This document shows, in pieces, positions 1-64,000 of a DNA stretch of 64,000 nucleotides (position 1 is the first letter of the stretch; the number at the start of each line of letters is the position of its first letter). Where the stretch lies: contig NZ_JABEMG010000002.1 in assembly GCF_013004695.1 (NCBI RefSeq), positions 1-64,000 of the forward strand, given 5' to 3'. The notes below the pieces were generated by a model. It was given only the letters and a program-made list of their open reading frames with translations. It did no database searches and was not told the origin of the DNA. A program made the position numbers and the translations under genes. The stretch comes from Promicromonospora citrea (lineage in GTDB: Bacteria; Actinomycetota; Actinomycetes; Actinomycetales; Cellulomonadaceae).

Positions 1-358
1 CACCGTGTGTGCGAACAATGATACTGGCCAAACCACAACCCACACGGGTCATGATCCGATCCAAAACAAATGTTTGGCATTGACTATCAAGCACACTGTT
101 GAGTTCTCAAACAACCGACGCACACCGTCGAGATCATCATCTTGTGGATGCTGACCCCGCCCGGGGCAACCTCTTCAACTTACCAGATTCGAATCCGCCT
201 CGCAAACTCACTGCCCGGGGGCAATTGCTGCGTGAAAGACCCGCATCCGATTCCCGCACGACGATCGAAACCGTCCTGCATCAGAGATGGGATCCAGCCC
301 CGGCGCGGCCACTCGGTCCGTTTCCGGCCCCTCGTGTCCGTCGGCCCGTCGGGCTGAC
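1..358 (-). promoter_or_regulatory. rRNA operon leader (16S lies just off the left edge)
   Basis: Read on the minus strand, this stretch has the boxA-like antitermination element typical of actinobacterial 16S leaders at 115-92 (core TTTGAGAACTCAA). AT-rich leader sequence follows down to position 1. The 16S gene itself is not in the window, so an rRNA operon reading leftward is inferred from the leader. A boxA also occurs in 16S-23S spacers, but the strong promoter upstream argues for the operon leader. No protein gene is credible here. Confidence 0.75.
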
Positions 359-365
359 ATCCAGA

Positions 366-394
366 ACATTACGTCAGCCTGCGGGGTGCGTCAA
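366..394 (-). promoter_or_regulatory. rRNA operon promoter
   Basis: On the minus strand, TTGACG (394-389) and TAATGT (371-366) are separated by exactly 17 bases. This is the best sigma-A type promoter in the window and points at the rRNA leader, with transcription expected from about 358. Confidence 0.75.
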
Positions 395-559
395 AGCCGG
401 GGCGCGTGACGGCGGACACAGAAGCGCTGTTCAGGCGCTGTTTCTCCAAGAAGACTCCAGGTCGGGGAGGTCCGCAGGCCCGCCTATCGGCCCTCACAGG
501 GCCGGCTGGGCGGGTTCCAGGCAGCGGATCCGCCAAGAACCGGTCCGCCCAGCCATGAG

Positions 560-588
560 TACGTAATCTTTGATTCAGATTTCGCCAA
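560..588 (-). promoter_or_regulatory. possible second rRNA promoter
   Basis: TTGGCG (588-583) and TACGTA (565-560) lie 17 bases apart on the minus strand inside a locally AT-richer patch. Tandem promoters are common upstream of rRNA operons. The -10 lacks the usual final T, so this is only a candidate. Confidence 0.3.
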
Positions 589-697
589 CTGGGTCTCGCG
601 GAGCTCCTGGCGCCGGGCGCCACGTCGTCCGCCGGCTCAGCGGTGCGACACCGTTGCCGACACCGAGGCCACAGGTCGTTCCCGCTCGCTCGCCGGC

Positions 698-741
698 TGA
701 CTACTTCGCCAGGTGACTACCTCGCCAGGTGACTACCTCGG
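698..741. repeat. 16-bp tandem repeat, about 2.8 copies
   Basis: The unit TGACTACCTCGCCAGG is repeated head to tail at 698-713 (one mismatch), 714-729 and 730-741 (partial). It lies upstream of the rRNA promoters and about 180 bases beyond the tRNA-Arg terminator, in a gene-free stretch. The flanking bases from about 600 to 920 hold no gene I can support. Confidence 0.8.
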
Positions 742-924
742 CGGGATGGGGGTGGGCGGGGCTTGCTTGGGTCGGTGTTCTTCGGCAGGAGCCGGCATCC
801 GGGGGCAAGGTCGGATGGGGCCGTCAGAACGGCGTCCGGGGACTGCGGCTCGAGCTGGGTTCCGGGGAGGGCCGGGCCGGTCGGTGTCGAAGGATCGGGC
901 TACGGTGCCCGCGCCAACGACAAA

Positions 925-958
925 GGGCCTCGGCCGGCGTCTCCGCCGGCCGAGGCCC
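925..958 (-). terminator. terminator of tRNA-Arg
   Basis: A perfect 14-bp GC-rich stem (925-938 with 945-958, 6-base loop) is followed on the minus strand by TTTG. It lies just downstream of tRNA-Arg. Confidence 0.8.
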
Positions 959-974
959 TCGTTCCTGCTGTCTG

Positions 975-1047
975 TGCGCCCGGAGGGATTCGAACCCCCA
1001 ACCTTCTGATCCGTAGTCAGATGCTCTATCCGTTGAGCTACGGGCGC
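975..1047 (-). tRNA. tRNA-Arg (ACG)
   Basis: A full cloverleaf reads on the minus strand. The acceptor stem is GCGCCCG/CGGGCGC, the anticodon loop is CTACGGA (anticodon ACG) and the T arm contains GGTTCGAATCC. The discriminator is A at 975. CCA is not encoded. Confidence 0.95.
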
Positions 1048-1184
1048 CTGCTGTACTGCAACTGCTCGGCCCTGCCGCTCGTGCGGCCGACCGACGAGAA
1101 CACTACCGCGAGTTCGGCGCGGGCCCAAACTCAAACCGCGCTTCCCCGAGAGAACTCCGTCACAGCGGGCGGAGGTCCCGACAG

Positions 1185-1217
1185 AAAAGGCCCCGGGCGT
1201 CACGCGCGGCCGGGACC
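1185..1217 (-). terminator. terminator of tRNA-Ser(GCT)
   Basis: An 8-bp stem (1189-1196 with 1210-1217) is followed on the minus strand by TTTT at 1188-1185, just downstream of the tRNA. Confidence 0.75.
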
Positions 1218-1221
1218 TTCC

Positions 1222-1313
1222 TGGCGGAGACGGAGGGATTTGAACCCTCGAACGGGTTGCCCCGTTACCACCTTAGCAGGGTGGCGCACTAGACCTGACT
1301 ATGCGACGTCTCC
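1222..1313 (-). tRNA. tRNA-Ser (GCT)
   Basis: A class II tRNA with a long variable arm reads on the minus strand. The acceptor stem begins GGAGAC, the anticodon loop CTGCTAA gives anticodon GCT, and the T arm contains GGTTCAAATCC. The discriminator G is followed by an encoded CCA at 1224-1222. Confidence 0.95.
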
Positions 1314-1442
1314 TCGCGGCGGCCCTGGCCAGAGGCAGGGTGGTGCCGCGTCGCCCAGGGTACCCGGAGCACCACGACCTGAGCAAAGCGGGGCGGCGGT
1401 GGCGTGCCCATCCAGGTCAGCGGGCAGGTCGGCGGGCCCCTA

Positions 1443-1471
1443 TTTCACCTCGCTTCAATAGCGGGTACATT
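1443..1471 (+). promoter_or_regulatory. promoter of choD-like gene (leaderless)
   Basis: TTTCAC (1443-1448), a 17-base spacer and TACATT (1466-1471) are followed after 7 bases by ATG 1479. The predicted transcript therefore starts at or next to the start codon. Confidence 0.6.
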
Positions 1472-1478
1472 CGCGGCC

Positions 1479-3191
1479 ATGGACTACGACGTCTTGGTCA
1501 TCGGCTCCGGGTTCGGCGGCAGCGTGGCCGCCCTCCGCCTCACCGAGAAGGGCTATCGGGTCGGTGTCCTCGAGGCCGGCCGCAGGTTCGAGGACCACGA
1601 GTTCGCGAAGAGCTCCTGGCACCTGCGGCAGTTCCTCTGGGCGCCGGCGCTCGGCTGCTACGGCATCCAGCGCGTGCGCCTGCTGCGCAACGTCCTGTGC
1701 CTCACGGGTGCGGGCGTCGGCGGCGGGTCGCTCGTCTACGCGAACACGCTGTACCGGCCGCTCGACCCGTTCTACGCCGACCCGGCCTGGGCGCACATCA
1801 CCGACTGGAAGACCGAGCTCGCCCCGTACTACGACCAGGCGGAGCGCATGCTCGGCGTCGTGGAGTACCACGGTCGGTCCCCCGCCGACACGATCATCCG
1901 CGAGGTCGCCGACGACATGGGGGTCGGCCACACGTTTCGTCCCACGCGTGTCGGCGTGTACTTCGGGCCCGGTGGGCCGGAGGCGCCGTCGCCGGGGTGC
2001 CGTGCCGCCGACCCGTACTTCGGCGGTGCGGGGCCCGAGCGCTCCGGCTGCACGGAGTGCGGGGAGTGCATGACCGGCTGCCGGCACGGCGCCAAGAACA
2101 CGCTCGTCAAGAACTACCTCTACCTCGCCGAGCGGGCCGGCGCGACGGTGCACCCGCTGACCACGGCCGACGTCGTGCGACCGCTGCCCGGGGGCGGGTA
2201 CGAGGTGAGCACCCACCGGACCGGCAGGCGCTGGGGCGGGCGACGCACGTTCACGGCTCGGCAGGTCGTGCTCGCCGCGGGCACGCTCGGCACGCAGCGC
2301 CTGCTGCACGCCATGAAGGACGCCGGCACCCTGCCCCGGCTCTCCGACCGGCTCGGCCACCTCACCCGCACCAACTCGGAGGCGCTGCTGGGCGCTATGA
2401 CGGCCAAGGTGGGCTCCACCGACTACTCCCGCGGTGTCGCGATCACGTCGTCCTTCTACCCGAACGAGAGCACGCACATCGAGCCGGTGCGCTACGGCCA
2501 TGGCTCCAACGTCATGGCCGCGCTCCAGCACATCCTGGTCGACGGCGGGCCGTACCGGTTCCTGCGCTGGTTCGTCGAGATGGGGAAGAACCTGAAGTGG
2601 CTGCCCGTGCTGCTCGACTGGCGGCGGTGGTCGGAGCGCACCGTGATCGCCCTGGTGATGCAGGCACAGGACAACTCGCTGGTCACCCTCACCCGCCGCT
2701 CGATCCTCGGTCGGTACATGACGTCGCGGCAGGGCACCGGGGCGCCCAACCCGAGCTGGATCCCCGAGGGCCACGACGCCGTGCGCCGCATGGCGGACAA
2801 GCTCGGGGACGACGGGGTGGAGGGCATCGCGGGCGGGACGATCGGCGACCCGTTCAACATCCCGCTCACGGCCCACATCCTCGGTGGCTGCGCGATCGGC
2901 GCGGACCCGGCCGGCGGCGTCGTCGACCCGTACCTGCGGGTGTTCGGGTACGAAGGGCTGCACGTGATGGACGGGTCCGCGGTGACGGCGAACCTCGGGG
3001 TCAACCCCTCCCTCACCATCACGGCGCAGGCGGAGCGCGCGTGCGCGCTGTGGCCCAACGCGGGCGAGCCGGACGCGCGGCCCGCGCTCGGCAGCCCCTA
3101 CACCGTGGTCGAGCCCGTGCGGCCTGCCGCGCCCGTCGTGCCGGAGGCGGCACCCGCGGCGCTGCGGCTGCCCATCGTGGGGATCAGCTAG
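1479..3191 (+). CDS. choD: ChoD-like GMC oxidoreductase
   Basis: This 570-residue FAD-dependent oxidoreductase closely resembles mycobacterial ChoD, the putative cholesterol oxidase, over its whole length. The FAD-binding GSGFGG is at residues 9-14. A Cys cluster near residues 190-202 (C-x2-C-x2-C-x3-C followed by RHGAKN) is a hallmark of this subgroup and resembles an iron-sulfur motif. The C-terminal GMC block includes NLGVNPSLTI. There is no signal peptide, so it is probably cytosolic. The start at 1479 is chosen because the Rossmann strand begins there and a -10 hexamer lies 7 bases upstream; an in-frame ATG at 1404 would add 25 unlikely residues. The natural substrate is uncertain, as steroid oxidation by ChoD itself is debated. 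The gene stands alone between tRNA genes of opposite strand. Confidence 0.85.
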   Translation: MDYDVLVIGSGFGGSVAALRLTEKGYRVGVLEAGRRFEDHEFAKSSWHLRQFLWAPALGCYGIQRVRLLRNVLCLTGAGVGGGSLVYANTLYRPLDPFYADPAWAHITDWKTELAPYYDQAERMLGVVEYHGRSPADTIIREVADDMGVGHTFRPTRVGVYFGPGGPEAPSPGCRAADPYFGGAGPERSGCTECGECMTGCRHGAKNTLVKNYLYLAERAGATVHPLTTADVVRPLPGGGYEVSTHRTGRRWGGRRTFTARQVVLAAGTLGTQRLLHAMKDAGTLPRLSDRLGHLTRTNSEALLGAMTAKVGSTDYSRGVAITSSFYPNESTHIEPVRYGHGSNVMAALQHILVDGGPYRFLRWFVEMGKNLKWLPVLLDWRRWSERTVIALVMQAQDNSLVTLTRRSILGRYMTSRQGTGAPNPSWIPEGHDAVRRMADKLGDDGVEGIAGGTIGDPFNIPLTAHILGGCAIGADPAGGVVDPYLRVFGYEGLHVMDGSAVTANLGVNPSLTITAQAERACALWPNAGEPDARPALGSPYTVVEPVRPAAPVVPEAAPAALRLPIVGIS

Positions 3192-3225
3192 AGCCACCTG
3201 CCGGGCGAGGACGACCCGGGACGAC

Positions 3226-3261
3226 AGAGCGCCGGCCCGGGACGTCCCGGGCCGGCGCTCT
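3226..3261. terminator. bidirectional terminator
   Basis: A perfect 36-base palindrome (two 18-base arms, no spacer needed) lies between the end of the choD-like gene and the 3' end of tRNA-Ser(TGA). It can serve both converging transcripts. There is no T-tract. Confidence 0.75.
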
Positions 3262-3272
3262 GCCTCGCGGTG

Positions 3273-3357
3273 CGGAGGGCGAGGGATTCGAACCCCCGGT
3301 GCGTTGCCGCACAACGGTTTTCAAGACCGTCACATTAGGCCGCTCTGTCAGCCCTCC
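3273..3357 (-). tRNA. tRNA-Ser (TGA)
   Basis: A class II tRNA reads on the minus strand. The acceptor stem is GGAGGGC/GCCCTCC, the anticodon loop CTTGAAA gives anticodon TGA, a long variable arm is present and the T arm contains GGTTCGAATCC. The discriminator is G at 3273. CCA is not encoded. Confidence 0.95.
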
Positions 3358-3482
3358 TCGCGCCAGGGACCGCCTCACGACGGCGCCGCGGCGCGGCCAT
3401 ACAGTCTAGCGCCAGCGTGAACAGCGACGGCGGGCCGCCCCGAGGTGGCCCGCCGTCCGCGAAGTGCTGGAGAGAGAGTGGC

Positions 3483-4313
3483 TCAGCCCTGCGCCTGAGC
3501 GCCGGAACGGAGCTGACGCATCGCGAGCTGGACCAGCGCGATGAGGGTCTGCTTCGTCGCCGCGCGCGAACGGGCGTCGGTGTAGAGCATCGGCACGTGA
3601 GCGGGGATCTGCAGCGCCTCGCGGACGTCCTCGAGCCGGTGCTTGGCCACGCCGTCGAAGCAGTTCACACCCACGACGAACGGGATGTTGCGCGACTCGA
3701 AGTAGTCGATGGCCGGGAAGCACTGCTCCAGGCGGTCGGTGTCGACCAGGACGACCGCGCCGATCGCACCGCGCACCAGGTCGTCCCACATGAAGAGGAA
3801 GCGGTCCTGGCCCGGGGTACCGAACAGGTACAGCCACAGGTTGCCGGGCAGCTCGACACGTCCGAAGTCCATCGCGACCGTGGTGGTCGTCTTGCGGTCG
3901 GTCACGCCGCCCGCGTCGTCCACGCCGACCGAGTGCTCGGTCATGGCGGCCTCGGTGTTCAGCGGCTCGACGTCCGAGATGGAGCCGATGAACGTCGTCT
4001 TGCCGACCGCGAAGCCGCCGGCGACCACGATCTTGACGACCGTCGGAGCGGTGCGCTCGCCGGCGGGCTGCGCACCCGGGGCGGACTGCGTACCGGCGTT
4101 GCCACTCGGTGCCTGCTGCATCACCGGCGGCGCGGGCTGCGTCTGCGCGGGGCGCGACGCCTGGGCGGTCGGCGACGGGGCGCCGCCACCGCCGCCGAGC
4201 ACGCTCTGGCGCGCCGGCGCGTTCGCGGAGGCCGTCGCGGTGCCGGCGTTACCCGAGACCGGGGCCCAGTTGGGGCCGCTGCGGGCCCCGCCGTCAGAGG
4301 GCGGAAATGCCAT
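3483..4313 (-). CDS. cvnD: conservon GTPase CvnD
   Basis: The protein is a 276-residue MglA/Ras-like small GTPase and the last gene of a conservon. Conservons are actinobacterial modules in which a membrane kinase is thought to signal to a small GTPase, loosely like a eukaryotic G-protein system. About 90 residues of Pro/Ala/Gly-rich sequence precede the G domain. The P-loop GGFAVGKTT is near residues 99-107, G3 is FGTPGQDRF, and the G4 position reads NCFD instead of NKxD, as is usual in this family. Its start overlaps the end of cvnC by 20 bases, so the two are probably translationally coupled. Confidence 0.92.
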   Translation of the reverse strand: MAFPPSDGGARSGPNWAPVSGNAGTATASANAPARQSVLGGGGGAPSPTAQASRPAQTQPAPPVMQQAPSGNAGTQSAPGAQPAGERTAPTVVKIVVAGGFAVGKTTFIGSISDVEPLNTEAAMTEHSVGVDDAGGVTDRKTTTTVAMDFGRVELPGNLWLYLFGTPGQDRFLFMWDDLVRGAIGAVVLVDTDRLEQCFPAIDYFESRNIPFVVGVNCFDGVAKHRLEDVREALQIPAHVPMLYTDARSRAATKQTLIALVQLAMRQLRSGAQAQG

Positions 4314-4704
4314 TCAGAACACTCTCCAAGACGCTCAGCGACAGGCCCGAGTTCGAGCTGCCGTGGCCTGTGTGGACGTTAACCGGTGTCGAGGTGTGCA
4401 CGGTGACGTGCCCTTCCTCCTGCATGTCCGCCACAAGGATCCGGACGACACCCAGGGGCAGCCGCAGGAGGGCCGAGAGCTCGGCGATCGACACGTACGT
4501 GTGCGCGGCGTGCTGGAGGATCGCGCGCTTCTCGGGCGGGAGGCCGAAGCTGCTGACCGCGCCGGGAAGAACCTCCACGAGGGCCTCGAGCGGCAGGTCG
4601 GACAGCTCCGACCGCACCCGGCCTCCGGTGACCGCGTAGGGGCGCACTGTCGATGTCTCGCGGACATCGCTCTGCCCCTGGGAACCGAAAGGTGCGTACG
4701 TCAT
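4294..4704 (-). CDS. cvnC: conservon protein CvnC (DUF742)
   Basis: The 136-residue DUF742 protein is the third conservon component. The family has a winged-helix-like fold, visible here as LSALLRLPLGVVRILVADMQ and EEGHVTVH. It is thought to form a complex with the roadblock protein and the GTPase rather than to act as a classical DNA-binding regulator. It starts 10 bases after cvnB and overlaps cvnD. Confidence 0.9.
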   Translation of the reverse strand: MTYAPFGSQGQSDVRETSTVRPYAVTGGRVRSELSDLPLEALVEVLPGAVSSFGLPPEKRAILQHAAHTYVSIAELSALLRLPLGVVRILVADMQEEGHVTVHTSTPVNVHTGHGSSNSGLSLSVLESVLNGISAL

Positions 4705-4714
4705 GGTCGAGTCC

Positions 4715-5164
4715 TCATCCCACGCTGGCTGCTCGGGTCTGCCCGTCGACCGGGAGGCTGCCCCGCATCTCCGAGATCAGCTGCGGCGTGAGCGTGGCCT
4801 CCGTGCGGGACACCAGGAGAGCCATCTCGTAGCCGATCAGGCCGATGTCGCAGGTGGCCTCCGCGACCACGCCGAGAACGGACCCGTTCGAGACGTTCAT
4901 CAGGAAAAGGAACCCGTTGTCCATCTCGATGATCGCCTGACGGACATTACCGCCGTTGAGCTGCCGAGAAGCTCCACGCGTAAGACTTGACATACCCGAG
5001 ACGATCGCCGCGAGCTGGTCACCGCTGGTGCGGTCGAGCTGGTCGGACATCGCCATGAGCAGGCCGTCCGCCGAGACGACGAGCGTGTGCCGGCTGCCGG
5101 GAACGGTACGCACGAAGTTGTCGAGCAGCCACCCGAAATTCGTTGCTTCGGTGCTGAGGGTCAC
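4715..5164 (-). CDS. cvnB: conservon roadblock/LC7 protein CvnB
   Basis: The 149-residue roadblock/LC7-domain protein is the second conservon component. Family members act as GTPase-activating or scaffolding partners of MglA-type GTPases. The typical central stretch HTLVVSADGLLMAMSD is present, and the length is normal for CvnB. It starts 40 bases downstream of cvnA, with AGGAGG upstream of the start. Confidence 0.9.
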   Translation of the reverse strand: MTLSTEATNFGWLLDNFVRTVPGSRHTLVVSADGLLMAMSDQLDRTSGDQLAAIVSGMSSLTRGASRQLNGGNVRQAIIEMDNGFLFLMNVSNGSVLGVVAEATCDIGLIGYEMALLVSRTEATLTPQLISEMRGSLPVDGQTRAASVG

Positions 5165-5204
5165 TCTCTGTTCCTCCTAGTCAGAATCCACAGACGCGTT
5201 TTGG

Positions 5205-8200
5205 TCACCGCGACTGCGGCGCTGAGTCAGGGACATGATTCACGGTCGAGGGTGCCCACGTCGAGTCCCCATCGCCGTTCTTGCCGTTCTCGTGCTCCGG
5301 CTTGCCCTCGCCGACAGACTCCGAGCGGCCACGCGCGGTGGCTGACTGGAAGGCCGACAGGCGCGAGCGAAGCTGCTCGGGATCACGATCGATGCGAGCG
5401 GAGAGCCGCTCGACAGCGGGGTCCGCCCCCGTGCCGGAAGCACCGCGCGTGCGGCGGGTCAGACCGCCGGTGCCTCCCTCGGTGCTGACCGACGCCGGGC
5501 GGTACGAGTCGTTCTCCTTCACATCGTCTTCCTGGAATGCCCCCCGCCGAAGCAGGCTCGTCATCTCCTCGTAGAGGACCGCCGAGGCGGTCCACTCCGA
5601 ACGGGCCTCCACCGAGTCCCGCACGTACTCCGGGTCCAGCGGGTCCTTGCCGTCGTCGTCCGTGCCGGCGGCGCGCTTGGCGAGCGGCGCGGGCGACGCG
5701 TAGGTCGGGTCGTACACGGCACCCGTCGGGTACGGCTCGCTGAACTCGCGAGCCGGCTCCGGCCGGGCCGGCGCCATCGGCAGGGCCTCCGTCGCGGGGG
5801 CCGCGGCGTAGGCGCTCGGTGCCTGCTGCGGGGCGGCCGGGGCGGCCGCACGCGGTGCGGCCTCGACGAACGGGTTCGCCTGGGTCGCGGTCTGCACCGG
5901 CACAGGGACGGTCCCGCCCGCCGGGCCGTTGTGCCCGGAGTTCAGGGACTCCTGGACGGCACGTTGGTAGCCCTCCTGGAAGCCCCGCTGGTAGGTCGGG
6001 TCCGCCTGCGGAGCCGCGGCGGGCGCAGGGGCCACCGGTGCCTGGAAGGCCCCGGTCGCCGGGCCGTTCGCCTGCGGGGTGCGGACCGCCTGCGGCCGGC
6101 TCAGCGACTCGAAGTCCTGCGGCTGGTTCGGCACGTAGACGTCCTGCGGCGCCTGGGCGGCGGCCTGGAGGCTCTGCGTCTCCACCGACGGCGCGGGGCC
6201 GCCGAAGCTCGGCACGGCCGTAACCGCACCGGTCGCCGGGTGGCTCACCGGGCTGCTCACCGTCTGGATCGGCCGGCGGTCCTGCTGCGGCTGGTAGGCG
6301 CGCAGCTCACCCGTCGCGGGCTGGCCGGGGCGACGGCCGAACAGGCCGCGCTTCTGGCCGGTCTTGGCCTGCTGGGTCGACGAGCGGCGGCTCGGCAGGT
6401 CCGCCATGAGCTCCTCGAACGCGGGCAGCGCCTCGAACGACGAGTCGACGCCCTCCGGCGCCTCCTCGGCCCCGAAGCCCTGGACGTCGGGGTCGCGCTG
6501 GTCCTGCCGGCCGAAGCTCTGGGCAGGGGCGGGGTTCGGCGCCTGCGGGGCACCGGCGGCCGGGAAGCGCATGACGTCGGTGTCCGACATCCCCGGCAGC
6601 GTGGCCGGGTCCTGCGTCACCGGGTCGAGCTGCAGCGACTGGGTGCCGCCGTTCTCGGACGGGTCGATCGTGCTCAGCGAGCGGAAGCTCGAGAAGAGCG
6701 CGCTGCGCTGGTCGACGTCCACGGCGGACGGCGTCGTGTCCTCGAAGACGGGCGCGGGCGGCTCGGCAGGCTGCGGGGTGCGCTGGCGGCTCGGGAGCGA
6801 GCTGCCCTCGGAGACGTTCGACGGCGGCGCCCACGAGGCGCTGTCGTCGTTCTGGTACTCCTGCGGCAGGGACGCCGTCGGGAGCTCCGGCAGCACGATG
6901 GAGCCGGTCGGCGTCGTCTCGGCGGCCGGCTGGGCCGCCGTCGAGCTGCGGCGCCGGGCGAGGCCGAGCGCCGTCGTGCCGTCCGTCAGGGACTCGATGT
7001 CCACGGGCTGCGCGACCGGGGCGGGCTGGGCCGCGAACGCGGCCGCGGCGATCTGGGAGGTGCCGGTCGGGACCGGGAGGCCGTTCTGCTGCGGCACGGC
7101 CGCCGTGGCGGGAGGGCCGCCCTGCGCCGCGGAGCGCATGGCACCCGTGCCCGGGCCCGCCGTGATGCCACCGTTGAACTGCGAGGCGGCCTGCTGGGTG
7201 TTGGCCTCCAGCGGGTCGGTCGGCATCGGCAGCGGCATGGCGTTGTCCGGCATGAACAGCACCGCGGGGAAGCGGACCGTCACCTCGGTACCGGTGCCGC
7301 CCTCACCCTGGCCGAACGTGACCTGGGCGCCAAGACGGTCGGACAGGCGCCCGACCACGTAGAGGCCGAGGCGCTGGGCACCGACGGCGTCCGACGCCGA
7401 GCGGCTGTGCACCTTGCGGTTCGCCTCCGCGATCTCCTCGGGGTTCATGCCGAGGCCGTGGTCGCGGACCACGACGGTGACGAACTGCTCGTCGCGCGCC
7501 GTGGTGACCTCCACCGGCGTGTGCGGCTCGGAGAACATCGTCGCGTTCTCGAGGAGCTCGGCCAGCAGGTGCGCCGCGTTCAGCGCGTTGTGGCCCAGCA
7601 TCATCGGGTCGACGACCAGGTTCAGGCGCACGCGGTCGTACAGCTCGATCTCGGAGGACGCGGTACGGATCACGTCGGAGACCGGCATCGGCTGGCGCAC
7701 ACGACGACCGGAGTCGATACCCGCGAGGACCAGGAGGGACTCCGCGTTGCGACGCATACGGGTCGCGAGGTGGTCCAGGCGGAACAGGTTCGACAGCGTC
7801 GACGGGTCTTCCTCGGAGCGCTCGAGGTCGTCGAGGAACGCGAGCTGGCGGTTGAGGAGCACCTGGTCGCGGCGGGCCACGTTGACGAACATCTCGGCGA
7901 TGGAGCCACGGAGGGCCGCCTGCTCGCGGGCGACGTCGATCGTCGTGCGGTTCACGTCGTTGAACGCGGCGGCCAGCTGACCGATCTCGTCCGACGACTC
8001 GATGCTGATCGGGTCGAGGTCGATGCTCGGGCCCTGACCCGGCACCGACACCTGCTCGACCAGCGTGGGCAGGCGGTCACGGACGACACCGGCGGCCTGG
8101 GTCAGGCGGCGCAGCGGCGAGACCAGACGGCGGGCGATGACGAGGGCCATGATGACCGAGAAGCCGAGGGCCGCGATGGCGATGCCACCGGTCAGGTACG

Positions 8201-9224
8201 CGCGGTTGGCCGCGACGTCGGCGCGCTCCTGCGCGAAGGCCGCGGTGTCCTCGCGGACCGCGTCGCGGACGATGCGGCTCTCCTCGACCCACTTGGCGGA
8301 CTCGGTCTGGAAGGCCTCGCGCTGGGCCGGCTGGATGGCGGCGAGGTTGCCGCGCGCGATCTGACCGCGCACCGCGCCGTAGACGCCGTCCATGCCGGGC
8401 ACCTGGTAGTCACCGGGGATGCGGTCGAACAGGTCCTGCGTGCTGTCCCACTGCCGGTCACCGAGGTTCACCAGGTCGGCACCGCGCAGGGCCAGCGAGC
8501 GCGAGGCGGCCTCCCGGATCTCCTCCGGGTAGCCGTTGAAGATGCCGAGGGCGAGCGAGACGACCGGGCGCTCGTACGTGTTCGTCAGCATGAGCTGGTC
8601 GATCGCGTAGTACGCCTCGAGGCGGGTACCCAGGTCGCGGTCCTCCGAGGTGTCCGCGATGGCGTCCATCACCTCGAGCGCGCCGTCGATGTAGGTGCCG
8701 TAGGCGTTGGTGGCGACCTGCTCGGTGAGGCGCGCCTCCGCGACCTTCTTCTGCACGTCCGTGATGGCCGCGCGGTCCTCGATCGTCTGGGTGACCGCGT
8801 CCTTGACGCGCTGGTCCAGCATCGAGATGTCGATGCTGAGCAGTTCCTCGTCACGGGCGTCGAGGGCCGAGATGGTCTGGACCTGGGCCGCTTGCGCGGC
8901 CCACTTGACGGCGCCGTCCTCGTCGGTCACCGGCTGGCCGTTCTCGTCGAGCTCCGGGACCCCCTGCAGCAGGGCCCGCCGGGCGTCGTCGCCCGACGTG
9001 GAGTCGTCGATCAGCGCGACGATGTTGTACGCCCGCTCCTGCGCGAATGCCGTGCCTGCTGCGTCCTGGTACTCGAGCGCGGCGACGAGATCGGCGGTCT
9101 GCTGAGCGCGCATCGCGTCGGTCACGGACAAGCCGATGATGTACGCCGCTGCGATGACCAGGACGACGGCAGGCGTGACCAGAGTCGCAAGAACTTTCCC
9201 GCGCACTCCCAACCTGCGGAACAT
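5205..9224 (-). CDS. cvnA: conservon sensor histidine kinase CvnA
   Basis: The 1339-residue membrane sensor kinase starts the conservon operon. Transmembrane helices lie at about residues 13-35 and 343-366. They flank an extracytoplasmic sensor region like the nitrate/nitrite-sensing (NIT) type, followed by a HAMP-like linker. The ATPase domain has its N box (ELLENATMFS) near 556 and a G1 box (DHGLGM) near 590. After about residue 680 comes a Pro/Ala/Gln-rich, apparently disordered stretch of some 500 residues. A conserved C-terminal block near 1190-1270 (contains RSEWTASAVLYEEM) closes the protein. The tail makes it longer than typical CvnA. No cognate response regulator is encoded nearby, as usual for conservons. 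Confidence 0.9.
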   Translation of the reverse strand: MFRRLGVRGKVLATLVTPAVVLVIAAAYIIGLSVTDAMRAQQTADLVAALEYQDAAGTAFAQERAYNIVALIDDSTSGDDARRALLQGVPELDENGQPVTDEDGAVKWAAQAAQVQTISALDARDEELLSIDISMLDQRVKDAVTQTIEDRAAITDVQKKVAEARLTEQVATNAYGTYIDGALEVMDAIADTSEDRDLGTRLEAYYAIDQLMLTNTYERPVVSLALGIFNGYPEEIREAASRSLALRGADLVNLGDRQWDSTQDLFDRIPGDYQVPGMDGVYGAVRGQIARGNLAAIQPAQREAFQTESAKWVEESRIVRDAVREDTAAFAQERADVAANRAYLTGGIAIAALGFSVIMALVIARRLVSPLRRLTQAAGVVRDRLPTLVEQVSVPGQGPSIDLDPISIESSDEIGQLAAAFNDVNRTTIDVAREQAALRGSIAEMFVNVARRDQVLLNRQLAFLDDLERSEEDPSTLSNLFRLDHLATRMRRNAESLLVLAGIDSGRRVRQPMPVSDVIRTASSEIELYDRVRLNLVVDPMMLGHNALNAAHLLAELLENATMFSEPHTPVEVTTARDEQFVTVVVRDHGLGMNPEEIAEANRKVHSRSASDAVGAQRLGLYVVGRLSDRLGAQVTFGQGEGGTGTEVTVRFPAVLFMPDNAMPLPMPTDPLEANTQQAASQFNGGITAGPGTGAMRSAAQGGPPATAAVPQQNGLPVPTGTSQIAAAAFAAQPAPVAQPVDIESLTDGTTALGLARRRSSTAAQPAAETTPTGSIVLPELPTASLPQEYQNDDSASWAPPSNVSEGSSLPSRQRTPQPAEPPAPVFEDTTPSAVDVDQRSALFSSFRSLSTIDPSENGGTQSLQLDPVTQDPATLPGMSDTDVMRFPAAGAPQAPNPAPAQSFGRQDQRDPDVQGFGAEEAPEGVDSSFEALPAFEELMADLPSRRSSTQQAKTGQKRGLFGRRPGQPATGELRAYQPQQDRRPIQTVSSPVSHPATGAVTAVPSFGGPAPSVETQSLQAAAQAPQDVYVPNQPQDFESLSRPQAVRTPQANGPATGAFQAPVAPAPAAAPQADPTYQRGFQEGYQRAVQESLNSGHNGPAGGTVPVPVQTATQANPFVEAAPRAAAPAAPQQAPSAYAAAPATEALPMAPARPEPAREFSEPYPTGAVYDPTYASPAPLAKRAAGTDDDGKDPLDPEYVRDSVEARSEWTASAVLYEEMTSLLRRGAFQEDDVKENDSYRPASVSTEGGTGGLTRRTRGASGTGADPAVERLSARIDRDPEQLRSRLSAFQSATARGRSESVGEGKPEHENGKNGDGDSTWAPSTVNHVPDSAPQSR

Positions 9225-9366
9225 GCGTACCTCTCTCCATCACTGATCCGGAAGGGTGTTGCGTGCGTGGTGCCCGCGCTCATCCCTCGGTGCTGCGTAC
9301 AAGTTACCGGCACCCGGTTCCCGCTGACGACCCTCGTGAGGCCACACGGAAGTAGGCTTCATCGAT

Positions 9367-10344
9367 GTGCGAGCCGTCACGATATCCGGACCGGGCCCCT
9401 CAGGGAAACTCTCCCTTTCAACCCTGAACCACCCGAATACCGGCCAATCAGACGTTTTCATCGACGTGGCCTCTTCGGGCGTCAATCGCGCTGACCTGCT
9501 CCAACGGGCCGGATCCTACCCCCCTCCGCCCGGCGCCCCGGACTGGCCGGGGCTCGAGATATCGGGCACGGTCAAGCGTGTCGGTCCCGGCGTGTCGCGC
9601 TGGAAGCCGGGCGACAGGGTGGTAGCGCTGCTCGAGGGCGGGGGCTACGCCGAGCAGGTGGCGGTCCGCGAGACCCAGGTGCTGCCCGTCCCGGACGGCG
9701 TCGACCTCGTCGACGCCGCGGCGCTTCCGGAGGCGGCCTGCACCGTCTGGAGCAACCTCGTGGACGTCGCCGGGCTGCGCGCGGGCGAGTGGGTGCTCGT
9801 GCACGGCGGCTCCGGCGGCATCGGCACCCTCGCCATCCAGGTGGCCGTCGCGCTCGGCGCCCGCGTCGTCACGACGGCGGGCGGCCCGCAGCGCACGGCC
9901 CGGTGCGCCGAGCTCGGGGCCGAGGTCGTCGTCGACCACCGCACGCAGGACTTCGCCGACGAGGTGCTGCGTGCCACCGACGGGCGCGGCGTCGACGTCG
10001 TGCTCGACCTGCTCGGCGCCGGCGCGCTGGACGACAACGTGCGGTCGCTGGCCCGCGGCGGGCGCCTCGTCGTCATCGGCATGCAGAAGGGGCGGCGCGG
10101 CGAGCTCGACCTCGGTGCGCTGCTCGCGCGGCGCGCGACCGTGACCGGCACGCTGCTCCGTTCCCGGCCCGCCGACGAGAAGGCGCGCATCGTCGAGGAC
10201 ACCGGGCGCTTCGTCTGGCCGATGGTCGCGGACGGGCGCGTGCGGCCCGTCGTGCACGCGCGGGTCCCGTTCGCCGAGGCGCAGCGGGCGCACGACCTGC
10301 TCGAGTCGGGCGAGGTGTTCGGCAAAGTGCTCCTGGTCCCGTGA
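9367..10344 (+). CDS. NAD(P)H:quinone oxidoreductase, zinc-independent MDR family
   Basis: The 325-residue medium-chain dehydrogenase/reductase belongs to the PIG3/QOR branch, whose members reduce quinones or other enones with NADPH. The N-terminal GroES-like fold contains GVNRADLLQRAG and GLEISGTV. The nucleotide-binding glycine motif is HGGSGGIGT. There are no zinc-ligand cysteines. The start is GTG; TAGGCT lies 8 bases upstream. It stands alone, divergent from the conservon. Confidence 0.85.
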   Translation: MRAVTISGPGPSGKLSLSTLNHPNTGQSDVFIDVASSGVNRADLLQRAGSYPPPPGAPDWPGLEISGTVKRVGPGVSRWKPGDRVVALLEGGGYAEQVAVRETQVLPVPDGVDLVDAAALPEAACTVWSNLVDVAGLRAGEWVLVHGGSGGIGTLAIQVAVALGARVVTTAGGPQRTARCAELGAEVVVDHRTQDFADEVLRATDGRGVDVVLDLLGAGALDDNVRSLARGGRLVVIGMQKGRRGELDLGALLARRATVTGTLLRSRPADEKARIVEDTGRFVWPMVADGRVRPVVHARVPFAEAQRAHDLLESGEVFGKVLLVP

Positions 10345-10363
10345 CCAACCGCGTGATCGGTCG

Positions 10364-10379
10364 TGCCTATATATAGGCA
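10364..10379. promoter_or_regulatory. 16-bp AT-core palindrome upstream of bpa
   Basis: TGCCTATATATAGGCA is a perfect palindrome in an otherwise very GC-rich gap, 20 bases after the oxidoreductase stop and 70 bases before bpa. It could be an operator or carry a TATA-type -10 for bpa. No matching regulator is adjacent. Confidence 0.5.
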
Positions 10380-10449
10380 TGGCCGGTAATTTCGTTCCGC
10401 CGCCCGGAAAGCCGTGCGGACGCCGCCCGGATGGGGCAAGACTGGGCAC

Positions 10450-11070
10450 ATGACCGACGAGCGAGCGAACCCGAAGTCCGACGAGCGGCCCGAGGCCGGC
10501 GAGCCCGGCATCCACCCGCAGGTCGTGACCCCCGACGGCGCGGCGGTCCCGCCCGCCCGCGAGCCCCGCGAGGGCGAGGACGAGCAGGTCGACGAGGCCG
10601 AGGCCGTGGTGGGCCAGGTCGAGGAGCCGGCCAAGGTGATGCGCATCGGCGGCATGATCAAGCGGCTGCTCGACGAGGTGCGCGACGCCCCGCTCGACGA
10701 GGCGGCCCGCACCCGCCTCGCCGAGATCCACGAGCGCTCGATCCACGAGCTCGAGGACGGCCTCTCCCCCGACCTCGTCGAGGAGCTGCACCGCATCACG
10801 CTGCCGTTCTCGGACGAGTCGGCGCCGTCCGACGCCGAGCTGCGCGTGGCCCAGGCCCAGCTCGTGGGCTGGCTCGAGGGCCTCTTCCACGGCATCCAGA
10901 CAGCGCTGGTCGCGCAGCAGATGGCCGCGCAGGCGCAGCTCTCGCAGATGCGGCGTGCGCTGCCGCCCGGCACCGCGGCGTTCGGGCCGGGCGGCCCGGG
11001 TGGCCCCGGCATGCCCGGCGGCCAGGACGAGGAGGGCGGCGACCGGCGGACGCCGGGCCAGTACCTCTGA
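10450..11070 (+). CDS. bpa: bacterial proteasome activator Bpa/PafE
   Basis: The 206-residue protein matches mycobacterial Bpa (PafE), the ATP-independent ring activator that opens the 20S proteasome gate and feeds it unfolded proteins. The first 55 residues are acidic and disordered. The helical core carries family signatures such as AKVMRIGGMIKRLL, DEAARTRL, and AQLVGWLEGLFHGIQTAL. The C-terminus is GQYL, the docking tail that inserts into proteasome pockets. The start at 10450 gives the expected N-terminus. Its presence implies that the organism has a 20S proteasome, encoded elsewhere. Confidence 0.92.
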   Translation: MTDERANPKSDERPEAGEPGIHPQVVTPDGAAVPPAREPREGEDEQVDEAEAVVGQVEEPAKVMRIGGMIKRLLDEVRDAPLDEAARTRLAEIHERSIHELEDGLSPDLVEELHRITLPFSDESAPSDAELRVAQAQLVGWLEGLFHGIQTALVAQQMAAQAQLSQMRRALPPGTAAFGPGGPGGPGMPGGQDEEGGDRRTPGQYL

Positions 11071-11124
11071 GCGCGGGCGCCGGGACGGCTCGGCGCGGCG
11101 GCGGGCCGGTCTCCCGGCGCGCCG

Positions 11125-12246
11125 TCAGAGGTCGGCCGGGTCGACGAGGAAGCCGTCCTCGTCGGCGACCTCGCCCCCCGCGGCGTCGTGGATCGCCGCG
11201 GCCAATCTGACGACGAGCTCGGCGGCGCGCTTGCGCGCGACGCGCAGCTCCATCGCGGGGAACTCCTGCTGGGACTCCGCCAGGTCGTGCGGCGCCCAGT
11301 GCACCCAGTAGCGGACGGCGCCCTGCTCGGCCCAGGGCAGGCCGCGCAGGAGCCGCGGCAGCTTCTCCTCGCCGCTGATCTCGATCGAGACGATGCCGTC
11401 GACGTCGAGCTCCACGACCAGGCCGTAGCCGTCGAGCACGCGCGGACCGGTGAGCGCCTTGATGTCGTAGTCGTCGGCCGCCGCGTGGATCCGCTTGCGC
11501 AGCTCGGGGTCCAGCGGGTCGCCCGGGTACAGCGGCTTGTCGGCGATGCCCTGCGGCGGGCCGCCCCACTCCTTGCCCTCCATGTGGAGGCGGGTGCGGG
11601 GGTGCACCTTGTGCAGGATCGCGTAGGCGGCCTGCGGGTCCAACCAGACGTCGGAGTACACGGTCATGTCGATCGCCGCACCCGCGTCCGGGGTGAGGAC
11701 GATGCCCGCGCCGCGCGGCGCCGTCGGCACGCCCGGGGCGTCCCAGAAGCCGCCCACGTCGAGCCGGAGCGAACCGCCCAGCCGGCGGGCGACCGCGACC
11801 AGCCACTCGATGAGGCGCCGCTCCTCACGTTCGGGCATGCCCTGGGCAAAGGCCCGACCGATGCCGTCGCGGTCGCCTCCCCCGGGGAACGGCGGCTCGC
11901 CCCGCTCGCGGTGGCACACGACGTCGAAGGCCATCGCGGCGCCCGGCGGCATGCCGAGGTCGAACCCGTCGCCCACGGGCTGGTAGGGGCCGTTGATGAC
12001 CGCATGCCGCGACACGCGCAGCACGCCGACCTCATTGCCCTGCGCCCGGCGGCCCTGCGGAGCACCCGCGACGTTGCCGGGCAGGATGCCCGCCGGGACG
12101 ACGTCCCAGCGGGTGGCACTGAACCGGGAGAGCGCGAGGACCTCGATCTCGTCCAGCTCCACGTCGCCGGGCACCGTGAGGACGTGGCGTGCCTGGTGCG
12201 CCTGCGCGACCGTGCGGGGCAGGAGCGGGAGCTGGGGTGCGGGCAT
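11125..12246 (-). CDS. conserved hypothetical protein, orphan family copy 1
   Basis: I do not recognise a function for this 373-residue protein. It is soluble, with no signal or membrane segment. It shares blocks with the protein at 16820-17830: a GDRDGIxRAF motif, a following amphipathic block (EWLVAVARRLGG here), and a C-terminal segment of the form D-x2-GG-x3-D-x2-GF-x3-P-x2-L. The two are paralogues. A start with AGAAGGGA upstream fits. It lies between bpa (convergent) and dcd (same strand, 68 bases upstream). Confidence 0.75.
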   Translation of the reverse strand: MPAPQLPLLPRTVAQAHQARHVLTVPGDVELDEIEVLALSRFSATRWDVVPAGILPGNVAGAPQGRRAQGNEVGVLRVSRHAVINGPYQPVGDGFDLGMPPGAAMAFDVVCHRERGEPPFPGGGDRDGIGRAFAQGMPEREERRLIEWLVAVARRLGGSLRLDVGGFWDAPGVPTAPRGAGIVLTPDAGAAIDMTVYSDVWLDPQAAYAILHKVHPRTRLHMEGKEWGGPPQGIADKPLYPGDPLDPELRKRIHAAADDYDIKALTGPRVLDGYGLVVELDVDGIVSIEISGEEKLPRLLRGLPWAEQGAVRYWVHWAPHDLAESQQEFPAMELRVARKRAAELVVRLAAAIHDAAGGEVADEDGFLVDPADL

Positions 12247-12314
12247 CGGGGTCCCTTCTGACGTCCGGGTCGCCCGGTCCGCCCGGGCACCCGGAGCCTA
12301 CCGCCCGGCCGGGG

Positions 12315-12890
12315 TCACACCGGTGTGCGGTGGAAGTTGCGCCACGAGCGGGACGCCGTCGGGCCGCGCTGGCCCTGGTACCGGGATCCGTACAGGTCGG
12401 AGCCGTAGGGGTGCTCGGACGCGGACGAGAGCCGGAAGAAGCAGAGCTGTCCGATCTTCATCCCCGGCCACAGCTTGATCGGCAGGGTCGCGACGTTGCT
12501 CAGCTCCAGGGTCACGTGACCGCTGAAGCCCGGGTCGATGAAGCCGGCGGTCGAGTGCGTGAGCAGGCCCAGCCGGCCGAGGGAGGACTTGCCCTCCAGG
12601 CGCGCGGCGACGTCGTCGGGCAGGGTCACCGTCTCGTACGTGCTGCCGAGCACGAACTCGCCCGGGTGGAGCACGAAGGCGTCGCCGTTGTCCGCCTCGA
12701 CGAGGCGCGTCAGCTCTGGCTGCTCCGCGGCCGGGTCGATGAACGGGTACTTGTGGTTGTCGAACAGCCGGAAGAACTTGTCGAGGCGGACGTCGATGCT
12801 CGACGGCTGCAGCATCGACGCCTCGTACGGGTCGAGGACGACGCGGCCCGCCTCGAGCTCTGCCCGGATGTCGCGGTCGGAGAGGAGCAC
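12315..12890 (-). CDS. dcd: dCTP deaminase
   Basis: The 191-residue enzyme makes dUTP from dCTP, or dUMP directly in the bifunctional actinobacterial type, feeding thymidylate synthesis. The trimeric dUTPase fold is recognisable from the start [17 protein letters not shown], and the substrate and catalytic segments KSSLGRLGL and [11 protein letters not shown] followed by GHVTLELSN. The length is standard. The GTG start has TACCGT exactly 6 bases upstream and no Shine-Dalgarno, so translation is probably leaderless. Confidence 0.95.
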
Positions 12891-12896
12891 GCGGCT

Positions 12897-12902
12897 ACGG
12901 TA
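12897..12902 (-). promoter_or_regulatory. -10 element of dcd (leaderless)
   Basis: TACCGT on the minus strand, 6 bases before GTG 12890. Confidence 0.5.
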
Positions 12903-12954
12903 CTGGCCGTGGACCGGCGGCGCCGCCCCGTTCCGCGGACGGCGCCGCGCGGGC

Positions 12955-13389
12955 TCACCACTGCAGCGGGCGGTGCTTCGCGTCGACCGACCAGTAGCCC
13001 TTGCGCATCACGAGGTAGAGGATGCCCTCGATGGCGCCCCAGATGGCCGGGACGAACCAGGCGTTGCCCAGAGAGACGGCGGTGATCAGCAGCATCACCC
13101 AGCCGAGGCCCTTGTACCCGAGGTAGAACCGGTGCGCGCCCACCACGCCGAGGAGGATGCCGAGCAGGCCCGCCGTGATGCGGGACTTCCGGCCGGGCAC
13201 GTGCTCGACGGGCGGCGTGGGCCGGTCGTAGTCGAACTGCTGCTGGTAGTTCGCCGGCGACACCGGCGGACCCGGCGTCTGCAGGGCCCGGGTCTCGCGC
13301 TCCGACAGCGGCTTCTGCTGCCGCGGCGGGAGCGGCTTGGTCTCCTGGTAGATCGGCTCGGTCGGCTTCTCGCTGGGATGCTCGCTCAC
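12955..13389 (-). CDS. TM2 domain membrane protein
   Basis: The 144-residue protein has a disordered, Pro/Gln-rich N-terminal half and a C-terminal TM2 domain. That domain is two transmembrane helices ([20 protein letters not shown] and the following stretch) around the conserved GxHRFYLG turn. The function of bacterial TM2 proteins is not established. The start is GTG with GGAG upstream. It is 64 bases upstream of dcd on the same strand and may be cotranscribed. Confidence 0.85.
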
Positions 13390-13546
13390 TGCTGCTCCGG
13401 CTGCTCGGCGACACTCGCGCGGGAGCCGGTTCGGGCTTCCGGGCGAGGTTGGGTATGATCAGGTCGCGCGCCAGGTTCGACGGGCGCTGCGGGGGGAACC
13501 CTAGCGGGATCCTCACGCAGCAGATACCCGGACAGAACCGGACGAT

Positions 13547-13620
13547 GCGGGTGTAGTTCAATGGTAGAACTTCAGCTTCCCAAGCTGACAGCGCGGGTTC
13601 GATTCCCGTCACCCGCTCCA
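13547..13620 (+). tRNA. tRNA-Gly (CCC)
   Basis: The acceptor stem is GCGGGTG/CACCCGC, the anticodon loop TTCCCAA gives anticodon CCC, and the T arm contains GGTTCGATTCC. The discriminator is T, followed by an encoded CCA at 13618-13620. Confidence 0.95.
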
Positions 13621-13622
13621 TA

Positions 13623-13670
13623 CGACGAGGCCCCAGGTCAGAGGACGTTTCCTCTCCTGGGGCCTCGTCG
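13623..13670. terminator. terminator after tRNA-Gly
   Basis: A 15-bp stem (13623-13637 with 13656-13670) is extended after a 2-base bulge by 6 more pairs (13640-13645 with 13650-13655). It starts 3 bases after the tRNA. There is no T-tract. Confidence 0.75.
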
Positions 13671-13709
13671 TTCGCGCGGGCCTGCCCGGCGCATGGATCC
13701 GCGCGAATG

Positions 13710-14045
13710 TCAGCCCGCCCCCCGCGCCGTCACGTGCAGCGAGACGGGGAGGCCGCGGTCCGCGGCCGCGACCCAGCCGCTCCAGCAGCGCCACGCCGAC
13801 CGGTCGTCGTCGTGGTGGCCGAGGCGTTCGGCGAGGTGGAGCAGCCGGGAGAGCTTGACGGCGTCCGCCAGGTGCGCGGCGACGACGTCGACCGTCAGCA
13901 CGCGCACCATGTCGTCCTCGAGGTCCAGGTGGTCGACGCCGGCCCGCACGTCGAGGGTGCGGATGTCGAAGACGTGGGCGATGAGCGCCGTGACGCCCAC
14001 CAGCTCGGCGAGGTGCGCGCCGGGCACCTGGTCGGCGGCCGTCAC
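13710..14045 (-). CDS. hypothetical protein, second gene of a coupled pair
   Basis: This 111-residue protein of unknown function starts at a GTG that overlaps the TGA of the upstream ORF (GTGA at 14045-14042), so it is probably translated by coupling. It has no signal peptide or membrane segment and is rich in Leu, Asp, His and Ala, with a His/Asp cluster (HHDDDR). The coding call rests on frame continuity and the coupled start. Confidence 0.55.
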   Translation of the reverse strand: MTAADQVPGAHLAELVGVTALIAHVFDIRTLDVRAGVDHLDLEDDMVRVLTVDVVAAHLADAVKLSRLLHLAERLGHHDDDRSAWRCWSGWVAAADRGLPVSLHVTARGAG

Positions 14046-14341
14046 GCCGGCCACGCCCGGACCGCCCGCGACGCCCCACGGAGCTCGGCGTAGACGAACA
14101 GGTCGAGGCCGCGCCACCGGCCGCTCCACACCGTGAAGCCGGGCCGCGTGGCCGGGTAGTCCGTGCAGGCCATGACGCCGAGGTCCGCCGCGATGTCCGC
14201 GCCCTCGCTCATCCGCTCCGGATGCACGACCAGGCGGTCGCGGAACACCTCCACCCACTTGACCCGGGCCTCGCCGACCTCCGCCAGCAGTGCGCCGGCG
14301 CCGGCCACCGCGCCGGACAGACCGGCCGTCATCGCGTCCAT
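14042..14341 (-). CDS. hypothetical protein, first gene of a coupled pair
   Basis: The 99-residue ORF of unknown function has no recognisable domain. It begins at ATG 14341 with AAGGTGGGCG upstream as ribosome-binding site; the frame is open back to a GTG at 14398. It is transcribed divergently from the GntR gene, and a TCTAGG-CCTAGA palindrome lies about 50 bases upstream, so the GntR protein may control it. Confidence 0.55.
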   Translation of the reverse strand: MDAMTAGLSGAVAGAGALLAEVGEARVKWVEVFRDRLVVHPERMSEGADIAADLGVMACTDYPATRPGFTVWSGRWRGLDLFVYAELRGASRAVRAWPA

Positions 14342-14389
14342 CTCGCCCACCTTCCCGCACCCCGGGACGCCAGCCGTTGGCGTCATCTC

Positions 14390-14403
14390 TCTAGGCACCT
14401 AGA
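14390..14403. promoter_or_regulatory. candidate GntR operator 1
   Basis: TCTAGG-CA-CCTAGA is an inverted repeat in the gap between the hypothetical pair and the GntR gene. Cores containing TCTAGA are known in operators of HutC-type GntR regulators such as DasR. Confidence 0.5.
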
Positions 14404-14450
14404 CAGGGTGCGAGCAGCGCGGCGCGGGCCGCAACCGCTACGCGGAAAAG

Positions 14451-14495
14451 TTGCGTATATGCACTGGCTGCGGGTTAGGTGGGTTCCGTGTCTAG
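14451..14495 (+). promoter_or_regulatory. gntR promoter with candidate operator 2
   Basis: TTGCGT (14451-14456) and TTAGGT (14475-14480) are 18 bases apart. A TCTAGA palindrome at 14490-14495 follows where the transcript would start, a placement suited to autorepression. Confidence 0.5.
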
Positions 14496-14505
14496 AGAGG
14501 GACGA

Positions 14506-15225
14506 GTGACTGCCGCCAGCATCGCCAAGGACCTTCGAGCCGCGATCCGCTCCGGGACCTATACGCCGGGCGACCGCCTGCCGAGCGAGGCGGCGCTCAT
14601 GGCGACCTACGGCGTGGCACGCATGACCGCCCGCCACGGCCTGTCCATGCTCAAGGACGAGGGCCTCACCGTGACGCGACACGGCTCGGGTGTCTTCGTC
14701 CGCGCCTTCGAGCCGATCATCCGGGACACCACGGGCGCGCCGGCGGACGACTCGACCGTCACCGCGGAGATCGACGAGACCGGCGCGGGACTCACCGTCC
14801 GGACCCTCGCCGTGACGGCGGAGGCCGACGCCCCCGAGAAGGTGCGTACGGCCCTCGGCCTGGCCGAGGGCGACAAGGTCACCGTCCGCGAGCGCCTGCA
14901 CCTGCGCGAGCGCAAGCCCGTCCTGTTCGCCACGTCGTACCTGCCCGCCTCGATCGCCGCGGGGACCCCGATCGCCGAGCGCGACGTCGGGCAGGGCGGT
15001 ACGCACGCCCGGCTGGCCGACGCCGGTCACGCGCCCGTGCGGTTCCGCGAGGACGTCGTGGCCCGCATGCCCTCGATCGAGGAGATCGAGGAGCTGCGCA
15101 TCGAGCCCGGCACACCGGTGCTCGCGGTGACCCGCACGGCCTTCGCGGCGGACGGCACGCCGGTCGAGCTGAGCCACGTGGTGCTCGACGCGGGCGAGTT
15201 CATGCTCCGCTACGACATCGACTGA
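14506..15225 (+). CDS. GntR-family regulator, HutC subfamily
   Basis: The 239-residue transcription factor has an N-terminal GntR winged helix (SIAKDLRAAIRSG, LPSEAALMATYGVARMTARH) and a C-terminal UTRA effector-binding domain (contains LHLRERKPVLFATSYLP). UTRA regulators usually sense small metabolites. GTG 14506 is chosen because GAGGGACGA precedes it and it gives the usual short N-terminus; in-frame GTGs at 14479 and 14488 are alternatives, the latter fitting a leaderless start. TCTAGA-type palindromes near its promoter and before the divergent gene pair suggest self-control and control of that pair. Confidence 0.85.
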   Translation: MTAASIAKDLRAAIRSGTYTPGDRLPSEAALMATYGVARMTARHGLSMLKDEGLTVTRHGSGVFVRAFEPIIRDTTGAPADDSTVTAEIDETGAGLTVRTLAVTAEADAPEKVRTALGLAEGDKVTVRERLHLRERKPVLFATSYLPASIAAGTPIAERDVGQGGTHARLADAGHAPVRFREDVVARMPSIEEIEELRIEPGTPVLAVTRTAFAADGTPVELSHVVLDAGEFMLRYDID

Positions 15226-15232
15226 GTACCGG

Positions 15233-16276
15233 TCACGACGTCGAGCCGGGCCGCGCCCGTGGCTTGAGCCGAAGCTCGGGCAGCGCCGGGGCGCGCAGTG
15301 GGCCGCCCGCGTAACCGACCACCTCGCCGAACCGCCGGCCGGCCGCGCCGCCGGCGTACCCGGTCGCCCCGTCGGCGAGGTCGGCGACCTGCGCCATCCA
15401 GTCGGCCCGGGCCCGGGCGACGTCCTCGTGCGTGCGGCCCATGAAGTTCCACCACATGACGACGTCCTCGGGGAACGGGAGCCCGCCGACCAGCACGGCG
15501 CGCACGGGCGACGTCGCACCGGCCCGCACGGTGAGCGTCCTGCGCCCCGGCGCCAGGTACCCGAGCGACGACGGCGGTACGCCGTGGCCCTCGAACGTGA
15601 CGTCACCGGCGTCCACGAGCAGGGCGTGCTCGTGCCCGGGGTCGACGTCGAGCCGCACCTCGGCGCCGGGCTCGAGGTCGAGCTGCGCGCCGACCAGCGG
15701 CGTGTAGGTCGTCGCGGGCGACTCCAGGAGCTCACCTCCCACGACCAGCCGGCCGACGAACACCTGCACGACGGCGCCGTCGTGCCGGGCGACGGGCAGG
15801 TCCGCGTGGTGCTCGAAGTGCGGGTCGACGTCGAGGGCCGAGCCGGGCAGCGCCGTCCACAGCTGCACGCCGTGCAGGCGGGGCGGGCGCACGCCGGTGG
15901 GCGACTCCTCGGAGTGCGAGATGCCGACGCCGGCGGTCATGAGGTTGAGCTCGCCCGGGCGGACGGTCTGGAGCGACCCCACGGAGTCGCGGTGCAGGAT
16001 CTCGCCCTCGAAGAGCCAGCTCACCGTCTGCAGGCCGGTGTGCGGGTGGGGCGGCACCTGCATGCCCTCGCCGGTGGTGACGTCGTCGGGGCCGTAGTGG
16101 TCGCTGAAGCACCAGGCGCCGACGAGCGACCGCGCGCGCTGCGGGATGGTGCGCCGGACGGTCATCGCGCGCGGACCGCCGAGGGGCACGTCCCGGGGGT
16201 CCAGGAGCTCGATGCCCTCGCCCTGCGCGCCGGCCGCGCAGACCTGGGCGGCCGGGCGGGTCTCGAGGTTGCTCAT
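15233..16276 (-). CDS. pirin family protein
   Basis: The 347-residue bicupin is of the pirin family. The metal-binding N-terminal cupin shows PPHPHTGLQTVSW and GVGISHSE, the conserved His/Glu ligands. Bacterial pirins range from quercetinase-like dioxygenases to regulatory partners, and the activity cannot be assigned here. It is a little longer than the usual 280-320 residues. ATG 16276 has TAGGCT 6 bases upstream, so the transcript is probably leaderless. It converges on the GntR gene with only 7 bases between stops. Confidence 0.9.
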   Translation of the reverse strand: MSNLETRPAAQVCAAGAQGEGIELLDPRDVPLGGPRAMTVRRTIPQRARSLVGAWCFSDHYGPDDVTTGEGMQVPPHPHTGLQTVSWLFEGEILHRDSVGSLQTVRPGELNLMTAGVGISHSEESPTGVRPPRLHGVQLWTALPGSALDVDPHFEHHADLPVARHDGAVVQVFVGRLVVGGELLESPATTYTPLVGAQLDLEPGAEVRLDVDPGHEHALLVDAGDVTFEGHGVPPSSLGYLAPGRRTLTVRAGATSPVRAVLVGGLPFPEDVVMWWNFMGRTHEDVARARADWMAQVADLADGATGYAGGAAGRRFGEVVGYAGGPLRAPALPELRLKPRARPGSTS

Positions 16277-16282
16277 GCACCG

Positions 16283-16288
16283 AGCCTA
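16283..16288 (-). promoter_or_regulatory. -10 element of pirin gene (leaderless)
   Basis: TAGGCT on the minus strand, 6 bases before ATG 16276. Confidence 0.5.
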
Positions 16289-16329
16289 GGACGCCGGTGC
16301 GCCGGTGGACAGAGGACCCCGGGCACGGG

Positions 16330-16361
16330 CCAGGGCCCCCGGGGCAGGCCGGGGGCCCTGG
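16330..16361. terminator. strong hairpin in the DnaA-box intergenic region
   Basis: A perfect 13-bp stem (16330-16342 with 16349-16361, 6-base loop) lies some 450 bases beyond the nearest upstream gene end on the minus strand. It may stop read-through toward the pirin promoter or end an unannotated short RNA. Confidence 0.5.
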
Positions 16362-16517
16362 CTCCACCGCGCTCCCGGGGCCGGCCGCAGCGGGACCCGG
16401 ACGTCGTGTCGACGTCACGACTCCGACGTGCCTCTCGGACCCGGGGCGCCGGGTCTGCGTCTGGGCGGTCACGTCGGACGCGGGTGGTCTTCCGGCCCCG
16501 TACAGACACCTGTGGCG

Positions 16518-16786
16518 TCATCCACAGCCCGCGCCGCAGCACGGGGCGTCCTGTCGTTCTCCGGTCGACCACATGTGCCCGAGGACCGGGCCGGTCGGTA
16601 CTGCTGCAGCGCACCGCATCGGCGTCGGGCTCGAGCCATTGCCCACGTTTCTATCCGCGTGTCGGGGCCGCGGCAACTGCTCCACCGTTGTAATTTTCAC
16701 CCTCTCGTCGCCCACAGTTCTGTCCACAGGCAGAGGCGCTGATTCCCCGTGTCACACACAGGGTTGTGGACCAAACCTGTGGATAA
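16518..16786. promoter_or_regulatory. cluster of DnaA-box-like sites
   Basis: Within a 543-base gene-free gap there is one perfect DnaA box (TTATCCACA on the minus strand, 16786-16778). There are also three single-mismatch sites: TCATCCACA at 16518-16526, CTGTCCACA at 16720-16728, and TGGTCCACA on the minus strand at 16773-16765. A weaker TCGCCCACA is at 16708-16716. A short AT-richer patch lies at 16690-16700. dnaA and dnaN are not here, so this is not an ordinary actinobacterial oriC. Apart from this and the hairpin at 16330, I see nothing else in 16289-16819. Confidence 0.5.
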
Positions 16787-16819
16787 CTTCGCAGGGTGGG
16801 GACGGGGAGCTCCGGCCGG

Positions 16820-17830
16820 TCAGACCCAGGCCCGGACGCCCTGGGTGCCGCCCGCCGTCGGGTCGTTGCGGGCCTCGAGCTCCTCGGGCGCGGTGATGAA
16901 GCCGCCGTCGTCGACGAGGACGCCCCCGATCCGGCCGTGGAGGCCGAGCGCGAGGCGCGCGAGCGACGCGCGCATGCGCGAGCGGGCGATGACGTGCAGG
17001 CCGGAGGGCTGCTCCAGCTCGAGCTCGTACGGGTCGGCGGGCATCCAGCTCAGGCGGTAGGCGAACGGCCCGTAGCTGCGCCAGTCGAGCGAGCCGAGCG
17101 CGCGCGGCACCCGGTCCACCCGCTCGACGTCGACGACGAGCGAGCCGTCGTAGGCGGTGCTGCCGACGAGCGTGTAGCGCGGCGAGCCGTCGGGTGTGGG
17201 CTGGTCGGCCGTGACGTCGGCGGTCGCGATGAGCGAGCGCAGCATGGGCAGCACGTCGGCGGGCCGGAGCGCGTGCGCCGAGTACAGGCCGAGGTCCACC
17301 GATCCGGCCGGATCGGGGACGAGCGGCTGCCTGCCGTCGGCGAGCGCGCCACCGGCGGTTTTGCGCGCGGCCGCCACCATCCACTGGACCACGCGCAGCT
17401 CGTCCCCCTGCGGCAGGGCGTGGGGGAAGGCGCGGGCGATGCCGTCCCGGTCGCCGTAGGCCGTCGGCGCGGCGCCCCGCACGTCGCGCAGGCCGTCCGA
17501 ACGGGCGACGGAGTAGGCCTCCGCCGTGGCCGCGGCCATCCCCAGCTCGGCGAGGTGCGCCTCGCCGACCTCGAACGGACCGGTCGCGACGTGGCCGGCG
17601 CCCAGGCGCAGGACCCCCGGCACGAGCGCCTCGGGTTGAGCCATCCCCCGGAACCGGGCACCCGCCACCCGGCGCGGCCCGGCGGCGCGCGAGGGTTCCC
17701 TGAGCCACTCGACGTCCGCGAACCAGGCGGCGGCGAGCTGGCTGACGGCCACGGGGCCGTGGGTGCTGGGCAGGATCAGAATGTGACCCGACGCATGCTC
17801 CGCAGGAATCACGCCCGCCAGGAATGTCAT
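16820..17830 (-). CDS. conserved hypothetical protein, orphan family copy 2
   Basis: The 336-residue soluble protein of unknown function is a paralogue of the product at 11125-12246. Shared features are GDRDGIARAF, a following amphipathic block (QWMVAAARKTAG here) and the C-terminal IGGVLVDDGGFITAPEEL. The N-terminal halves diverge strongly. ATG 17830 has TAAAGT 6 bases upstream, suggesting a leaderless message. It is divergent from a TetR gene. Confidence 0.75.
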   Translation of the reverse strand: MTFLAGVIPAEHASGHILILPSTHGPVAVSQLAAAWFADVEWLREPSRAAGPRRVAGARFRGMAQPEALVPGVLRLGAGHVATGPFEVGEAHLAELGMAAATAEAYSVARSDGLRDVRGAAPTAYGDRDGIARAFPHALPQGDELRVVQWMVAAARKTAGGALADGRQPLVPDPAGSVDLGLYSAHALRPADVLPMLRSLIATADVTADQPTPDGSPRYTLVGSTAYDGSLVVDVERVDRVPRALGSLDWRSYGPFAYRLSWMPADPYELELEQPSGLHVIARSRMRASLARLALGLHGRIGGVLVDDGGFITAPEELEARNDPTAGGTQGVRAWV

Positions 17831-17836
17831 GCGGAG

Positions 17837-17842
17837 ACTTTA
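17837..17842 (-). promoter_or_regulatory. -10 element of orphan family copy 2 (leaderless)
   Basis: TAAAGT on the minus strand, 6 bases before ATG 17830. Confidence 0.5.
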
Positions 17843-17870
17843 CTGGCCCCTTTGTTCACCCATGATGCGG

Positions 17871-17894
17871 GCGTGTTACAAAGAGGAAACACGC
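17871..17894. promoter_or_regulatory. candidate TetR operator
   Basis: The inverted repeat GCGTGTT and AACACGC, separated by 10 bases, lies in the gap between the orphan gene and the divergent TetR gene, just upstream of the orphan promoter. Confidence 0.35.
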
Positions 17895-18050
17895 AGGTGA
17901 CAGAGGGTGCACATGATCCGAGGCACGGCGGGGGAAAGCTTTTTGTTGCTGTCGGAAAATGGATGACAACGGATATTTCCTGCGCCGGGACGGTGCGACC
18001 AGGTCTCACCTCCGGCCGACTGCGTTTCCAGTTACCTGACGAGCGATGCC

Positions 18051-18056
18051 TATGAT
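18051..18056 (+). promoter_or_regulatory. -10 element of tetR (leaderless)
   Basis: TATGAT, 6 bases before ATG 18063. Confidence 0.55.
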
Positions 18057-18062
18057 GTCAGC

Positions 18063-18674
18063 ATGCCCAAGATCATCGGCAAGAGCCTGCACGAGCACCG
18101 CCAGATGACGAGGCACAAGCTGTTCACCGCGCTGTCCACCCTCATGGCCGAGCGCGGGTTCGACACCATCACGCTGGCCGACATCGCCGCCGCCGCGGAC
18201 GTGGGCCGGACCGCCGTCTACAACCACTTCCACGACAAGGAAGCGCTGCTGCTCGGGTTCATCACCCACGAGACCGAGCAGTACGCCCACACGCTCGAGC
18301 GTGCCCTGGACGGTGTGAGCGACCCGGTGGAACAGCTGCGCACGTACATCCGGCAGCAGGCCCAGCTCACCCGTGTCTTCCACCTCGCCCCCGGGCCCGA
18401 CCTCCGCACCGTCCTGTCGCGCGCCACGCAGCAGCGGCTGCGCGAGCACGCGGACATCGTCGAGGCGATCCTGCGTCGCATCCTGGCGGCAGGCATCGAG
18501 GCGGGCACGTTCCCGCCGCAGGACATCGACCCGACGGTGCACCTCGTGAACGCGTGCCTGTCCGGCCGCCTCATCCCCGACGAGCCCGTGGCGCGCGAGC
18601 GCACCATCCGCGCGGCCGAGGCGTTCGTGCTCCGCGCGGTGGGCGCGCGCCTGCCCGACCCGGTCCCGGCCTGA
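18063..18674 (+). CDS. TetR-family regulator
   Basis: The 203-residue repressor-type regulator has an N-terminal helix-turn-helix (TLADIAAAADVGRTAVYNHF, then HDKEALL) and an all-helical ligand-binding C-terminal domain of unknown specificity. The start has a -10 element 6 bases upstream and no Shine-Dalgarno. The MFS gene 66 bases downstream on the same strand is a plausible target or partner, as is the divergent orphan gene. Confidence 0.9.
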   Translation: MPKIIGKSLHEHRQMTRHKLFTALSTLMAERGFDTITLADIAAAADVGRTAVYNHFHDKEALLLGFITHETEQYAHTLERALDGVSDPVEQLRTYIRQQAQLTRVFHLAPGPDLRTVLSRATQQRLREHADIVEAILRRILAAGIEAGTFPPQDIDPTVHLVNACLSGRLIPDEPVARERTIRAAEAFVLRAVGARLPDPVPA

Positions 18675-18727
18675 CCGCAGCGGGCGGCGACGCCGGGACG
18701 GCGGACCGGCATCGCCGCGCCGGACGA

Positions 18728-18733
18728 TAGCCT
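18728..18733 (+). promoter_or_regulatory. -10 element of MFS gene (leaderless)
   Basis: TAGCCT, 7 bases before GTG 18741. Confidence 0.45.
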
Positions 18734-18740
18734 CGGGCGC

Positions 18741-20054
18741 GTGTCCTCCCCCTCCGTGCGCAGGCCCGCGCCGCTCGGGGGCGCGTTCTCCCGGGTCGTC
18801 GCCGCCAACCTCAGCTCGAGCCTGGGCGACGGCATCGCGCGCGTGGCCGCGCCGCTGCTCGCCGTCCAGCTCACCGACGACCCGCTGCTCGTGTCACTCG
18901 TCGCGGTCGCGGCGCTGCTGCCGTGGCTGCTGTTCGCCATCCCGGCGGGCGTGCTCGTGGACCGGGTCGACCGGCGGCTCGCGCTCGGCCTGGCCGGCGG
19001 CCTGCGCGCCCTCGTGGCGGGCGGCCTCCTCGCGCTGCACCTCACGGGCGCGCTGACGATCTGGTGGCTGCTGGCCGTCGTGCTGCTCTACGGAGCGCTC
19101 GAGACCGTGTACGACGGCGCCGTCCGCGCTGTCGTCCCGTCCATCGTCGGCCGGGCCGACCTGCCGCGCGCGAACTCGCGCATCGAGGCCGCGGAGATCG
19201 TGGTCCAGCAGTTCCTGTCGCAGCCGCTGACGTCGTGGCTGCTCGCGGCGTCCGCCCTGTGGGCGCTGGGGCTCAACGCCGCCGCGTACGCCGTGGCGGG
19301 CGGGCTGGCGCTCGCGCTGCCCGCGGTCGCGTCCGGTCGCACGGCCCGCGGTACGGCGTCCACCGGGGCGCCCACCGGGGCGTCGGCGGACGGGCGGGCG
19401 GCGGGATGGCGCGCCGACCTCGCCGCGGGGTTCCGGTTCATCTGGGCCGACGCGATGCTGCGGCCGCTGTGGGTGGTCAGCGTGCTCATCGGCATCTGCC
19501 ACGCCGCCGTCACGTCGACGTTCGTGCTGTTCGTGCTCGAGCGGCTCGACGTCCCGGAGGCCTGGTACGGCACGTTCATGCTGGCCGGCGCCGCCGGGTC
19601 GCTCGTCGCGGCCGCGGTCACGGGCCGCCTCAAGGCCCGGTTCCGGACAGGACCCGTCATGGCGACGGCGAACGCGACCGGGCTCGCGGCCTGGTTCCTC
19701 GCCGGGGCGTTCCCCGTGGTGGGGGTGGGCGCCGCCGCCGTGTTCGTGGCGTTCGGCTGCACCACCACGTGGAACGTGCTGATGATGTCGCTGCGCCAGG
19801 CCGCGGTGCCGAACCACCTGCTCGGACGCGTGCACGGAACCTGGCGGACGGCGCTCTGGGGCGCCATGCCGCTCGGGTCGCTGGCGGGCGGGCTGCTCGC
19901 GCGGGCCGGTTACGGCACGCCGCTCCTCGTCGGCGCGGCCGCGGGGCTCGTGGTCGCCCTGGTGGGGCACCGGTACCTCGTGTCCCTGCCGGACCCCGAG
20001 GACCTCGATCCCGAGGGCCCGGCCCCCGAGCGCGACGCCGCCGAGCGGGCCTGA
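18741..20054 (+). CDS. MFS transporter
   Basis: The 437-residue protein has about 12 transmembrane helices and resembles EntS-type or other proton-driven exporters of the major facilitator superfamily. The loop 2-3 motif appears as GVLVDRVDRRLAL. The hydrophilic tail is rich in Pro and Glu. The substrate is unknown. The GTG start has TAGCCT 7 bases upstream, so it has its own promoter despite following the TetR gene closely. It converges on corA with 4 bases between stops. Confidence 0.87.
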   Translation: MSSPSVRRPAPLGGAFSRVVAANLSSSLGDGIARVAAPLLAVQLTDDPLLVSLVAVAALLPWLLFAIPAGVLVDRVDRRLALGLAGGLRALVAGGLLALHLTGALTIWWLLAVVLLYGALETVYDGAVRAVVPSIVGRADLPRANSRIEAAEIVVQQFLSQPLTSWLLAASALWALGLNAAAYAVAGGLALALPAVASGRTARGTASTGAPTGASADGRAAGWRADLAAGFRFIWADAMLRPLWVVSVLIGICHAAVTSTFVLFVLERLDVPEAWYGTFMLAGAAGSLVAAAVTGRLKARFRTGPVMATANATGLAAWFLAGAFPVVGVGAAAVFVAFGCTTTWNVLMMSLRQAAVPNHLLGRVHGTWRTALWGAMPLGSLAGGLLARAGYGTPLLVGAAAGLVVALVGHRYLVSLPDPEDLDPEGPAPERDAAERA

Positions 20055-20058
20055 CCGC

Positions 20059-21210
20059 TCAGATCCAGCGCTTCCACCGGAACACGCCGAACAGACCCAC
20101 GCTGACGGCCAGCATCGCGACCAGGGCCGCCGGGTAGCCGTAGGACCACGCGAGCTCCGGCATGACGTCGAAGTTCATGCCGTAGACCGTGCCCACCAGC
20201 GTCGGTGCGAAGAGGATCGCGGCCCAGCCGGAGATCTTCTTCACCTCCTCGCCCTGGCGGATGCTGACCTCGGAGAGGTGCTTCATCTCCTCGTTCTGCC
20301 GCTGCGCGACGAGGGTCGCGGCCACCGTGAGGATGTCCCGCAGCGCGGCGCGGAAGACCTCGATCCGGTCGGCGACCTCGATGAGGTGGTCGGCGACGTC
20401 GCGCAGGTAGGCCTGCAGCTCGGGGTCGACGTCGTACTTGTCGGCGCCCTTGGCCAGCGACGCGCAGACCTTCTGCTCGGGGCGCACCGCGCGCTGGAAG
20501 TCGATGACCTCGCGGGACAGCTCGTAGATGCGGCGCGAGACGTCGGGGGCGCCGCCCCACACGTCGGCCTCGATCTCGTCGATGTCGTGGTCCAGCCCGG
20601 CCACGACCGGCGCGTACCCGTCCACGACGCTGTCGAGGATGGCGTACAGCACGGCCTCGGGGCCGCGGGCCAGCATCTCCCGGTCGTTCTCGAGGCGGGC
20701 GCGCACCGCCGCGAGGTCGGGCGAGGCGCCGTGCCGCACCGTCACCACGAAGTCGGGGCCGACGAAGACGTGCAGCTCGCCGAACTCGACCTGCTCGACC
20801 GCGTCGAGGTAGCGCGCGGCGCGCAGCACGACGAACAGGGTGTCGCCGTACCGCTCGATCTTGGGGCGCTGCTGCGCCTGGATGGCGTCCTCGATGGCGA
20901 GGGGGTGCAGGTCGAACTCGCGCGCGAGCGAGGTGAGCTCGGTCTCGTGCGGCCGCTCGAGGCCGATCCAGGCCATGCCGCCGGGCCGCGAGCGCAGCGC
21001 GCTGAACGTCTCGGCGAGGTTGTCGTACCGGTCGGTGAGCACGCCGTCGTCGTAGATCGCGGCGGCGACGACCGACGAGCGCGGCTCGGGCTCGGCGGCG
21101 GGGCCCTGGGGGGCGACGTCGGGCGGCGTGCCCGGGGCGCGGCGCGGGCGCAGTGCGCCGAGGAGGGGACGCACGGGGCGTGCGGGACGCGAGGGCAGGA
21201 AGGTGGCCAT
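20059..21210 (-). CDS. corA: CorA magnesium/cobalt channel
   Basis: The 383-residue inner-membrane divalent cation channel has a large cytosolic N-terminal domain and two C-terminal helices. The selectivity-loop motif YGMNF lies at about residues 340-345, and the basic C-terminus is FRWKRWI. It is expected to import Mg2+ as a pentamer gated by cytosolic Mg2+. The ATG at 21210 is chosen because AGGAG stands 7 bases upstream; the frame is open further but begins with non-homologous residues. The message has a long leader of about 250 bases that carries a short peptide gene and GC-rich hairpins, suggesting Mg2+ or translation-coupled control. Confidence 0.92.
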   Translation of the reverse strand: MATFLPSRPARPVRPLLGALRPRRAPGTPPDVAPQGPAAEPEPRSSVVAAAIYDDGVLTDRYDNLAETFSALRSRPGGMAWIGLERPHETELTSLAREFDLHPLAIEDAIQAQQRPKIERYGDTLFVVLRAARYLDAVEQVEFGELHVFVGPDFVVTVRHGASPDLAAVRARLENDREMLARGPEAVLYAILDSVVDGYAPVVAGLDHDIDEIEADVWGGAPDVSRRIYELSREVIDFQRAVRPEQKVCASLAKGADKYDVDPELQAYLRDVADHLIEVADRIEVFRAALRDILTVAATLVAQRQNEEMKHLSEVSIRQGEEVKKISGWAAILFAPTLVGTVYGMNFDVMPELAWSYGYPAALVAMLAVSVGLFGVFRWKRWI

Positions 21211-21471
21211 GAGGGAGCTCCTGGGGTCGAGCGCAGGTGATGGACTGCGAACGGACACCGCAGCGGGGACGGCCGACCGGCCGGTGCGAGGTCGCGCCCC
21301 CTCTCGACGGAGGAGGGCGAGGCGCACCGGTGCGCGGGAACCCGCGGGGAGGCGGGAGGGGAACCGTCAGCTCAGCTGCGGTTCGGACTACTCGGAGGCT
21401 CGCTACGGGTCATGCGCGCCACCTCCTTCGTCCGTGCGGCGGGTCGCCGCTGCCGTTCTCCCGACGGGGCC
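21211..21471 (-). promoter_or_regulatory. structured corA leader
   Basis: A -10-like TAGACT lies at 21477-21472 on the minus strand, with a weak TTTCGA about 19 bases upstream. This predicts a leader of about 255 bases. It contains a 13-codon ORF with a strong Shine-Dalgarno, then a long pyrimidine-rich stretch and hairpins including CGCCCTC/GAGGGGGCG and GGCGCACCGGTGCGC. I see no match to the known M-box or ykoK aptamer. Confidence 0.55.
21372..21413 (-). CDS. 13-residue corA leader peptide
   Basis: ATG 21413 begins MTRSEPPSSPNRS and ends in TGA at 21372. AAGGAGGT lies about 6 bases upstream (21427-21420), one of the best ribosome-binding sites in the window, which argues for real translation. 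The peptide is rich in Pro, Ser and Glu/Arg. Proline-containing leader peptides control Mg2+ transporter genes in other bacteria (mgtL of Salmonella) through stalling or slow translation at low Mg2+. A similar role here is inference. Confidence 0.65.
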   Translation of the reverse strand: MTRSEPPSSPNRS

Positions 21472-21530
21472 AGTCTAGACCCGGGACCGGGTCGGATCGA
21501 AACCGTTCGAGAGCAGGATCACACCGGAGG

Positions 21531-22409
21531 TCACCACGCGTCGTGCGGCCGGTGGTGCACGCCGGGCGGCGTGTGGAAGTCGCCGGGCGTCGGTGCCAGG
21601 TAGGCCCGCGCGAACTGGAGCGACGCGGCCAGGTCGTCGCGCCGCTCTGCCGCCGTGCGCGCGGCGCGCGTGGAGATCTCCACGCAGACGTCGCCGCTCC
21701 AGCCCCGCGCCACGAGCTCGCGCAGCACCTTCTCCGCGTGCATGCTGCCGCGTCCTGGGACGAGGTGCTCGTCGCGCGCGCCGTTGTTGCCGTCGGCCAG
21801 GTGCACGTGCCGCAGGCGGTCGCCGAAGGTGTGCAGGAGCGCCACGGCGTCCTGCTGCGCGACGCTGGCGTGGGACAGGTCGAGCGTGACGGCGTCGTAG
21901 TCGTGCTCCGCGGGGTCCCAGCCGGGCAGGTAGGCCTGGAACTCGCGCTTGCCGCCGCGCCACGGGTACATGTTCTCGACGGCGATGGTGACGCCGGTGG
22001 ACTCACTGAGCGTGCGCACCTGGTCCTGGAACTGCCGTGCGTACTTGTACTGCCAGCGGAACGGCGGGTGCACCACGACGGTGCCCGCGCCGAGCTCGAG
22101 CGCCATGTCGGCGGTGCGCTCCAGCTTCGCGTCGGGCGAGCGGCCCCAGACCCGCTGGCTCACCAGGAGCGTCGGGGCGTGCACGGAGCGCACGGGCATG
22201 CCGGTGTCGGCCGACAGCTTCGCGAGCGAGCGCGGGTTCTGGGTCACCTCCTCCGACCAGACCATGACCTCGACGCCGTCGTAGCCGAGCTCGGCGGCCG
22301 ACTCGAACGCGAGCGGCACACGGCGGGGGAAGACCGACGCCGTCGACAGGGTGACCCGCACCTCGGGGGCTGCGGGTCCGGCCGGGTCGGTCGGGATCGG
22401 TTCGGGCAT
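21531..22409 (-). CDS. sugar phosphate isomerase/epimerase-like TIM barrel
   Basis: The 292-residue xylose-isomerase-like TIM-barrel protein has strand motifs GYDGVEVMVW, AVENMYPW and HVHLADG, with the acidic and His residues that bind the metal in this superfamily. The substrate is not predictable. The start ATG 22409 has TAAGGT 7 bases upstream. An in-frame ATG 9 bases earlier is possible but would sit inside the promoter hexamer. It is adjacent to but separate from ptsI, on the same strand. Confidence 0.85.
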   Translation of the reverse strand: MPEPIPTDPAGPAAPEVRVTLSTASVFPRRVPLAFESAAELGYDGVEVMVWSEEVTQNPRSLAKLSADTGMPVRSVHAPTLLVSQRVWGRSPDAKLERTADMALELGAGTVVVHPPFRWQYKYARQFQDQVRTLSESTGVTIAVENMYPWRGGKREFQAYLPGWDPAEHDYDAVTLDLSHASVAQQDAVALLHTFGDRLRHVHLADGNNGARDEHLVPGRGSMHAEKVLRELVARGWSGDVCVEISTRAARTAAERRDDLAASLQFARAYLAPTPGDFHTPPGVHHRPHDAW

Positions 22410-22416
22410 GCGGGCC

Positions 22417-22422
22417 ACCTTA
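22417..22422 (-). promoter_or_regulatory. -10 element of isomerase gene (leaderless)
   Basis: TAAGGT on the minus strand, 7 bases before ATG 22409. Confidence 0.5.
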
Positions 22423-22467
22423 GGGCGCAGACGTGACTGGGATGTGACCGGTGGGTTCAGATGAGGT

Positions 22468-24117
22468 TCAGGGCAGGAGACGTGTCCGTACCGCGTCGCG
22501 CGCGGCCTCGGCCGTGGGGCGGTCGAGGACCAGCCGCGCCAGCTCCGTGCACTCGTCGCGGGTCACCCGTGCCAGGGTATCCGCCACCTCGGCGAGCGCA
22601 CGGGGCGTCATGGACAGCGACGCGACGCCGAGCCCCACCAGGACGGGCGCGAGGAGCGGGTCCGCCGCCGCCTCGCCGCACACGCCCACCGGAGCACCAT
22701 GCACCGCCCCGCCCTCGCACGCCACCCGGACCAGCTCGAGCACGGCGGGCTGCCACGGGGTCGACAGGGCGGCCACCCCGGCGAGGTCGCGGTCGGCCGC
22801 CATCGTGTACTGCGTGAGGTCGTTGGTGCCGAGGCTCGCGAACGCCACCTCGGCCAGCACGTGCCGCGCCTGGAGCGCGGCGGCGGGCGTCTCGATCATC
22901 ACACCGGGCTGGTGCAGGCCGTGCGCCTCGCACGCGGCCGCGAAGTCGCGCGCCTCGTCGACCGTGGCGACCATCGGCGCCATGACCCACACCTCGGCGG
23001 TCTCGGCGGCTGCGGCGCGCGCGATCGCGTCGAGCTGGCGGTCGAGCACGTCCGGGTGCGCGACGGCGGTGCGCAGCCCGCGCACGCCGAGGGCCGGGTT
23101 GTCCTCGTGGTCGGGCGTGAGGAAGCGCAGCGGCTTGTCGGCGCCCGCGTCCAGCGTGCGGACGACGACCCGCTGCCCCGGGAACTGCGACAGCACGGCG
23201 CGGTAGGCGGCCACCTGCTCGTCGATGCCCGGCTCCTCGCCCCGGCCGAGGAAGCAGAACTCGGTGCGGAAGAGCCCGACACCGCGCGCGCCGGCCGCAG
23301 CGGCCGCCCGGGCCTCCGCGGGGTCGGCCACGTTGGCGACGAGGTCGACCGCGACGCCGTCGCGCGTGGCCGCGTGCCCGTCGAAGGTCGCCGCGACGAC
23401 CCGGTCCCGCGCATGCTCGACGTCCTCGGCCGACGGCGAGCGCAGCACGCTGCCGACCGTGCCGTCGACGACGACCTCCTCGCCGTCGACGAGGTCGGCG
23501 GCGCCGGGCAGCGCGACGACGGCGGGGATGCCCAGCGCACGCGCGAGGATGGCCATGTGCGACGTCGGCCCGCCGCGCGCCGTGACGACGGCGACGACGA
23601 CGGCGGGGTCGAGCATCGCGGTGTCCGCGGGCGCGAGATCGCTCGCGACCAGCACGAACGGGTGACCCGGGTCGGGCACGCCGGGCGGGGCGGCGCCCGT
23701 GAGGGCCGCGACGATGCGGTCGCGGACGTCGCGCACGTCGCGGGCGCGCTCCGACATGGGCGGGCCGAGGGACTCGAGCTGCGACGCGACCGACCCCGCG
23801 GCGTCCCACACGGCGCGCTCGGGCGTGAGGCGGTCCTCCCGGACGCGGCGTGCGGCACCGGCCGCGAGCGTGGGGTCGGCCGCCATCGCCGCCGTCACGG
23901 CGAGCACGTCGGCCGCCGTCCCGGACGCGCGGCCGGCCCGGTCAGCGAGGTCGGCCTCGACCTGGGCGGCGGCCTCCTCGACGGCGCGGACGGCGGCCTC
24001 GGCGTCCCCGGTCAGGCGGCTGGTCCGTGGCTCGGGGACGCGTGCGGGCATCCGCACCACGACCCCCGCGGCGCGTCCCGGGCTGGCCGGGACGCCCGTG
24101 AGCCTCTCGCTCGTCAT
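22468..24117 (-). CDS. ptsI: PTS Enzyme I
   Basis: The 549-residue phosphoenolpyruvate-protein phosphotransferase starts the sugar PTS phosphate relay. The phosphorylated histidine is H187 in RGGPTSHMAILAR. The PEP-binding barrel shows GVGLFRTEF, MIETPAAAL and FASLGTNDLTQYTMA, and the Cys loop shows VGVCGEAAAD. Length and domain order are normal. ATG 24117 has GGGGAG upstream; an ATG at 24132 is less likely. It is divergent from the IIA gene, with HPr and the permeases elsewhere. Confidence 0.93.
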   Translation of the reverse strand: MTSERLTGVPASPGRAAGVVVRMPARVPEPRTSRLTGDAEAAVRAVEEAAAQVEADLADRAGRASGTAADVLAVTAAMAADPTLAAGAARRVREDRLTPERAVWDAAGSVASQLESLGPPMSERARDVRDVRDRIVAALTGAAPPGVPDPGHPFVLVASDLAPADTAMLDPAVVVAVVTARGGPTSHMAILARALGIPAVVALPGAADLVDGEEVVVDGTVGSVLRSPSAEDVEHARDRVVAATFDGHAATRDGVAVDLVANVADPAEARAAAAAGARGVGLFRTEFCFLGRGEEPGIDEQVAAYRAVLSQFPGQRVVVRTLDAGADKPLRFLTPDHEDNPALGVRGLRTAVAHPDVLDRQLDAIARAAAAETAEVWVMAPMVATVDEARDFAAACEAHGLHQPGVMIETPAAALQARHVLAEVAFASLGTNDLTQYTMAADRDLAGVAALSTPWQPAVLELVRVACEGGAVHGAPVGVCGEAAADPLLAPVLVGLGVASLSMTPRALAEVADTLARVTRDECTELARLVLDRPTAEAARDAVRTRLLP

Positions 24118-24260
24118 CCGTACGCTCCCCACAGGCTCGTCGTCGAGTGCGCTCGGAACGTTACACGCGAGCGCACCTCACGACGAGCCTGCGGCGTGGA
24201 CGCACCCCGCGCCGCCCAGGATCACCCGCCGCGCGGCCGTGGGTCTGGCAGGATGGCGGC

Positions 24261-24752
24261 ATGGCCGAGGCGCTGATGGTCACCTCCCCCGTCGCGGGAC
24301 GGGTGGTCGCGATGCGCGACGTGCCCGACCCGGTCTTCGCCGAGAGCATGGTCGGCCCGGGGCTCGCCGTCGACCCGGACCCCGCGGCGGGCACGAGCGC
24401 GGTCGCACCGTGCGCCGGCGTCGTCGTCAAGCTGCACCCGCACGCGTTCGTGCTGCTCGCACCCTCGGGCGACGCTCAGGCGGCCGAGGGATCGGGCCGC
24501 GGTGTGCTCGTGCACCTGGGCATCGACACCGTGCAGCTCGAGGGCGAGGGGTTCGCGCTGCTCGCCGCGGAGGGCGACACCGTCGAGGCGGGCCAGGAGC
24601 TCGTGCGCTGGTCCCCCGCCGCGGTCGCCGACGGCGGCCGGTCCCCGCTGGTCCCCGTCGTCGCGCTGGACCTGGGGACCGACGGGCTCACCGAGATCGC
24701 CGCCCCCGGCACCGTCGTCCGCGCGGGCGACCCCCTCTTCCGCCTCGGCTGA
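24261..24752 (+). CDS. crr: PTS glucose-type IIA component
   Basis: The 163-residue stand-alone IIA-Glc domain has active-site H85 in GVLVHLGIDTVQLEG, with the supporting H61 in KLHPHAF. It accepts phosphate from HPr and passes it to a IIBC permease, and in many bacteria has regulatory roles. CAGGAT lies 6 bases before the ATG. It is divergent from ptsI and followed 33 bases later by a HAD gene. Confidence 0.9.
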   Translation: MAEALMVTSPVAGRVVAMRDVPDPVFAESMVGPGLAVDPDPAAGTSAVAPCAGVVVKLHPHAFVLLAPSGDAQAAEGSGRGVLVHLGIDTVQLEGEGFALLAAEGDTVEAGQELVRWSPAAVADGGRSPLVPVVALDLGTDGLTEIAAPGTVVRAGDPLFRLG

Positions 24753-24772
24753 GGTCCCCGCCGCCCCCGGCA

Positions 24773-24778
24773 TAGAGT
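24773..24778 (+). promoter_or_regulatory. -10 element of HAD gene (leaderless)
   Basis: TAGAGT, 7 bases before ATG 24786. Confidence 0.5.
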
Positions 24779-24785
24779 CGCCCCC

Positions 24786-25430
24786 ATGGTGCGTACGGTG
24801 GTGTTCGACGTGGGTGAGACGCTGATCGACGAGTCGAGGATCTGGCTGCGCTGGGCCGAGCGGCTGGGGGTCCCGCCGCTGACGTTCCTGGGCGTGCTGG
24901 GCGGCTGCGCCGCGCTGGACCTCCCGCACCTCGAGGCGTTCGCGCTGGTGCGTCCCGGCCTCGACGTCGACGAGGAGGCCGAGCGCTGGGCGCGGGACGA
25001 CCCGGACGGCCTGCGGAACGGGTTCGACGCGGACGACCTCTACCCCGACGTCCGCCCCGCGCTGGCGGCGTTGCGCGAGGCCGGGCTCGACGTCGTGGTC
25101 GCGGGCAACCAGCCGCCCGTCGCGCGCGCGGCGCTCGAGGCCATGGACCTGCCGGTGAGCGCGATCCGCACCTCGGACGAGTGGGGCGTGCAGAAGCCCG
25201 ACCCCGGGTTCTTCGCGCGCGTGGCCGAGCTGTCGGGGGTCGCGCCGCAGGAGATCGCGTACGTCGGCGACCGGCTGGACAACGACGTGCTGCCCGCCGC
25301 CGAGGCGGGCATGCGCCCGGTCCTGCTGCGCCGCGGGCCGTGGGGGTACCTGCACGCCCGGCGGCCGGAGGCGGCGCGCACCACGGTCATCGACTCGCTG
25401 GCCGAGCTGCCCGCCGTGCTGATGGGCTGA
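24786..25430 (+). CDS. HAD-like hydrolase with altered catalytic motifs
   Basis: The 214-residue haloacid-dehalogenase fold protein starts with FDVGETLIDES, so the nucleophile Asp is present but the second Asp of the DxD motif is Gly. Motif II reads AGNQ rather than a Ser/Thr. The motif III Lys (GVQKPDPGFF) and motif IV acids (GDRLDNDV) are intact. Loss of the second Asp is seen in HAD dehalogenases and phosphonatases and argues against a plain phosphatase. The substrate is unknown. Confidence 0.8.
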   Translation: MVRTVVFDVGETLIDESRIWLRWAERLGVPPLTFLGVLGGCAALDLPHLEAFALVRPGLDVDEEAERWARDDPDGLRNGFDADDLYPDVRPALAALREAGLDVVVAGNQPPVARAALEAMDLPVSAIRTSDEWGVQKPDPGFFARVAELSGVAPQEIAYVGDRLDNDVLPAAEAGMRPVLLRRGPWGYLHARRPEAARTTVIDSLAELPAVLMG

Positions 25431-25432
25431 GC

Positions 25433-25458
25433 CCGGCAGACCTGACCGGCAGACCTGA
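25433..25458. repeat. 13-bp tandem duplication after the HAD stop codon
   Basis: CCGGCAGACCTGA occurs twice head to tail (25433-25445, 25446-25458), directly after the HAD stop. Confidence 0.7.
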
Positions 25459-25468
25459 CCAGCAGGGC

Positions 25469-27436
25469 TCAGCCCCGCAGCGGCAGCGTCAGCTCCGCGT
25501 CGCCCTCCGGCACGACGCGCACGGGCACGCCCCAGTCCTGCTGCGCGAGGTGGCACGCCGGGAACACGTCCGGGTCAGGCTCGCCGTCCGGGAGCAGGGG
25601 TACCTCGTCGCACGACGCCGCCTTGGCCGTCACGTGCAGCACGCCCTCGGCCACGTCGGGGTTGATCACGAGGTCGCGGAACAGGTCGGTCCCCGTGCCG
25701 GCGCCGGACAGCAGCAGCTCGGGAGGGGTCGCGCTCACCTGGAGCGACGTCGACGGGCCCCAGCGGTCGTCCAGCTTCTGGCCGGGGGCGGGCGCGAAGG
25801 GCACGTCGAGGCGGAGAGCGCCCGCCGCGACGCCGGTGGCGGGCCGGGCCACGCGGTGCGCGCCGCCGTCGAGCACCTCGCCCACGAGCGTCGCGGGCAG
25901 CGCGACGCGCGTGAGCCGGTGCGCGGCCGACTCGACGACCAGCAGGTGCACGGTGTCCTCGGCGACCTCGACCAGCACGCCCGAGGGCTCGGCCAGCCCG
26001 CGCGCGAGCGTGGTCACCTCGCCCGACGCGGGGTCGTACCGGCGCACCGCGCCGTTGTACGTGTCGGCGACGACGACGCTGCCGTCCGGCAGCACGCCGA
26101 CGCCGAGCGGGTGCTGCAGCAGCGCCTGGTCGGCGGCGCCGTCCCGGTGGCCGAAGTCGAACAGGCCCTGCCCCACGGCGGTGGTGACGGTCGCTGCCGG
26201 CGCGCCGTCCGCGCCGGCGGACAGCTCGACCCGGCGCAGCGACGAGGTCTCGGAGTCCGCGATCCACAGGGCGCCGTCGGGCAGGCCGTCCCCGCCGACC
26301 GCCGGCACGACGGCCGACGTCTGGGCGAACCACGCGTCCTGGCCCGGGCCGTCCTGGAGCCCCTCGTTCATGGTCCCGGCGAGCAGGCCCGCCGACCCCT
26401 GCACCAGGTCGACCTCCCACAGCGTGTGGTTGCCCGCCATGGCGACGACGAACGCGGCGCGCACGGGCGACCACGCGATGTCCCACGGGGAGCTGAGGCG
26501 CACGTCGAGCGGGGCGACCGTGCTCCCGGGCTCGTAGGCGCGGCGCGGCTCGCCGTCCCGGCCCACGTTCTCCTGGCCGCCGACCATGAACTGCTCGCCG
26601 GTGCCCGCGACGGTGGTCACACGGCCGTCGGCCAGGCGCACACCCCGCAGGGCGTGGTTGACCGTGTCGGCGACGACGACGTCGTAGCCCAGCTCGGCGC
26701 GCAGCTCCTCGGGCACCAGGCACAGCCCGTTCGGTTCGGAGAACATCGCCACGGCGGGCCCGCCGTCGAGCAGCCCGCGGTCGCCGGAACCGATCCGCCG
26801 CACGAGCGTCTCGCCGTCGGGCGCGAGCTCGGCGAGCGAGTGGTGCCCGGCGTCGGCGACCAGGAGGTTGCCGCCCGGCAGCGTGATCGCCTTGGCGGGG
26901 AAGCGGAGCGTGCCCGACGTCGGCTCGGGCGGCACGTAGGGCCCGTCGCCGCGGTGCAGCGTGCCCTTGGCGGCGTGCTCGGCGACGAGGTCGGTGACCA
27001 GCGCAGCGATGGCGGAACCGTGCCCCTCCCCCGCCATCTGCGCCACGATGTAGCCCTCCGGGTCGACGACGACGAGCGTGGGCCACGCCCGCGCCGTGTA
27101 CGCGCCCCAGGTGACGAGCTCCGGGTCGTCGAGCACGGGGTGGTGCACCTCGTACCGCTCGACGGCGGCCGCGAGCGCCTCCGGGTCGGCCTCGTGCTCG
27201 AACTTCGGCGAGTGGACGCCGACGACGACGAGCTCGTCGCGGTGCCGCTCCTCGACCTCGCGCAGCTCGTCGAGGACGTGCAGGCAGTTGATGCAGCAGA
27301 AGGTCCAGAAGTCGAGGACGACGACCTTGCCGCGCAGGTCGGCGAGGGTGACGTCCTTGCCGCCGGTGTTCAGCCAGCCCCGTCCGACGAGCTCGGAGGC
27401 GCGGACGCGGGGGAGGTTCTGCAGGCCAGTGCTCAC
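25469..27436 (-). CDS. NHLRC2-like thioredoxin-NHL repeat protein
   Basis: The 655-residue protein has the layout of NHLRC2. An N-terminal thioredoxin-like domain shows DFWTFCCINCLHVL, keeping the CCINC active-site pattern. An NHL-repeat beta-propeller follows (for example GNLLVADAGHHSLAEL, VVVADTYNGAVRRYD), then a C-terminal beta domain. A redox or scaffold role is likely, and the bacterial function is unknown. GTG 27436 is chosen: GACAAT stands 6 bases upstream and homology begins there, while the open frame upstream is low-complexity. There is no signal peptide. Confidence 0.85.
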   Translation of the reverse strand: MSTGLQNLPRVRASELVGRGWLNTGGKDVTLADLRGKVVVLDFWTFCCINCLHVLDELREVEERHRDELVVVGVHSPKFEHEADPEALAAAVERYEVHHPVLDDPELVTWGAYTARAWPTLVVVDPEGYIVAQMAGEGHGSAIAALVTDLVAEHAAKGTLHRGDGPYVPPEPTSGTLRFPAKAITLPGGNLLVADAGHHSLAELAPDGETLVRRIGSGDRGLLDGGPAVAMFSEPNGLCLVPEELRAELGYDVVVADTVNHALRGVRLADGRVTTVAGTGEQFMVGGQENVGRDGEPRRAYEPGSTVAPLDVRLSSPWDIAWSPVRAAFVVAMAGNHTLWEVDLVQGSAGLLAGTMNEGLQDGPGQDAWFAQTSAVVPAVGGDGLPDGALWIADSETSSLRRVELSAGADGAPAATVTTAVGQGLFDFGHRDGAADQALLQHPLGVGVLPDGSVVVADTYNGAVRRYDPASGEVTTLARGLAEPSGVLVEVAEDTVHLLVVESAAHRLTRVALPATLVGEVLDGGAHRVARPATGVAAGALRLDVPFAPAPGQKLDDRWGPSTSLQVSATPPELLLSGAGTGTDLFRDLVINPDVAEGVLHVTAKAASCDEVPLLPDGEPDPDVFPACHLAQQDWGVPVRVVPEGDAELTLPLRG

Positions 27437-27446
27437 CCGCCCATTG

Positions 27447-27674
27447 TCACTCGGGGCGGCTGGTGTCCTGCTCCGTGTCCGCCGTGCGGGCACGCCACTG
27501 CTCGACCAGCGCCTTGTCCGCGCGGCGACGCGTGAGGTCGCTCTTGTTCGAGTGCACGGCGTCGCGGTGCGCCAGGAGCGCCTCGCGGTCCCGCTCGAGG
27601 GCCCACATGAGCGCCGCGCGCACGTCCGCACGGGTCACTCGCGTGCTGCGCCTCTCGTCCATCGTCCCGATCAT
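27447..27674 (-). CDS. small hypothetical protein
   Basis: This short basic protein of about 75 residues has no recognised domain; the central helix reads RADVRAALMWALERDREALL. Starts at 27755, 27674 or 27662 are all possible. The middle one has the best, still weak, upstream purines. It ends 10 bases before the NHL gene start on the same strand, so it may be cotranscribed with it. Confidence 0.5.
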   Translation of the reverse strand: MIGTMDERRSTRVTRADVRAALMWALERDREALLAHRDAVHSNKSDLTRRRADKALVEQWRARTADTEQDTSRPE

Positions 27675-27923
27675 TCTCGCCGTTTCCGTGTCCGCGGGTG
27701 CCCGGGCCGGGCACCGCCACCGTTTCAGGAGGCCTGCTCGGGAGGTTTGTGACATCCCAGGTCTTCCTGGCTTTCACCCGGCCGTGATTGGGTGTAGCAG
27801 AGGAACGTACCGCGCAAACCCGGCATCGGGATATCCGTCTTTCGGATGACATCTGGGGACGGACCGGCGTGTCGTGACGAGGTGGGGTCGGGTGTGTCGG
27901 TGGGTGAGGAGAGGATCAGGGGT

Positions 27924-28976
27924 ATGGACCGCGACGAGGCCAGGACACTGAAGGAGCAGCTTGCGGCGTTCGCCCTCGACCTCGCGGAGCGGCACGGCGA
28001 CGTGCCGACGCCGCGGTCGGGCGGCGGCACCGCGACCGCGGTCCGCGCGGCCGACGTGGTCCGCGCCCCGACGCTCGCGCTCGGCCTCGTGCCGCAGGGC
28101 GAGGGCGAGTTCGGCATCGCCGTCCGGTACCGGCTCGGGATCCCTCGCGCGCGGTCGATCGTGCGCAAGGTGTCGGCGGAGGTGGGGCCCGCCGTCGACG
28201 TGCGGCGCACGGGCCGCATCCGCCCCGTGAGCGAGCTGGGCCCGCGCCCGCCCGCGCCCACGTCCCTGGCCGACGGCGACACCGACCGGCGCAGACCGCT
28301 GCGCCCCGGCCTCTCGATCGGGCACGTCGGCGTCACGGCGGGCACGCTCGGCGCCTTCGTCACCCGGGCGGGCGACGGGCACCTGTACGCGCTGTCGAAC
28401 TACCACGTGCTCGCCGGCTCGCCCGACGCCCGGCCCGGCGACGTCGTGCTGCAGCCGGGGCCTGCAGACGGCGGCCTGCCGCCCGGCGACCGGATCGGCG
28501 AGCTGACGGAGGTGGTCGACCTCGACGGCGCGGAGCCCGCGTACACCGACGCCGCCATCGCCCGGCTCGACCGGGTGCCCGTCGACTTCGAGTACCCGGT
28601 CGGCCGCGTGGTGAAGACCGCGCGGGCTCTCGGCGGCGAGACCGTCGGCAAGGTGGGCCGCACGACGTCGGTCACGCGGGGGCGCGTGACGGCGATCGAG
28701 CTCGACGACGTCATCGTGGGCTACGAGGACCTGGGCGCGCTCGCGTTCGACGACCAGATCGAGATCGAGAGCCTCGACGACGGACCGTTCTCGCGCGGCG
28801 GCGACTCGGGCGCGCTCGTGTACCGCGAGGACGGCGTGGCGCTCGGTCTGCTGTTCGCGGGGTCCGAGTCCGGCGGGCGGAGCGGCAAGGGGCTCACCTA
28901 TGCCAACCCGATCGACCGCGTGCTGGAGATCCTGGGCATCGAGCTCGCGCGCGAGCCTGCGCAGCCGTTCGCATGA
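27924..28976 (+). CDS. trypsin-fold serine protease with N-terminal prodomain-like region
   Basis: This 350-residue protein has an S1-fold catalytic domain with H161 (ALSNYHVLAG), D209 (TDAAIARL) and S295 (RGGDSGALV). It has no signal peptide or membrane helix, so it is cytosolic or leaves by an unknown route. The first 105 residues form a separate alpha/beta region (helix with DEARTLK, then KVSAEVGPAVDVRRTGRI) that resembles the small protein encoded downstream. The start ATG 27924 has GGAGAGG about 10 bases upstream; the frame is open 26 codons further. Substrate and activation are unknown. Confidence 0.82.
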   Translation: MDRDEARTLKEQLAAFALDLAERHGDVPTPRSGGGTATAVRAADVVRAPTLALGLVPQGEGEFGIAVRYRLGIPRARSIVRKVSAEVGPAVDVRRTGRIRPVSELGPRPPAPTSLADGDTDRRRPLRPGLSIGHVGVTAGTLGAFVTRAGDGHLYALSNYHVLAGSPDARPGDVVLQPGPADGGLPPGDRIGELTEVVDLDGAEPAYTDAAIARLDRVPVDFEYPVGRVVKTARALGGETVGKVGRTTSVTRGRVTAIELDDVIVGYEDLGALAFDDQIEIESLDDGPFSRGGDSGALVYREDGVALGLLFAGSESGGRSGKGLTYANPIDRVLEILGIELAREPAQPFA

Positions 28977-29197
28977 GCCTGCCGCGGGCGTTCGGTGGGC
29001 GCACCAGCGTTTCGCCCGCCGGGCGTGTCGGGGGCCGGCCGGTGGCGGCCGGGCGTGTCCCGACGGCGCGTCGCGGGGTGAACACCGCCTGACCTGCGGC
29101 GTCGTCCGGGGTCGCGTGGAGCGGCGGAGGGCACGTCCCGGGCCGGTGGTAGGGGGTAGACACGGGGGACACAATGGATGACCAGGAGGTGATCGGG

Positions 29198-29539
29198 ATG
29201 GCAACACTCGACGAGGCTCGCTCCGCAAAAGCCGCATTGCGGGAAAAAGTGGTCGGGCTGGCCGGTGTGATCGGCGTCGGCGTCGCCCCTGAGTTCACGA
29301 CGTCCCTCGGACAGCCGCCCCGCGAGTACCCGACCCGGGCACAGGCGCGGCCGGCGTCCGGTGGCTCACCGGTCGAGGTGCTCACCGAGGAGGTCTCGGT
29401 GGAGCAGGTCACCGGGCCCGGCGGGAGCTGGGTGCTCCAGGTCAACGTGACGGACCCCGCCCTCGTGGACAAGGTGCCGGAGGAGATCGGGGACGTGGCG
29501 GTCCGCGTCCGGGTCGTCGGCGCCGTCCGGGCCGGCTGA
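29198..29539 (+). CDS. small protein resembling the protease N-terminal domain
   Basis: The 113-residue protein starts at ATG 29198 behind a strong AGGAGGT. Its opening helix (LDEARSAKAAL) and its C-terminal block (KVPEEIGDVAVRVRVVGAV) align with residues 4-20 and 82-100 of the preceding protease. It thus looks like a free copy of that protein's N-terminal domain. It could be an inhibitor, activator or decoy. The direct function is unknown. It follows the protease by 220 bases and probably has its own promoter. Confidence 0.7.
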   Translation: MATLDEARSAKAALREKVVGLAGVIGVGVAPEFTTSLGQPPREYPTRAQARPASGGSPVEVLTEEVSVEQVTGPGGSWVLQVNVTDPALVDKVPEEIGDVAVRVRVVGAVRAG

Positions 29540-29553
29540 ACGACCCGGACGGC
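29522..29553. terminator. bidirectional terminator
   Basis: A 10-bp stem GCCGTCCGGG/CCCGGACGGC with a 12-base loop spans the ends of two convergent genes. Confidence 0.65.
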
Positions 29554-29560
29554 GGGGCGG

Positions 29561-31720
29561 TCAGCCCAGCGTCGACGGCAGCTCGCGCGTCTCGCCCAGG
29601 ACGTGCTCCGCGAGGAACACCGACACCACCTGGTACCAGGTCTTGGCGTTCTGCGGCGTGAGCACCCAGTGGTTCTCGTCCGGGAAGTACAGGAACCGGT
29701 GCGGCGTCTCGCCGTCGTCCGAGGCCGCGAGGCCCGACCGCGTGAGCAGCTCGAACCACAGGCGCAGGCCCTCGCCGACCGGGACGCGGTAGTCCTTGTC
29801 GCCGTGGATCACCAGCATCGGCGTGCGGATCTGGTCGACCGACCGGTGCGGGCTGTTCTCCAGCGCCCTCTCCGGCGTCATCTCACGGGCCCAGTAGAAG
29901 CTCGCGTCCGTGGTCGGACCGAACTGGTCCAGGGCCCACAGGCTCGCGTGGGTCACCACCGCGCGGAACCGGTCGGTGTGCCCGGCCACCCAGTTGGCCA
30001 TGTAGCCGCCGAACGACCCGCCCATCGCGGCCGTGCGCGTCTCGTCGATCTCCGGCAGGGCCTCGGCCGCGTCCGTGATCGCCATGAGGTCCGTGAACGG
30101 CGCACCGCCCCACGCACCCCAGCCACGCTGGACGAACTCCTGCCCGTAACCCGTCGACAGCGCCGGGTCCGGCAGCAGCACCGCGTAGCCCTGCGCCACC
30201 ATGAGCCACGGGTTCCACCGCCAGCTCCACACGTTCCACGACCCGAGCGGGCCACCGTGGATCCACAGCAGCAGCGGGGCCTTCGCGTCCGGCCCCGCGT
30301 CCGCGGGGAGCGCGAGCCAGGCGCGCACACGGACGCCGTCGTCGGTGGTCGTCTCGACCTCGGTGAGCCGGCCCGGCAGCGGCGGGGCGGGCACCGGCGA
30401 GCGCAGCACGGTCGCCGGGACCGGCGTCCGCTCCCCCGGTGCGCCCGACGCGCGGAACGCCGCCAGGTCGACACGCACGGGCTCGGCCGGTGCCACGTAC
30501 GAGGTACGCAGCGCGAACAGCGTGGCGCCGTCGGGCGTGACGGAGACGTCGGTGAGGACCGCGTCGTCGGCGGTCACCCGCTCGACCACGACCTCGCCGC
30601 CGGGCAGGGCGCCCGTGAAGCCGACCAGGAAGACGGGGCCGCGCCCGTCGTCGTCGGCCGTGACGAGCAGGCCGGTGCCGTCGGGGAGCCACGTGGGGCG
30701 GCCCGGCCAGCGGTCCCAGTCGTCCGCGAGCACGACGGGCTCGGTGGAGCCGTCCAGCGCCACGAGGCCGAGGCGGACGACCGGTGCCTGCTCGGGCGTC
30801 GAGATCGACTCGGTCACGTACGCGACCCACGCCCCGTCGGGCGAGATCCGGGGCGCGGTCGCGTCCGCGTCCGGGTCGTCGACGAGCACGCGACGCTCGC
30901 CCGTCGCGGTGTCGATCGCGACGAGCGTCGACCGCTGCGCGGCCCCGGCGTCCGGGACGGTCCACGAGGTCACGAGGGTGCCGCCGTCGGCGGACAGGTC
31001 CGCCGCGTGATCGTGCAGGTACCGGCCCGGGCCGGTGAGGTCGCGCAGCTCCAGGTGCCTGCCCGGCTCGGCGGCCCGCGCCTCGGCGTCCGCCCCGGGG
31101 GCGGGGGGCAGCGGCGCCGCCGGCACGTCCGCGAGCGCCCCGAGGTCACCGACGAGGCGCCGGTCCTCGCCCGGACCGAGGTCGTGGTCCCAGTACCGCA
31201 CGGGGTAGCCGGTGTGCAGGATCGCGGACACCTTCTGGTCCTTGCGGGCCTTGCGCAGGGCGGCGTCCTGCGTGAGGTCCCCCGCGGACGGCAGGAGCTC
31301 CGCCGCGACGCTCACGACGTCGGCCGAGCGTGCGGCCAGCGGGGCGGAGACGCCGCCCGGCGCGGTCGCGACGACCCGCGCCTCGCCGCCGTCCGCGGGC
31401 AGCAGCCACAGGGCCGGGACCGGGTCGGCACCGTCGGCCGCGTCGGGGTCGGGGCGGGCGGAGGTGAACAGGAGGTCGCCCGTGCGCGTGAACGCGGCGG
31501 ACGACTCGCCCTTCGCCGAGCGGGTCAGGCGGCGGGCCGGCTGCTCGCCCGCCGGGTCCACCTCCCACAGGGCCGTGCGGTACGCGGTGCGCTCGCCGTC
31601 GAGCGTCTGCACCGTCGCGACGAGGCGGGTGCCGTCCGGGCTCGCCGTGAGGCCGGCGAGGCGCGGGACGGCGACGTAGTGGTCGAGGTCGTGGAACGGG
31701 GTCTGCGGGGTTTCGTTCAC
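29561..31720 (-). CDS. S9 family peptidase (acylaminoacyl-peptidase type)
   Basis: The 719-residue prolyl-oligopeptidase-family enzyme has an N-terminal beta-propeller and a C-terminal alpha/beta-hydrolase domain. Catalytic elements are the Ser in GGSFGGYMANW, the Asp in HGDKDYRVP and the His in DENHWV. Oxyanion-side residues show LLWIHGGPLGSW. It would trim short or N-acylated peptides in the cytosol; no signal peptide is seen. The GTG start has TAGACG 6 bases upstream. Confidence 0.9.
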   Translation of the reverse strand: MNETPQTPFHDLDHYVAVPRLAGLTASPDGTRLVATVQTLDGERTAYRTALWEVDPAGEQPARRLTRSAKGESSAAFTRTGDLLFTSARPDPDAADGADPVPALWLLPADGGEARVVATAPGGVSAPLAARSADVVSVAAELLPSAGDLTQDAALRKARKDQKVSAILHTGYPVRYWDHDLGPGEDRRLVGDLGALADVPAAPLPPAPGADAEARAAEPGRHLELRDLTGPGRYLHDHAADLSADGGTLVTSWTVPDAGAAQRSTLVAIDTATGERRVLVDDPDADATAPRISPDGAWVAYVTESISTPEQAPVVRLGLVALDGSTEPVVLADDWDRWPGRPTWLPDGTGLLVTADDDGRGPVFLVGFTGALPGGEVVVERVTADDAVLTDVSVTPDGATLFALRTSYVAPAEPVRVDLAAFRASGAPGERTPVPATVLRSPVPAPPLPGRLTEVETTTDDGVRVRAWLALPADAGPDAKAPLLLWIHGGPLGSWNVWSWRWNPWLMVAQGYAVLLPDPALSTGYGQEFVQRGWGAWGGAPFTDLMAITDAAEALPEIDETRTAAMGGSFGGYMANWVAGHTDRFRAVVTHASLWALDQFGPTTDASFYWAREMTPERALENSPHRSVDQIRTPMLVIHGDKDYRVPVGEGLRLWFELLTRSGLAASDDGETPHRFLYFPDENHWVLTPQNAKTWYQVVSVFLAEHVLGETRELPSTLG

Positions 31721-31786
31721 CGACCACGTCTACCACGGGCCGGTGGGGTGGCGGGCAGGAATATCCTCCGCGTCACCCGGACTGTG

Positions 31787-33829
31787 TCACCCCTGGCCGC
31801 GCCGCGCCTGGTCGGCCTTCTGCGCGAGCATGGCGTTGTAGGCCTCGAGCTCTGCGTCGCCGTCACGCTCGGCCTTGCGGTCGTTGCGCCGGGCCTCGCG
31901 CTGGTCGGACCGCGTCCAGGAGATCGCGACGCCGACGGCGAGCAGCAGCGTCGGCAGCTCGCCGATCCCCCAGGCGACGGCGCCGCCCCGCTGCTGGTCC
32001 TCGATGGCGCTCGGGCCCCACGGGCGGCCCAGGAGCCCGAACCACTCGGGCACGAGCAGCGCGGTGCCGGACGTGAGCGCGACGCCGAAGAACGCGTGGA
32101 ACGCCATCGTGGCGAACAGCAGCACCAGCCGCAGCGGGTAGCCGGGCCGTGAGGGGCCGGGGTCGACCCCGATGAGCGCGTTGGCGAAGAGGTACCCGAC
32201 CAGCGTGAAGTGCAGGACCATCCACACGTGGCCCGCGTAGGTGGTCAGGGCGAGCTCGAACAGCGGCGTGAAGTAGAAGACGATCATGCCGCCCGCGAAG
32301 AGCACGGCCGCGACGACGGGGTGGGCCATGAACCGGCCCCACGGCGAGTGCACGAGCGCGAGGACCCACTCGCGCGGCCCCCACGACCCGTCCTTGCGGG
32401 CGGGCACCGCGCGGACGAGCAGGGTCACGGGCGCGGCGAGCACGAGGAAGATCGGCACGACCATGGCGAGGACCATGTGCTGCACCATGTGCGCGCTGAA
32501 CAGGACGTGGCCGTACGTGGCCGCGCCCCCGTTGGTGGCCCAGAACAGCACGACGACGCCCAGGCACCAGGAGATCGTGCGCCCGACGGGCCAGGCGTCA
32601 CCGCGGGCCCGCAGGCGCAGCACCCACCGCACGTAGACGAGGAGCGCGGCGGCGCAGCCGAAGGCGAGGATGACGTCCCACTGGAACTCGGTGAACCAGC
32701 GCGCGAGCGTGGGCTCGGGCGGCAGCGGGTGGCCGGTGACGAGCTCGGCGGGCGTGGGGTCGGCGATGGGCTCGTCGGGCACAGGCGGCGCCGTCGAGCC
32801 GAGCGCGACCGCCACGCCGGAGACAGCCCCCATGACGGCGACCTCGACGGCCGTGAGCCGCCAGAACAGGCCGACGGCGGCGTCCCGCGTGGTGGCGGGC
32901 GAGGCCAGCCGTGCGACGACGGTGGTGCGGTGCAGCCAGCCCAGCGCGCCCAGGACGACGAGGAGCACGACCTTGATCAGGAGGAGGACGCCGTAGTCCG
33001 TGGTCAGGCCGTCCAGCGAGCCCAGCCGGATCCAGGCGCTGACGAGGCCGGACACGGCGACGGCGAGGAAGCACCACAGCGCGATGTTCGAGTACCGGCG
33101 GATGACGTCCGCCGTCGCGGCGTGGCGCAGGCCGACCAGGGCGACGGCCGCGAGGCCGCCGATCCACAGGGCGGCGCCGCCGAGGTGCAGGAACAGGGCC
33201 GAGACCGCCAGGTCGTGGCTCGCGGCGCCCGCGGCATGCCCGGTCGAGGACTGCATGCCGAGCGCGACGACGGGCAGCGCGAGCGCGCACAGCGCTCCGA
33301 CCCGCCCGCGCACGAGCAGCGCGACGGCGGCGGTGAGCGCCGCGACGACGACGATGCCGAGGTAGGTGCGCCCGACGGTGATGGTCGTGACGTACTCCAT
33401 GAGCGTGGGGCCGAACCCCGGCGCGTCCAGCGGCAGGTAGGTCGACCACGAGAAGCGCAGCACGAGCTGGATCAGGGCCGCGAGCGTCCACAGGCCCGCC
33501 GTCACCCCGGCGACGCCGAGGGCGCGGTCCACGAGCGGGCCGCGGGGCAGGACGAACGCCGCCAGCGCGAGCGACCCGATCGTCACGGCGAGCGACAGCT
33601 CGGTGACGATCGTCGCGACCGGCGCGCCCCAGCGGACGAGCGCCCCCGGGTCGGTGAACGCAGCGAACGCCGTGAAGGCGCCGGAGAACGCGCCGGCCGC
33701 GACGAGGGCGGCGAGCGCGACGAGCGCCGCCGCGGGCAGCGCGACGGCGAGCCAGGGCGGGGCGGCGGGGCCTGCCGCGCCGGCGCGTGCGGGGGTGCCG
33801 GTCCTGTTCCGTGCGTCGGTCGGGGTCAC
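31787..33829 (-). CDS. CopD-CtaG fusion membrane protein
   Basis: The 680-residue integral membrane protein joins a CopD-type copper-resistance domain to a CtaG (caa3-type oxidase assembly) domain. The CopD half has SSTGHAAGAASHD and LFLHLGGAALWIGGL. The CtaG half carries FSAHMVQHMVLAM with the conserved His pair. About 15 helices are expected. The protein probably handles copper for the cytosolic membrane or for cytochrome oxidase. The GTG start has GGAG upstream. This fusion is common in Actinobacteria. Confidence 0.9.
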   Translation of the reverse strand: MTPTDARNRTGTPARAGAAGPAAPPWLAVALPAAALVALAALVAAGAFSGAFTAFAAFTDPGALVRWGAPVATIVTELSLAVTIGSLALAAFVLPRGPLVDRALGVAGVTAGLWTLAALIQLVLRFSWSTYLPLDAPGFGPTLMEYVTTITVGRTYLGIVVVAALTAAVALLVRGRVGALCALALPVVALGMQSSTGHAAGAASHDLAVSALFLHLGGAALWIGGLAAVALVGLRHAATADVIRRYSNIALWCFLAVAVSGLVSAWIRLGSLDGLTTDYGVLLLIKVVLLVVLGALGWLHRTTVVARLASPATTRDAAVGLFWRLTAVEVAVMGAVSGVAVALGSTAPPVPDEPIADPTPAELVTGHPLPPEPTLARWFTEFQWDVILAFGCAAALLVYVRWVLRLRARGDAWPVGRTISWCLGVVVLFWATNGGAATYGHVLFSAHMVQHMVLAMVVPIFLVLAAPVTLLVRAVPARKDGSWGPREWVLALVHSPWGRFMAHPVVAAVLFAGGMIVFYFTPLFELALTTYAGHVWMVLHFTLVGYLFANALIGVDPGPSRPGYPLRLVLLFATMAFHAFFGVALTSGTALLVPEWFGLLGRPWGPSAIEDQQRGGAVAWGIGELPTLLLAVGVAISWTRSDQREARRNDRKAERDGDAELEAYNAMLAQKADQARRGQG

Positions 33830-33986
33830 CGCTCCAGCCTAGGCGTGCGCCGAGGGGGTTCTGACCGTCTCCGGGTGTCCGGTTGACCACGGTGTGGATC
33901 AGGACGAACCGGACATACGCGGAACCTGCGCAAAAAGTTGGGCTGGATTATGCACCAAACCCAACCCTTTAGCCCTCTTCTGCGTT

Positions 33987-34268
33987 GTGACCAGTGTGGA
34001 CCTCGCGAACATCATCACCGAGACCGACGACTCCGTGCCGTGCTCGGAACAGCCCGAGCTCTGGTTCGCGGAGCATCCGGCTGACCTCGAGGCGGCGAAG
34101 CGCGCCTGCGGCGACTGCCCGCTGAAGGCCCAGTGCCTCGCGGGTGCGCTCGCGCGGCGCGAACCCTGGGGGGTCTGGGGCGGCGAGATCGTCGTCGACG
34201 GCACCGTGCGCAGCCGCAAGCGCCGTCGCGGCAGGCCGCGGTCGATCGGTGGTATGCGCGTGGCGTGA
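33987..34268 (+). CDS. whiB7: WhiB7-type transcription factor
   Basis: The 93-residue WhiB-like iron-sulfur protein has a Cys pattern PCSEQP, CGDCPLKAQC that binds a [4Fe-4S] cluster. The turn EPWGVWGGEI interacts with the primary sigma factor. The C-terminal AT-hook KRRRGRPR identifies the WhiB7 subgroup, which activates intrinsic antibiotic-resistance genes in mycobacteria. The start is GTG 33987 or GTG 33996. No clear Shine-Dalgarno is present. The 157-base upstream gap contains GTTGGG/CCCAAC arms and an AAAAAG patch; I could not place the promoter. Confidence 0.88.
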   Translation: MTSVDLANIITETDDSVPCSEQPELWFAEHPADLEAAKRACGDCPLKAQCLAGALARREPWGVWGGEIVVDGTVRSRKRRRGRPRSIGGMRVA

Positions 34269-34321
34269 GGCCACGCGGCTCCCGGGCGGCGCGCGGCCGT
34301 CCGGGTACCCGGCCTGCCCGT

Positions 34322-34365
34322 GCACAGGACCCCCAGGTCACCGTGGTGACCTGGGGGTCCTGTGC
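34322..34365. terminator. bidirectional terminator between whiB7 and bkdC
   Basis: A perfect 21-bp stem (34322-34342 with 34345-34365, 2-base loop) lies between convergent genes. Confidence 0.8.
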
Positions 34366-34373
34366 GTCCGGGA

Positions 34374-35789
34374 TCAGCCCCAGACGAGGCCGCGCGACGG
34401 GTCCTCCAGAACGCGCGCGACGTCCGAGAGGAACCGGGCGCCGAGCTCGCCGTCGGCCAGCCGGTGGTCGAAGCTGAAGCTGAGCGTCGTCACCCAGCGC
34501 GGCTTCACCTTGCCCTTGTGCACCCAGGGCTGCTGCCGGATCGCGCCGAACGCGAGTATCCCCGACTCCCCCGGGTTGAGGATGGGCGTCCCCGTGTCGA
34601 TGCCGAACACGCCCAGGTTGGTGATCGTGATCGTGCCGTCCGACATGTCTGTCACGGACGTCCGGCCGGCCCGCGCGGTCGCCGTGAGCTCGTTCAGCGC
34701 CGTGGCGATCCCGAGCAGGTCGAGCGTGTGGGCGTCCTTGATGTTCGGCACCACGAGACCCCGCGGCGTCGCCGCGGCGATGCCGAGGTTGACGTAGTGC
34801 TTGTAGACGATCTCCTGCGCCGCGTCGTCCCACGAGGCGTTGATCTGCGGGTGGCGCTTGACGGCCAGCAGCACCGCCTTCGCCGCCACCAGCAGCGGCG
34901 TCACCTTGACGTCGGCGAAGTCGCGGTCCTCCTTGAGGGAGGCCACGAGCTTCATCGTCCGGGTGACGTCGACCGTGTGCAGCACCGTCACGTGCGGGGC
35001 GGTGAAGGCGCTGGCCACCATGGCCTCGGCCGTGCGCTTGCGCACCGACCGCACCGGGACACGCGTCTGGCGCCCGTCCGGCGAGACCACGCCCGAGGCG
35101 AGCCACGGTTCGTCGTCGGGGTAGTGGGTCAGCGTGCGCACCGACGACCGCTCGGCGTGGGCGACCACGTCCTCGCGCGTCACGATGCCGCCAGGACCCG
35201 TCGCGTGGACGCTCGCCAGGTCCACCCCCAGGTCCTTGGCCAGCTTGCGGACCGGTGGCTTGGCGAGCACCCGTGCCCGCGTCGCGGTCGTCGTCCCGTT
35301 TCCTGCCGGCTCCGGGGCCGGCTTGGGCGCGGCCGGTGCGGGCTTCGGCGCCGGGGGCGCCGGAGCGACGGCGACCGCGGCCGGTGCCGCGGGTGCTGCC
35401 TGGTACCGGCGACGCCGCCCGCTCGCCTTGGCCTCCGCCGTGCCGTAGCCGACCAGGACGGACCCCGAGGCCTCGTCCTGCGCCTGCTCCGTGGCCGCCC
35501 CCGGCTCGGGTGCCGCCGCGGGGGCCGCGGCGCCCGCCGGCTCCGAGACCGCGATCTCGATGATGGGGGTGCCGACGTCGACGGTGGTGCCCGGCTCGAC
35601 GAGCAGGGCGGACACGGTCCCGGTCCAGGGCGACGGCAGGTCCACGAGCGACTTCGCCGTCTCGATCTCGACGATCGTCTGGTTCACCTCGACGGTGTCG
35701 CCGACGGCGACCCGCCACTCGACGATCTCCGCCTCGGTGAGGCCCTCACCGACGTCGGGGAGCGGGAACCTCTGGTTGTTCGAGCTCAC
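34374..35789 (-). CDS. bkdC: branched-chain ketoacid dehydrogenase E2
   Basis: The 471-residue dihydrolipoamide acyltransferase has a single lipoyl domain (lipoyl-lysine K46 in IETAKSLV), an Ala/Pro-rich linker, a peripheral subunit-binding domain (PPVRKLAKDLGVDLASV) and a catalytic core with FDHRLADG. It transfers the acyl group made by E1 to CoA. GTG 35789 is chosen with GGAG 12 bases upstream; an ATG at 35825 overlapping the end of bkdB is the alternative. It is the last gene of the operon. E3 is not encoded nearby. Confidence 0.9.
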   Translation of the reverse strand: MSSNNQRFPLPDVGEGLTEAEIVEWRVAVGDTVEVNQTIVEIETAKSLVDLPSPWTGTVSALLVEPGTTVDVGTPIIEIAVSEPAGAAAPAAAPEPGAATEQAQDEASGSVLVGYGTAEAKASGRRRRYQAAPAAPAAVAVAPAPPAPKPAPAAPKPAPEPAGNGTTTATRARVLAKPPVRKLAKDLGVDLASVHATGPGGIVTREDVVAHAERSSVRTLTHYPDDEPWLASGVVSPDGRQTRVPVRSVRKRTAEAMVASAFTAPHVTVLHTVDVTRTMKLVASLKEDRDFADVKVTPLLVAAKAVLLAVKRHPQINASWDDAAQEIVYKHYVNLGIAAATPRGLVVPNIKDAHTLDLLGIATALNELTATARAGRTSVTDMSDGTITITNLGVFGIDTGTPILNPGESGILAFGAIRQQPWVHKGKVKPRWVTTLSFSFDHRLADGELGARFLSDVARVLEDPSRGLVWG

Positions 35790-35808
35790 TTGGCTGCTGG
35801 CTCCTTGC

Positions 35809-36840
35809 TCAGTGCGCGAAGGCACGGTCGACGGCGTCGAGCACCCGGTCCACGCTGGGCAGGTAGTCGTGCTCGTGCTTGGCCACGGGGTACGGGGTGT
35901 GGAAGCCGCCCACCCGCAGCACCGGCGCCTCGAGCGCGTAGAAGCACTCCTCGGTCACCCGGGCGGCGATCTCCGCACCGGCGCCGAAGAACACCGGCGC
36001 CTCGTGGACCACGACGCAACGACCCGTCCGGCGGACGCTCGTCACCACGGTGGCCGTGTCCATCGGCGAGACGGCGCGCAGGTCGATGACCTCCGCGGAC
36101 CGGCCCTCCTGCGCGAGCGCGTCGGCGGTCTTGAGCGCCGTCTCGACGGACGGGCCGTACGCCACGAGGGTGACGTCGGTACCCGCACGCACCACGCGGG
36201 CCGCGTCCAGCGTGGAGGAGCCGATCTCGGCGTCGAGGTCGACCTCGCCCTTGGCCCAGTAGCGCCCCTTGGGCTCGAAGAACAGGACCGGGTCCGGGCA
36301 GGCGATCGCCTCCTGGATCATCGTGTAGGCGTCCTGCGGGGTGCTCGGCGAGACCACGCGCAGGCCCGCCGTGTGCGCGAACAGCGCCTCGGGGCTCTCG
36401 CTGTGGTGCTCGACGGCACCGATGCCGCCGCCGTACGGGATCCGGATGACGACCGGCAGCTCGACCGCGCCGCGCGTGCGGTTGTGCATCTTGGCGAGCT
36501 GCGTGGTGATCTGGTTGAACGCCGGGAAGACGAACCCGTCGAACTGGATCTCGCAGACCGGCCGGTAGCCGCGCATGGCCAGGCCGACGGCGGTGCCGAC
36601 GATGCCCGACTCCGCGAGCGGCGTGTCCACGACGCGCTGCTCGCCGAACTCGGCCTGCAGCCCGTCGGTCACGCGGAAGACGCCGCCCAGCGGGCCGATG
36701 TCCTCGCCCATGAGCATGACCTTGTCGTCGCGCCGCATCGCGGCCCGCAGGCCCTCGTTGACGGCCTTGCCGAGCGTCAGGGTCCGCGTGCCCCCGGGGG
36801 CGCCGGACGTGGTCCGGGTACGTTCCGCCATGGTCGTCAT
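35809..36840 (-). CDS. bkdB: branched-chain ketoacid dehydrogenase E1 beta
   Basis: The 343-residue beta subunit forms the thiamine-diphosphate active site with E1 alpha. Conserved segments are MGEDIGPLGGVFRVT, ESGIVGTAVGLA, FDGFVFPAFNQI and IPYGGGIGAVEHHSES. Its ATG overlaps the bkdA stop by 4 bases (ATGA), indicating translational coupling. Branched-chain rather than pyruvate specificity is inferred from similarity and the three-gene layout. Confidence 0.92.
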   Translation of the reverse strand: MTTMAERTRTTSGAPGGTRTLTLGKAVNEGLRAAMRRDDKVMLMGEDIGPLGGVFRVTDGLQAEFGEQRVVDTPLAESGIVGTAVGLAMRGYRPVCEIQFDGFVFPAFNQITTQLAKMHNRTRGAVELPVVIRIPYGGGIGAVEHHSESPEALFAHTAGLRVVSPSTPQDAYTMIQEAIACPDPVLFFEPKGRYWAKGEVDLDAEIGSSTLDAARVVRAGTDVTLVAYGPSVETALKTADALAQEGRSAEVIDLRAVSPMDTATVVTSVRRTGRCVVVHEAPVFFGAGAEIAARVTEECFYALEAPVLRVGGFHTPYPVAKHEHDYLPSVDRVLDAVDRAFAH

Positions 36841-38003
36841 CGTGCGCCTCCCTGGGCCGTCTCCGCGATCGCGTACTGGTCGGCCGGCGGGTCACCGGCC
36901 TCGTAGGCCTCGTACCAGGCCCGCTCGGACGCGACGACGCCGTGTGGCGTGGCGTAGACGTCGTCGAAGGTCGAGACGGGCGCTCCGCCGTCGAGAGCGC
37001 GGACGCCGGCCCGGAGCCGGACGCCGAGCTCGTCGGCGGACTGCTGCACCTCGGCGACGTAGTCGTCGTCGAGCTCCTTCTCCGCGCGCAGGAGGGCGGC
37101 GAGGCGGTCGATCGGGTCGCGGCGCCGCCACACCTCCTCCTGGTCGGTGGTGCGGTAGCGCGTCGGGTCGTCCGACGTCGTGTGGGCGCCCATGCGGTAC
37201 GTGAATGCCTCGATGAAGCTCGGGCCCTCGCCCCGGCGGGCCCGTTCGAGGGCCTCCTGGGTCGCCGCGTAGACGGCCAGCACGTCGTTGCCGTCGACCC
37301 GCAGGCTCGGCATGCCGAACGCCTCGCCGCGCCGGTAGAGCGGCGTGCGGGTCTGGCGCGTGGTCGGCTCGGAGATGGCCCACTGGTTGTTCTGCAGGAA
37401 GAACACCACCGGGGCCTGGTTCACCGTCGCGTAGACCATGGCCTCGTTGACGTCGCCCTGCGAGGTGGCGCCGTCACCGAAGTAGGTGATGACGGCGGTG
37501 CCGTCGTGCGCGTCGAGCGGCGTGCCGTCGCGCTGGACGCCCATCGCGTAGCCGACGGCGTGCAGCGCGTGCGCGCCGATCACGACGGTGTACACCTGCG
37601 CGTTGTGCTCGTACGGGTTCCAGCCGCCGTGGTCGGACCCGCGGAAGAACCGCAGCCGGTCGACGGTGTCGATGCCACGGACCTGCAGCACGCCGTGCTC
37701 CCGGTAGGACGGGAACACGAAGTCCCGCGGCCGCAGCGCGTAGGCACTGCCGACCTGCGCGGCCTCCTGGCCACGAGAGGGTGCGTACAGGGCGAGCTCG
37801 CCCTGGCGCTGGAGCGACGTCGCTTCGTCGTCGAAGCGACGGGTCAGGACCATGTCGCGGTACATGCCGCGGAGATCCTCCGCGGTCAGGGTCGCTGCGC
37901 GGTCGCGGTACCCCTTGGTGCCGCGCGTGGTGACGCGGCGCCCTTCGGGGTCGAGCAGCTGCAACGTCGGGATCGCCTCGTTGGAGCCGTTGGTCGTAGT
38001 CAC
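36837..38003 (-). CDS. bkdA: branched-chain ketoacid dehydrogenase E1 alpha
   Basis: The 388-residue alpha subunit has a thiamine-diphosphate motif running from GDGATSQGD (about residue 173) to QNNQWAIS (about 201), and the phosphorylation-loop-like RMGAHTTSDDPTRYR. The complex decarboxylates branched-chain 2-oxoacids for amino acid catabolism and supplies iso/anteiso primers for membrane fatty acids in Actinobacteria. GTG 38003 is chosen because GGAGGAA lies just upstream and homology starts after it; the long open frame upstream is spurious. It is the first gene of the bkdABC operon. Confidence 0.93.
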   Translation of the reverse strand: MTTTNGSNEAIPTLQLLDPEGRRVTTRGTKGYRDRAATLTAEDLRGMYRDMVLTRRFDDEATSLQRQGELALYAPSRGQEAAQVGSAYALRPRDFVFPSYREHGVLQVRGIDTVDRLRFFRGSDHGGWNPYEHNAQVYTVVIGAHALHAVGYAMGVQRDGTPLDAHDGTAVITYFGDGATSQGDVNEAMVYATVNQAPVVFFLQNNQWAISEPTTRQTRTPLYRRGEAFGMPSLRVDGNDVLAVYAATQEALERARRGEGPSFIEAFTYRMGAHTTSDDPTRYRTTDQEEVWRRRDPIDRLAALLRAEKELDDDYVAEVQQSADELGVRLRAGVRALDGGAPVSTFDDVYATPHGVVASERAWYEAYEAGDPPADQYAIAETAQGGAR

Positions 38004-38116
38004 GCTTCCTCCTTCGACGTCGGACGCGAGCGTCCGCAGTCGCGGAGACGCCCGGCCCGTTCCGGGGACGTTTCCATCCTGGCACGGGTTCGGCCGGAAA
38101 AGGACCGTTCCGCAAC

Positions 38117-38161
38117 CTACGCTCTCGTAGCCTACGCAAGCGTAGGCTACGGGTCCGTAGG
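38117..38161. promoter_or_regulatory. three-fold palindromic operator upstream of bkdA
   Basis: Three copies of CTACG-N4-CGTAG stand at 38117-38130, 38132-38145 and 38147-38160, exactly 15 bases apart. Neighbouring copies also form a larger palindrome centred on 38138-38139. The array lies 114 bases upstream of bkdA, and the only gene reading away from it is the bkd operon, so it is probably its control site. The 38004-38254 gap holds nothing else obvious. Confidence 0.7.
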
Positions 38162-38254
38162 TTGGTCTGCCGCGATCTCGGCCAACGTCTCGGGGAAGCG
38201 TTTGTGGGGATCCACCAACGGGCGCGACCCGGTCTCGGCGCGCGGTCTCCCGTC

Positions 38255-39709
38255 TCAGGCGCGCGCCGTGTGGTGCACCACGCGGGCCGCGAGGACGGCG
38301 AACGCGACGGCGCACACCGCGTGCACCAGGAGCACCCCGGACAGGCCGACGGCGAGGCCCGACCCCGACCCCGTGGCCGCAGCGGCCTGTGTCCCGTCCG
38401 CCGCGCGGGCCATCACGTGGAAGAGCCCGCCCAGCACCGCGACGCCCAGCCCGAGCCCGAGCTGCTGCATGGTCGTGAGCAGTCCACCCGCGGCACCGGC
38501 GGCCCAGGTGGGCGTGCCCTGCAGCACGGTGTGCAGCGCCGGGCCGAACATCATCGCCTGGACGATCCCGAGCGCGACGAGCAGGGGCTGGAGCACGACC
38601 GGCGCCCCGGGTCCGCCGTCCGCCCACACGACCAGCGCGATGCCGACCAGCACGACCGCCTGGCCGGTCCCGGCCCAGACCATGAGACGGGGGCCCGTGC
38701 GCTGCAGGATGCGGGTCAGCACGAGCGCCGTCACGGTGAACGCGATGCCGAAGCCGAGCACCAGGAGCGCCACCCGCCAGCCCTCGGCGCCCCAGGCGAC
38801 CGACGCGTACTCGGCCAGCTCGTAGAGCAGCGCGCCGTACGCCGCGAAGAAGATGAGGGTCATGCCCAGACCGAGCCGCACCGACGGCACGCGCAGCACG
38901 CTCGGCGGGACGACGGGCACCAGCCCGCGGCGCTCGGCGCGGAGCTGGGTCACCGCGAACAGGGCGAGCAGCACCGCGGCGACCACGAGCAGCCCGACGG
39001 ACCACGCGGGCCAGCCCGCGCCCGGGCCTGTCGTCAGCGGCACGACGAGTGCCACCAGGCCCGCCGCGAGCAGCGTCGCACCGGGCAGGTCGAGACCGGG
39101 CACGGCCTCCGAGCGGGACTCCGGCACGGTGCGCAGGGCGGGCAGGGCCGCCGCGGCCAGCACCGCCGTGACGAGCTGGACGGCACGCCAGCCCAGGTGG
39201 CCGGGCAGGACGGTGGCGACGGCGCCCGCCACGAGCTGCCCGAGGATCGTGGCCGTCGCCGCCGTGGCGGTGAACATGATGACCCCGCGGGCACGCAGCG
39301 AGGTGGGCGCCGTGGCCTGGATCGTCGCCAGCACCTGCGGCGTGAACAGGCCGGCCGCCAGACCGAGGGCCGCGCGCAGCACCACGAGGTCGACGAGCCC
39401 CTGGGCCAGGCCGGTGAGCGCCGCGAGCACCGTGAACGAGGCGAGGCCGGTCGCGAACAGCCTGCGCCGCCCGTACCGGTCGCCGAGCCGGCCGGACACG
39501 ACCAGGCCCGCCGCGAAGGTCGTGGTGTACGCGGACAGCACGAGCGCGGCGCTCGACGGGGTCACGGACAGGTCGTCGGTGATGGCGGGGACGAGCAGGT
39601 TCACCGCGCCGAACGTGAAGTTGACGGGGCCGTAGCCGAGCAGGAGCACCGCGAGGCCCGCGCCGGTCAGGTGGCGGGCCGGCGGCGCGGCGACGTCGAG
39701 AGTGGTCAT
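38255..39709 (-). CDS. MFS drug efflux pump (14-helix type)
   Basis: The 484-residue major facilitator protein is of the DHA2 family with about 14 transmembrane helices. The motif A equivalent is GRLGDRYGRRRLF and motif C-like glycines lie in LGQLVAGAVATVLPGHLGWR. It probably exports drugs or other toxic compounds by proton antiport. The ATG at 39709 is chosen over one 48 bases upstream, which would overlap the operator array. It is divergent from an HTH regulator. Confidence 0.88.
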   Translation of the reverse strand: MTTLDVAAPPARHLTGAGLAVLLLGYGPVNFTFGAVNLLVPAITDDLSVTPSSAALVLSAYTTTFAAGLVVSGRLGDRYGRRRLFATGLASFTVLAALTGLAQGLVDLVVLRAALGLAAGLFTPQVLATIQATAPTSLRARGVIMFTATAATATILGQLVAGAVATVLPGHLGWRAVQLVTAVLAAAALPALRTVPESRSEAVPGLDLPGATLLAAGLVALVVPLTTGPGAGWPAWSVGLLVVAAVLLALFAVTQLRAERRGLVPVVPPSVLRVPSVRLGLGMTLIFFAAYGALLYELAEYASVAWGAEGWRVALLVLGFGIAFTVTALVLTRILQRTGPRLMVWAGTGQAVVLVGIALVVWADGGPGAPVVLQPLLVALGIVQAMMFGPALHTVLQGTPTWAAGAAGGLLTTMQQLGLGLGVAVLGGLFHVMARAADGTQAAAATGSGSGLAVGLSGVLLVHAVCAVAFAVLAARVVHHTARA

Positions 39710-39733
39710 GGCACCACCCTGCGGGCGCTCCCA

Positions 39734-39784
39734 TCCTGGTACCAGGAGCCTGCTCATACTGGTACCGGCACCACCTGGTTACCG
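39734..39784. promoter_or_regulatory. operator array between efflux pump and HTH regulator
   Basis: A perfect palindrome TCCTGGTACCAGGA (39734-39747) is followed by related CTGGTACCGG (39759-39768) and CCTGGTTACC (39774-39783). All sit in the 101-base gap of the divergent pair. Confidence 0.6.
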
Positions 39785-39810
39785 CGCCGCGGCGGGGTGA
39801 CACTGGTGAC

Positions 39811-40707
39811 GTGGCGACCACCTCCCCCGACCTCAAGACGCTCGGCGCGTTCCTCCGGGAGCGCCGCGGCCGTGTCCGGCCCGCCGACGTGGGGCTGCCC
39901 CCGGCGGGCCGCCGCCGCACGCCCGGCCTGCGCCGTGAGGAGGTGGCGCAGCTCGCCGGCGTGGGAGTCACCTGGTACACGTGGCTCGAGCAGGGCCGCG
40001 CGACCAACCCGTCCGACCAGGTGCTCCAGGCCGTGGGCCGGGCGCTGCGGCTGAGCCCCGAGGAGCAGCGGCACGTCATGATCCTCGCCGGCCGGGTCGG
40101 CGGCTCGACGTCGGCCTGCCGGCTCATGCAGGTCCGGCCCGAGCAGGTCCAGGTGCTGGAGCGCCTGCTGCCGTACCCGGCCGCGATCCAGACCTCGACC
40201 TACGACCTCATGGCGTCCAACCGCGCCTACCGCTTCCTGTTCGGGGCCGACCTCGACGCCGTCGACCCGGACGACCGCAACTGCGCCTGGCTGCTCTTCA
40301 CCGACGAGGGGTGGCGCAACACCCTCGTCGAGCCCGAGATCGTGCTGCGCGACCTCGCCGGGCGCCTGCGCGCCCGGGAGGCCGAGTTCCGGCACAACCC
40401 CCGCTGGCCGGGGCTGCTCGGCAGCCTGCGGGAGCACTCACCGGAGTTCGTGCGGTACTGGGACGAGCACGAGGTGCGGGGCGACCGTCCGGGCCAGCTG
40501 CGCCACTACCGGTCCAGCCGGGTGGGCCGCGTCGACGTCGTCTTCCAGAGCCTGTGGCTCGACCGGGACCGCGGCGAGCGCATCGTCGTGCTGACGCCCG
40601 CCGACGCCACGACGGCCCGGCGGCTCGAACGGCTCGACGCGCTCGTGGGCGCCGCGCCCGCCTGGACCGCGCGGGACGGGGCGCTGGCGGACGCGCTCAC
40701 CGGGTGA
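39811..40707 (+). CDS. XRE/MmyB-type HTH regulator
   Basis: The 298-residue regulator has an N-terminal lambda-repressor-like helix-turn-helix (RRTPGLRREEVAQLAGVGVT, then WYTWLEQGR) and a C-terminal MmyB-like ligand-binding domain (YDLMASNRAYRFLFG). The family often controls a divergent transporter or reductase gene. GTG 39811 has GACACT 6 bases upstream. The repeated CTGGTACC motifs in the shared gap are its likely binding sites. Confidence 0.87.
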   Translation: MATTSPDLKTLGAFLRERRGRVRPADVGLPPAGRRRTPGLRREEVAQLAGVGVTWYTWLEQGRATNPSDQVLQAVGRALRLSPEEQRHVMILAGRVGGSTSACRLMQVRPEQVQVLERLLPYPAAIQTSTYDLMASNRAYRFLFGADLDAVDPDDRNCAWLLFTDEGWRNTLVEPEIVLRDLAGRLRAREAEFRHNPRWPGLLGSLREHSPEFVRYWDEHEVRGDRPGQLRHYRSSRVGRVDVVFQSLWLDRDRGERIVVLTPADATTARRLERLDALVGAAPAWTARDGALADALTG

Positions 40708-40710
40708 GGG

Positions 40711-41799
40711 TCAGCGCCAGGTCGCCGCGATCGCGAGGAACGCGTCGTTCGCCTCGACCTCACCGATGGTGACCCGGAGTCCGTCGCCCGCGAACGGGCG
40801 CACCAGGACGCCCCGCTCCTTGGCCTCGCCCGCGCGCTGCAGCGTGGCGTCGCCGAGGCCGAACCAGACGAAGTTGGCCTGCGTCTCCGGCAGCTCCCAG
40901 CCCTGCTCGCGCAGCGCGCCGGCGACGCGGGTGCGCTCGGTGACGAGTGCCTCGACGCGCTGCATCAGCTCGTCCTGGGCTGCGGGCGCCAGCGACGCGA
41001 GCGCCGCGACCTGCGCGAGGTGGGAGACCCCGAACGGCGTGGACACGGCGCGGATGCCCGCGGCGAGGCGCGGCTCGGCCACGGCGTAGCCGACGCGCAG
41101 GCCCGCCAGCCCGTAGGCCTTGGACAGCGTGCGCAGCAGGACGACGTTCGGGTGCCGGCGGAGCAGGTCGACGCCGTCGGCCACGCGCGGGTCACGGACG
41201 AACTCGAGGTAGGCCTCGTCGACCACGACGAGCACGTGGCGCGGGACGGCCGCGAGGAACGTCTCGAGCTCGTCGGCGTGCACGACCGGTCCGGTCGGGT
41301 TGTTGGGCGTGCAGACGAGCACGACCCGGGTCGCCGGGGTGACCGCCGCGGCCATCGCGGGCAGGTCGAGCCTGCCGGTCACCGCGTCGACCGGGACGGT
41401 GACGGCCTTCCCGCCGGCGACGGCCACGGCGATCGGGTACGCCTCGAACGACCGCCAGGGGAACACGACCTCGTCGCCGTGCTCGACGACGGCCTGCAGC
41501 ACGTGGGCGAGCACGGCGACCGAGCCGTTGCCGACCACGACGTTCTCGGCGGCGACCCCGGTGTGCGCGGCGAGCGCCTCGACGAGCTCGCCCGCGTACA
41601 TGTCGGGATACCGGTTGGCCTCGGTGGCACCGCGTGCGATCGCGTCGAGCACCGACGGCAGCGGCGGGTACGGGTTCTCGTTGGACGACAGCTTCCAGGC
41701 CCTGGCCCCGGCGGCGACGCGGGCGCCGGGGACGTAGGCGGGCAGGGCCGACACGGCCGGCCGGAGCGGTACCGATGCTTCTTCCACGGAGGTCAGCAT
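40711..41799 (-). CDS. histidinol-phosphate / aromatic aminotransferase
   Basis: The 362-residue PLP enzyme of class I/II aminotransferases matches HisC and the actinobacterial phenylalanine aminotransferase Pat. The PLP lysine is in RTLSKAYGLAGLRVGY; SSNENPYPP and TPNNPTGP are cofactor and substrate segments. There are no other his genes nearby, so a Pat-like role in aromatic amino acid synthesis is at least as likely as histidine synthesis. Confidence 0.87.
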   Translation of the reverse strand: MLTSVEEASVPLRPAVSALPAYVPGARVAAGARAWKLSSNENPYPPLPSVLDAIARGATEANRYPDMYAGELVEALAAHTGVAAENVVVGNGSVAVLAHVLQAVVEHGDEVVFPWRSFEAYPIAVAVAGGKAVTVPVDAVTGRLDLPAMAAAVTPATRVVLVCTPNNPTGPVVHADELETFLAAVPRHVLVVVDEAYLEFVRDPRVADGVDLLRRHPNVVLLRTLSKAYGLAGLRVGYAVAEPRLAAGIRAVSTPFGVSHLAQVAALASLAPAAQDELMQRVEALVTERTRVAGALREQGWELPETQANFVWFGLGDATLQRAGEAKERGVLVRPFAGDGLRVTIGEVEANDAFLAIAATWR

Positions 41800-41813
41800 G
41801 CCACGATGACCGG

Positions 41814-42221
41814 ATGAAGCTCGTGGCGCGCATCCTCATCACCGCACTCGCGATCGGGCTGTCCGCCCTGATCCTCGGTTCGCACATGGACGTCGTCAGC
41901 GACGGGACCACGCTCGGCACGTTCATCGCGCTGGTCGTCGTCGCCGTCGTCTACGGCCTCGTGCACATGATCGTGAAGCCGATCGTCCAGCTCATCTCCT
42001 TCCCCCTCTACATCCTGACGCTCGGTCTGGTCTCGCTGCTGGTCAACACCCTCATGCTGTGGATCACGACGCTCATCACCAACCAGTCCTGGTTCTCGGA
42101 CCAGCCCAACTGGGGCCTCGAGGTCAACGGCGGGTTCTGGTGGTACCTCCTGGGCGCGCTCGTGATCTCGGTGGTGCAGACGATCCTGCTCGCGGTGCTG
42201 CCGAAGCAGATCACGGAGTGA
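41814..42221 (+). CDS. phage-holin-like (DUF360) membrane protein
   Basis: The 135-residue protein has four predicted membrane segments, with the typical IVKPIVQLISFPLYILTLGL and a closing helix. It belongs to the family often labelled phage holin 4 superfamily, found in bacterial chromosomes with unknown function; no phage genes are nearby. CACGAT stands 6 bases before the ATG. It is divergent from the aminotransferase with a 14-base gap. Confidence 0.85.
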   Translation: MKLVARILITALAIGLSALILGSHMDVVSDGTTLGTFIALVVVAVVYGLVHMIVKPIVQLISFPLYILTLGLVSLLVNTLMLWITTLITNQSWFSDQPNWGLEVNGGFWWYLLGALVISVVQTILLAVLPKQITE

Positions 42222-42234
42222 CCACCCGGGCGGG

Positions 42235-43770
42235 TCACGGGCCCGCCCGCGTCACGCGGTAGTACGTGGTCGTCGCGGTGGTGCCGGTCCCGCCGGTCCC
42301 GCCGGCGAGGTGCCGGCCGATGCGGCCCGTGACGTCAGCGACCCGCGGGTCGCCGGTCGCGAGGGCCACGTCGAGCGTGCGCACATGGGTCGCGACCGCG
42401 TGGGCGTCCGGCACGCTGCCCGACGCGGCCCGGTCCGCCGGGTCGGTCGACGCCGTCAGGGACCGCACCACGGTCACCCGGTCGCGACCGCGGGGGTTCT
42501 CGGCGCCGGACCGGCCGTCGGTCGCCGAGACCACCTCCTCCGGCGTCTCCAGGTGCAGCACGGGCACGCCCGGCGGCGTGCGCAGCAGGCCGGTCGGTGC
42601 ACCCGCGGTGACGAGCCCGCACACGCGGTACCGCTCGGCGAAGCCCGGGCGGGCCACCAGCGCGGTGGCCGCGATCCCGCCGAGGCTGTGTCCCACGAGC
42701 GTCACGGGCTCGTCGGGCCCGACCCCCGCGTCCGCGAGCGCCTGCTCGATCGCCGCGGTCGCGCCGTCCGGCTGCCCCGCCACGAGCTCGAGGTCGGTGC
42801 GGCCGTCCCAGGGGTGGTCGGCGGGCAGGGCCGACTGCGTACCGGGGACGAGGACGGTCCAGGAGGTCGCACCACCCTCCCCCACGACCTGCTGGACCGC
42901 GAGCGTGGCCTCGGGCGCGCCGCCTGTGCCCGGGTAGAGGTCGTCGATGCGGGCGAGCGCCTCCTGGACGGACGCCGCGGGGGTGTCCGACCAGTCCGGC
43001 AGACGCCCGTCCGCGAAGCCGTCGACCCGGGTCAGGGCCACGCCGCCGGTCGCGTCGCCGACCAGCGGCGCCTCGCGTGCGACATGGGCCAGCACCGCGG
43101 CTCCGCCGGGGACACCTGCGCGCCCGCCGGCGAGCGCGGGCCGCGTGAGCGCGACGCCGGCCCCCGCCCCCGCGAACGCCTCGTCGGTGTACGGCGCGAC
43201 CGCCTGGGTCACGGCGGCGTGCATCCGGCTGGACAGCGGCGCCGCCGCGCCCGTGAACGGCGCGGTGAGACGGCGCCCGCCCAGCTCGGCCGCGCCGAGG
43301 ACGCCCAGGCCCGCCAGCCCCGCGGCCCCCAGGACGCCGAACCCCGCGCCCGTGCCCGCCGACCAGGCGGTGACGATCCCCCCGACGGCGCGCTGGGCGG
43401 TGGACTCCGCCTCCTCGTACAGACCGGCGGCGCGCAGCAGGCGCCAGGCGAGAAGGTCGCACAGCTCGGCGCGAGCCGTGAGCCCGCGCGCGGCCTCACG
43501 GGCAGCCGCGGTCGCCTGCGCGAGCGGGCCGGTCAGGGGGTGACCCGTCACGGGCCGGACGCCGGGGAGCGCGAGATCGCCGACTGCCCCGGCGCAGCAC
43601 GCGACAGCGGCCCGGAGATCGGCGGCGGCGTCCGCCAGGCGCGTCGCCGCGCGACGGACCGCGTCGGACTCCACGACCGAGGCGCCCGCGCCACCGTGGA
43701 CCGTGACGGTGTCGACCGGGGCGCGGGGGACGGTGGGGGCCGGCGGGTCGGCGCCGGTGACGCTCACCAT
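42235..43770 (-). CDS. alpha/beta hydrolase with helical N-terminal domain
   Basis: The 511-residue protein combines about 280 residues of Ala-rich helical sequence, reminiscent of WXG100/ESX-type domains, with a C-terminal lipase-like alpha/beta hydrolase. The nucleophile elbow is GHSLGGIAA, preceded by TVLVPGTQS. There is no Sec or Tat signal. Its ATG overlaps the stop of the upstream small gene by 7 bases, so the two are coupled. It could be a type VII-like secreted lipase or a membrane-associated hydrolase; this is inference. Confidence 0.72.
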   Translation of the reverse strand: MVSVTGADPPAPTVPRAPVDTVTVHGGAGASVVESDAVRRAATRLADAAADLRAAVACCAGAVGDLALPGVRPVTGHPLTGPLAQATAAAREAARGLTARAELCDLLAWRLLRAAGLYEEAESTAQRAVGGIVTAWSAGTGAGFGVLGAAGLAGLGVLGAAELGGRRLTAPFTGAAAPLSSRMHAAVTQAVAPYTDEAFAGAGAGVALTRPALAGGRAGVPGGAAVLAHVAREAPLVGDATGGVALTRVDGFADGRLPDWSDTPAASVQEALARIDDLYPGTGGAPEATLAVQQVVGEGGATSWTVLVPGTQSALPADHPWDGRTDLELVAGQPDGATAAIEQALADAGVGPDEPVTLVGHSLGGIAATALVARPGFAERYRVCGLVTAGAPTGLLRTPPGVPVLHLETPEEVVSATDGRSGAENPRGRDRVTVVRSLTASTDPADRAASGSVPDAHAVATHVRTLDVALATGDPRVADVTGRIGRHLAGGTGGTGTTATTTYYRVTRAGP

Positions 43771-44036
43771 GCGAGGCCACCCGTCACCCCGGCATCGGCC
43801 GAGGCGAGCGCCGCGTACCGGAGCGCCTCGTCGAGCAGCGCCCGGTCGTGCAGGATCGCGCGCAGCAGACCGGCGGCCGCGTCGTCGAACAGCCGGGCCG
43901 CCGTCGCGTCCCACTCGACGTGCCGCGCGGTCTGCACGGCGTCGACGGCCTGGTCCGTGTGGCGGGCGGCTTCCGTGAGTGCTGTCGTGAGTGCTGTCGG
44001 TGCGGCGAGCCCCGGCGTGTCCGTCCCTTCGCGCAT
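43764..44036 (-). CDS. WXG-like small helical protein
   Basis: The 90-residue protein is predicted almost fully helical, with the spacing VEWDATAARLFDDAAAG, which recalls the W-x-G/W-x-S-x-A-x2-F turn of WXG100 proteins. A 12-base tandem repeat (43975-43998) encodes TALT twice. ATG 44036 follows GGGGAAC; the frame is open upstream. It is translationally coupled to the hydrolase, which suggests a partner or chaperone. Confidence 0.6.
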   Translation of the reverse strand: MREGTDTPGLAAPTALTTALTEAARHTDQAVDAVQTARHVEWDATAARLFDDAAAGLLRAILHDRALLDEALRYAALASADAGVTGGLAW

Positions 44037-44247
44037 CGGTTCCCCTGTCCTGTCGTGCGGCTCCGTCGTACTGCCTCGACGGTAGGTGGGCAGGCGAGCG
44101 CGGCGGAGTGCACCGGCCACCACCTGTGCACAACCACCCCGAGCACGCCCCTGTGGTCACGCTCGCCGGGCCTCCGGACGGGGGCACCAGATCTCAGCGG
44201 GCGGCGGGCGCGCCGGTGTCGGTGTCAGGGATGGGAGAATGGGCGCC

Positions 44248-45723
44248 GTGAACGACACCGCGCCGCAGACCGCCCAGCCCGCCCGCGTGAGCCTCGCCGG
44301 GGTGACCCCGCCGATCGCGCTCGGCCCGCTCGACGGCCGCTACCGCGGCGCCGTCGCCCCGCTCGTGGACCACCTGAGCGAGGCCGCGCTGAACCGCGAG
44401 CGCATCCACGTCGAGGTCGAGTGGCTGATCACGCTGTGCAACGGCACGAGCGGCGCCCCGGGGGCGGTCGTGCCGGGTGCGCCCACGCTGACGCCCGCGG
44501 AGATCGACTACCTGCGCGCGATCCCCGCGACGTTCGGCGCGGACGAGATCGCCGAGCTGGCCGCGATCGAGCGCGAGACCGTGCACGACGTCAAGGCCGT
44601 CGAGTACTTCATCAAGCGCCGCATCGCCGCCGCGCCGGAGGCGCTCGGCGAGACGAGCCTGCCCGCCGCGAGCGAGCTGGTGCACTTCGCGTGCACGAGC
44701 GAGGACATCAACAACCTCTCGTACGCGCTCATGGTGCGCGGCGCCGTCCGCGACGTCTGGCTGCCGAAGGCGACGGCGCTCGCCGACCAGCTCGCCGGGA
44801 TGGCGCGCGAGCACGCCGCGGCTCCCCTGCTGTCGCGGACGCACGGCCAGCCCGCGACGCCGTCGACCCTGGGCAAGGAGCTCGCCGTCCTGGCGCACCG
44901 CCTGCGCCGCCAGCTGCGGCGCATCGAGCGCGCCGAGTTCCTGGGCAAGCTGAACGGTGCGACGGGCACCTACGGCGCGCACACGGTCGCGGTGCCCGGC
45001 GCCGACTGGCCCGCGGTGTCGAAGGCGTTCGTCGAGGGCCTCGGCCTGGACTGGAACCCGCTGACCACGCAGATCGAGTCGCACGACTGGCAGGCGGAGG
45101 TCTACGCCGACGTCGCCCGGTTCAACCGCGTCCTGCACAACCTCGCGACCGACGTGTGGACCTACATCTCGCTCGGGTTCTTCACGCAGATCCCCGTCGC
45201 GGGCGCCACCGGCTCGTCGACGATGCCGCACAAGGTGAACCCGATCCGGTTCGAGAACGCCGAGGCCAACCTCGAGATCTCGTGCTCGCTCCTGGACACG
45301 CTGTCGGCGACGCTCGTCACCAGCCGCCTGCAGCGCGACCTGACCGACTCGACGACGCAGCGCAACATCGGCCCCGCGTTCGGGCACAGCCTGCTCGCGA
45401 TCGACAACGTGGCGCGCGGCCTGGACCGCCTGGCCGTGAACGAGGACCTGCTGCGCGAGGACCTCGACGCCAACTGGGAGGTGCTCGGCGAGCCCGTCCA
45501 GTCCGCGATGCGCGCCGCGTCGGTCGCGGGCGTGCCCGGTATGGAGAACCCGTACGAGCGGCTCAAGGACCTCACGCGCGGCCAGCGCGTGGACGCCGAG
45601 CGCATGCGCGAGTTCGTGGCGGGCCTCGGTCTGCCCGACGACGTCGCGGCCCGCCTGACCGCCCTCACCCCCGCCACGTACACGGGGCTCGCGGAGCAGC
45701 TCGTCAAGGACTACCTGGACTGA
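44248..45723 (+). CDS. purB: adenylosuccinate lyase
   Basis: The 491-residue enzyme is of the fumarase/aspartase superfamily. It acts twice in purine synthesis, on SAICAR and on adenylosuccinate. Signatures are the start PPIALGPLDGRYR, the catalytic His segment SRTHGQPATPSTLGKE and the mobile loop GSSTMPHKVNPIRFEN. GTG 44248 has GAGAAT 7 bases upstream; ATG 44239 in the same frame is an alternative. Other pur genes are not nearby. Confidence 0.95.
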   Translation: MNDTAPQTAQPARVSLAGVTPPIALGPLDGRYRGAVAPLVDHLSEAALNRERIHVEVEWLITLCNGTSGAPGAVVPGAPTLTPAEIDYLRAIPATFGADEIAELAAIERETVHDVKAVEYFIKRRIAAAPEALGETSLPAASELVHFACTSEDINNLSYALMVRGAVRDVWLPKATALADQLAGMAREHAAAPLLSRTHGQPATPSTLGKELAVLAHRLRRQLRRIERAEFLGKLNGATGTYGAHTVAVPGADWPAVSKAFVEGLGLDWNPLTTQIESHDWQAEVYADVARFNRVLHNLATDVWTYISLGFFTQIPVAGATGSSTMPHKVNPIRFENAEANLEISCSLLDTLSATLVTSRLQRDLTDSTTQRNIGPAFGHSLLAIDNVARGLDRLAVNEDLLREDLDANWEVLGEPVQSAMRAASVAGVPGMENPYERLKDLTRGQRVDAERMREFVAGLGLPDDVAARLTALTPATYTGLAEQLVKDYLD

Positions 45724-45807
45724 CCAGCAGCTCCACCACGGACGCCGGCGCCGCGCCGGAGCCGACCGGCGCCGGCCCGCGCAGGCAGCCGGGCACGACG
45801 CCTTCCC

Positions 45808-45813
45808 TACGAT
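45808..45813 (+). promoter_or_regulatory. -10 element of M20 gene (leaderless)
   Basis: TACGAT, 7 bases before ATG 45821. Confidence 0.5.
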
Positions 45814-45820
45814 GGACGGC

Positions 45821-47155
45821 ATGCACCGCCCCGCCCTGCCCAGCACCGCCTACCTCGACCATCTGGTCGCCGAGACCGCAGGACGGCGGGAGGCCCTCGC
45901 CGGGGAGCCGGAGCACCGGCCCGACGGCGGTGCGACCGCCGGGCTCGCCGCCGCCGCCGAGCGGGCGGCGGACCGGCTGGAGCCGGACCTCGCGGAGGTC
46001 GTCCGGCGGTTGCACGCCGATCCCGAGCCCGCGTTCGAGGAGCACCGCAGCGCCGCGACGCTGATCGAGGTGCTCGCGCGGCACGGCGTGACGGCGGAGC
46101 TCGGCGCGCACGGTGTGGCGACGGCGTTCCGGGCCGAGGCGGGCACGGCCACGGGTCCGACGATCGCGATCTGCGCGGAGTACGACGCGCTGCCCGGTAT
46201 CGGCCACGCGTGCGGGCACAACGTCATCGCGGCGGCCGGCGTCGGGGCGTTCCTCGCGGCGCGCGAGGCACTCACCGCGAGCGACGCGCCCACCGGTCGC
46301 GTGGTCCTGCTCGGCACGCCCGCGGAGGAGGGGCACACCGGCAAGGAGGTGCTGGCCCGCCAAGGTGCGCTCGAGGGCATCGACGCCGCGATCATGGTGC
46401 ACCCGTACGGCCTCGACGTGGCCGACCAGGTGTGGCTGGGCCGACGCCTGCTGACCTGGACGTTCACCGGCCGGCCCGCGCACGCCTCCGCCCAGCCGTA
46501 CATGGGGCGCAACGCGCTCGACGCGGCGACCCTCGCCTACCAGGGCATCGGCCTGCTGCGGCAGCAGATGCCGCCCGTCGACCGGGTGCACGCCACGATC
46601 GCGGAGGGCGGGACCCGGCCGAGCATCATCACCGAGCGCGCCGTCGTGCACCTGTACGCGCGGTCCAAGTACCCGGACACGCTGCGCGACCTGTCCCGCC
46701 GCCTCGACGACGTCGCCCGCGGCGCCGCCCTCATGACCGGCACGGACGTCGAGATCACCTGGGACGACGGCGCACACCCGAGCCTGCCGGTGCGCACCAA
46801 CCGGGCGCTCACCGAGCGGTGGGTCGCGGCGCAGCGCCGGCGGGGGCGCGACCCGCTGCCCGCGGGCGTGCTGTCCGAGACGCTCGCGGCCTCCACCGAC
46901 TTCGGCAACTTCTCCTTCCGCGTGCCCGGCATCCACCCGCTCGTGCAGGTCTCCTCCCCGGACGTGGCCCTGCACACCGCGGAGTTCGCGGCCGCGGCGG
47001 CGACGCCCGCGGCGGTGTCGGCCGCCGTCGACGGCGCCGCAGGGCTCGCCGCGACCGCGCTGGACTACCTGGCCGACGCGAGGCTGCGCGCCGCCGTCCA
47101 CGAGGAGTTCGCCCACGCGGGCGGGCCGGTCGACGTCGAGCACCACTTCGACTGA
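45821..47155 (+). CDS. M20D amidohydrolase
   Basis: The 444-residue metallo-amidohydrolase is of the M20 family, AbgB/aminoacylase-like subgroup. Metal-site elements are CAEYDALPGIGHACGHN and the catalytic Glu in GTPAEEGHTGK; the dimerisation domain carries GRPAHASAQPYMGRNALDA. It probably hydrolyses N-acyl or p-aminobenzoyl amino acids. ATG 45821 is chosen because a -10 stands 7 bases upstream; an ATG 9 bases earlier overlaps it. Confidence 0.85.
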   Translation: MHRPALPSTAYLDHLVAETAGRREALAGEPEHRPDGGATAGLAAAAERAADRLEPDLAEVVRRLHADPEPAFEEHRSAATLIEVLARHGVTAELGAHGVATAFRAEAGTATGPTIAICAEYDALPGIGHACGHNVIAAAGVGAFLAAREALTASDAPTGRVVLLGTPAEEGHTGKEVLARQGALEGIDAAIMVHPYGLDVADQVWLGRRLLTWTFTGRPAHASAQPYMGRNALDAATLAYQGIGLLRQQMPPVDRVHATIAEGGTRPSIITERAVVHLYARSKYPDTLRDLSRRLDDVARGAALMTGTDVEITWDDGAHPSLPVRTNRALTERWVAAQRRRGRDPLPAGVLSETLAASTDFGNFSFRVPGIHPLVQVSSPDVALHTAEFAAAAATPAAVSAAVDGAAGLAATALDYLADARLRAAVHEEFAHAGGPVDVEHHFD

Positions 47156-47175
47156 GACCGCTTCGACTGAGACCG
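47146..47175. repeat. 15-bp tandem duplication across the M20 stop codon
   Basis: CTTCGACTGAGACCG occurs twice head to tail. The first copy contains the TGA stop of the M20 gene and the second repeats it downstream. Confidence 0.75.
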
Positions 47176-47299
47176 CCTCGGCCGGCGGCGTCGCCGCCCC
47201 CGACCCGTAACGGCCGGCTCATCCGGGCGAAACGTCCGGTTCCTAGCGTCGGGAGGGCGCGGCGCACGGTCGCGCACCCTTCCCGAGGAGCGTGGTCCC

Positions 47300-48652
47300 G
47301 TGACCGGTGGCGAGCAACGAGACGGACGGACAGCAGCGCAGACCCTGGTCGCCGCGCTGGGGCGGCGCAGCTTCCTGCGCGCGGCGCTCGGGGTGGGCGC
47401 GGGGTCCGCGCTGGCAGCGGGCGCGGCGCCCACCGCGCACGCCGCGCGCGGACACCGCGAGACCGCGCGGTTCACCGGTGTGCTGCAGCCGGGCCGCGGC
47501 CGCATCCCGGGTGACACCTACCTGCGGTCGGACGTCGACGACGTGCTCTGGGGCTACGTCCCGTCCGTGCACGCCGCCCCCGTCGCGCGGGTGCGTTCGG
47601 GGCGCACGGTCACCATCGACTCCGTGTCGCACGAGGGCATCCTCGAGGACCAGGGCCGCGACCCGGTGGCGTACTTCGCGCAGCACGGCGTGCGGCGCCG
47701 CGACGTGCTCGACGACGCCGTCGCGATCGCCGCCGGCTACACGCGCACGGCCCGCTCCTTCGACGTCGACGGCCCGCACGTCGTCACCGGGCCCGTGCTC
47801 GTCGAGGGCGCAGAGCCCGGTGACGTGCTCAAGATCGAGACGCTCGCCGTGACGCCGCGCGTGCCGTACGGCGTCGTGTCCTCCCGGCACGGCAAGGGCG
47901 CCCTCGCGCGGACGGCGTCCGGAGCGCCCGCTGGCATCACCCTCGACGAGGTCATGCCGCCCGTCGGCACCGACGGGCGCGGCTCCGGCATCCCCACCGA
48001 GTACGGCAACGTGTCGGTGTTCGCGTCGGTGCGCGGGTCCCAGGCCGTGATGGGCGCGGGCCGGGCACGGGTCCGGTTCCCGCTGCGCGCCTTCTTCGGC
48101 ATGATGGGCGTCGCCTTCGCCGAGTCGACGGACCTCACCGCGCCGGAGGCGAACTCGATCCCGCCCACGCTCGGCGGCGGCAACATCGACATCCGGCACC
48201 TGGGCGCCGGGTCCACCTTCTACCTACCCGTCCGGGCCGAGGGCGCGCTCTTCTACGTCGGCGACCCGCACATGGCGATGGGCGACGGCGAGGTGGCGCT
48301 CACCGCTATGGAGGGCTCGCTGCGGGGCACCTTCCGGCTCACGGTGTGCAAGCCCCGGTCCGGCGACGCGCCGTCGGTCGCGTTCCGCTACCCGTTCGGG
48401 GAGACGGCGGACGCCTGGATCCCGATCGGCCTGTCGGACCCGGACGGCTCGGTGGACGGGCAGCTCAGCGACCTCGACGTCGCGATGCGGCGCGCGGTGG
48501 TCAACGCCCTCGACTTCCTCGAGCACGACAGGGGCCTGGACCGCGCCGTCGCCTACGCCTACCTCTCGGCGGCGAGCGACTTCGCCGTGTCGCAGGTGGT
48601 CGACCGGACGGTCGGGGTGCACGCGCTGATCCACAAGGCCGACCTCCGCTGA
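47300..48652 (+). CDS. Tat-exported acetamidase/formamidase-family protein
   Basis: The 450-residue protein is of the FmdA/AmdA family, whose enzymes release ammonia from formamide or acetamide. An N-terminal twin-arginine signal (GRRSFLRAALGVGAG then an Ala-rich h-region ending AHA) indicates export by Tat, unusual for a family that is mostly cytosolic. Family segments include NIDIRHLGAGSTFYLPV and GDPHMAMGDGEVA. GTG 47300 has AGGAG 9 bases upstream. Confidence 0.83.
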   Translation: MTGGEQRDGRTAAQTLVAALGRRSFLRAALGVGAGSALAAGAAPTAHAARGHRETARFTGVLQPGRGRIPGDTYLRSDVDDVLWGYVPSVHAAPVARVRSGRTVTIDSVSHEGILEDQGRDPVAYFAQHGVRRRDVLDDAVAIAAGYTRTARSFDVDGPHVVTGPVLVEGAEPGDVLKIETLAVTPRVPYGVVSSRHGKGALARTASGAPAGITLDEVMPPVGTDGRGSGIPTEYGNVSVFASVRGSQAVMGAGRARVRFPLRAFFGMMGVAFAESTDLTAPEANSIPPTLGGGNIDIRHLGAGSTFYLPVRAEGALFYVGDPHMAMGDGEVALTAMEGSLRGTFRLTVCKPRSGDAPSVAFRYPFGETADAWIPIGLSDPDGSVDGQLSDLDVAMRRAVVNALDFLEHDRGLDRAVAYAYLSAASDFAVSQVVDRTVGVHALIHKADLR

Positions 48653-48697
48653 CCTCCCGGGGTGCTATTCAGCGGGACCGGGCGGACGGGGCGACCG

Positions 48698-48703
48698 TAG
48701 GGT
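48698..48703 (+). promoter_or_regulatory. -10 element of 124-residue ORF (leaderless)
   Basis: TAGGGT, 6 bases before ATG 48710. Confidence 0.5.
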
Positions 48704-48709
48704 GCGGAC

Positions 48710-49084
48710 ATGACGACGCCCGAGACCGCACCGCTCGACACCTGGCTCGCCGTCACCCGCGACGACGGCGAGACGGTCGGCTACCTGGAACCCGTGACCG
48801 ACGACTACGCCGAGGTGGTCCCCCGTAACCGCCTGGGGCACGCCGTCGGCGCGGCGACCGACTACGACGCGGCCGAGGAGCTGGTGCTGGACCGCGGCCT
48901 GCGCGAGCTCGCCGAGCACTGGCTGCTCGACGACGCGGGCGCGGAGCTCACGATCACCGAGCTCTCGCCCGCGGGGATCGTGCTGCGCGACGCGTACGTG
49001 TCCAAGGCGCTCGCGACGGTCGCGACCCGGATCCCCTGGCCGGACACGACCCACCGCCTCCGCCCGGCCCCGAGAACCCGCTGA
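48710..49084 (+). CDS. conserved hypothetical protein
   Basis: I cannot assign a function to this 124-residue acidic, soluble protein. It reads like a small mixed alpha/beta domain (TWLAVTRDDGETVGYLEP, then AGIVLRDAYVSKAL). A -10 hexamer stands 6 bases before the ATG and a strong terminator-like hairpin starts at its stop codon, so it is probably a single-gene transcript. Confidence 0.65.
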   Translation: MTTPETAPLDTWLAVTRDDGETVGYLEPVTDDYAEVVPRNRLGHAVGAATDYDAAEELVLDRGLRELAEHWLLDDAGAELTITELSPAGIVLRDAYVSKALATVATRIPWPDTTHRLRPAPRTR

Positions 49085-49137
49085 GTGCGGGATCTTCGCC
49101 CGTGTCGACGACTGTCGAGGGCGAAGATCCCGCACTC
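49083..49137. terminator. 19-bp stem hairpin, possible intergenic repeat
   Basis: A perfect 19-bp stem (49083-49101 with 49119-49137) with a 17-base loop containing two TCGA sites starts inside the stop codon of the upstream gene and ends 10 bases before the convergent YhgE stop. It can terminate both genes. Its length and symmetry also suit a dispersed palindromic element. Confidence 0.7.
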
Positions 49138-49146
49138 GGCGAGGGG

Positions 49147-51453
49147 TCAGGCCGTGCGGAGGTCGGCCAGGCGGACCGTCCGGCGACGGGCGACCATGAG
49201 GCTCGTGATCACCAGGCCCGCCGCGGCCCAGAGGACCACCGAGGCGACCGCCATGCCGACACCGCCCGTCCCCGCCTCGACCAGCCGTCCGAGGCCGGTC
49301 GTCGCCGGGCCGACCGGCAGGAAGGCGGTCAGCCCCTCGAGCACCGCGGGTGCCGTCGACACGACCCCGGTCGCGATGACCAGTACCGCGATCAGCAGGC
49401 TGACACCACGCCCGACGTGTCCGAGAGCCGCGGCCAGCGCCTGGTTGACGGCGACGAACGCGACGGAGACGAGCCCGCCGAACGCCATCGTCCCGACCCA
49501 GCCACCGACGTCCAGCCCCTCGATGCCGGCGAGGACCGCACCGGTCGCCAGGCCGGACACCAGCCCGACGCCCGCAGGCAGGGCGAACGTCTCGAGCGTG
49601 AGCCGCAGCGCGCCGCGCGTCGAGCCGCGGGCGTGCAGCGGCACGGGCGGCACCACGATCATCAGGGCGAGCGCGCCCAGCCACAGCGCCAGGACGGCGA
49701 ACATCGGTCCCGTCGCGCCCGTGTCGAGGTCGGTCACCTCGCGGTCGGTCGCCACCGGGTCGGCGACGACGGAGGCCAGCGACTTGCGCTCGTCCTCGGT
49801 GTAGCTCGGGATCTCCTCGGTGGCCTGGTCGAGCCCGTCGGAGAGCTCCCGCGCACCGCCTGCCAGCTCGCCGACGCCGTCCGCGAGACCGCCGACGCCG
49901 GTCGCGAGCTGACTGGTGCCCGTCTCGAGCTGACCGACACCGTCGGCGAGCTGCGTGGCACCGGACGCGATGCCGCCCGCGCCGCCGGAGAGGTCGCGGG
50001 CGCCGGACGCGAGCCCGGACGCGCCGGAGGCGAGCTGCGTGGAGCCGTCAGCCAGCCGGACGGCACCGGTCGCGAGCTGCGTCGAGCCGCCCTCCAGCTG
50101 GCCGAGACCATCTGCGAGGTCGCCGGCGCCACCGGCCACGACATCGATGCCCCCGGCGAGCTTCTTCGCACCATCCGCAAGCTTCTCGGCGCCGCCTGCA
50201 CTCTGCGAGGCACCGGCAGCGAGGGCGTACAGGCTCTCGTCGCTGCCCTTGTCGGAGAGCGCCGACAGACCGTACGCGACGGTGGTCGCGTCGACAGGGA
50301 GCTCGCCGTGCTTCGCCAGCGTGGCGCAGAGATCAGGGACCTGGGCGAGCAGGAGCGGGTCCTTACACACCTCTGCGACCTCGGTCACCAGCTCTGTGGC
50401 ACCGTCCGCAGCGTTCGATGCCTTTTCGGCCAGTGTGCTCACACCGTCGGCCGCCTTCTCAGCGCCCCCGGCGAGCTGTCGAGATCCCGCGGCGAGCTCG
50501 GACGCCCCCTCGGCCAGACCGGTTGCGCCGTCGGACAGCTGCTCGGCCCCCGTCGCGAGCTGTCGCGCACCGGCCGAGCTCTGGCCGACACCCGCCGCTA
50601 CCTGGTTCGCGCCCTCGGCGAGGCCGGACGCGCCGGAAGCCAGTCCGGAGACACCGCTCGAGACCTGGTCCGCCCCTGCGGCCCACTGGTTGGCACCGGC
50701 GGCCCACTGGCCCGCGCCCCCGGCCAGGCCGGACACGCCGTCACCGAGACCGGCGACGCCCTCGGACGTCTGGCGTGCGCCGTCCGCGAGCTGCTGCGCG
50801 CCGTCGCCCGCCTCGTCGGCGCCGTCGGCGAGCTGGCCCGCGCCGTCCGCGGCCTTGCCGAGCTCCTCCGAGAGCGTGGAGAAGCCGACCAGCACGTTGT
50901 CCACGTAGGTCTCGGTCAGGGTGCTGCCGAGCACGCCCGTCGCGGTCTGGGCGACGACCTGGGCGAGCGCGTCGTCGAGCACCCGGCCGTTGGCCGGCGT
51001 CGCGACGTCGATGGTCGCCTGGCGGGCCTCCGCCGGGTCGTCGCCACCGAACGAGGTCGCCGCGGCGGAGAAGTCCTCGGGGATGGTCACGACGGCGGCG
51101 TACGTGCCGTCGGCCAGACCATCGGCGGCACCTTCCTCGTCGGTGATCTCCCAGTCGTAGCTCGCGTCCGAGGCCGGGACGGCTGCCGCCTGGCCCGGCT
51201 CGGCGTCGGCGGTCTCGCCGCCGCTCACGAGACCGGCGGCAAGCTGCCGCCCGAGCGGGACGGTCTGACCGTCGACCTCGACCGGCTCGTCGAGGTTCAC
51301 GATCGCGGCCTTGACGGTGTCGAGGCGCTCCTGCGGGTTCCACAGGGCCGAGATGAGCAGCCCCAGGATCATCAGCGGGAGCAGCGCCACCGCCACGGCA
51401 CGCCACGGGTTGCGGAACGGCTCGGGCCGCAGCCATCTCGTCGCGGTGCTCAT
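49147..51453 (-). CDS. YhgE/Pip family membrane protein
   Basis: This 768-residue protein has one N-terminal transmembrane helix, a long extracytoplasmic region and five or six C-terminal helices, like an ABC-2 permease. The middle 300 residues are heptad repeats of the form LA-x-GA-x-Q (for example QLADGA, GLASGA), giving an extended helical or coiled stalk. The family (YhgE/Pip) is linked to phage receptors and export. Its ATG overlaps the MMPL stop (ATGA), so the two are coupled and probably work as one export system. Confidence 0.87.
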   Translation of the reverse strand: MSTATRWLRPEPFRNPWRAVAVALLPLMILGLLISALWNPQERLDTVKAAIVNLDEPVEVDGQTVPLGRQLAAGLVSGGETADAEPGQAAAVPASDASYDWEITDEEGAADGLADGTYAAVVTIPEDFSAAATSFGGDDPAEARQATIDVATPANGRVLDDALAQVVAQTATGVLGSTLTETYVDNVLVGFSTLSEELGKAADGAGQLADGADEAGDGAQQLADGARQTSEGVAGLGDGVSGLAGGAGQWAAGANQWAAGADQVSSGVSGLASGASGLAEGANQVAAGVGQSSAGARQLATGAEQLSDGATGLAEGASELAAGSRQLAGGAEKAADGVSTLAEKASNAADGATELVTEVAEVCKDPLLLAQVPDLCATLAKHGELPVDATTVAYGLSALSDKGSDESLYALAAGASQSAGGAEKLADGAKKLAGGIDVVAGGAGDLADGLGQLEGGSTQLATGAVRLADGSTQLASGASGLASGARDLSGGAGGIASGATQLADGVGQLETGTSQLATGVGGLADGVGELAGGARELSDGLDQATEEIPSYTEDERKSLASVVADPVATDREVTDLDTGATGPMFAVLALWLGALALMIVVPPVPLHARGSTRGALRLTLETFALPAGVGLVSGLATGAVLAGIEGLDVGGWVGTMAFGGLVSVAFVAVNQALAAALGHVGRGVSLLIAVLVIATGVVSTAPAVLEGLTAFLPVGPATTGLGRLVEAGTGGVGMAVASVVLWAAAGLVITSLMVARRRTVRLADLRTA

Positions 51454-54266
51454 GCCCGCACCTCCTGCTCGGTCACGGTCGTCTGCTGGTCACGTTCTGT
51501 GGTGTCGGGCCCTGGACTGACGTCGAGCATCGGTGTGCCCGCCGGCGCCAGGTCGGTCGCCGCGACCCCCGTCGAGCCGAGCAGCACCGCGACGCCGTCG
51601 CGCTGCGCCGTGGCCAGGGCCTGGGCGAGCTCGGCACGGGCGGCGAGGTCGCCGACCGTCTCGGTGGCATCCACGACGAGCACCGCCGGCCGGTCGCGCA
51701 GCGCCTGGCGGACCGCTCCGGCCGGCTGCCCGCCCTCGGCCGCCGAGTCCACGACGGCGACCCGGCGACGCACCGAGGACGACCGCTCCGGCAGCACGAG
51801 ACCCGCCGTCTTGGCCACGCCGCCCGTGAGGGCCAGACGGCCCGAGACCGCGAGGAGGAACGCGCTCACCGGCGCCGTGGCGTCGCCGCGTACGAGCAGG
51901 GCTCCGCCGTCGGGCACCCGGACGCTCACCGGGCCCACGACCGCACCGGAGCGGCCGGCCACCTCGAGGTCCTGCGTCGCGACCGCGTCGGTGGCGCCGG
52001 GCTCGGGCCAGTCCGCGAGCGACAGCTCGCGCGTGAGCCCCTCGCCCTCGACGTCGAACGACGGCAGCACGCGGTCGAGCCAGCGGGGCATGTACCAGGC
52101 CTTCTCGCCGAGCAGCGCGAGCACCGCGGGCACGAAGACCATGCGCACCACGAACGCGTCGACGGCCACACCGACCGCGAGGCCGAGCGCGATGGGCTTG
52201 AGGTTCATGTCGCCGTGCGGCACGAAGGCGACGAAGACCGCGATCATGATGACCGCCGCGGCGGTCACGACCTTCGCCGAGCCCTGGAAGCCCGTCGTGA
52301 TCGCGTGCCGCGCGCTGCCGCCGTGCACGTAGTCCTCACGCATGCGGGAGACGAGGAAGACCTCGTAGTCCATCGCCAGGCCGAACAGGATGCCCATGAG
52401 GACGATCGGCATGAAGCTGATGACTGGCCCGGTCCGCGTCACGTTGAGCGCCTCGGCGAAGACGCCGTGCTCGAACACGAGCGCCACGACACCGAACGCG
52501 GCGCCCACGGAGAACAGGTAGCCCACGGTCGCCTTGATCGGCACGGCGATCGACCGGAACACCATCGTGAGCAGGATCAGCGAGAGACCGACCACCACGA
52601 GGGCGAAGGGCAGCAGGGCGTCGCCCAGCTTGTCGGAGACGTCGATGCCGACGGCCGTGAAGCCGGTGACCGCGAGGTCCACGCCGTACTCGTCGAGGAA
52701 GTGGTCGTGCAGGCCGCGGATCTCGCGGACGAGGTCCTCGGTCTCCGCCGACGTGGGCCCACCCTCCGGCACGACCTGGATGATGCCGGTGTCCGCCGTC
52801 TCGTTGGGCGTGGCGAGCGGCACGTCCGCCACGCCCGGCAGGTCCTCGATCTCGTCGCCCACCTGCTCCATGAGGGCCAGCGGATCGGTGCTCGTCACGA
52901 TCGAGCCCGTGACGATGAGCGGGCCGTTGAAGCCGTCGCCGAAGTGCTCCGAGACGAGGTCGTAGGTGAGACGGGCCGGGTCGTCCTCCTCCATGACGCC
53001 CGCGTCCGGCAGGGCGAGCCGCAGGTCGAGCGCCGGGTAGCTCAGGGCTCCCATCGCCGCGATCACCAGGACCACCGTCAGCGCGGGCACCTTCGTCACG
53101 GCGCGGACCCAGCCGGTGAAGAACCGGTTCGGGCGCGCCTCGGGCACTGCGGGGGCCGGCGCGCGCCGGCGGGTCACCTCGGGGTCGTCCGTCTCCTGCG
53201 CCGCGGCGGCCGCCGCGGCGGCGCGACGGGCCCGGCGCGAGGGCTTCGGCCGCAGCCGCTCCCCCGCGAACCCGAGCAGGGCGGGCAGCAGCGTCAGCGA
53301 CACGAGCACCGTGATGCCGACGGTCACGGCGGCGGCGACGCCCATGATCGTGAGGAACGGGATCCCGGCGACGCCCAGACCCACCAGGGCGATCATCACG
53401 GTCAGGCCGGCGAACACGACGGCGGAGCCCGCCGTCGCCGTCGCCCGGGCGACCGACTCGGTCACCGACAGCCCGGTGCCGAGCTGCTCGCGGTGGCGGG
53501 ACACGATGAAGAGGGCGTAGTCGATGCCGACCGCCAGGCCGAGCATCACCGCCAGCATCGGCGTGGTCGAGTTGATGGGCCCGAGCGCGGTCGCCGCGAA
53601 CAGCAGGCCCATCGACGCGCCGACGCCGAGCAGGGCGTTGAGCAGCGGCAGACCTGCGGCCACGAGCGAGCCGAGCGTCAGCACCAGGACGACGAGCGCG
53701 ACGAGCAGGCCGATGCCCTCCGTCAGCGTCATCTCGGGGAACTTCGAGGAGAAGAGCTGACCGCCCAGGTGCGCCTCCGCACCGTCGGGCAGCGAGCGGG
53801 CGAGCGCCGTCGTCTCGGTGGCGAGCGCGTCCTTCGTCTCGTCCGTGATCGACCCGAGGTCACCGTCGAGCTGGATGGTCAGCAGGGTGGCGCGCTCGTC
53901 GTCGGACACGGACGCGGCCATCTGGTCGTCGTAGGGAGAGGTGACGACCTCGACCTGCGAGACGTCCCCGAGCTCCTCGACGCCGTGCTCGATCGCGCGC
54001 CGCACGGCCGGGTCGTCGATGGTCCCGCCCTCGGGAGCGACGACGATCACCTGCGCCGAGGCACCGCTGACCTGGGGGAACGTCGCCGCGAGGCGATCGA
54101 GCGCCTCCTGTGACTCCGTCCCGGGGATGGAGACCTCGTTGTCGAGGCCCTGCTGCAGCAGGCCTGCCGCGCCGCCCACCAGGACGAGCGCGACGACCCA
54201 GACGGCCACGACGAGCCTGCGGGCGCTGACGGCCCAGCGGCCGAGCGAGTAGAGGACGGAGGACAC
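51450..54266 (-). CDS. MMPL/RND transporter with C-terminal pseudo-ABC domain
   Basis: The 938-residue RND-type transporter has two six-helix halves, each with a periplasmic loop, as in MmpL lipid exporters. The first half shows GLAVGIDYALFIVSRHRE and the second FGLAMDYEVFLVSRMRE, the proton-relay Asp-Tyr pairs. From about residue 770 to 938 a soluble domain follows that looks like a shrunken ABC ATPase. The region VSVRVPDGGALLVRGD leads into a Walker A position lacking GK[ST], and LVVDATE resembles Walker B. It probably does not bind ATP. GTG 54266 has AGGAG upstream. The gene is divergent from tetR and coupled to yhgE. Confidence 0.88.
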   Translation of the reverse strand: MSSVLYSLGRWAVSARRLVVAVWVVALVLVGGAAGLLQQGLDNEVSIPGTESQEALDRLAATFPQVSGASAQVIVVAPEGGTIDDPAVRRAIEHGVEELGDVSQVEVVTSPYDDQMAASVSDDERATLLTIQLDGDLGSITDETKDALATETTALARSLPDGAEAHLGGQLFSSKFPEMTLTEGIGLLVALVVLVLTLGSLVAAGLPLLNALLGVGASMGLLFAATALGPINSTTPMLAVMLGLAVGIDYALFIVSRHREQLGTGLSVTESVARATATAGSAVVFAGLTVMIALVGLGVAGIPFLTIMGVAAAVTVGITVLVSLTLLPALLGFAGERLRPKPSRRARRAAAAAAAAQETDDPEVTRRRAPAPAVPEARPNRFFTGWVRAVTKVPALTVVLVIAAMGALSYPALDLRLALPDAGVMEEDDPARLTYDLVSEHFGDGFNGPLIVTGSIVTSTDPLALMEQVGDEIEDLPGVADVPLATPNETADTGIIQVVPEGGPTSAETEDLVREIRGLHDHFLDEYGVDLAVTGFTAVGIDVSDKLGDALLPFALVVVGLSLILLTMVFRSIAVPIKATVGYLFSVGAAFGVVALVFEHGVFAEALNVTRTGPVISFMPIVLMGILFGLAMDYEVFLVSRMREDYVHGGSARHAITTGFQGSAKVVTAAAVIMIAVFVAFVPHGDMNLKPIALGLAVGVAVDAFVVRMVFVPAVLALLGEKAWYMPRWLDRVLPSFDVEGEGLTRELSLADWPEPGATDAVATQDLEVAGRSGAVVGPVSVRVPDGGALLVRGDATAPVSAFLLAVSGRLALTGGVAKTAGLVLPERSSSVRRRVAVVDSAAEGGQPAGAVRQALRDRPAVLVVDATETVGDLAARAELAQALATAQRDGVAVLLGSTGVAATDLAPAGTPMLDVSPGPDTTERDQQTTVTEQEVRA

Positions 54267-54306
54267 GCACACTCCTGGGGACGAGGCGGTACCGGATGGG
54301 ATGTTC

Positions 54307-54346
54307 GATGCACCACTGTATCCGATACGTCGGTGCATCGGATACA
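54307..54346. promoter_or_regulatory. overlapping palindromes between MMPL and TetR genes
   Basis: Arms GATGCACC (54307-54314) and GGTGCATC (54332-54339) form one inverted repeat. TGTATCCGAT (54317-54326) and ATCGGATACA (54337-54346) form a second that interlocks with it. This is the likely operator of the adjacent TetR protein, placed to control both genes. Confidence 0.65.
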
Positions 54347-54390
54347 CGGGTGTATTGATAGACTGGTCACCCGTCCCCTAAGGAGCTGCC

Positions 54391-55089
54391 GTGACCACCG
54401 GACCCGCCAGCGACGTCGGCTCGGAGTCGCCGGTCGAGCGCGCGTTCGCCGCTGCCCTGACACCGCGCCGCGAGCGCACCCGCGAGCGCCTGCTCGACGC
54501 GGCCTACGCCGTGTTCGCCCAGCACGGCATCCACGGCGCGTCGATCGAGGCCGTGTGCGAGGCCGCCGGCTTCACGCGCGGAGCCTTCTACTCGAACTTC
54601 AGCAGCAAGGAGGAGCTGTTCCTCGCGCTCGCCGAGCGGGCGATGCGCAGGCAGCTCGGGGCGCTGGAGGAGATCACGCGGAACCTCGAGCCCGAGGTCG
54701 TCCGCTGCGGTGCGGTCAACCCGGACGCGATCAGCACGATCCTCTCGGTGATGGTGCCGGACCCCGGTGACGCCAGGCAGTGGGCCCTCATGCGCGCGGA
54801 GCTCGAGCTGCTCGCGATGCGCGACCCCGACGTGGGTCGGCCGTTCCTGGCGCAGGAGGAGATGATCCGGACCGAGCTGGGGGCCGCGATCGCGCGCATC
54901 CTCGACGACTTCGGCCTGCGGTTCACGATCGACCAGCGCACGGCGGTCGACCTGCTGCTCAGCACCTACGAGTCGTCGGCGCGCGCCGCGGTCACCGCCG
55001 GTCAGGCGGTCGGGCAGGACGGCGACGCCGCACCGGGCACCGCCGTCCTGAGCCAGCTGGTCAACCTGCTGATGACGACGACCGACTGA
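54391..55089 (+). CDS. TetR-family regulator of the MMPL-YhgE module
   Basis: The 232-residue TetR protein has the helix-turn-helix IEAVCEAAGFTRGAFYSNFS and a C-terminal helical ligand domain. GTG 54391 follows AAGGAG. It is divergent from the MMPL-YhgE pair across a palindrome-rich gap, the usual arrangement for a local repressor whose ligand is the exported compound. It converges on pgm with a 3-base gap. Confidence 0.9.
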   Translation: MTTGPASDVGSESPVERAFAAALTPRRERTRERLLDAAYAVFAQHGIHGASIEAVCEAAGFTRGAFYSNFSSKEELFLALAERAMRRQLGALEEITRNLEPEVVRCGAVNPDAISTILSVMVPDPGDARQWALMRAELELLAMRDPDVGRPFLAQEEMIRTELGAAIARILDDFGLRFTIDQRTAVDLLLSTYESSARAAVTAGQAVGQDGDAAPGTAVLSQLVNLLMTTTD

Positions 55090-55092
55090 CGG

Positions 55093-56769
55093 TCAGCCGA
55101 GCACCTCGCCGACGAGCGTCTTCGCGGCGTCCTGCACCTCGGCGAGGTGCTCGGCGGACACGAACGACTCGGCGTAGATCTTGTAGACGTCCTCCGTGCC
55201 GCTCGGCCGGGCGGCGAACCACGCGTCGGCCGTGGTCACCTTCAGCCCACCGATCTTGGCGCCGTTGCCCGGCGCCTCCGTGAGCGTCGCGGTGATGTCC
55301 TGCCCGGCCAGCGTCGTCGACGTCACGTCCGACGGCGCGAGCGCGCCGAGGCGGGCCTTCTGCTCGCGCGTGGCGGCGGCGTCGACGCGGGCGTACCAGC
55401 TCTGCCCGTGCCGCTCGACCTGCGCGGCGTGGTGCTCGGACGGGCTGCGGCCCGTGGTGGCGAGGATCTCGGAGGCGAGGAGCGCGAGCAGGATGCCGTC
55501 CTTGTCGGTGGACCAGACGCGGCCGTCCTTGCGCAGGAACGACGCGCCCGCCGACTCCTCGCCGCCGAACCCGACCTCGCCCGAGAGCAGCCCTGGCACG
55601 AACCACTTGAACCCGACGGGCACCTCGACCAGGCGCCGGTCCAGGCCCGCGGCGACCCGGTCGATGAGCGCGGACGACACGAGTGTCTTGCCGACCGCCG
55701 CACCCGCGGGCCAGCTCGGGCGCGCCCCGCCGAACAGGTACTCGATGGCGACGGCGAGGAAGTGGTTGGGGTTCATGAGGCCGTCGGCCGTCACGATGCC
55801 GTGGCGGTCCGAGTCGGCGTCGTTGCCGGTCGCGATGTCGAACGGCGCGTCCGCCGCCATCTTCTCGACCAGCGACGCCATGGCGTACGACGAGCTGCAG
55901 TCCATGCGGATCTTGCCGTCCCAGTCGAGCGTCATGAACGACCACCGCGGGTCGACCTGCGGGTTGACCACCGTGAGGTCGAGGTCGTAGCGCTCGGCGA
56001 TCGCCGCCCAGTACTCGACCGACGCGCCGCCCAGCGGGTCGGCGCCGATGCGGACGCCCGAGGTACGGATGGCCTCGAGGTCGAGCACGTTGCTCAGGTC
56101 GTCCACGTAGGTCGACAGGTAGTCGTGCCGGTGGGTGCTGTCCGCGGCGAGCGCGGTCTCGAGCGGGACCCGCTTCACCTGGCCGACGCCGGTGCGCAGG
56201 ATCTCGTTGGCGCGGTCCGCGATCCACCCCGTCGCGTCGGACCCGGCGGGCCCGCCGTGCGGCGGGTTGTACTTGAACCCGCCGTCGCGCGGCGGGTTGT
56301 GGGACGGCGTGACGACGATGCCGTCGGCCAGCCCGGAGCCGGGCGCGGCGAGGCCGGGGGTCCCCTCGGCGAACCGGGTCTGGTTGTGCAGCAGGATCGA
56401 CTGGCTCACGGCGGGCGTCGGCGTCCACGAGTCGCGCGCGTCGACCATGACGTCGACCTCGGCGGCCGCCAGCACCTCGAGGGCCGTGCGCCAGGCCGGC
56501 TCCGACAGCGCGTGGGTGTCGCGCCCGATGAACAGCGGGCCGTCGGTGCCCTGGTCGCGCCGGTACTCGACGATCGCGGCGGTGATCGCGACGATGTGCG
56601 CCTCGTTGAACGCGTGGTCCAGGCTGGACCCGCGATGGCCGGAGGTGCCGAAGACGACCTGCTGGGCCGGGTCGTCCGGATCCGGTGCGAGGTCGTAGTA
56701 GGCGCCGACCACCTGGTCGACGTCGATCAGGTCACTGGGCTGGGCAGGAGTTCCGGCACGCGCATCCAT
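55093..56769 (-). CDS. pgm: phosphoglucomutase
   Basis: This 558-residue alpha-D-phosphohexomutase interconverts glucose 1- and 6-phosphate for glycogen, trehalose and cell-wall sugar synthesis. The phosphoserine loop is [15 protein letters not shown], the metal loop DADSDRHG, the sugar loop GEESAGASF and the phosphate-binding loop [15 protein letters not shown] 56769 has CAGTAT 7 bases upstream. A 23-base tandem repeat begins just upstream and overlaps the promoter. Confidence 0.95.
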
Positions 56770-56776
56770 GTGGTCG

Positions 56777-56845
56777 ATACTGCCAGGAACGGGCCACCGA
56801 CACTGCCAGGAACGGGCCTCCGACACTGCCAGGAACGGGCCACCG
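56777..56845. repeat. 23-bp tandem repeat, three copies, upstream of pgm
   Basis: Units of 23 bases containing ACTGCCAGGAACGGGCC stand at 56777-56799, 56800-56822 and 56823-56845, with one or two differences, and a fourth decays after about 8 bases. The first unit overlaps the -10 region of pgm, and the array fills the gap to the divergent rhodanese gene. Confidence 0.85.
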
Positions 56846-56891
56846 CCACTGCCGGAGCAGGCGTCGCGCGGGGTGGGTCCGCCGCGCGACG

Positions 56892-56897
56892 TAGGCT
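56892..56897 (+). promoter_or_regulatory. -10 element of rhodanese gene (leaderless)
   Basis: TAGGCT, 6 bases before ATG 56904. Confidence 0.5.
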
Positions 56898-56903
56898 GGC
56901 GGC

Positions 56904-57239
56904 ATGTTCCCGCCCATGCAGCCCGAGGTCCCTGCGGTCCACCCGAGCGAGCTCGACCCCTCCTCCCCCGTCCCGGACGGGTCGACCCTTCTCGACGTGC
57001 GCGAGCAGGACGAGTGGGACGCCGGCCACGCCCCCGGTGCCGTGCACATCCCGCTGGGTGACCTGCCCGCGCGGTTCGGCGAGCTCGACGCCGACTCACC
57101 GATCCTGGTCATGTGCCACTCGGGCGGCCGCTCGGCGCGCGCCACGCAGTGGCTCAACGAGGCGGTCGGCTACGAGGCGACGAACCTCGACGGCGGCATC
57201 ATCGCCTGGGAGGGCGCGGGCCTGCCGGTCGAGCGCTGA
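56904..57239 (+). CDS. single-domain rhodanese
   Basis: The 111-residue rhodanese-like sulfurtransferase has the active-site Cys in [12 protein letters not shown], preceded by the [20 protein letters not shown] block. It may carry persulfide sulfur; the acceptor is unknown. It converges on the GH10-like gene with a 10-base gap. Confidence 0.88.
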
Positions 57240-57249
57240 GCGCTCGCGC

Positions 57250-58929
57250 TCACCGGACCGTGGACGGCCGGCTCGGGCCGGACTCGTTCCACACGCGGTC
57301 CAGCGCGGTGACGGCGTAGGTGTACGGCGTCCCCGGCTCCGCCGTCGTGTCCAGCCACGTCTGGATGCGGCCACCCGTCGCGCGGAAGGTGCCCACCAGG
57401 TTCGTCGGGACGTCCGTGTCCACCGAGTCGGCGACGCCCCGCACGCGGTAGACGGCGAACGACGTCGCGCGCGCGATCCGCACCCCGATGTCGGCGACGT
57501 GCAGCCGGACGCCGCCGTCGACCCGGCGGGCGTTCGCCAGCACGGGGCTCACGACGGGGTCGGCGGGCAGGTGCGGCATGGGCGGGACCAGCGCCGGCTG
57601 CTGGTAGTGGTCGGCCACGACGCGCGACATGCCACCCTGCGGGTCGGCCGGGACGTGCACGGCCGAGTAGTAGACGTTGCCGTGGACCGGGCCGACGTCG
57701 CGGCTGACCTCCCGGCAGAGGTCGAGGTGGTTGGTCAGCTCGTCGGGGTCGGTGAACACGCCGCTCGACATCTTGTAGAGCGCCTCGCCCACGTAGAGCT
57801 GCGTGCCCGACTGCGCCGCGAGCTCCGCCCACCACGGCACGAGGGCCGCGTAGTCGGCGACCGCGAGCCCGATCTGCCAGTAGATCTGCGGGTTGATGTA
57901 GTCGAGCCAGCCCTCGAGCACCCACTTGCGCGTGTCCGCGAACTGGTCGTCGTACGACTGCGAGCCGCCCGTGTCCGAACCCAGCGGGTCGGTCGAGGAG
58001 TTGCGCCAGATGCCGAACGGGCTGATCCCGAACTTGGCCCACGGCTTGGCCGCCTTGACCCGCGAGCTCATCGTCTCGACGAACCGGTCGACGTTCGCGC
58101 GGCGCCAGTCCTCGATCGAGTCGAAGCCCGCGCCGTACCGCTCGAAGGTCGCGGCGTCGGGCAGCGTCTCGCCCGCCACGGGGTACGGGTAGAAGTAGTC
58201 GTCGAAGTGCACGCCGTCGATGTCGTAGGTCTCGACCGCGTGCAGGATCGCCCGCTGGATGTGCTCCTGCGCCTCGGGGATGCCCGGGTCGAAGTAGAGG
58301 CGGCCGCCGTACGCCCACACCCAGTCCGGGTGCTGCCGCGCCGGGTGGTCGGCCACGAGCTGCGCCGGGTCCGGCTGCATCGAGACGCGATACGGGTTGA
58401 ACCAGGCGTGCAGCTCGATGTTGCGCCGGTGCGCCTCCTCGACCATGAACGCCAGCGGGTCGTAGCCCGGGTCGACGCCCTGCGTGCCGGTCAGGTACTG
58501 CGACCAGGGCTCGTACGGGCTGTCCCACATCGCGTCGGCCGTGGGCCGGACCTGGACGAAGACGGCGTTCAGCCGGTTCTCCCGGGCGACCTCGAGGTGG
58601 CGGACGAACTCGGCCTTCTGCGCCTCGGCGTCCAGCCCGCTCGCCGACGGCCAGTCGATGTTCGCGACCGACGCGATCCACATGCCGCGCAGCTCACGCT
58701 TCTGGTTCAGCGCCGACGGCGGCTCAGGGGACGCGTTGCCCGTCATCGCCGTCGCACCGAGCGCCGTGGCGGGGTCGAGGGCCGCGATCGTGACGCCGAT
58801 GGCCGCCGCGGCGGTACCCGCCGCCGCCATCGTGAGGAACTCCCTGCGGCCGAGCCCTGCGGCGGGCCCCGCAGGCCTCGCCTCCTGCCGTTCCGGTGAG
58901 AGCGACCTGGTCCGCGCCCAGGCGGGCAT
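57250..58929 (-). CDS. Tat-exported GH10-like (YddW/DUF187) hydrolase
   Basis: The 559-residue protein has a twin-arginine signal (GRREFLTMAAAG followed by an Ala-rich helix) and then a glycosyl-hydrolase-10-like TIM barrel of the DUF187/YddW family. Conserved strands are RGMWIASVANIDWP, DIDGVHFDDYFYPYP and LDYINPQIYWQ. The C-terminal 90 residues look like a fibronectin III-type beta domain. It probably acts on peptidoglycan or another surface glycan. The start is uncertain: ATG 58929 is chosen to give a normal Tat leader. The 58930-59195 gap shows nothing else definite. Confidence 0.8.
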   Translation of the reverse strand: MPAWARTRSLSPERQEARPAGPAAGLGRREFLTMAAAGTAAAAIGVTIAALDPATALGATAMTGNASPEPPSALNQKRELRGMWIASVANIDWPSASGLDAEAQKAEFVRHLEVARENRLNAVFVQVRPTADAMWDSPYEPWSQYLTGTQGVDPGYDPLAFMVEEAHRRNIELHAWFNPYRVSMQPDPAQLVADHPARQHPDWVWAYGGRLYFDPGIPEAQEHIQRAILHAVETYDIDGVHFDDYFYPYPVAGETLPDAATFERYGAGFDSIEDWRRANVDRFVETMSSRVKAAKPWAKFGISPFGIWRNSSTDPLGSDTGGSQSYDDQFADTRKWVLEGWLDYINPQIYWQIGLAVADYAALVPWWAELAAQSGTQLYVGEALYKMSSGVFTDPDELTNHLDLCREVSRDVGPVHGNVYYSAVHVPADPQGGMSRVVADHYQQPALVPPMPHLPADPVVSPVLANARRVDGGVRLHVADIGVRIARATSFAVYRVRGVADSVDTDVPTNLVGTFRATGGRIQTWLDTTAEPGTPYTYAVTALDRVWNESGPSRPSTVR

Positions 58930-59195
58930 CGGTGTCGTCTCGGTACGGACGGGGTGCCTCACGTGCTCGACCTCCGGTACTGGCTGCTGGGGGTTGGTGC
59001 CGTGGTGCTCAGGGTGAAGTTGGCCGGCGTCGAACGGCCACATCGAGGTGACGAACAATGCCACCGGCCGACGCCGTGGGGAAACTCTCGCACATGTGCG
59101 GTCGGATGTGAAGTTGCAGGGCGAATCCTGATGTGGAAAGAATTTTCACACAGTGGCAAGAGCGCCGGTCAGAGGCCTGCGGATCGGTGGCCCGC

Positions 59196-59504
59196 TCAGG
59201 GCGCGAGGGGCTTGCGGAGCAGGTCGTCGTACTCCGGCGCGTGCTTCCGGACGTAGGCCCGGACGTACGGGCAGAGCGGGACGACCTTGCGACCGGACGC
59301 GCGGACGGCGCTCAGTGCCGCCTTCGCGAGCCGGCCCGCCAGCCCCTGGCCCTCGAACCGTTCGAGCACCTCGGTGTGCAGGATGGCGACGATGCCGGGC
59401 TCGCCCGCGTCGTACTCCGCGTACCCGGCGAGGACCCCGTCGACGACCACCTCGAAGCGGGACTCGTCGCTGTTGTCGGTCACCGTCACCCGGGATTCGG
59501 TCAT
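59196..59504 (-). CDS. GNAT-type acetyltransferase, YjdJ family
   Basis: The 102-residue small N-acetyltransferase fold has the acetyl-CoA motif as FEGQGLAGRLAKAAL, after the ILHTEVLE strand; the C-terminal CPYVRAYVRKHAPEYDDL is typical of the family. The substrate is unknown. CACGAT stands 6 bases before the ATG. Confidence 0.85.
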   Translation of the reverse strand: MTESRVTVTDNSDESRFEVVVDGVLAGYAEYDAGEPGIVAILHTEVLERFEGQGLAGRLAKAALSAVRASGRKVVPLCPYVRAYVRKHAPEYDDLLRKPLAP

Positions 59505-59601
59505 GGAGCCATCGTGAGCCCTTCCGACGGCGGAAGCCAGCCCCGGCCGGGGCGGCGCCGGCCGGCCCGGCCGTGTCAGTGGTCGGTGCGAGGATCAGGA
59601 C

Positions 59602-60825
59602 GTGCCAGGAACCGCCCTCCCGTCCCGCTCCAACCCGTACGTCGCCGTGCTGCGCACCCCCGGTGCGCTGCGGTTCTCCGCGGCGGGCGCGCTCGCCCGC
59701 CTACCGATGTCGATGGTCGGCATCGGCGCGGTGCTCATGGTCCAGGGGCTGTACGGCAGCTACGCCATGGCGGGCCGGGTGGCGGCCGTGCTGGGTCTCG
59801 CGCAGGCGTTCCTCGCGCCGCAGATCGCGCGCTGGGTGGACCGCCACGGCCAGCGCACCGTGCTCCTGCCCGCCCTCGTCGTCACCGCGGTCGGGCTCGG
59901 CGGCCTCGTCACCGCGGCGGTGCTGGGCGCCCCGGAGTGGGTGCTGTGGCCGTTCGCCGCGGTCGCGGGCGGCAGCCAGGGGTCGTACGGGTCGATGGTG
60001 CGGGCGCGCTGGAACGGTGTCCTGGACGACCCACGCCGCCTGCACACGGCGTACTCGCTGGAGTCCTCGATCGACGAGCTCGTCTACATCGTGGGTCCCG
60101 TCCTCGCGACCACGCTCGCCACGGCGGTGGCCGCGCCGTCGGGCCTCGTGGTCGCAGGGTTCGCCGCCGTGGTGGGCGGGCTGCTGTTCGTGGTGCAGCG
60201 CGCGACGGAGCCGGCCGTCGTCGTCCCGGAGACCGAGGAGCGGCGGCGGCCGGTCGTGCTCGTCCCCGGCATGCCCGCGCTCGTGCTGGTCTTCGTGGCG
60301 ATGGGCGTCATCTTCGGCTCCATGGAGGTGGTGACCGTCGCCTTCGCGGAGGAGCTGGGCAGCAAGGGTGCCTCGGGGCTCGTGCTCGCGGTGTTCGCGC
60401 TGGGCTCGATGATCGCGGGCCTGGTCTACGGCGCGCGCACCTTCACCAGCCCGGCCGTGCGCCGGTTCGTGATCGGCATGGTCGCCCTGGCGCCCGGCGT
60501 CTCCCTGTTCCTGCTGGCCCACTCGCTCTGGGTGCTCGCGGGCGTGATGTTCGTGGCGGGCCTCGCCATCGCGCCCACGGTGATCACCGGGAACGGCCTC
60601 GTCCAGGAGATGGTCGGCAGGCACCAGCTCACCGAGGCGCTCACGTGGGTGGGCACGTCGATCGGGATCGGGGCGTCGCTCGGGGCGTCGCTCGCCGGCC
60701 TGCGCGTGGACCAGGCGGGGGCGGACGCCGGCTTCCTCGTGCCCGTCGTCGCCGCCTGGTTCGCGGCCCTGACCACCCTGGCGGCGAGCCGCACGCTGCA
60801 CCGCCAGGCCGCGGCGCGGTCGTAG
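59602..60825 (+). CDS. MFS transporter
   Basis: The 407-residue major facilitator has about 12 helices; the cytosolic loop motif is ARWVDRHGQRTVLLP. It is similar to the broad sugar-efflux and drug-transporter group, with no clear substrate. The GTG start has GAGGAT 6 bases upstream. It is followed by the nfeD-flotillin pair, 86 bases away. Confidence 0.83.
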   Translation: MPGTALPSRSNPYVAVLRTPGALRFSAAGALARLPMSMVGIGAVLMVQGLYGSYAMAGRVAAVLGLAQAFLAPQIARWVDRHGQRTVLLPALVVTAVGLGGLVTAAVLGAPEWVLWPFAAVAGGSQGSYGSMVRARWNGVLDDPRRLHTAYSLESSIDELVYIVGPVLATTLATAVAAPSGLVVAGFAAVVGGLLFVVQRATEPAVVVPETEERRRPVVLVPGMPALVLVFVAMGVIFGSMEVVTVAFAEELGSKGASGLVLAVFALGSMIAGLVYGARTFTSPAVRRFVIGMVALAPGVSLFLLAHSLWVLAGVMFVAGLAIAPTVITGNGLVQEMVGRHQLTEALTWVGTSIGIGASLGASLAGLRVDQAGADAGFLVPVVAAWFAALTTLAASRTLHRQAAARS

Positions 60826-60911
60826 CCGGAACTTCACCCCGTTTCACGACCGACGGCGGAGCCGTTCCTGATAACTTTCAGAACACTTCCAGACTCATCG
60901 AACGGACGCGC

Positions 60912-61376
60912 ATGCTCGTCTTCATCGTCATCGGCCTGCTCGGTCTCGCCCTCGCCGTGACGTCGCTCGTGCTCGGCGACTTCTTCGACCTGGCCGACGG
61001 CGCCGTCTCCGGCACGTCGCTCGGGGCAGGAGCGCTCCTGTTCGGGGCGACCGGCACGGTGATCCTGTCCGCCGGCCTCGAACCCTGGGTCGCCTACCCC
61101 GCAGGTGTCGTGGTGGGCCTCCTCGTGATCGTGCTGGTGAACGTCCTGATCAAGCGCCTCAGGGCCGGTGACGACGGCGCGCCTGTCTCCCTGGTCGGCA
61201 CGCAGGGCAGCGTGACCTCCGACGTCGACACGGCGCACGGCGAGGTCTCCCTCGACGCCACGAGCGAGCTGGAGACCCGGCTCGCGTTCGCCGACGAGCC
61301 GATCCCGCAGGGCACCCGGGTCGTCGTCGTCGAGCAGCACGGCGCACGTGTCAAGGTCGAGCCCGTCCCGCGCTGA
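60912..61376 (+). CDS. NfeD-like membrane protein
   Basis: The 154-residue short-form NfeD protein has three N-terminal membrane segments and a C-terminal OB-fold domain (LVGTQGSVTSDVDTAHGEVS, then VVVVEQHGARVKVEPV). Such proteins are encoded next to flotillins and are thought to help organise flotillin membrane domains. The ATG 60912 is the first plausible start; there is no strong Shine-Dalgarno. The gap to floT is 107 bases. Confidence 0.85.
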   Translation: MLVFIVIGLLGLALAVTSLVLGDFFDLADGAVSGTSLGAGALLFGATGTVILSAGLEPWVAYPAGVVVGLLVIVLVNVLIKRLRAGDDGAPVSLVGTQGSVTSDVDTAHGEVSLDATSELETRLAFADEPIPQGTRVVVVEQHGARVKVEPVPR

Positions 61377-61483
61377 GTCCTGTCCTGAGTCCTGCGCCCC
61401 CGGGCGCGGTCCCCGCTCTCGTCCATCCCTCGGCCGGGACCGCCTCGACGGCCTGGTCGGTCCACCACACCCCAGGAGTCGAT

Positions 61484-62932
61484 ATGCCCGGTCAGGTCAT
61501 AGGCATCATCGCTGTCGCCGCAGGCGTCGTCGCGATCTTCCTCGTGCTCGCGTTCGTCGCGAGCCGCATCCGGCGGGTGCCGCCCAACGAGGCGCTCATC
61601 GTGGTCGGCCGCGGCGCGGGCAAGTCGGAGGCGCAGCTCGCGAGCCAGCGTGTCGTCGTCGGCGGCCGGACGTTCGTGTGGCCCGTGCTGCAGCAGGGCT
61701 TCGCGATCTCGCTGGAGCAGCGCCAGATCGGCATCACCGTCGAGGGCGTGGACAAGAACCGCATCAAGATCGCGATCAAGGCGTCGATCAACTTCAAGGT
61801 GCGCGGCGACGAGGAGGGTGTGCGGCGCGCCGCCCAGCGCTTCCTCTCCCAGCAGCACCTGCTCACGGAGATCATCAAGGAGTCCCTCGAGGGCTCGCTG
61901 CGCTCCATCGTCGGCGACATGACGATCGAGCAGATCATCTCGGACCGCAAGGGCCTGTCCGACCGGGTGGTCCAGTCCACGAAGACGGACCTCTCGGAGC
62001 AGGGTCTCCAGGTCGACCTGCTCAACATCTCCGACATCTCGACCCCGGGGTCGGACTACCTCGCGAACCTCGGCCGCGCCGAGGCCGCCAACGCCCGACA
62101 GCTCGCCGAGGTGTCGGAGGCCGAGGCCAAGCGTGCCTCCGAGTTCGCCGTCATCGAGGCGGCCGAGCAGATCGCCGAGCGCCAGAAGGCCCTCGACCTC
62201 AAGAAGGCCGCCATCAAGGCCGAGACCGACCGTGCGAACGCCGAGGCCGAGGCGGCGGGCCAGCTCGCGCGCGCCGCGCAGGACCGTCTCGTCGCCCAGG
62301 AGGAGCGCGAGGCCATGGCCGAGAAGGCCCGCGTCGAGCAGGAGCGCCTCGACATCGAGGTCCGCAAGCCGGCGGAGGCGCAGGCCTACGCCGAGGTGCA
62401 GAGCGCCAACGCACGCCGCGACGCCAACAACGCCGCCACCGAGGCGGAGGCGTTCAAGCGCACGACCATCGCGCAGGCGAACAAGACCGCCGCCCTGCAG
62501 GACGCCGAGGCCGCCGCCGAGGCCGTGCGTCGCGCCGGTGAGGCCGACCGCGACCGGCAGGTGGCGCTGGCCGCCGGTATCGAGGCAGAGGGTCGCGCCC
62601 GCGCCGCCGCGGTCGAGGCGGAGGGTCTCGCCGAGGCCGCCGCCACCGACGCCAAGGCCGAGGCCCTGCGCAAGTACGGTGAGGCGGCCCTGGTCCAGGA
62701 GCTCATCGAGCGGCTGCCCGAGATCGTGCGCGCTGCCGCCGAGCCGATCAGCTCCATCCAGGGCATGACCATGATCTCGACGGACGGCGCCTCGGCGGTC
62801 ACCAAGAACGTGGCGTCGGTGCTCGGCGAGGGTCAGGGCGTCATCAAGCAGCTCACGGGCGTGGACATCAACCAGCTCATCTCGGCGCTGGCGCCCCGGT
62901 CCGAGGAGAAGAACGGCACCGCCGCGCACTGA
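61484..62932 (+). CDS. floT: flotillin (SPFH protein)
   Basis: The 482-residue scaffold of membrane microdomains has an N-terminal membrane helix (residues 5-27), an SPFH/PHB domain (about 28-190, e.g. VPPNEALIVVGRGAGK) and a long Ala/Glu-rich coiled coil (about 200-400). A C-terminal oligomerisation region follows (SIQGMTMISTDG). GGAG lies just upstream of the ATG. Pairing with NfeD supports a membrane-organising role. Confidence 0.92.
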   Translation: MPGQVIGIIAVAAGVVAIFLVLAFVASRIRRVPPNEALIVVGRGAGKSEAQLASQRVVVGGRTFVWPVLQQGFAISLEQRQIGITVEGVDKNRIKIAIKASINFKVRGDEEGVRRAAQRFLSQQHLLTEIIKESLEGSLRSIVGDMTIEQIISDRKGLSDRVVQSTKTDLSEQGLQVDLLNISDISTPGSDYLANLGRAEAANARQLAEVSEAEAKRASEFAVIEAAEQIAERQKALDLKKAAIKAETDRANAEAEAAGQLARAAQDRLVAQEEREAMAEKARVEQERLDIEVRKPAEAQAYAEVQSANARRDANNAATEAEAFKRTTIAQANKTAALQDAEAAAEAVRRAGEADRDRQVALAAGIEAEGRARAAAVEAEGLAEAAATDAKAEALRKYGEAALVQELIERLPEIVRAAAEPISSIQGMTMISTDGASAVTKNVASVLGEGQGVIKQLTGVDINQLISALAPRSEEKNGTAAH

Positions 62933-62948
62933 TCAGGCGGTACGACGC

Positions 62949-62985
62949 ACAGGACGCCCGGGCCGTCACGGCCCGGGCGTCCTGT
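62949..62985. terminator. terminator after floT
   Basis: A 17-bp stem (62949-62965 with 62969-62985) with a 3-base loop lies between the convergent flotillin and MFS genes. Confidence 0.8.
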
Positions 62986-63007
62986 CGTGTGCAGGGGGTT
63001 CGCGGCG

Positions 63008-64000
63008 TCAGGGCTCCGGGTGGCGCGCGTCGTAGCGCCAGAACCGGGGCGTCAGGCGGACCACCAGCCACAGCAGCACGATGCAGGTGAGGCCGCCCCC
63101 CACGGCCGCCCAGCCCTCGCCGAACCACGTGGCCTCGGCACCGAGGACCATCTCACCGAGGCGCGGCCCGCCGGCCACGACCACGATGAACACGCCCTGC
63201 AGACGGCCACGCATGTGGTCCGGTGTCGCGGTCTGCAGGATGCTCTGGCGGAAGACGGACGAGACGCTGTCCGAGCCGCCCGCGAACGCCAGCGCGACGC
63301 CCGCCGCCACCACCGCCCAGACGACCGGCGCGTCCGGCGACCCCCGGCCGACGAGCACGAGCACGAGGCCGAACGCCGCGATCGACGCGCCCCAGGCGGT
63401 GATGGCCCAGACGATGACCTGACCCTGCCTGCGCATGCGGGTCAGGCCGCCGGAGAACACGCTCGCCAGCACCCCGCCGACGGCGAACGCCGCGGCGAGC
63501 ACGCCCGTGGTCGCCTCGCCGCCACCCAGGTAGATCACGCCGGCCGCGGGCCACAGCACGCGGGGGAACGACAGCACCATCGCGATGATGTCGACGACGA
63601 ACGTGGTGCGGACGTTCGGCTGCGTGGCCAGGTAGCGCAGCCCGTCCAGCACCGAGCGCAGCCCGACGGCGCCCACCCGCGCGCGGCCCGTGCCGTCCAC
63701 CGGCTTCTCGGGCGGCACCGGCGGGAGCCGGAACACGGCCCAGAGGGCGGCCAGGAACAGCACCATGTCGAGCGTGTACGCCCACGAGTACCCGAGCCTG
63801 GCCACGAGGACGGCGCCGATGAGCGGACCGCCGGTCAGCGCGACGTTCATCGACAGCGTCGTCAGCGCGTTGGCCGCCGGCATCAGCTCCTTCGGCAGCA
63901 GCCGCGGGATGATCGCGGACCGTGCCGGGTTGTTGATCGCGAACGCCGCGCTCTGCACCGCGATCAGGCCGTACAGCAGGTGCACGGACTCCACGCGGAA
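63008..64000 (-). CDS. MFS transporter, N-terminus beyond window
   Basis: At least 331 residues of a major facilitator protein similar to EntS-type exporters are present. The frame stays open to the right edge, and the first helices are missing, so the true start lies outside. Visible parts include LTGGPLIGAVLVARLG and the C-terminal RGRLQGVFIVVVAGGPRLGE. The substrate is unknown. Confidence 0.85.
   Translation of the reverse strand, partial: FRVESVHLLYGLIAVQSAAFAINNPARSAIIPRLLPKELMPAANALTTLSMNVALTGGPLIGAVLVARLGYSWAYTLDMVLFLAALWAVFRLPPVPPEKPVDGTGRARVGAVGLRSVLDGLRYLATQPNVRTTFVVDIIAMVLSFPRVLWPAAGVIYLGGGEATTGVLAAAFAVGGVLASVFSGGLTRMRRQGQVIVWAITAWGASIAAFGLVLVLVGRGSPDAPVVWAVVAAGVALAFAGGSDSVSSVFRQSILQTATPDHMRGRLQGVFIVVVAGGPRLGEMVLGAEATWFGEGWAAVGGGLTCIVLLWLVVRLTPRFWRYDARHPEP

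Follow-up and report, generated by a model that had tools for sequence, protein, structure and literature searches.

Short open reading frames (ORFs) that respond to Mg2+ are well known from the leaders of enterobacterial Mg2+ transporter genes. In Salmonella and E. coli, the very short ORFs mgtL, mgtP and mgtQ carry Pro and/or acidic codons and control mgtA and mgtC/mgtB through ribosome pausing or abortion (PMC8092293, PMC3641672). For example, Asp and Glu codons impede translation of mgtQ and raise mgtB (PMC8092293), and the Pro and acidic codons of mgtL are discussed in PMC11552253. Furthermore, the E. coli leader ORF corL controls corA with Rho, and its translation is inverse to corA (PMC11552253). 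In mycobacteria, the short peptide of uORF2 (Rv1805A) has a conserved Pro7, was reported to be of unknown function and was described as mycobacteria-specific; it is expressed at a high level, and a paralogue of it is independent of the M-box (PMC12810186). The M-box (ykoK) riboswitch (RF00380), which lies upstream of uORF2, also controls Mg2+ genes.

The window analysed here comprises 64,000 nucleotides of Promicromonospora citrea (contig NZ_JABEMG010000002.1, positions 1 to 64,000), and all features described below lie on its minus strand. A gene for a CorA-type Mg2+ transporter of 383 amino acids (corA, 20059..21210, ATG at 21210, stop at 20059; Pfam PF01544, E = 1.3e-62) is preceded by a 13-codon leader ORF, MTRSEPPSSPNRS (21372..21413, read from 21413 to 21372; DNA ATGACCCGTAGCGAGCCTCCGAGTAGTCCGAACCGCAGCTGA). 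Its Shine-Dalgarno (SD) sequence, AAGGAGGT, occupies 21421..21428, and just 5' of it stands a short GC hairpin, GCGGCG-ACC-CGCCGC (21436..21450), whose arms are retained and whose loop is variable in the genus alignment. The -10-like hexamer TAGACT (21472..21477) does not vary among the 13 members of the genus aligned; a sigma-70 scan did not match it and gave no canonical promoter match in the leader. Between the leader ORF and corA lies a C-rich spacer of 161 nt (21211..21371), which includes AGGAG (21218..21222), the SD sequence of corA, conserved in the genus. The initial annotation had proposed TAGACT, a short ORF with an SD sequence and a spacer of about 160 nt, and all of these are present within one or two bases of where it had placed them. 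A looser scan of both strands of the whole window (SD, start codon and P-x-Ser(AGT)) returned this ORF as its sole match. Pfam and NCBIfam gave zero matches for leader peptides of at least 20 amino acids, the 13-residue peptide of the window being below the length range of the tool.

As with mgtL and corL, a Mg2+ transporter gene is preceded at this locus by a 5' leader with a conserved short ORF that has an SD sequence and is predicted to be translated. Like mgtL, mgtP and mgtQ, the ORF contains Pro and/or acidic codons (E-P-P in most members), but the genes controlled and the peptides are different. We know of no invariant Ser(AGU) codon in mgtL, mgtP or mgtQ. As compared by description (PMC11552253), corL too is a short ORF within a corA leader that is long and structured, and it is subject to Rho-type control, which is suggested for the window; unlike the window ORF, it has a UUG start, a single conserved Pro and no AGU-centred core, and it is limited to enterobacteria. 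The window leader most likely works like mgtL and corL, but the descriptions of the two give no sign of a resemblance in peptide or leader sequence. On sequence grounds, it appears to represent, at this locus, a so far undescribed family that precedes several unrelated Mg2+-uptake genes across actinobacteria, and it is probably a built-in sensor adjusting magnesium uptake. The literature searched, which lay mostly outside subscription journals, contained no description of EPPSSP leaders. Such a family would give actinobacteria, including mycobacteria, a counterpart of the Mg2+-responsive leader ORFs of enterobacteria.

The conservation of the leader ORF is far above chance. From the SD sequence to just past the stop codon, the sequence is near-invariant in an alignment of 13 genomes of the genus, and the flanking DNA varies. 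A pattern search recovered the motif in 47 of 222 genomes of the window's family, as a single copy in each (here and below, counts of loci are plain and unweighted by phylogeny). The genera with the leader were Promicromonospora, Isoptericola, Myceligenerans, Krasilnikoviella, Xylanimonas, Xylanimicrobium, Puerhibacterium, Cellulomonas and Actinotalea, and all inspected family loci precede corA. Relatives clearly conserve both the short ORF and its SD sequence, as the initial annotation had expected of a genuine leader peptide. Among the leader ORFs compared, the SD core is GGAGG or a G-rich equivalent. The C-terminal residues are variable (NRS, SRS, SRD, SRG, RRG or CRG) and the second codon is absent from some family ORFs; the core RSEPPSSP hardly changes. 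The frame is preserved as well, with one genus (g10) gaining exactly one codon, GAT (AGT GAT AGT, giving EPPSDSR). The only frameshifted copy (locus L028, genome G075) has CCCCC in place of CCTCCC/CCCCCC, which turns RSEPPSSP into RSEPPVVP and lets the ORF run into corA; the frameshift stands beside a C run and may be a homopolymer sequencing error. In Actinotalea fermentans (L035, 210-2937), the gene order is an MgtE_N/CBS gene, a DUF1003 gene, the leader ORF MDGEPPSSPIR and corA, which places this corA leader inside a larger Mg2+ locus.

Conservation extends to the codons. Of 41 distinct leader ORFs that came from protein searches alone, 39 have Ser(AGT) directly after Pro-Pro, the two exceptions being one GGT (Gly) and the frameshifted copy; the Ser codon was thus AGT in 39 of the 39 distinct ORFs that keep Ser and the frame. 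The first Pro codon was CCT in 29 and CCC in 12 and never CCG or CCA (CCY in 41/41). In the window, these positions belong to the core codons GAG CCT CCG AGT AGT CCG (E-P-P-S-S-P, 21384..21401). By comparison, AGT accounts for 1.8% of Ser codons across 36 long window ORFs, and CCT and CCG for 2.8% and 57% of Pro codons, respectively. In 654 kb of other sequence, read on both strands, AGT occurred in 2 of 47 P-x-S mini-ORFs. The constancy of AGT and CCY against this usage shows constraint on the codon, beyond the residue. The initial annotation had described a Pro/Ser-rich peptide and had suggested aligning relatives for codon bias; the short Pro/Ser ORF is real and its Ser codon is itself conserved, but what defines it is a Pro-Pro-Ser(AGU) core rather than general richness. 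This raises the question of why the rare serine codon AGU persists in lineages that otherwise avoid it.

The same core occurs in other lineages and before other Mg2+ genes. Scanning about 85,000 species genomes for an SD sequence followed by GARCCNCCNAGTAGTCC gave 42 stretches. Apart from the window's family, they included three Klenkia species with a GTG start, RSEPPSSPEVPA, a final Ala or Val and a stop codon upstream of corA, and three metagenome-assembled genomes (MAGs) from other actinobacterial lineages with MPGEPPSSP, MQPGEPPSSP and MRRGEPPSSP. In those three MAGs, the gene behind the leader encodes an MgtE_N+CBS-type protein, not corA, and in two of them (L145 and L153) a gene for an Nramp-type transporter comes next. 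The three nearest MgtE_N homologues, found by protein search alone, also have a leader ORF with a good SD sequence (MTGDIPHSPSR, MKSGEPPSTYR and MPASEPPSTR). Furthermore, searching 198 genomes of the class with the corA protein, which is blind to codons, yielded leaders in several families (MRSEPPSHA, MSSEPPSYA, MTRSEPPSPA, MRSEPPGH, MSGEPPSRRP, MRGEPPSTRLL, MRGEPPSRAP and M[SG]QPPST[NPG]). In this class set, the leader ORF was found at 20 of 37 corA orthologue loci and is missing from the others, including most of one family (f21), whose paralogous CorA genes have forms such as MDRSRPCSTTRSSGR instead. L145 is an Acidimicrobiia MAG, and of 247 genomes of its class it alone has the motif; in that class, the exact EPPSSP form is thus a rarity. 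A phylum scan allowing one mismatch gave three further matches, all due to chance judging by context, and the extra-family matches of a degenerate-pattern scan of the order resembled chance, as judged from the matched letters. At one corA homologue of another family (f12, L071), a divergent leader, MTGDPVSHRCVPDPSRDVG (D-P-V-S(AGT)), lies approximately 128 nt upstream.

The leader also carries structure at the end of the ORF. A stop-codon hairpin, GAACCG-CAGCTGAGCTGA-CGGTTC (21361..21384), has its 5' arm in codons 10-12, the stop codon in its loop and its 3' arm right after the stop. Own arms were fully paired at 27 of 37 distinct family loci, as against 5.7% for swapped arms and 1 of 37 for a control stretch, and the arm variants covary (GAACCG/CGGTTC, GAGCCG/CGGCTC and CCGCCG/CGGCGG). 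It was not seen in Klenkia or in most other families checked. Of the roughly 160 nt of hairpin-forming leader claimed in the initial annotation, covariation clearly backs this hairpin, within the window's family only; no other hairpin has clear covariation. The leader fold is only modestly stronger than that of shuffled sequences (z = -1.98), and no intrinsic terminator was found in it. A known riboswitch was rejected as its identity, with zero Rfam matches at E<=5 (21150-21560), M-box RF00380 included. A loop-E-like hairpin from the first fold (GGAC-GAA-GGAGG...CCTCC-GAGTA-GTCC) was considered as the general cause of AGTAGTCC conservation and fitted the genus only; it was rejected because sister genera keep AGTAGTCC yet lose GGAC and GAA. 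Self-sequestration of the SD sequence by CCTCC fits as GGGGG/CCCCC in two genera, but not in others, where GGAGG faces CCCCC. The distance from leader ORF to transporter gene is mostly 70-215 nt. In the window, this spacer has a C fraction of 0.46-0.47 and a G fraction of 0.30 (C-G +0.167), compared with a mean C-G of +0.011 (sd 0.059) for 21 other gene upstreams; in relatives, C exceeds G at 72 of 73 loci, with means of 0.44 for C and 0.31 for G. This composition suggests a Rho loading (rut-like) region, for which 21211..21371 is the candidate.

Given that the core also stands before other Mg2+-transport genes, the ORF is most naturally read as a Mg2+-linked cis-regulatory leader, and the strong SD sequence, the kept frame, the rare codons and a slow-elongation core before Mg2+ importers point to leader translation that reports Mg2+. 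We lean towards the view that the ORF is a translated cis-regulatory element, which would report elongation at low Mg2+ and set the expression of the downstream transporter. With ample Mg2+, ribosomes would load at the strong SD sequence, traverse the [D/E]-P-P-S(AGU) core and arrive at the stop codon; the stop-codon hairpin would be melted and the C-rich spacer left bare and untranslated, and transcription would often be terminated before corA, probably via Rho. At low Mg2+, a slow Pro-Pro bond after an acidic residue and the weak G-U decoding of AGU might cause pausing or early drop-off. An alternative leader fold, with the stop-codon hairpin and downstream pairing, could then form and let RNA polymerase reach corA. 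The geometry would permit this, as the 5' arm of the hairpin would lie under a ribosome whose P site holds Ser8 or Ser9, an earlier abort would let the hairpin form, and a terminating ribosome would leave the spacer bare. By analogy with corL and mgtQ, we think that low Mg2+ raises corA through such pausing or abortion; that the ORF is translated in vivo, that it depends on Mg2+, that Rho acts and which way the switch turns are what we infer here. The confinement of the stop-codon hairpin to one family and the several corA orthologues that have no leader ORF count against this mechanism. Moreover, the acidic residue is not universal, with QPPS in one family (f105), R-P-C-S in another (f21) and K-P-H-S or R-P-H-S in mgtE leaders. 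Acid-driven ribosome destabilisation, as initially suggested, therefore cannot be the common denominator, and Pro with AGU comes nearer to it.

Part of this evidence could also be claimed by an RNA element, such as a protein-binding site, a trans-pairing site or a small aptamer, with a reading frame that is incidental or secondary. The nucleotides of AGTAGTCC and AGTGATAGTCGC are conserved past the protein level, one locus (L237) has AGTGATAGTCGC without E-P-P, one hairpin covaries, and the GGAGG of the SD sequence is partly complementary to CCTCC. Nevertheless, we consider this unlikely, since the SD sequence and the start codon are spaced for translation, insertions are of whole codons (GAT in g10) with a single frameshift (L028), and Arg, Glu and Pro codons vary synonymously; the GGAC/GTCC and SD/CCTCC pairings are lost outside the genus, and Rfam is without a match. 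The conservation of rare codons, beyond residues alone, tells against a functional small peptide, for example a transporter regulator or subunit, as suggested for Rv1805A (PMC12810186). Conserved N-terminal residues would suit such a peptide, as would the high expression and the M-box-independent paralogue of its mycobacterial homologue (PMC12810186), but the products run to about 8-30 residues, their C termini are not conserved and their partners are structurally unrelated transporters (CorA, MgtE_N+Nramp), which makes it quite improbable.

The codons themselves, Pro-Pro with CCY first and a rare Ser codon, would also be expected if the ORF sensed tRNA state, that is, the charging of Pro/Ser tRNAs or m1G37 of tRNAPro made by the Mg2+-dependent TrmD, rather than Mg2+ on the ribosome. 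TrmD and m1G37 tie Mg2+ to Pro codons in enterobacteria. The leader offers just one to three codons of this kind and has no intrinsic terminator, and its partners are Mg2+ genes instead of Pro/Ser biosynthesis genes, so that we see only a slim chance of such attenuation; its TrmD version would still amount to Mg2+ sensing and overlaps with the explanation that we favour. Mini-ORFs that enhance translation or protect mRNA with no sensing are common, and the strong SD sequence and leader position would fit one, but it is hardly credible here, as the spacer is too long for simple coupling, the rare codons are conserved at the codon level and the downstream genes are linked to Mg2+.

The preferred reading of leader translation as a report on Mg2+ may extend to the mycobacterial uORF2. 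Behind the M-boxes of mycobacterium-like genomes (family f22) come the SD sequence GAGGAGGTGAG and ORFs like M/V-S-P-G-D-S-P or M-S-S-S-D-S-P. D-S(AGT)-P was found in 9 of 9 mycobacterial uORFs, the window equivalent being S-S(AGT)-P, and the conserved Pro7 of Rv1805A is the Pro right after AGT. One f22 copy of the M-box is followed by a PE-family gene. In another family (L285/L234), the order is an M-box, MSPGHSPRLS and a corA orthologue, and intermediates toward EPPSSP comprise S-D-S-R (L237), H-S-P and EPPSDSR (g10). Both uORF2 and the window ORF are very short, with a strong SD sequence, an x-S(AGT)-P core and a place at a Mg2+ gene, in a Mg2+-controlled operon in the case of uORF2, whereas the M-box upstream of uORF2 is an element of another kind, with no RF00380 match in the window. 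Sharing a short core, SD sequence, position and gene context, the two may form one family, with peptides too short to prove common descent; this would offer a testable explanation for uORF2. A bolder version, which we regard as possible but rather doubtful, is a phylum-wide codon-specific sensor in which ribosomes would gauge Mg2+ at Pro-x-Ser(AGU) or x-Ser(AGU)-Pro, with G-U-decoded AGU, not serine, as the sensitive step. One ancient leader ORF would then have been recruited to CorA, to MgtE/Nramp and to the M-box PE/PPE operon of mycobacteria, in which uORF2/Rv1805A would act as a second, translational sensor.

Other elements were observed upstream of mgtE homologues in the phylum. An M-box precedes some of them (L184, L186, L187 and L193), as well as one corA orthologue (L285). 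Some distant homologues have K-P-H-S or R-P-H-S mini-ORFs, and in another actinobacterial lineage a second distinct, conserved mini-ORF with an SD sequence and Pro-His-Ser(AGT) precedes mgtE (e.g., MKPRPHSR, MKPKPRPHSS and MKVRKSKPHSM, each ending at a stop codon). It occurs at eleven loci (L191, L194, L195, L197, L198, L200, L201, L202, L204, L206 and L207), and no M-box was found at the four scanned (L194, L197, L198 and L204). Two loci (L193 and L196) have the mini-ORF MRPFSQ, with P-F-S(AGT), close to the mgtE start. At three more (L203, L209 and L210), a different possible leader ORF (e.g., beginning MNENDNPDKRIGISGTE or MTDSDLSNKRIGSVE) is followed, close to the mgtE start, by a hairpin and a T-run, which by eye resembles a transcription attenuator. 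Finally, the Nramp-type transporters paired with an MgtE_N/CBS protein at L153 (3718-5040) and L182 (2799-4070) have ANAGND where canonical Nramp has DPGN, and may thus carry Mg2+ rather than Mn2+.
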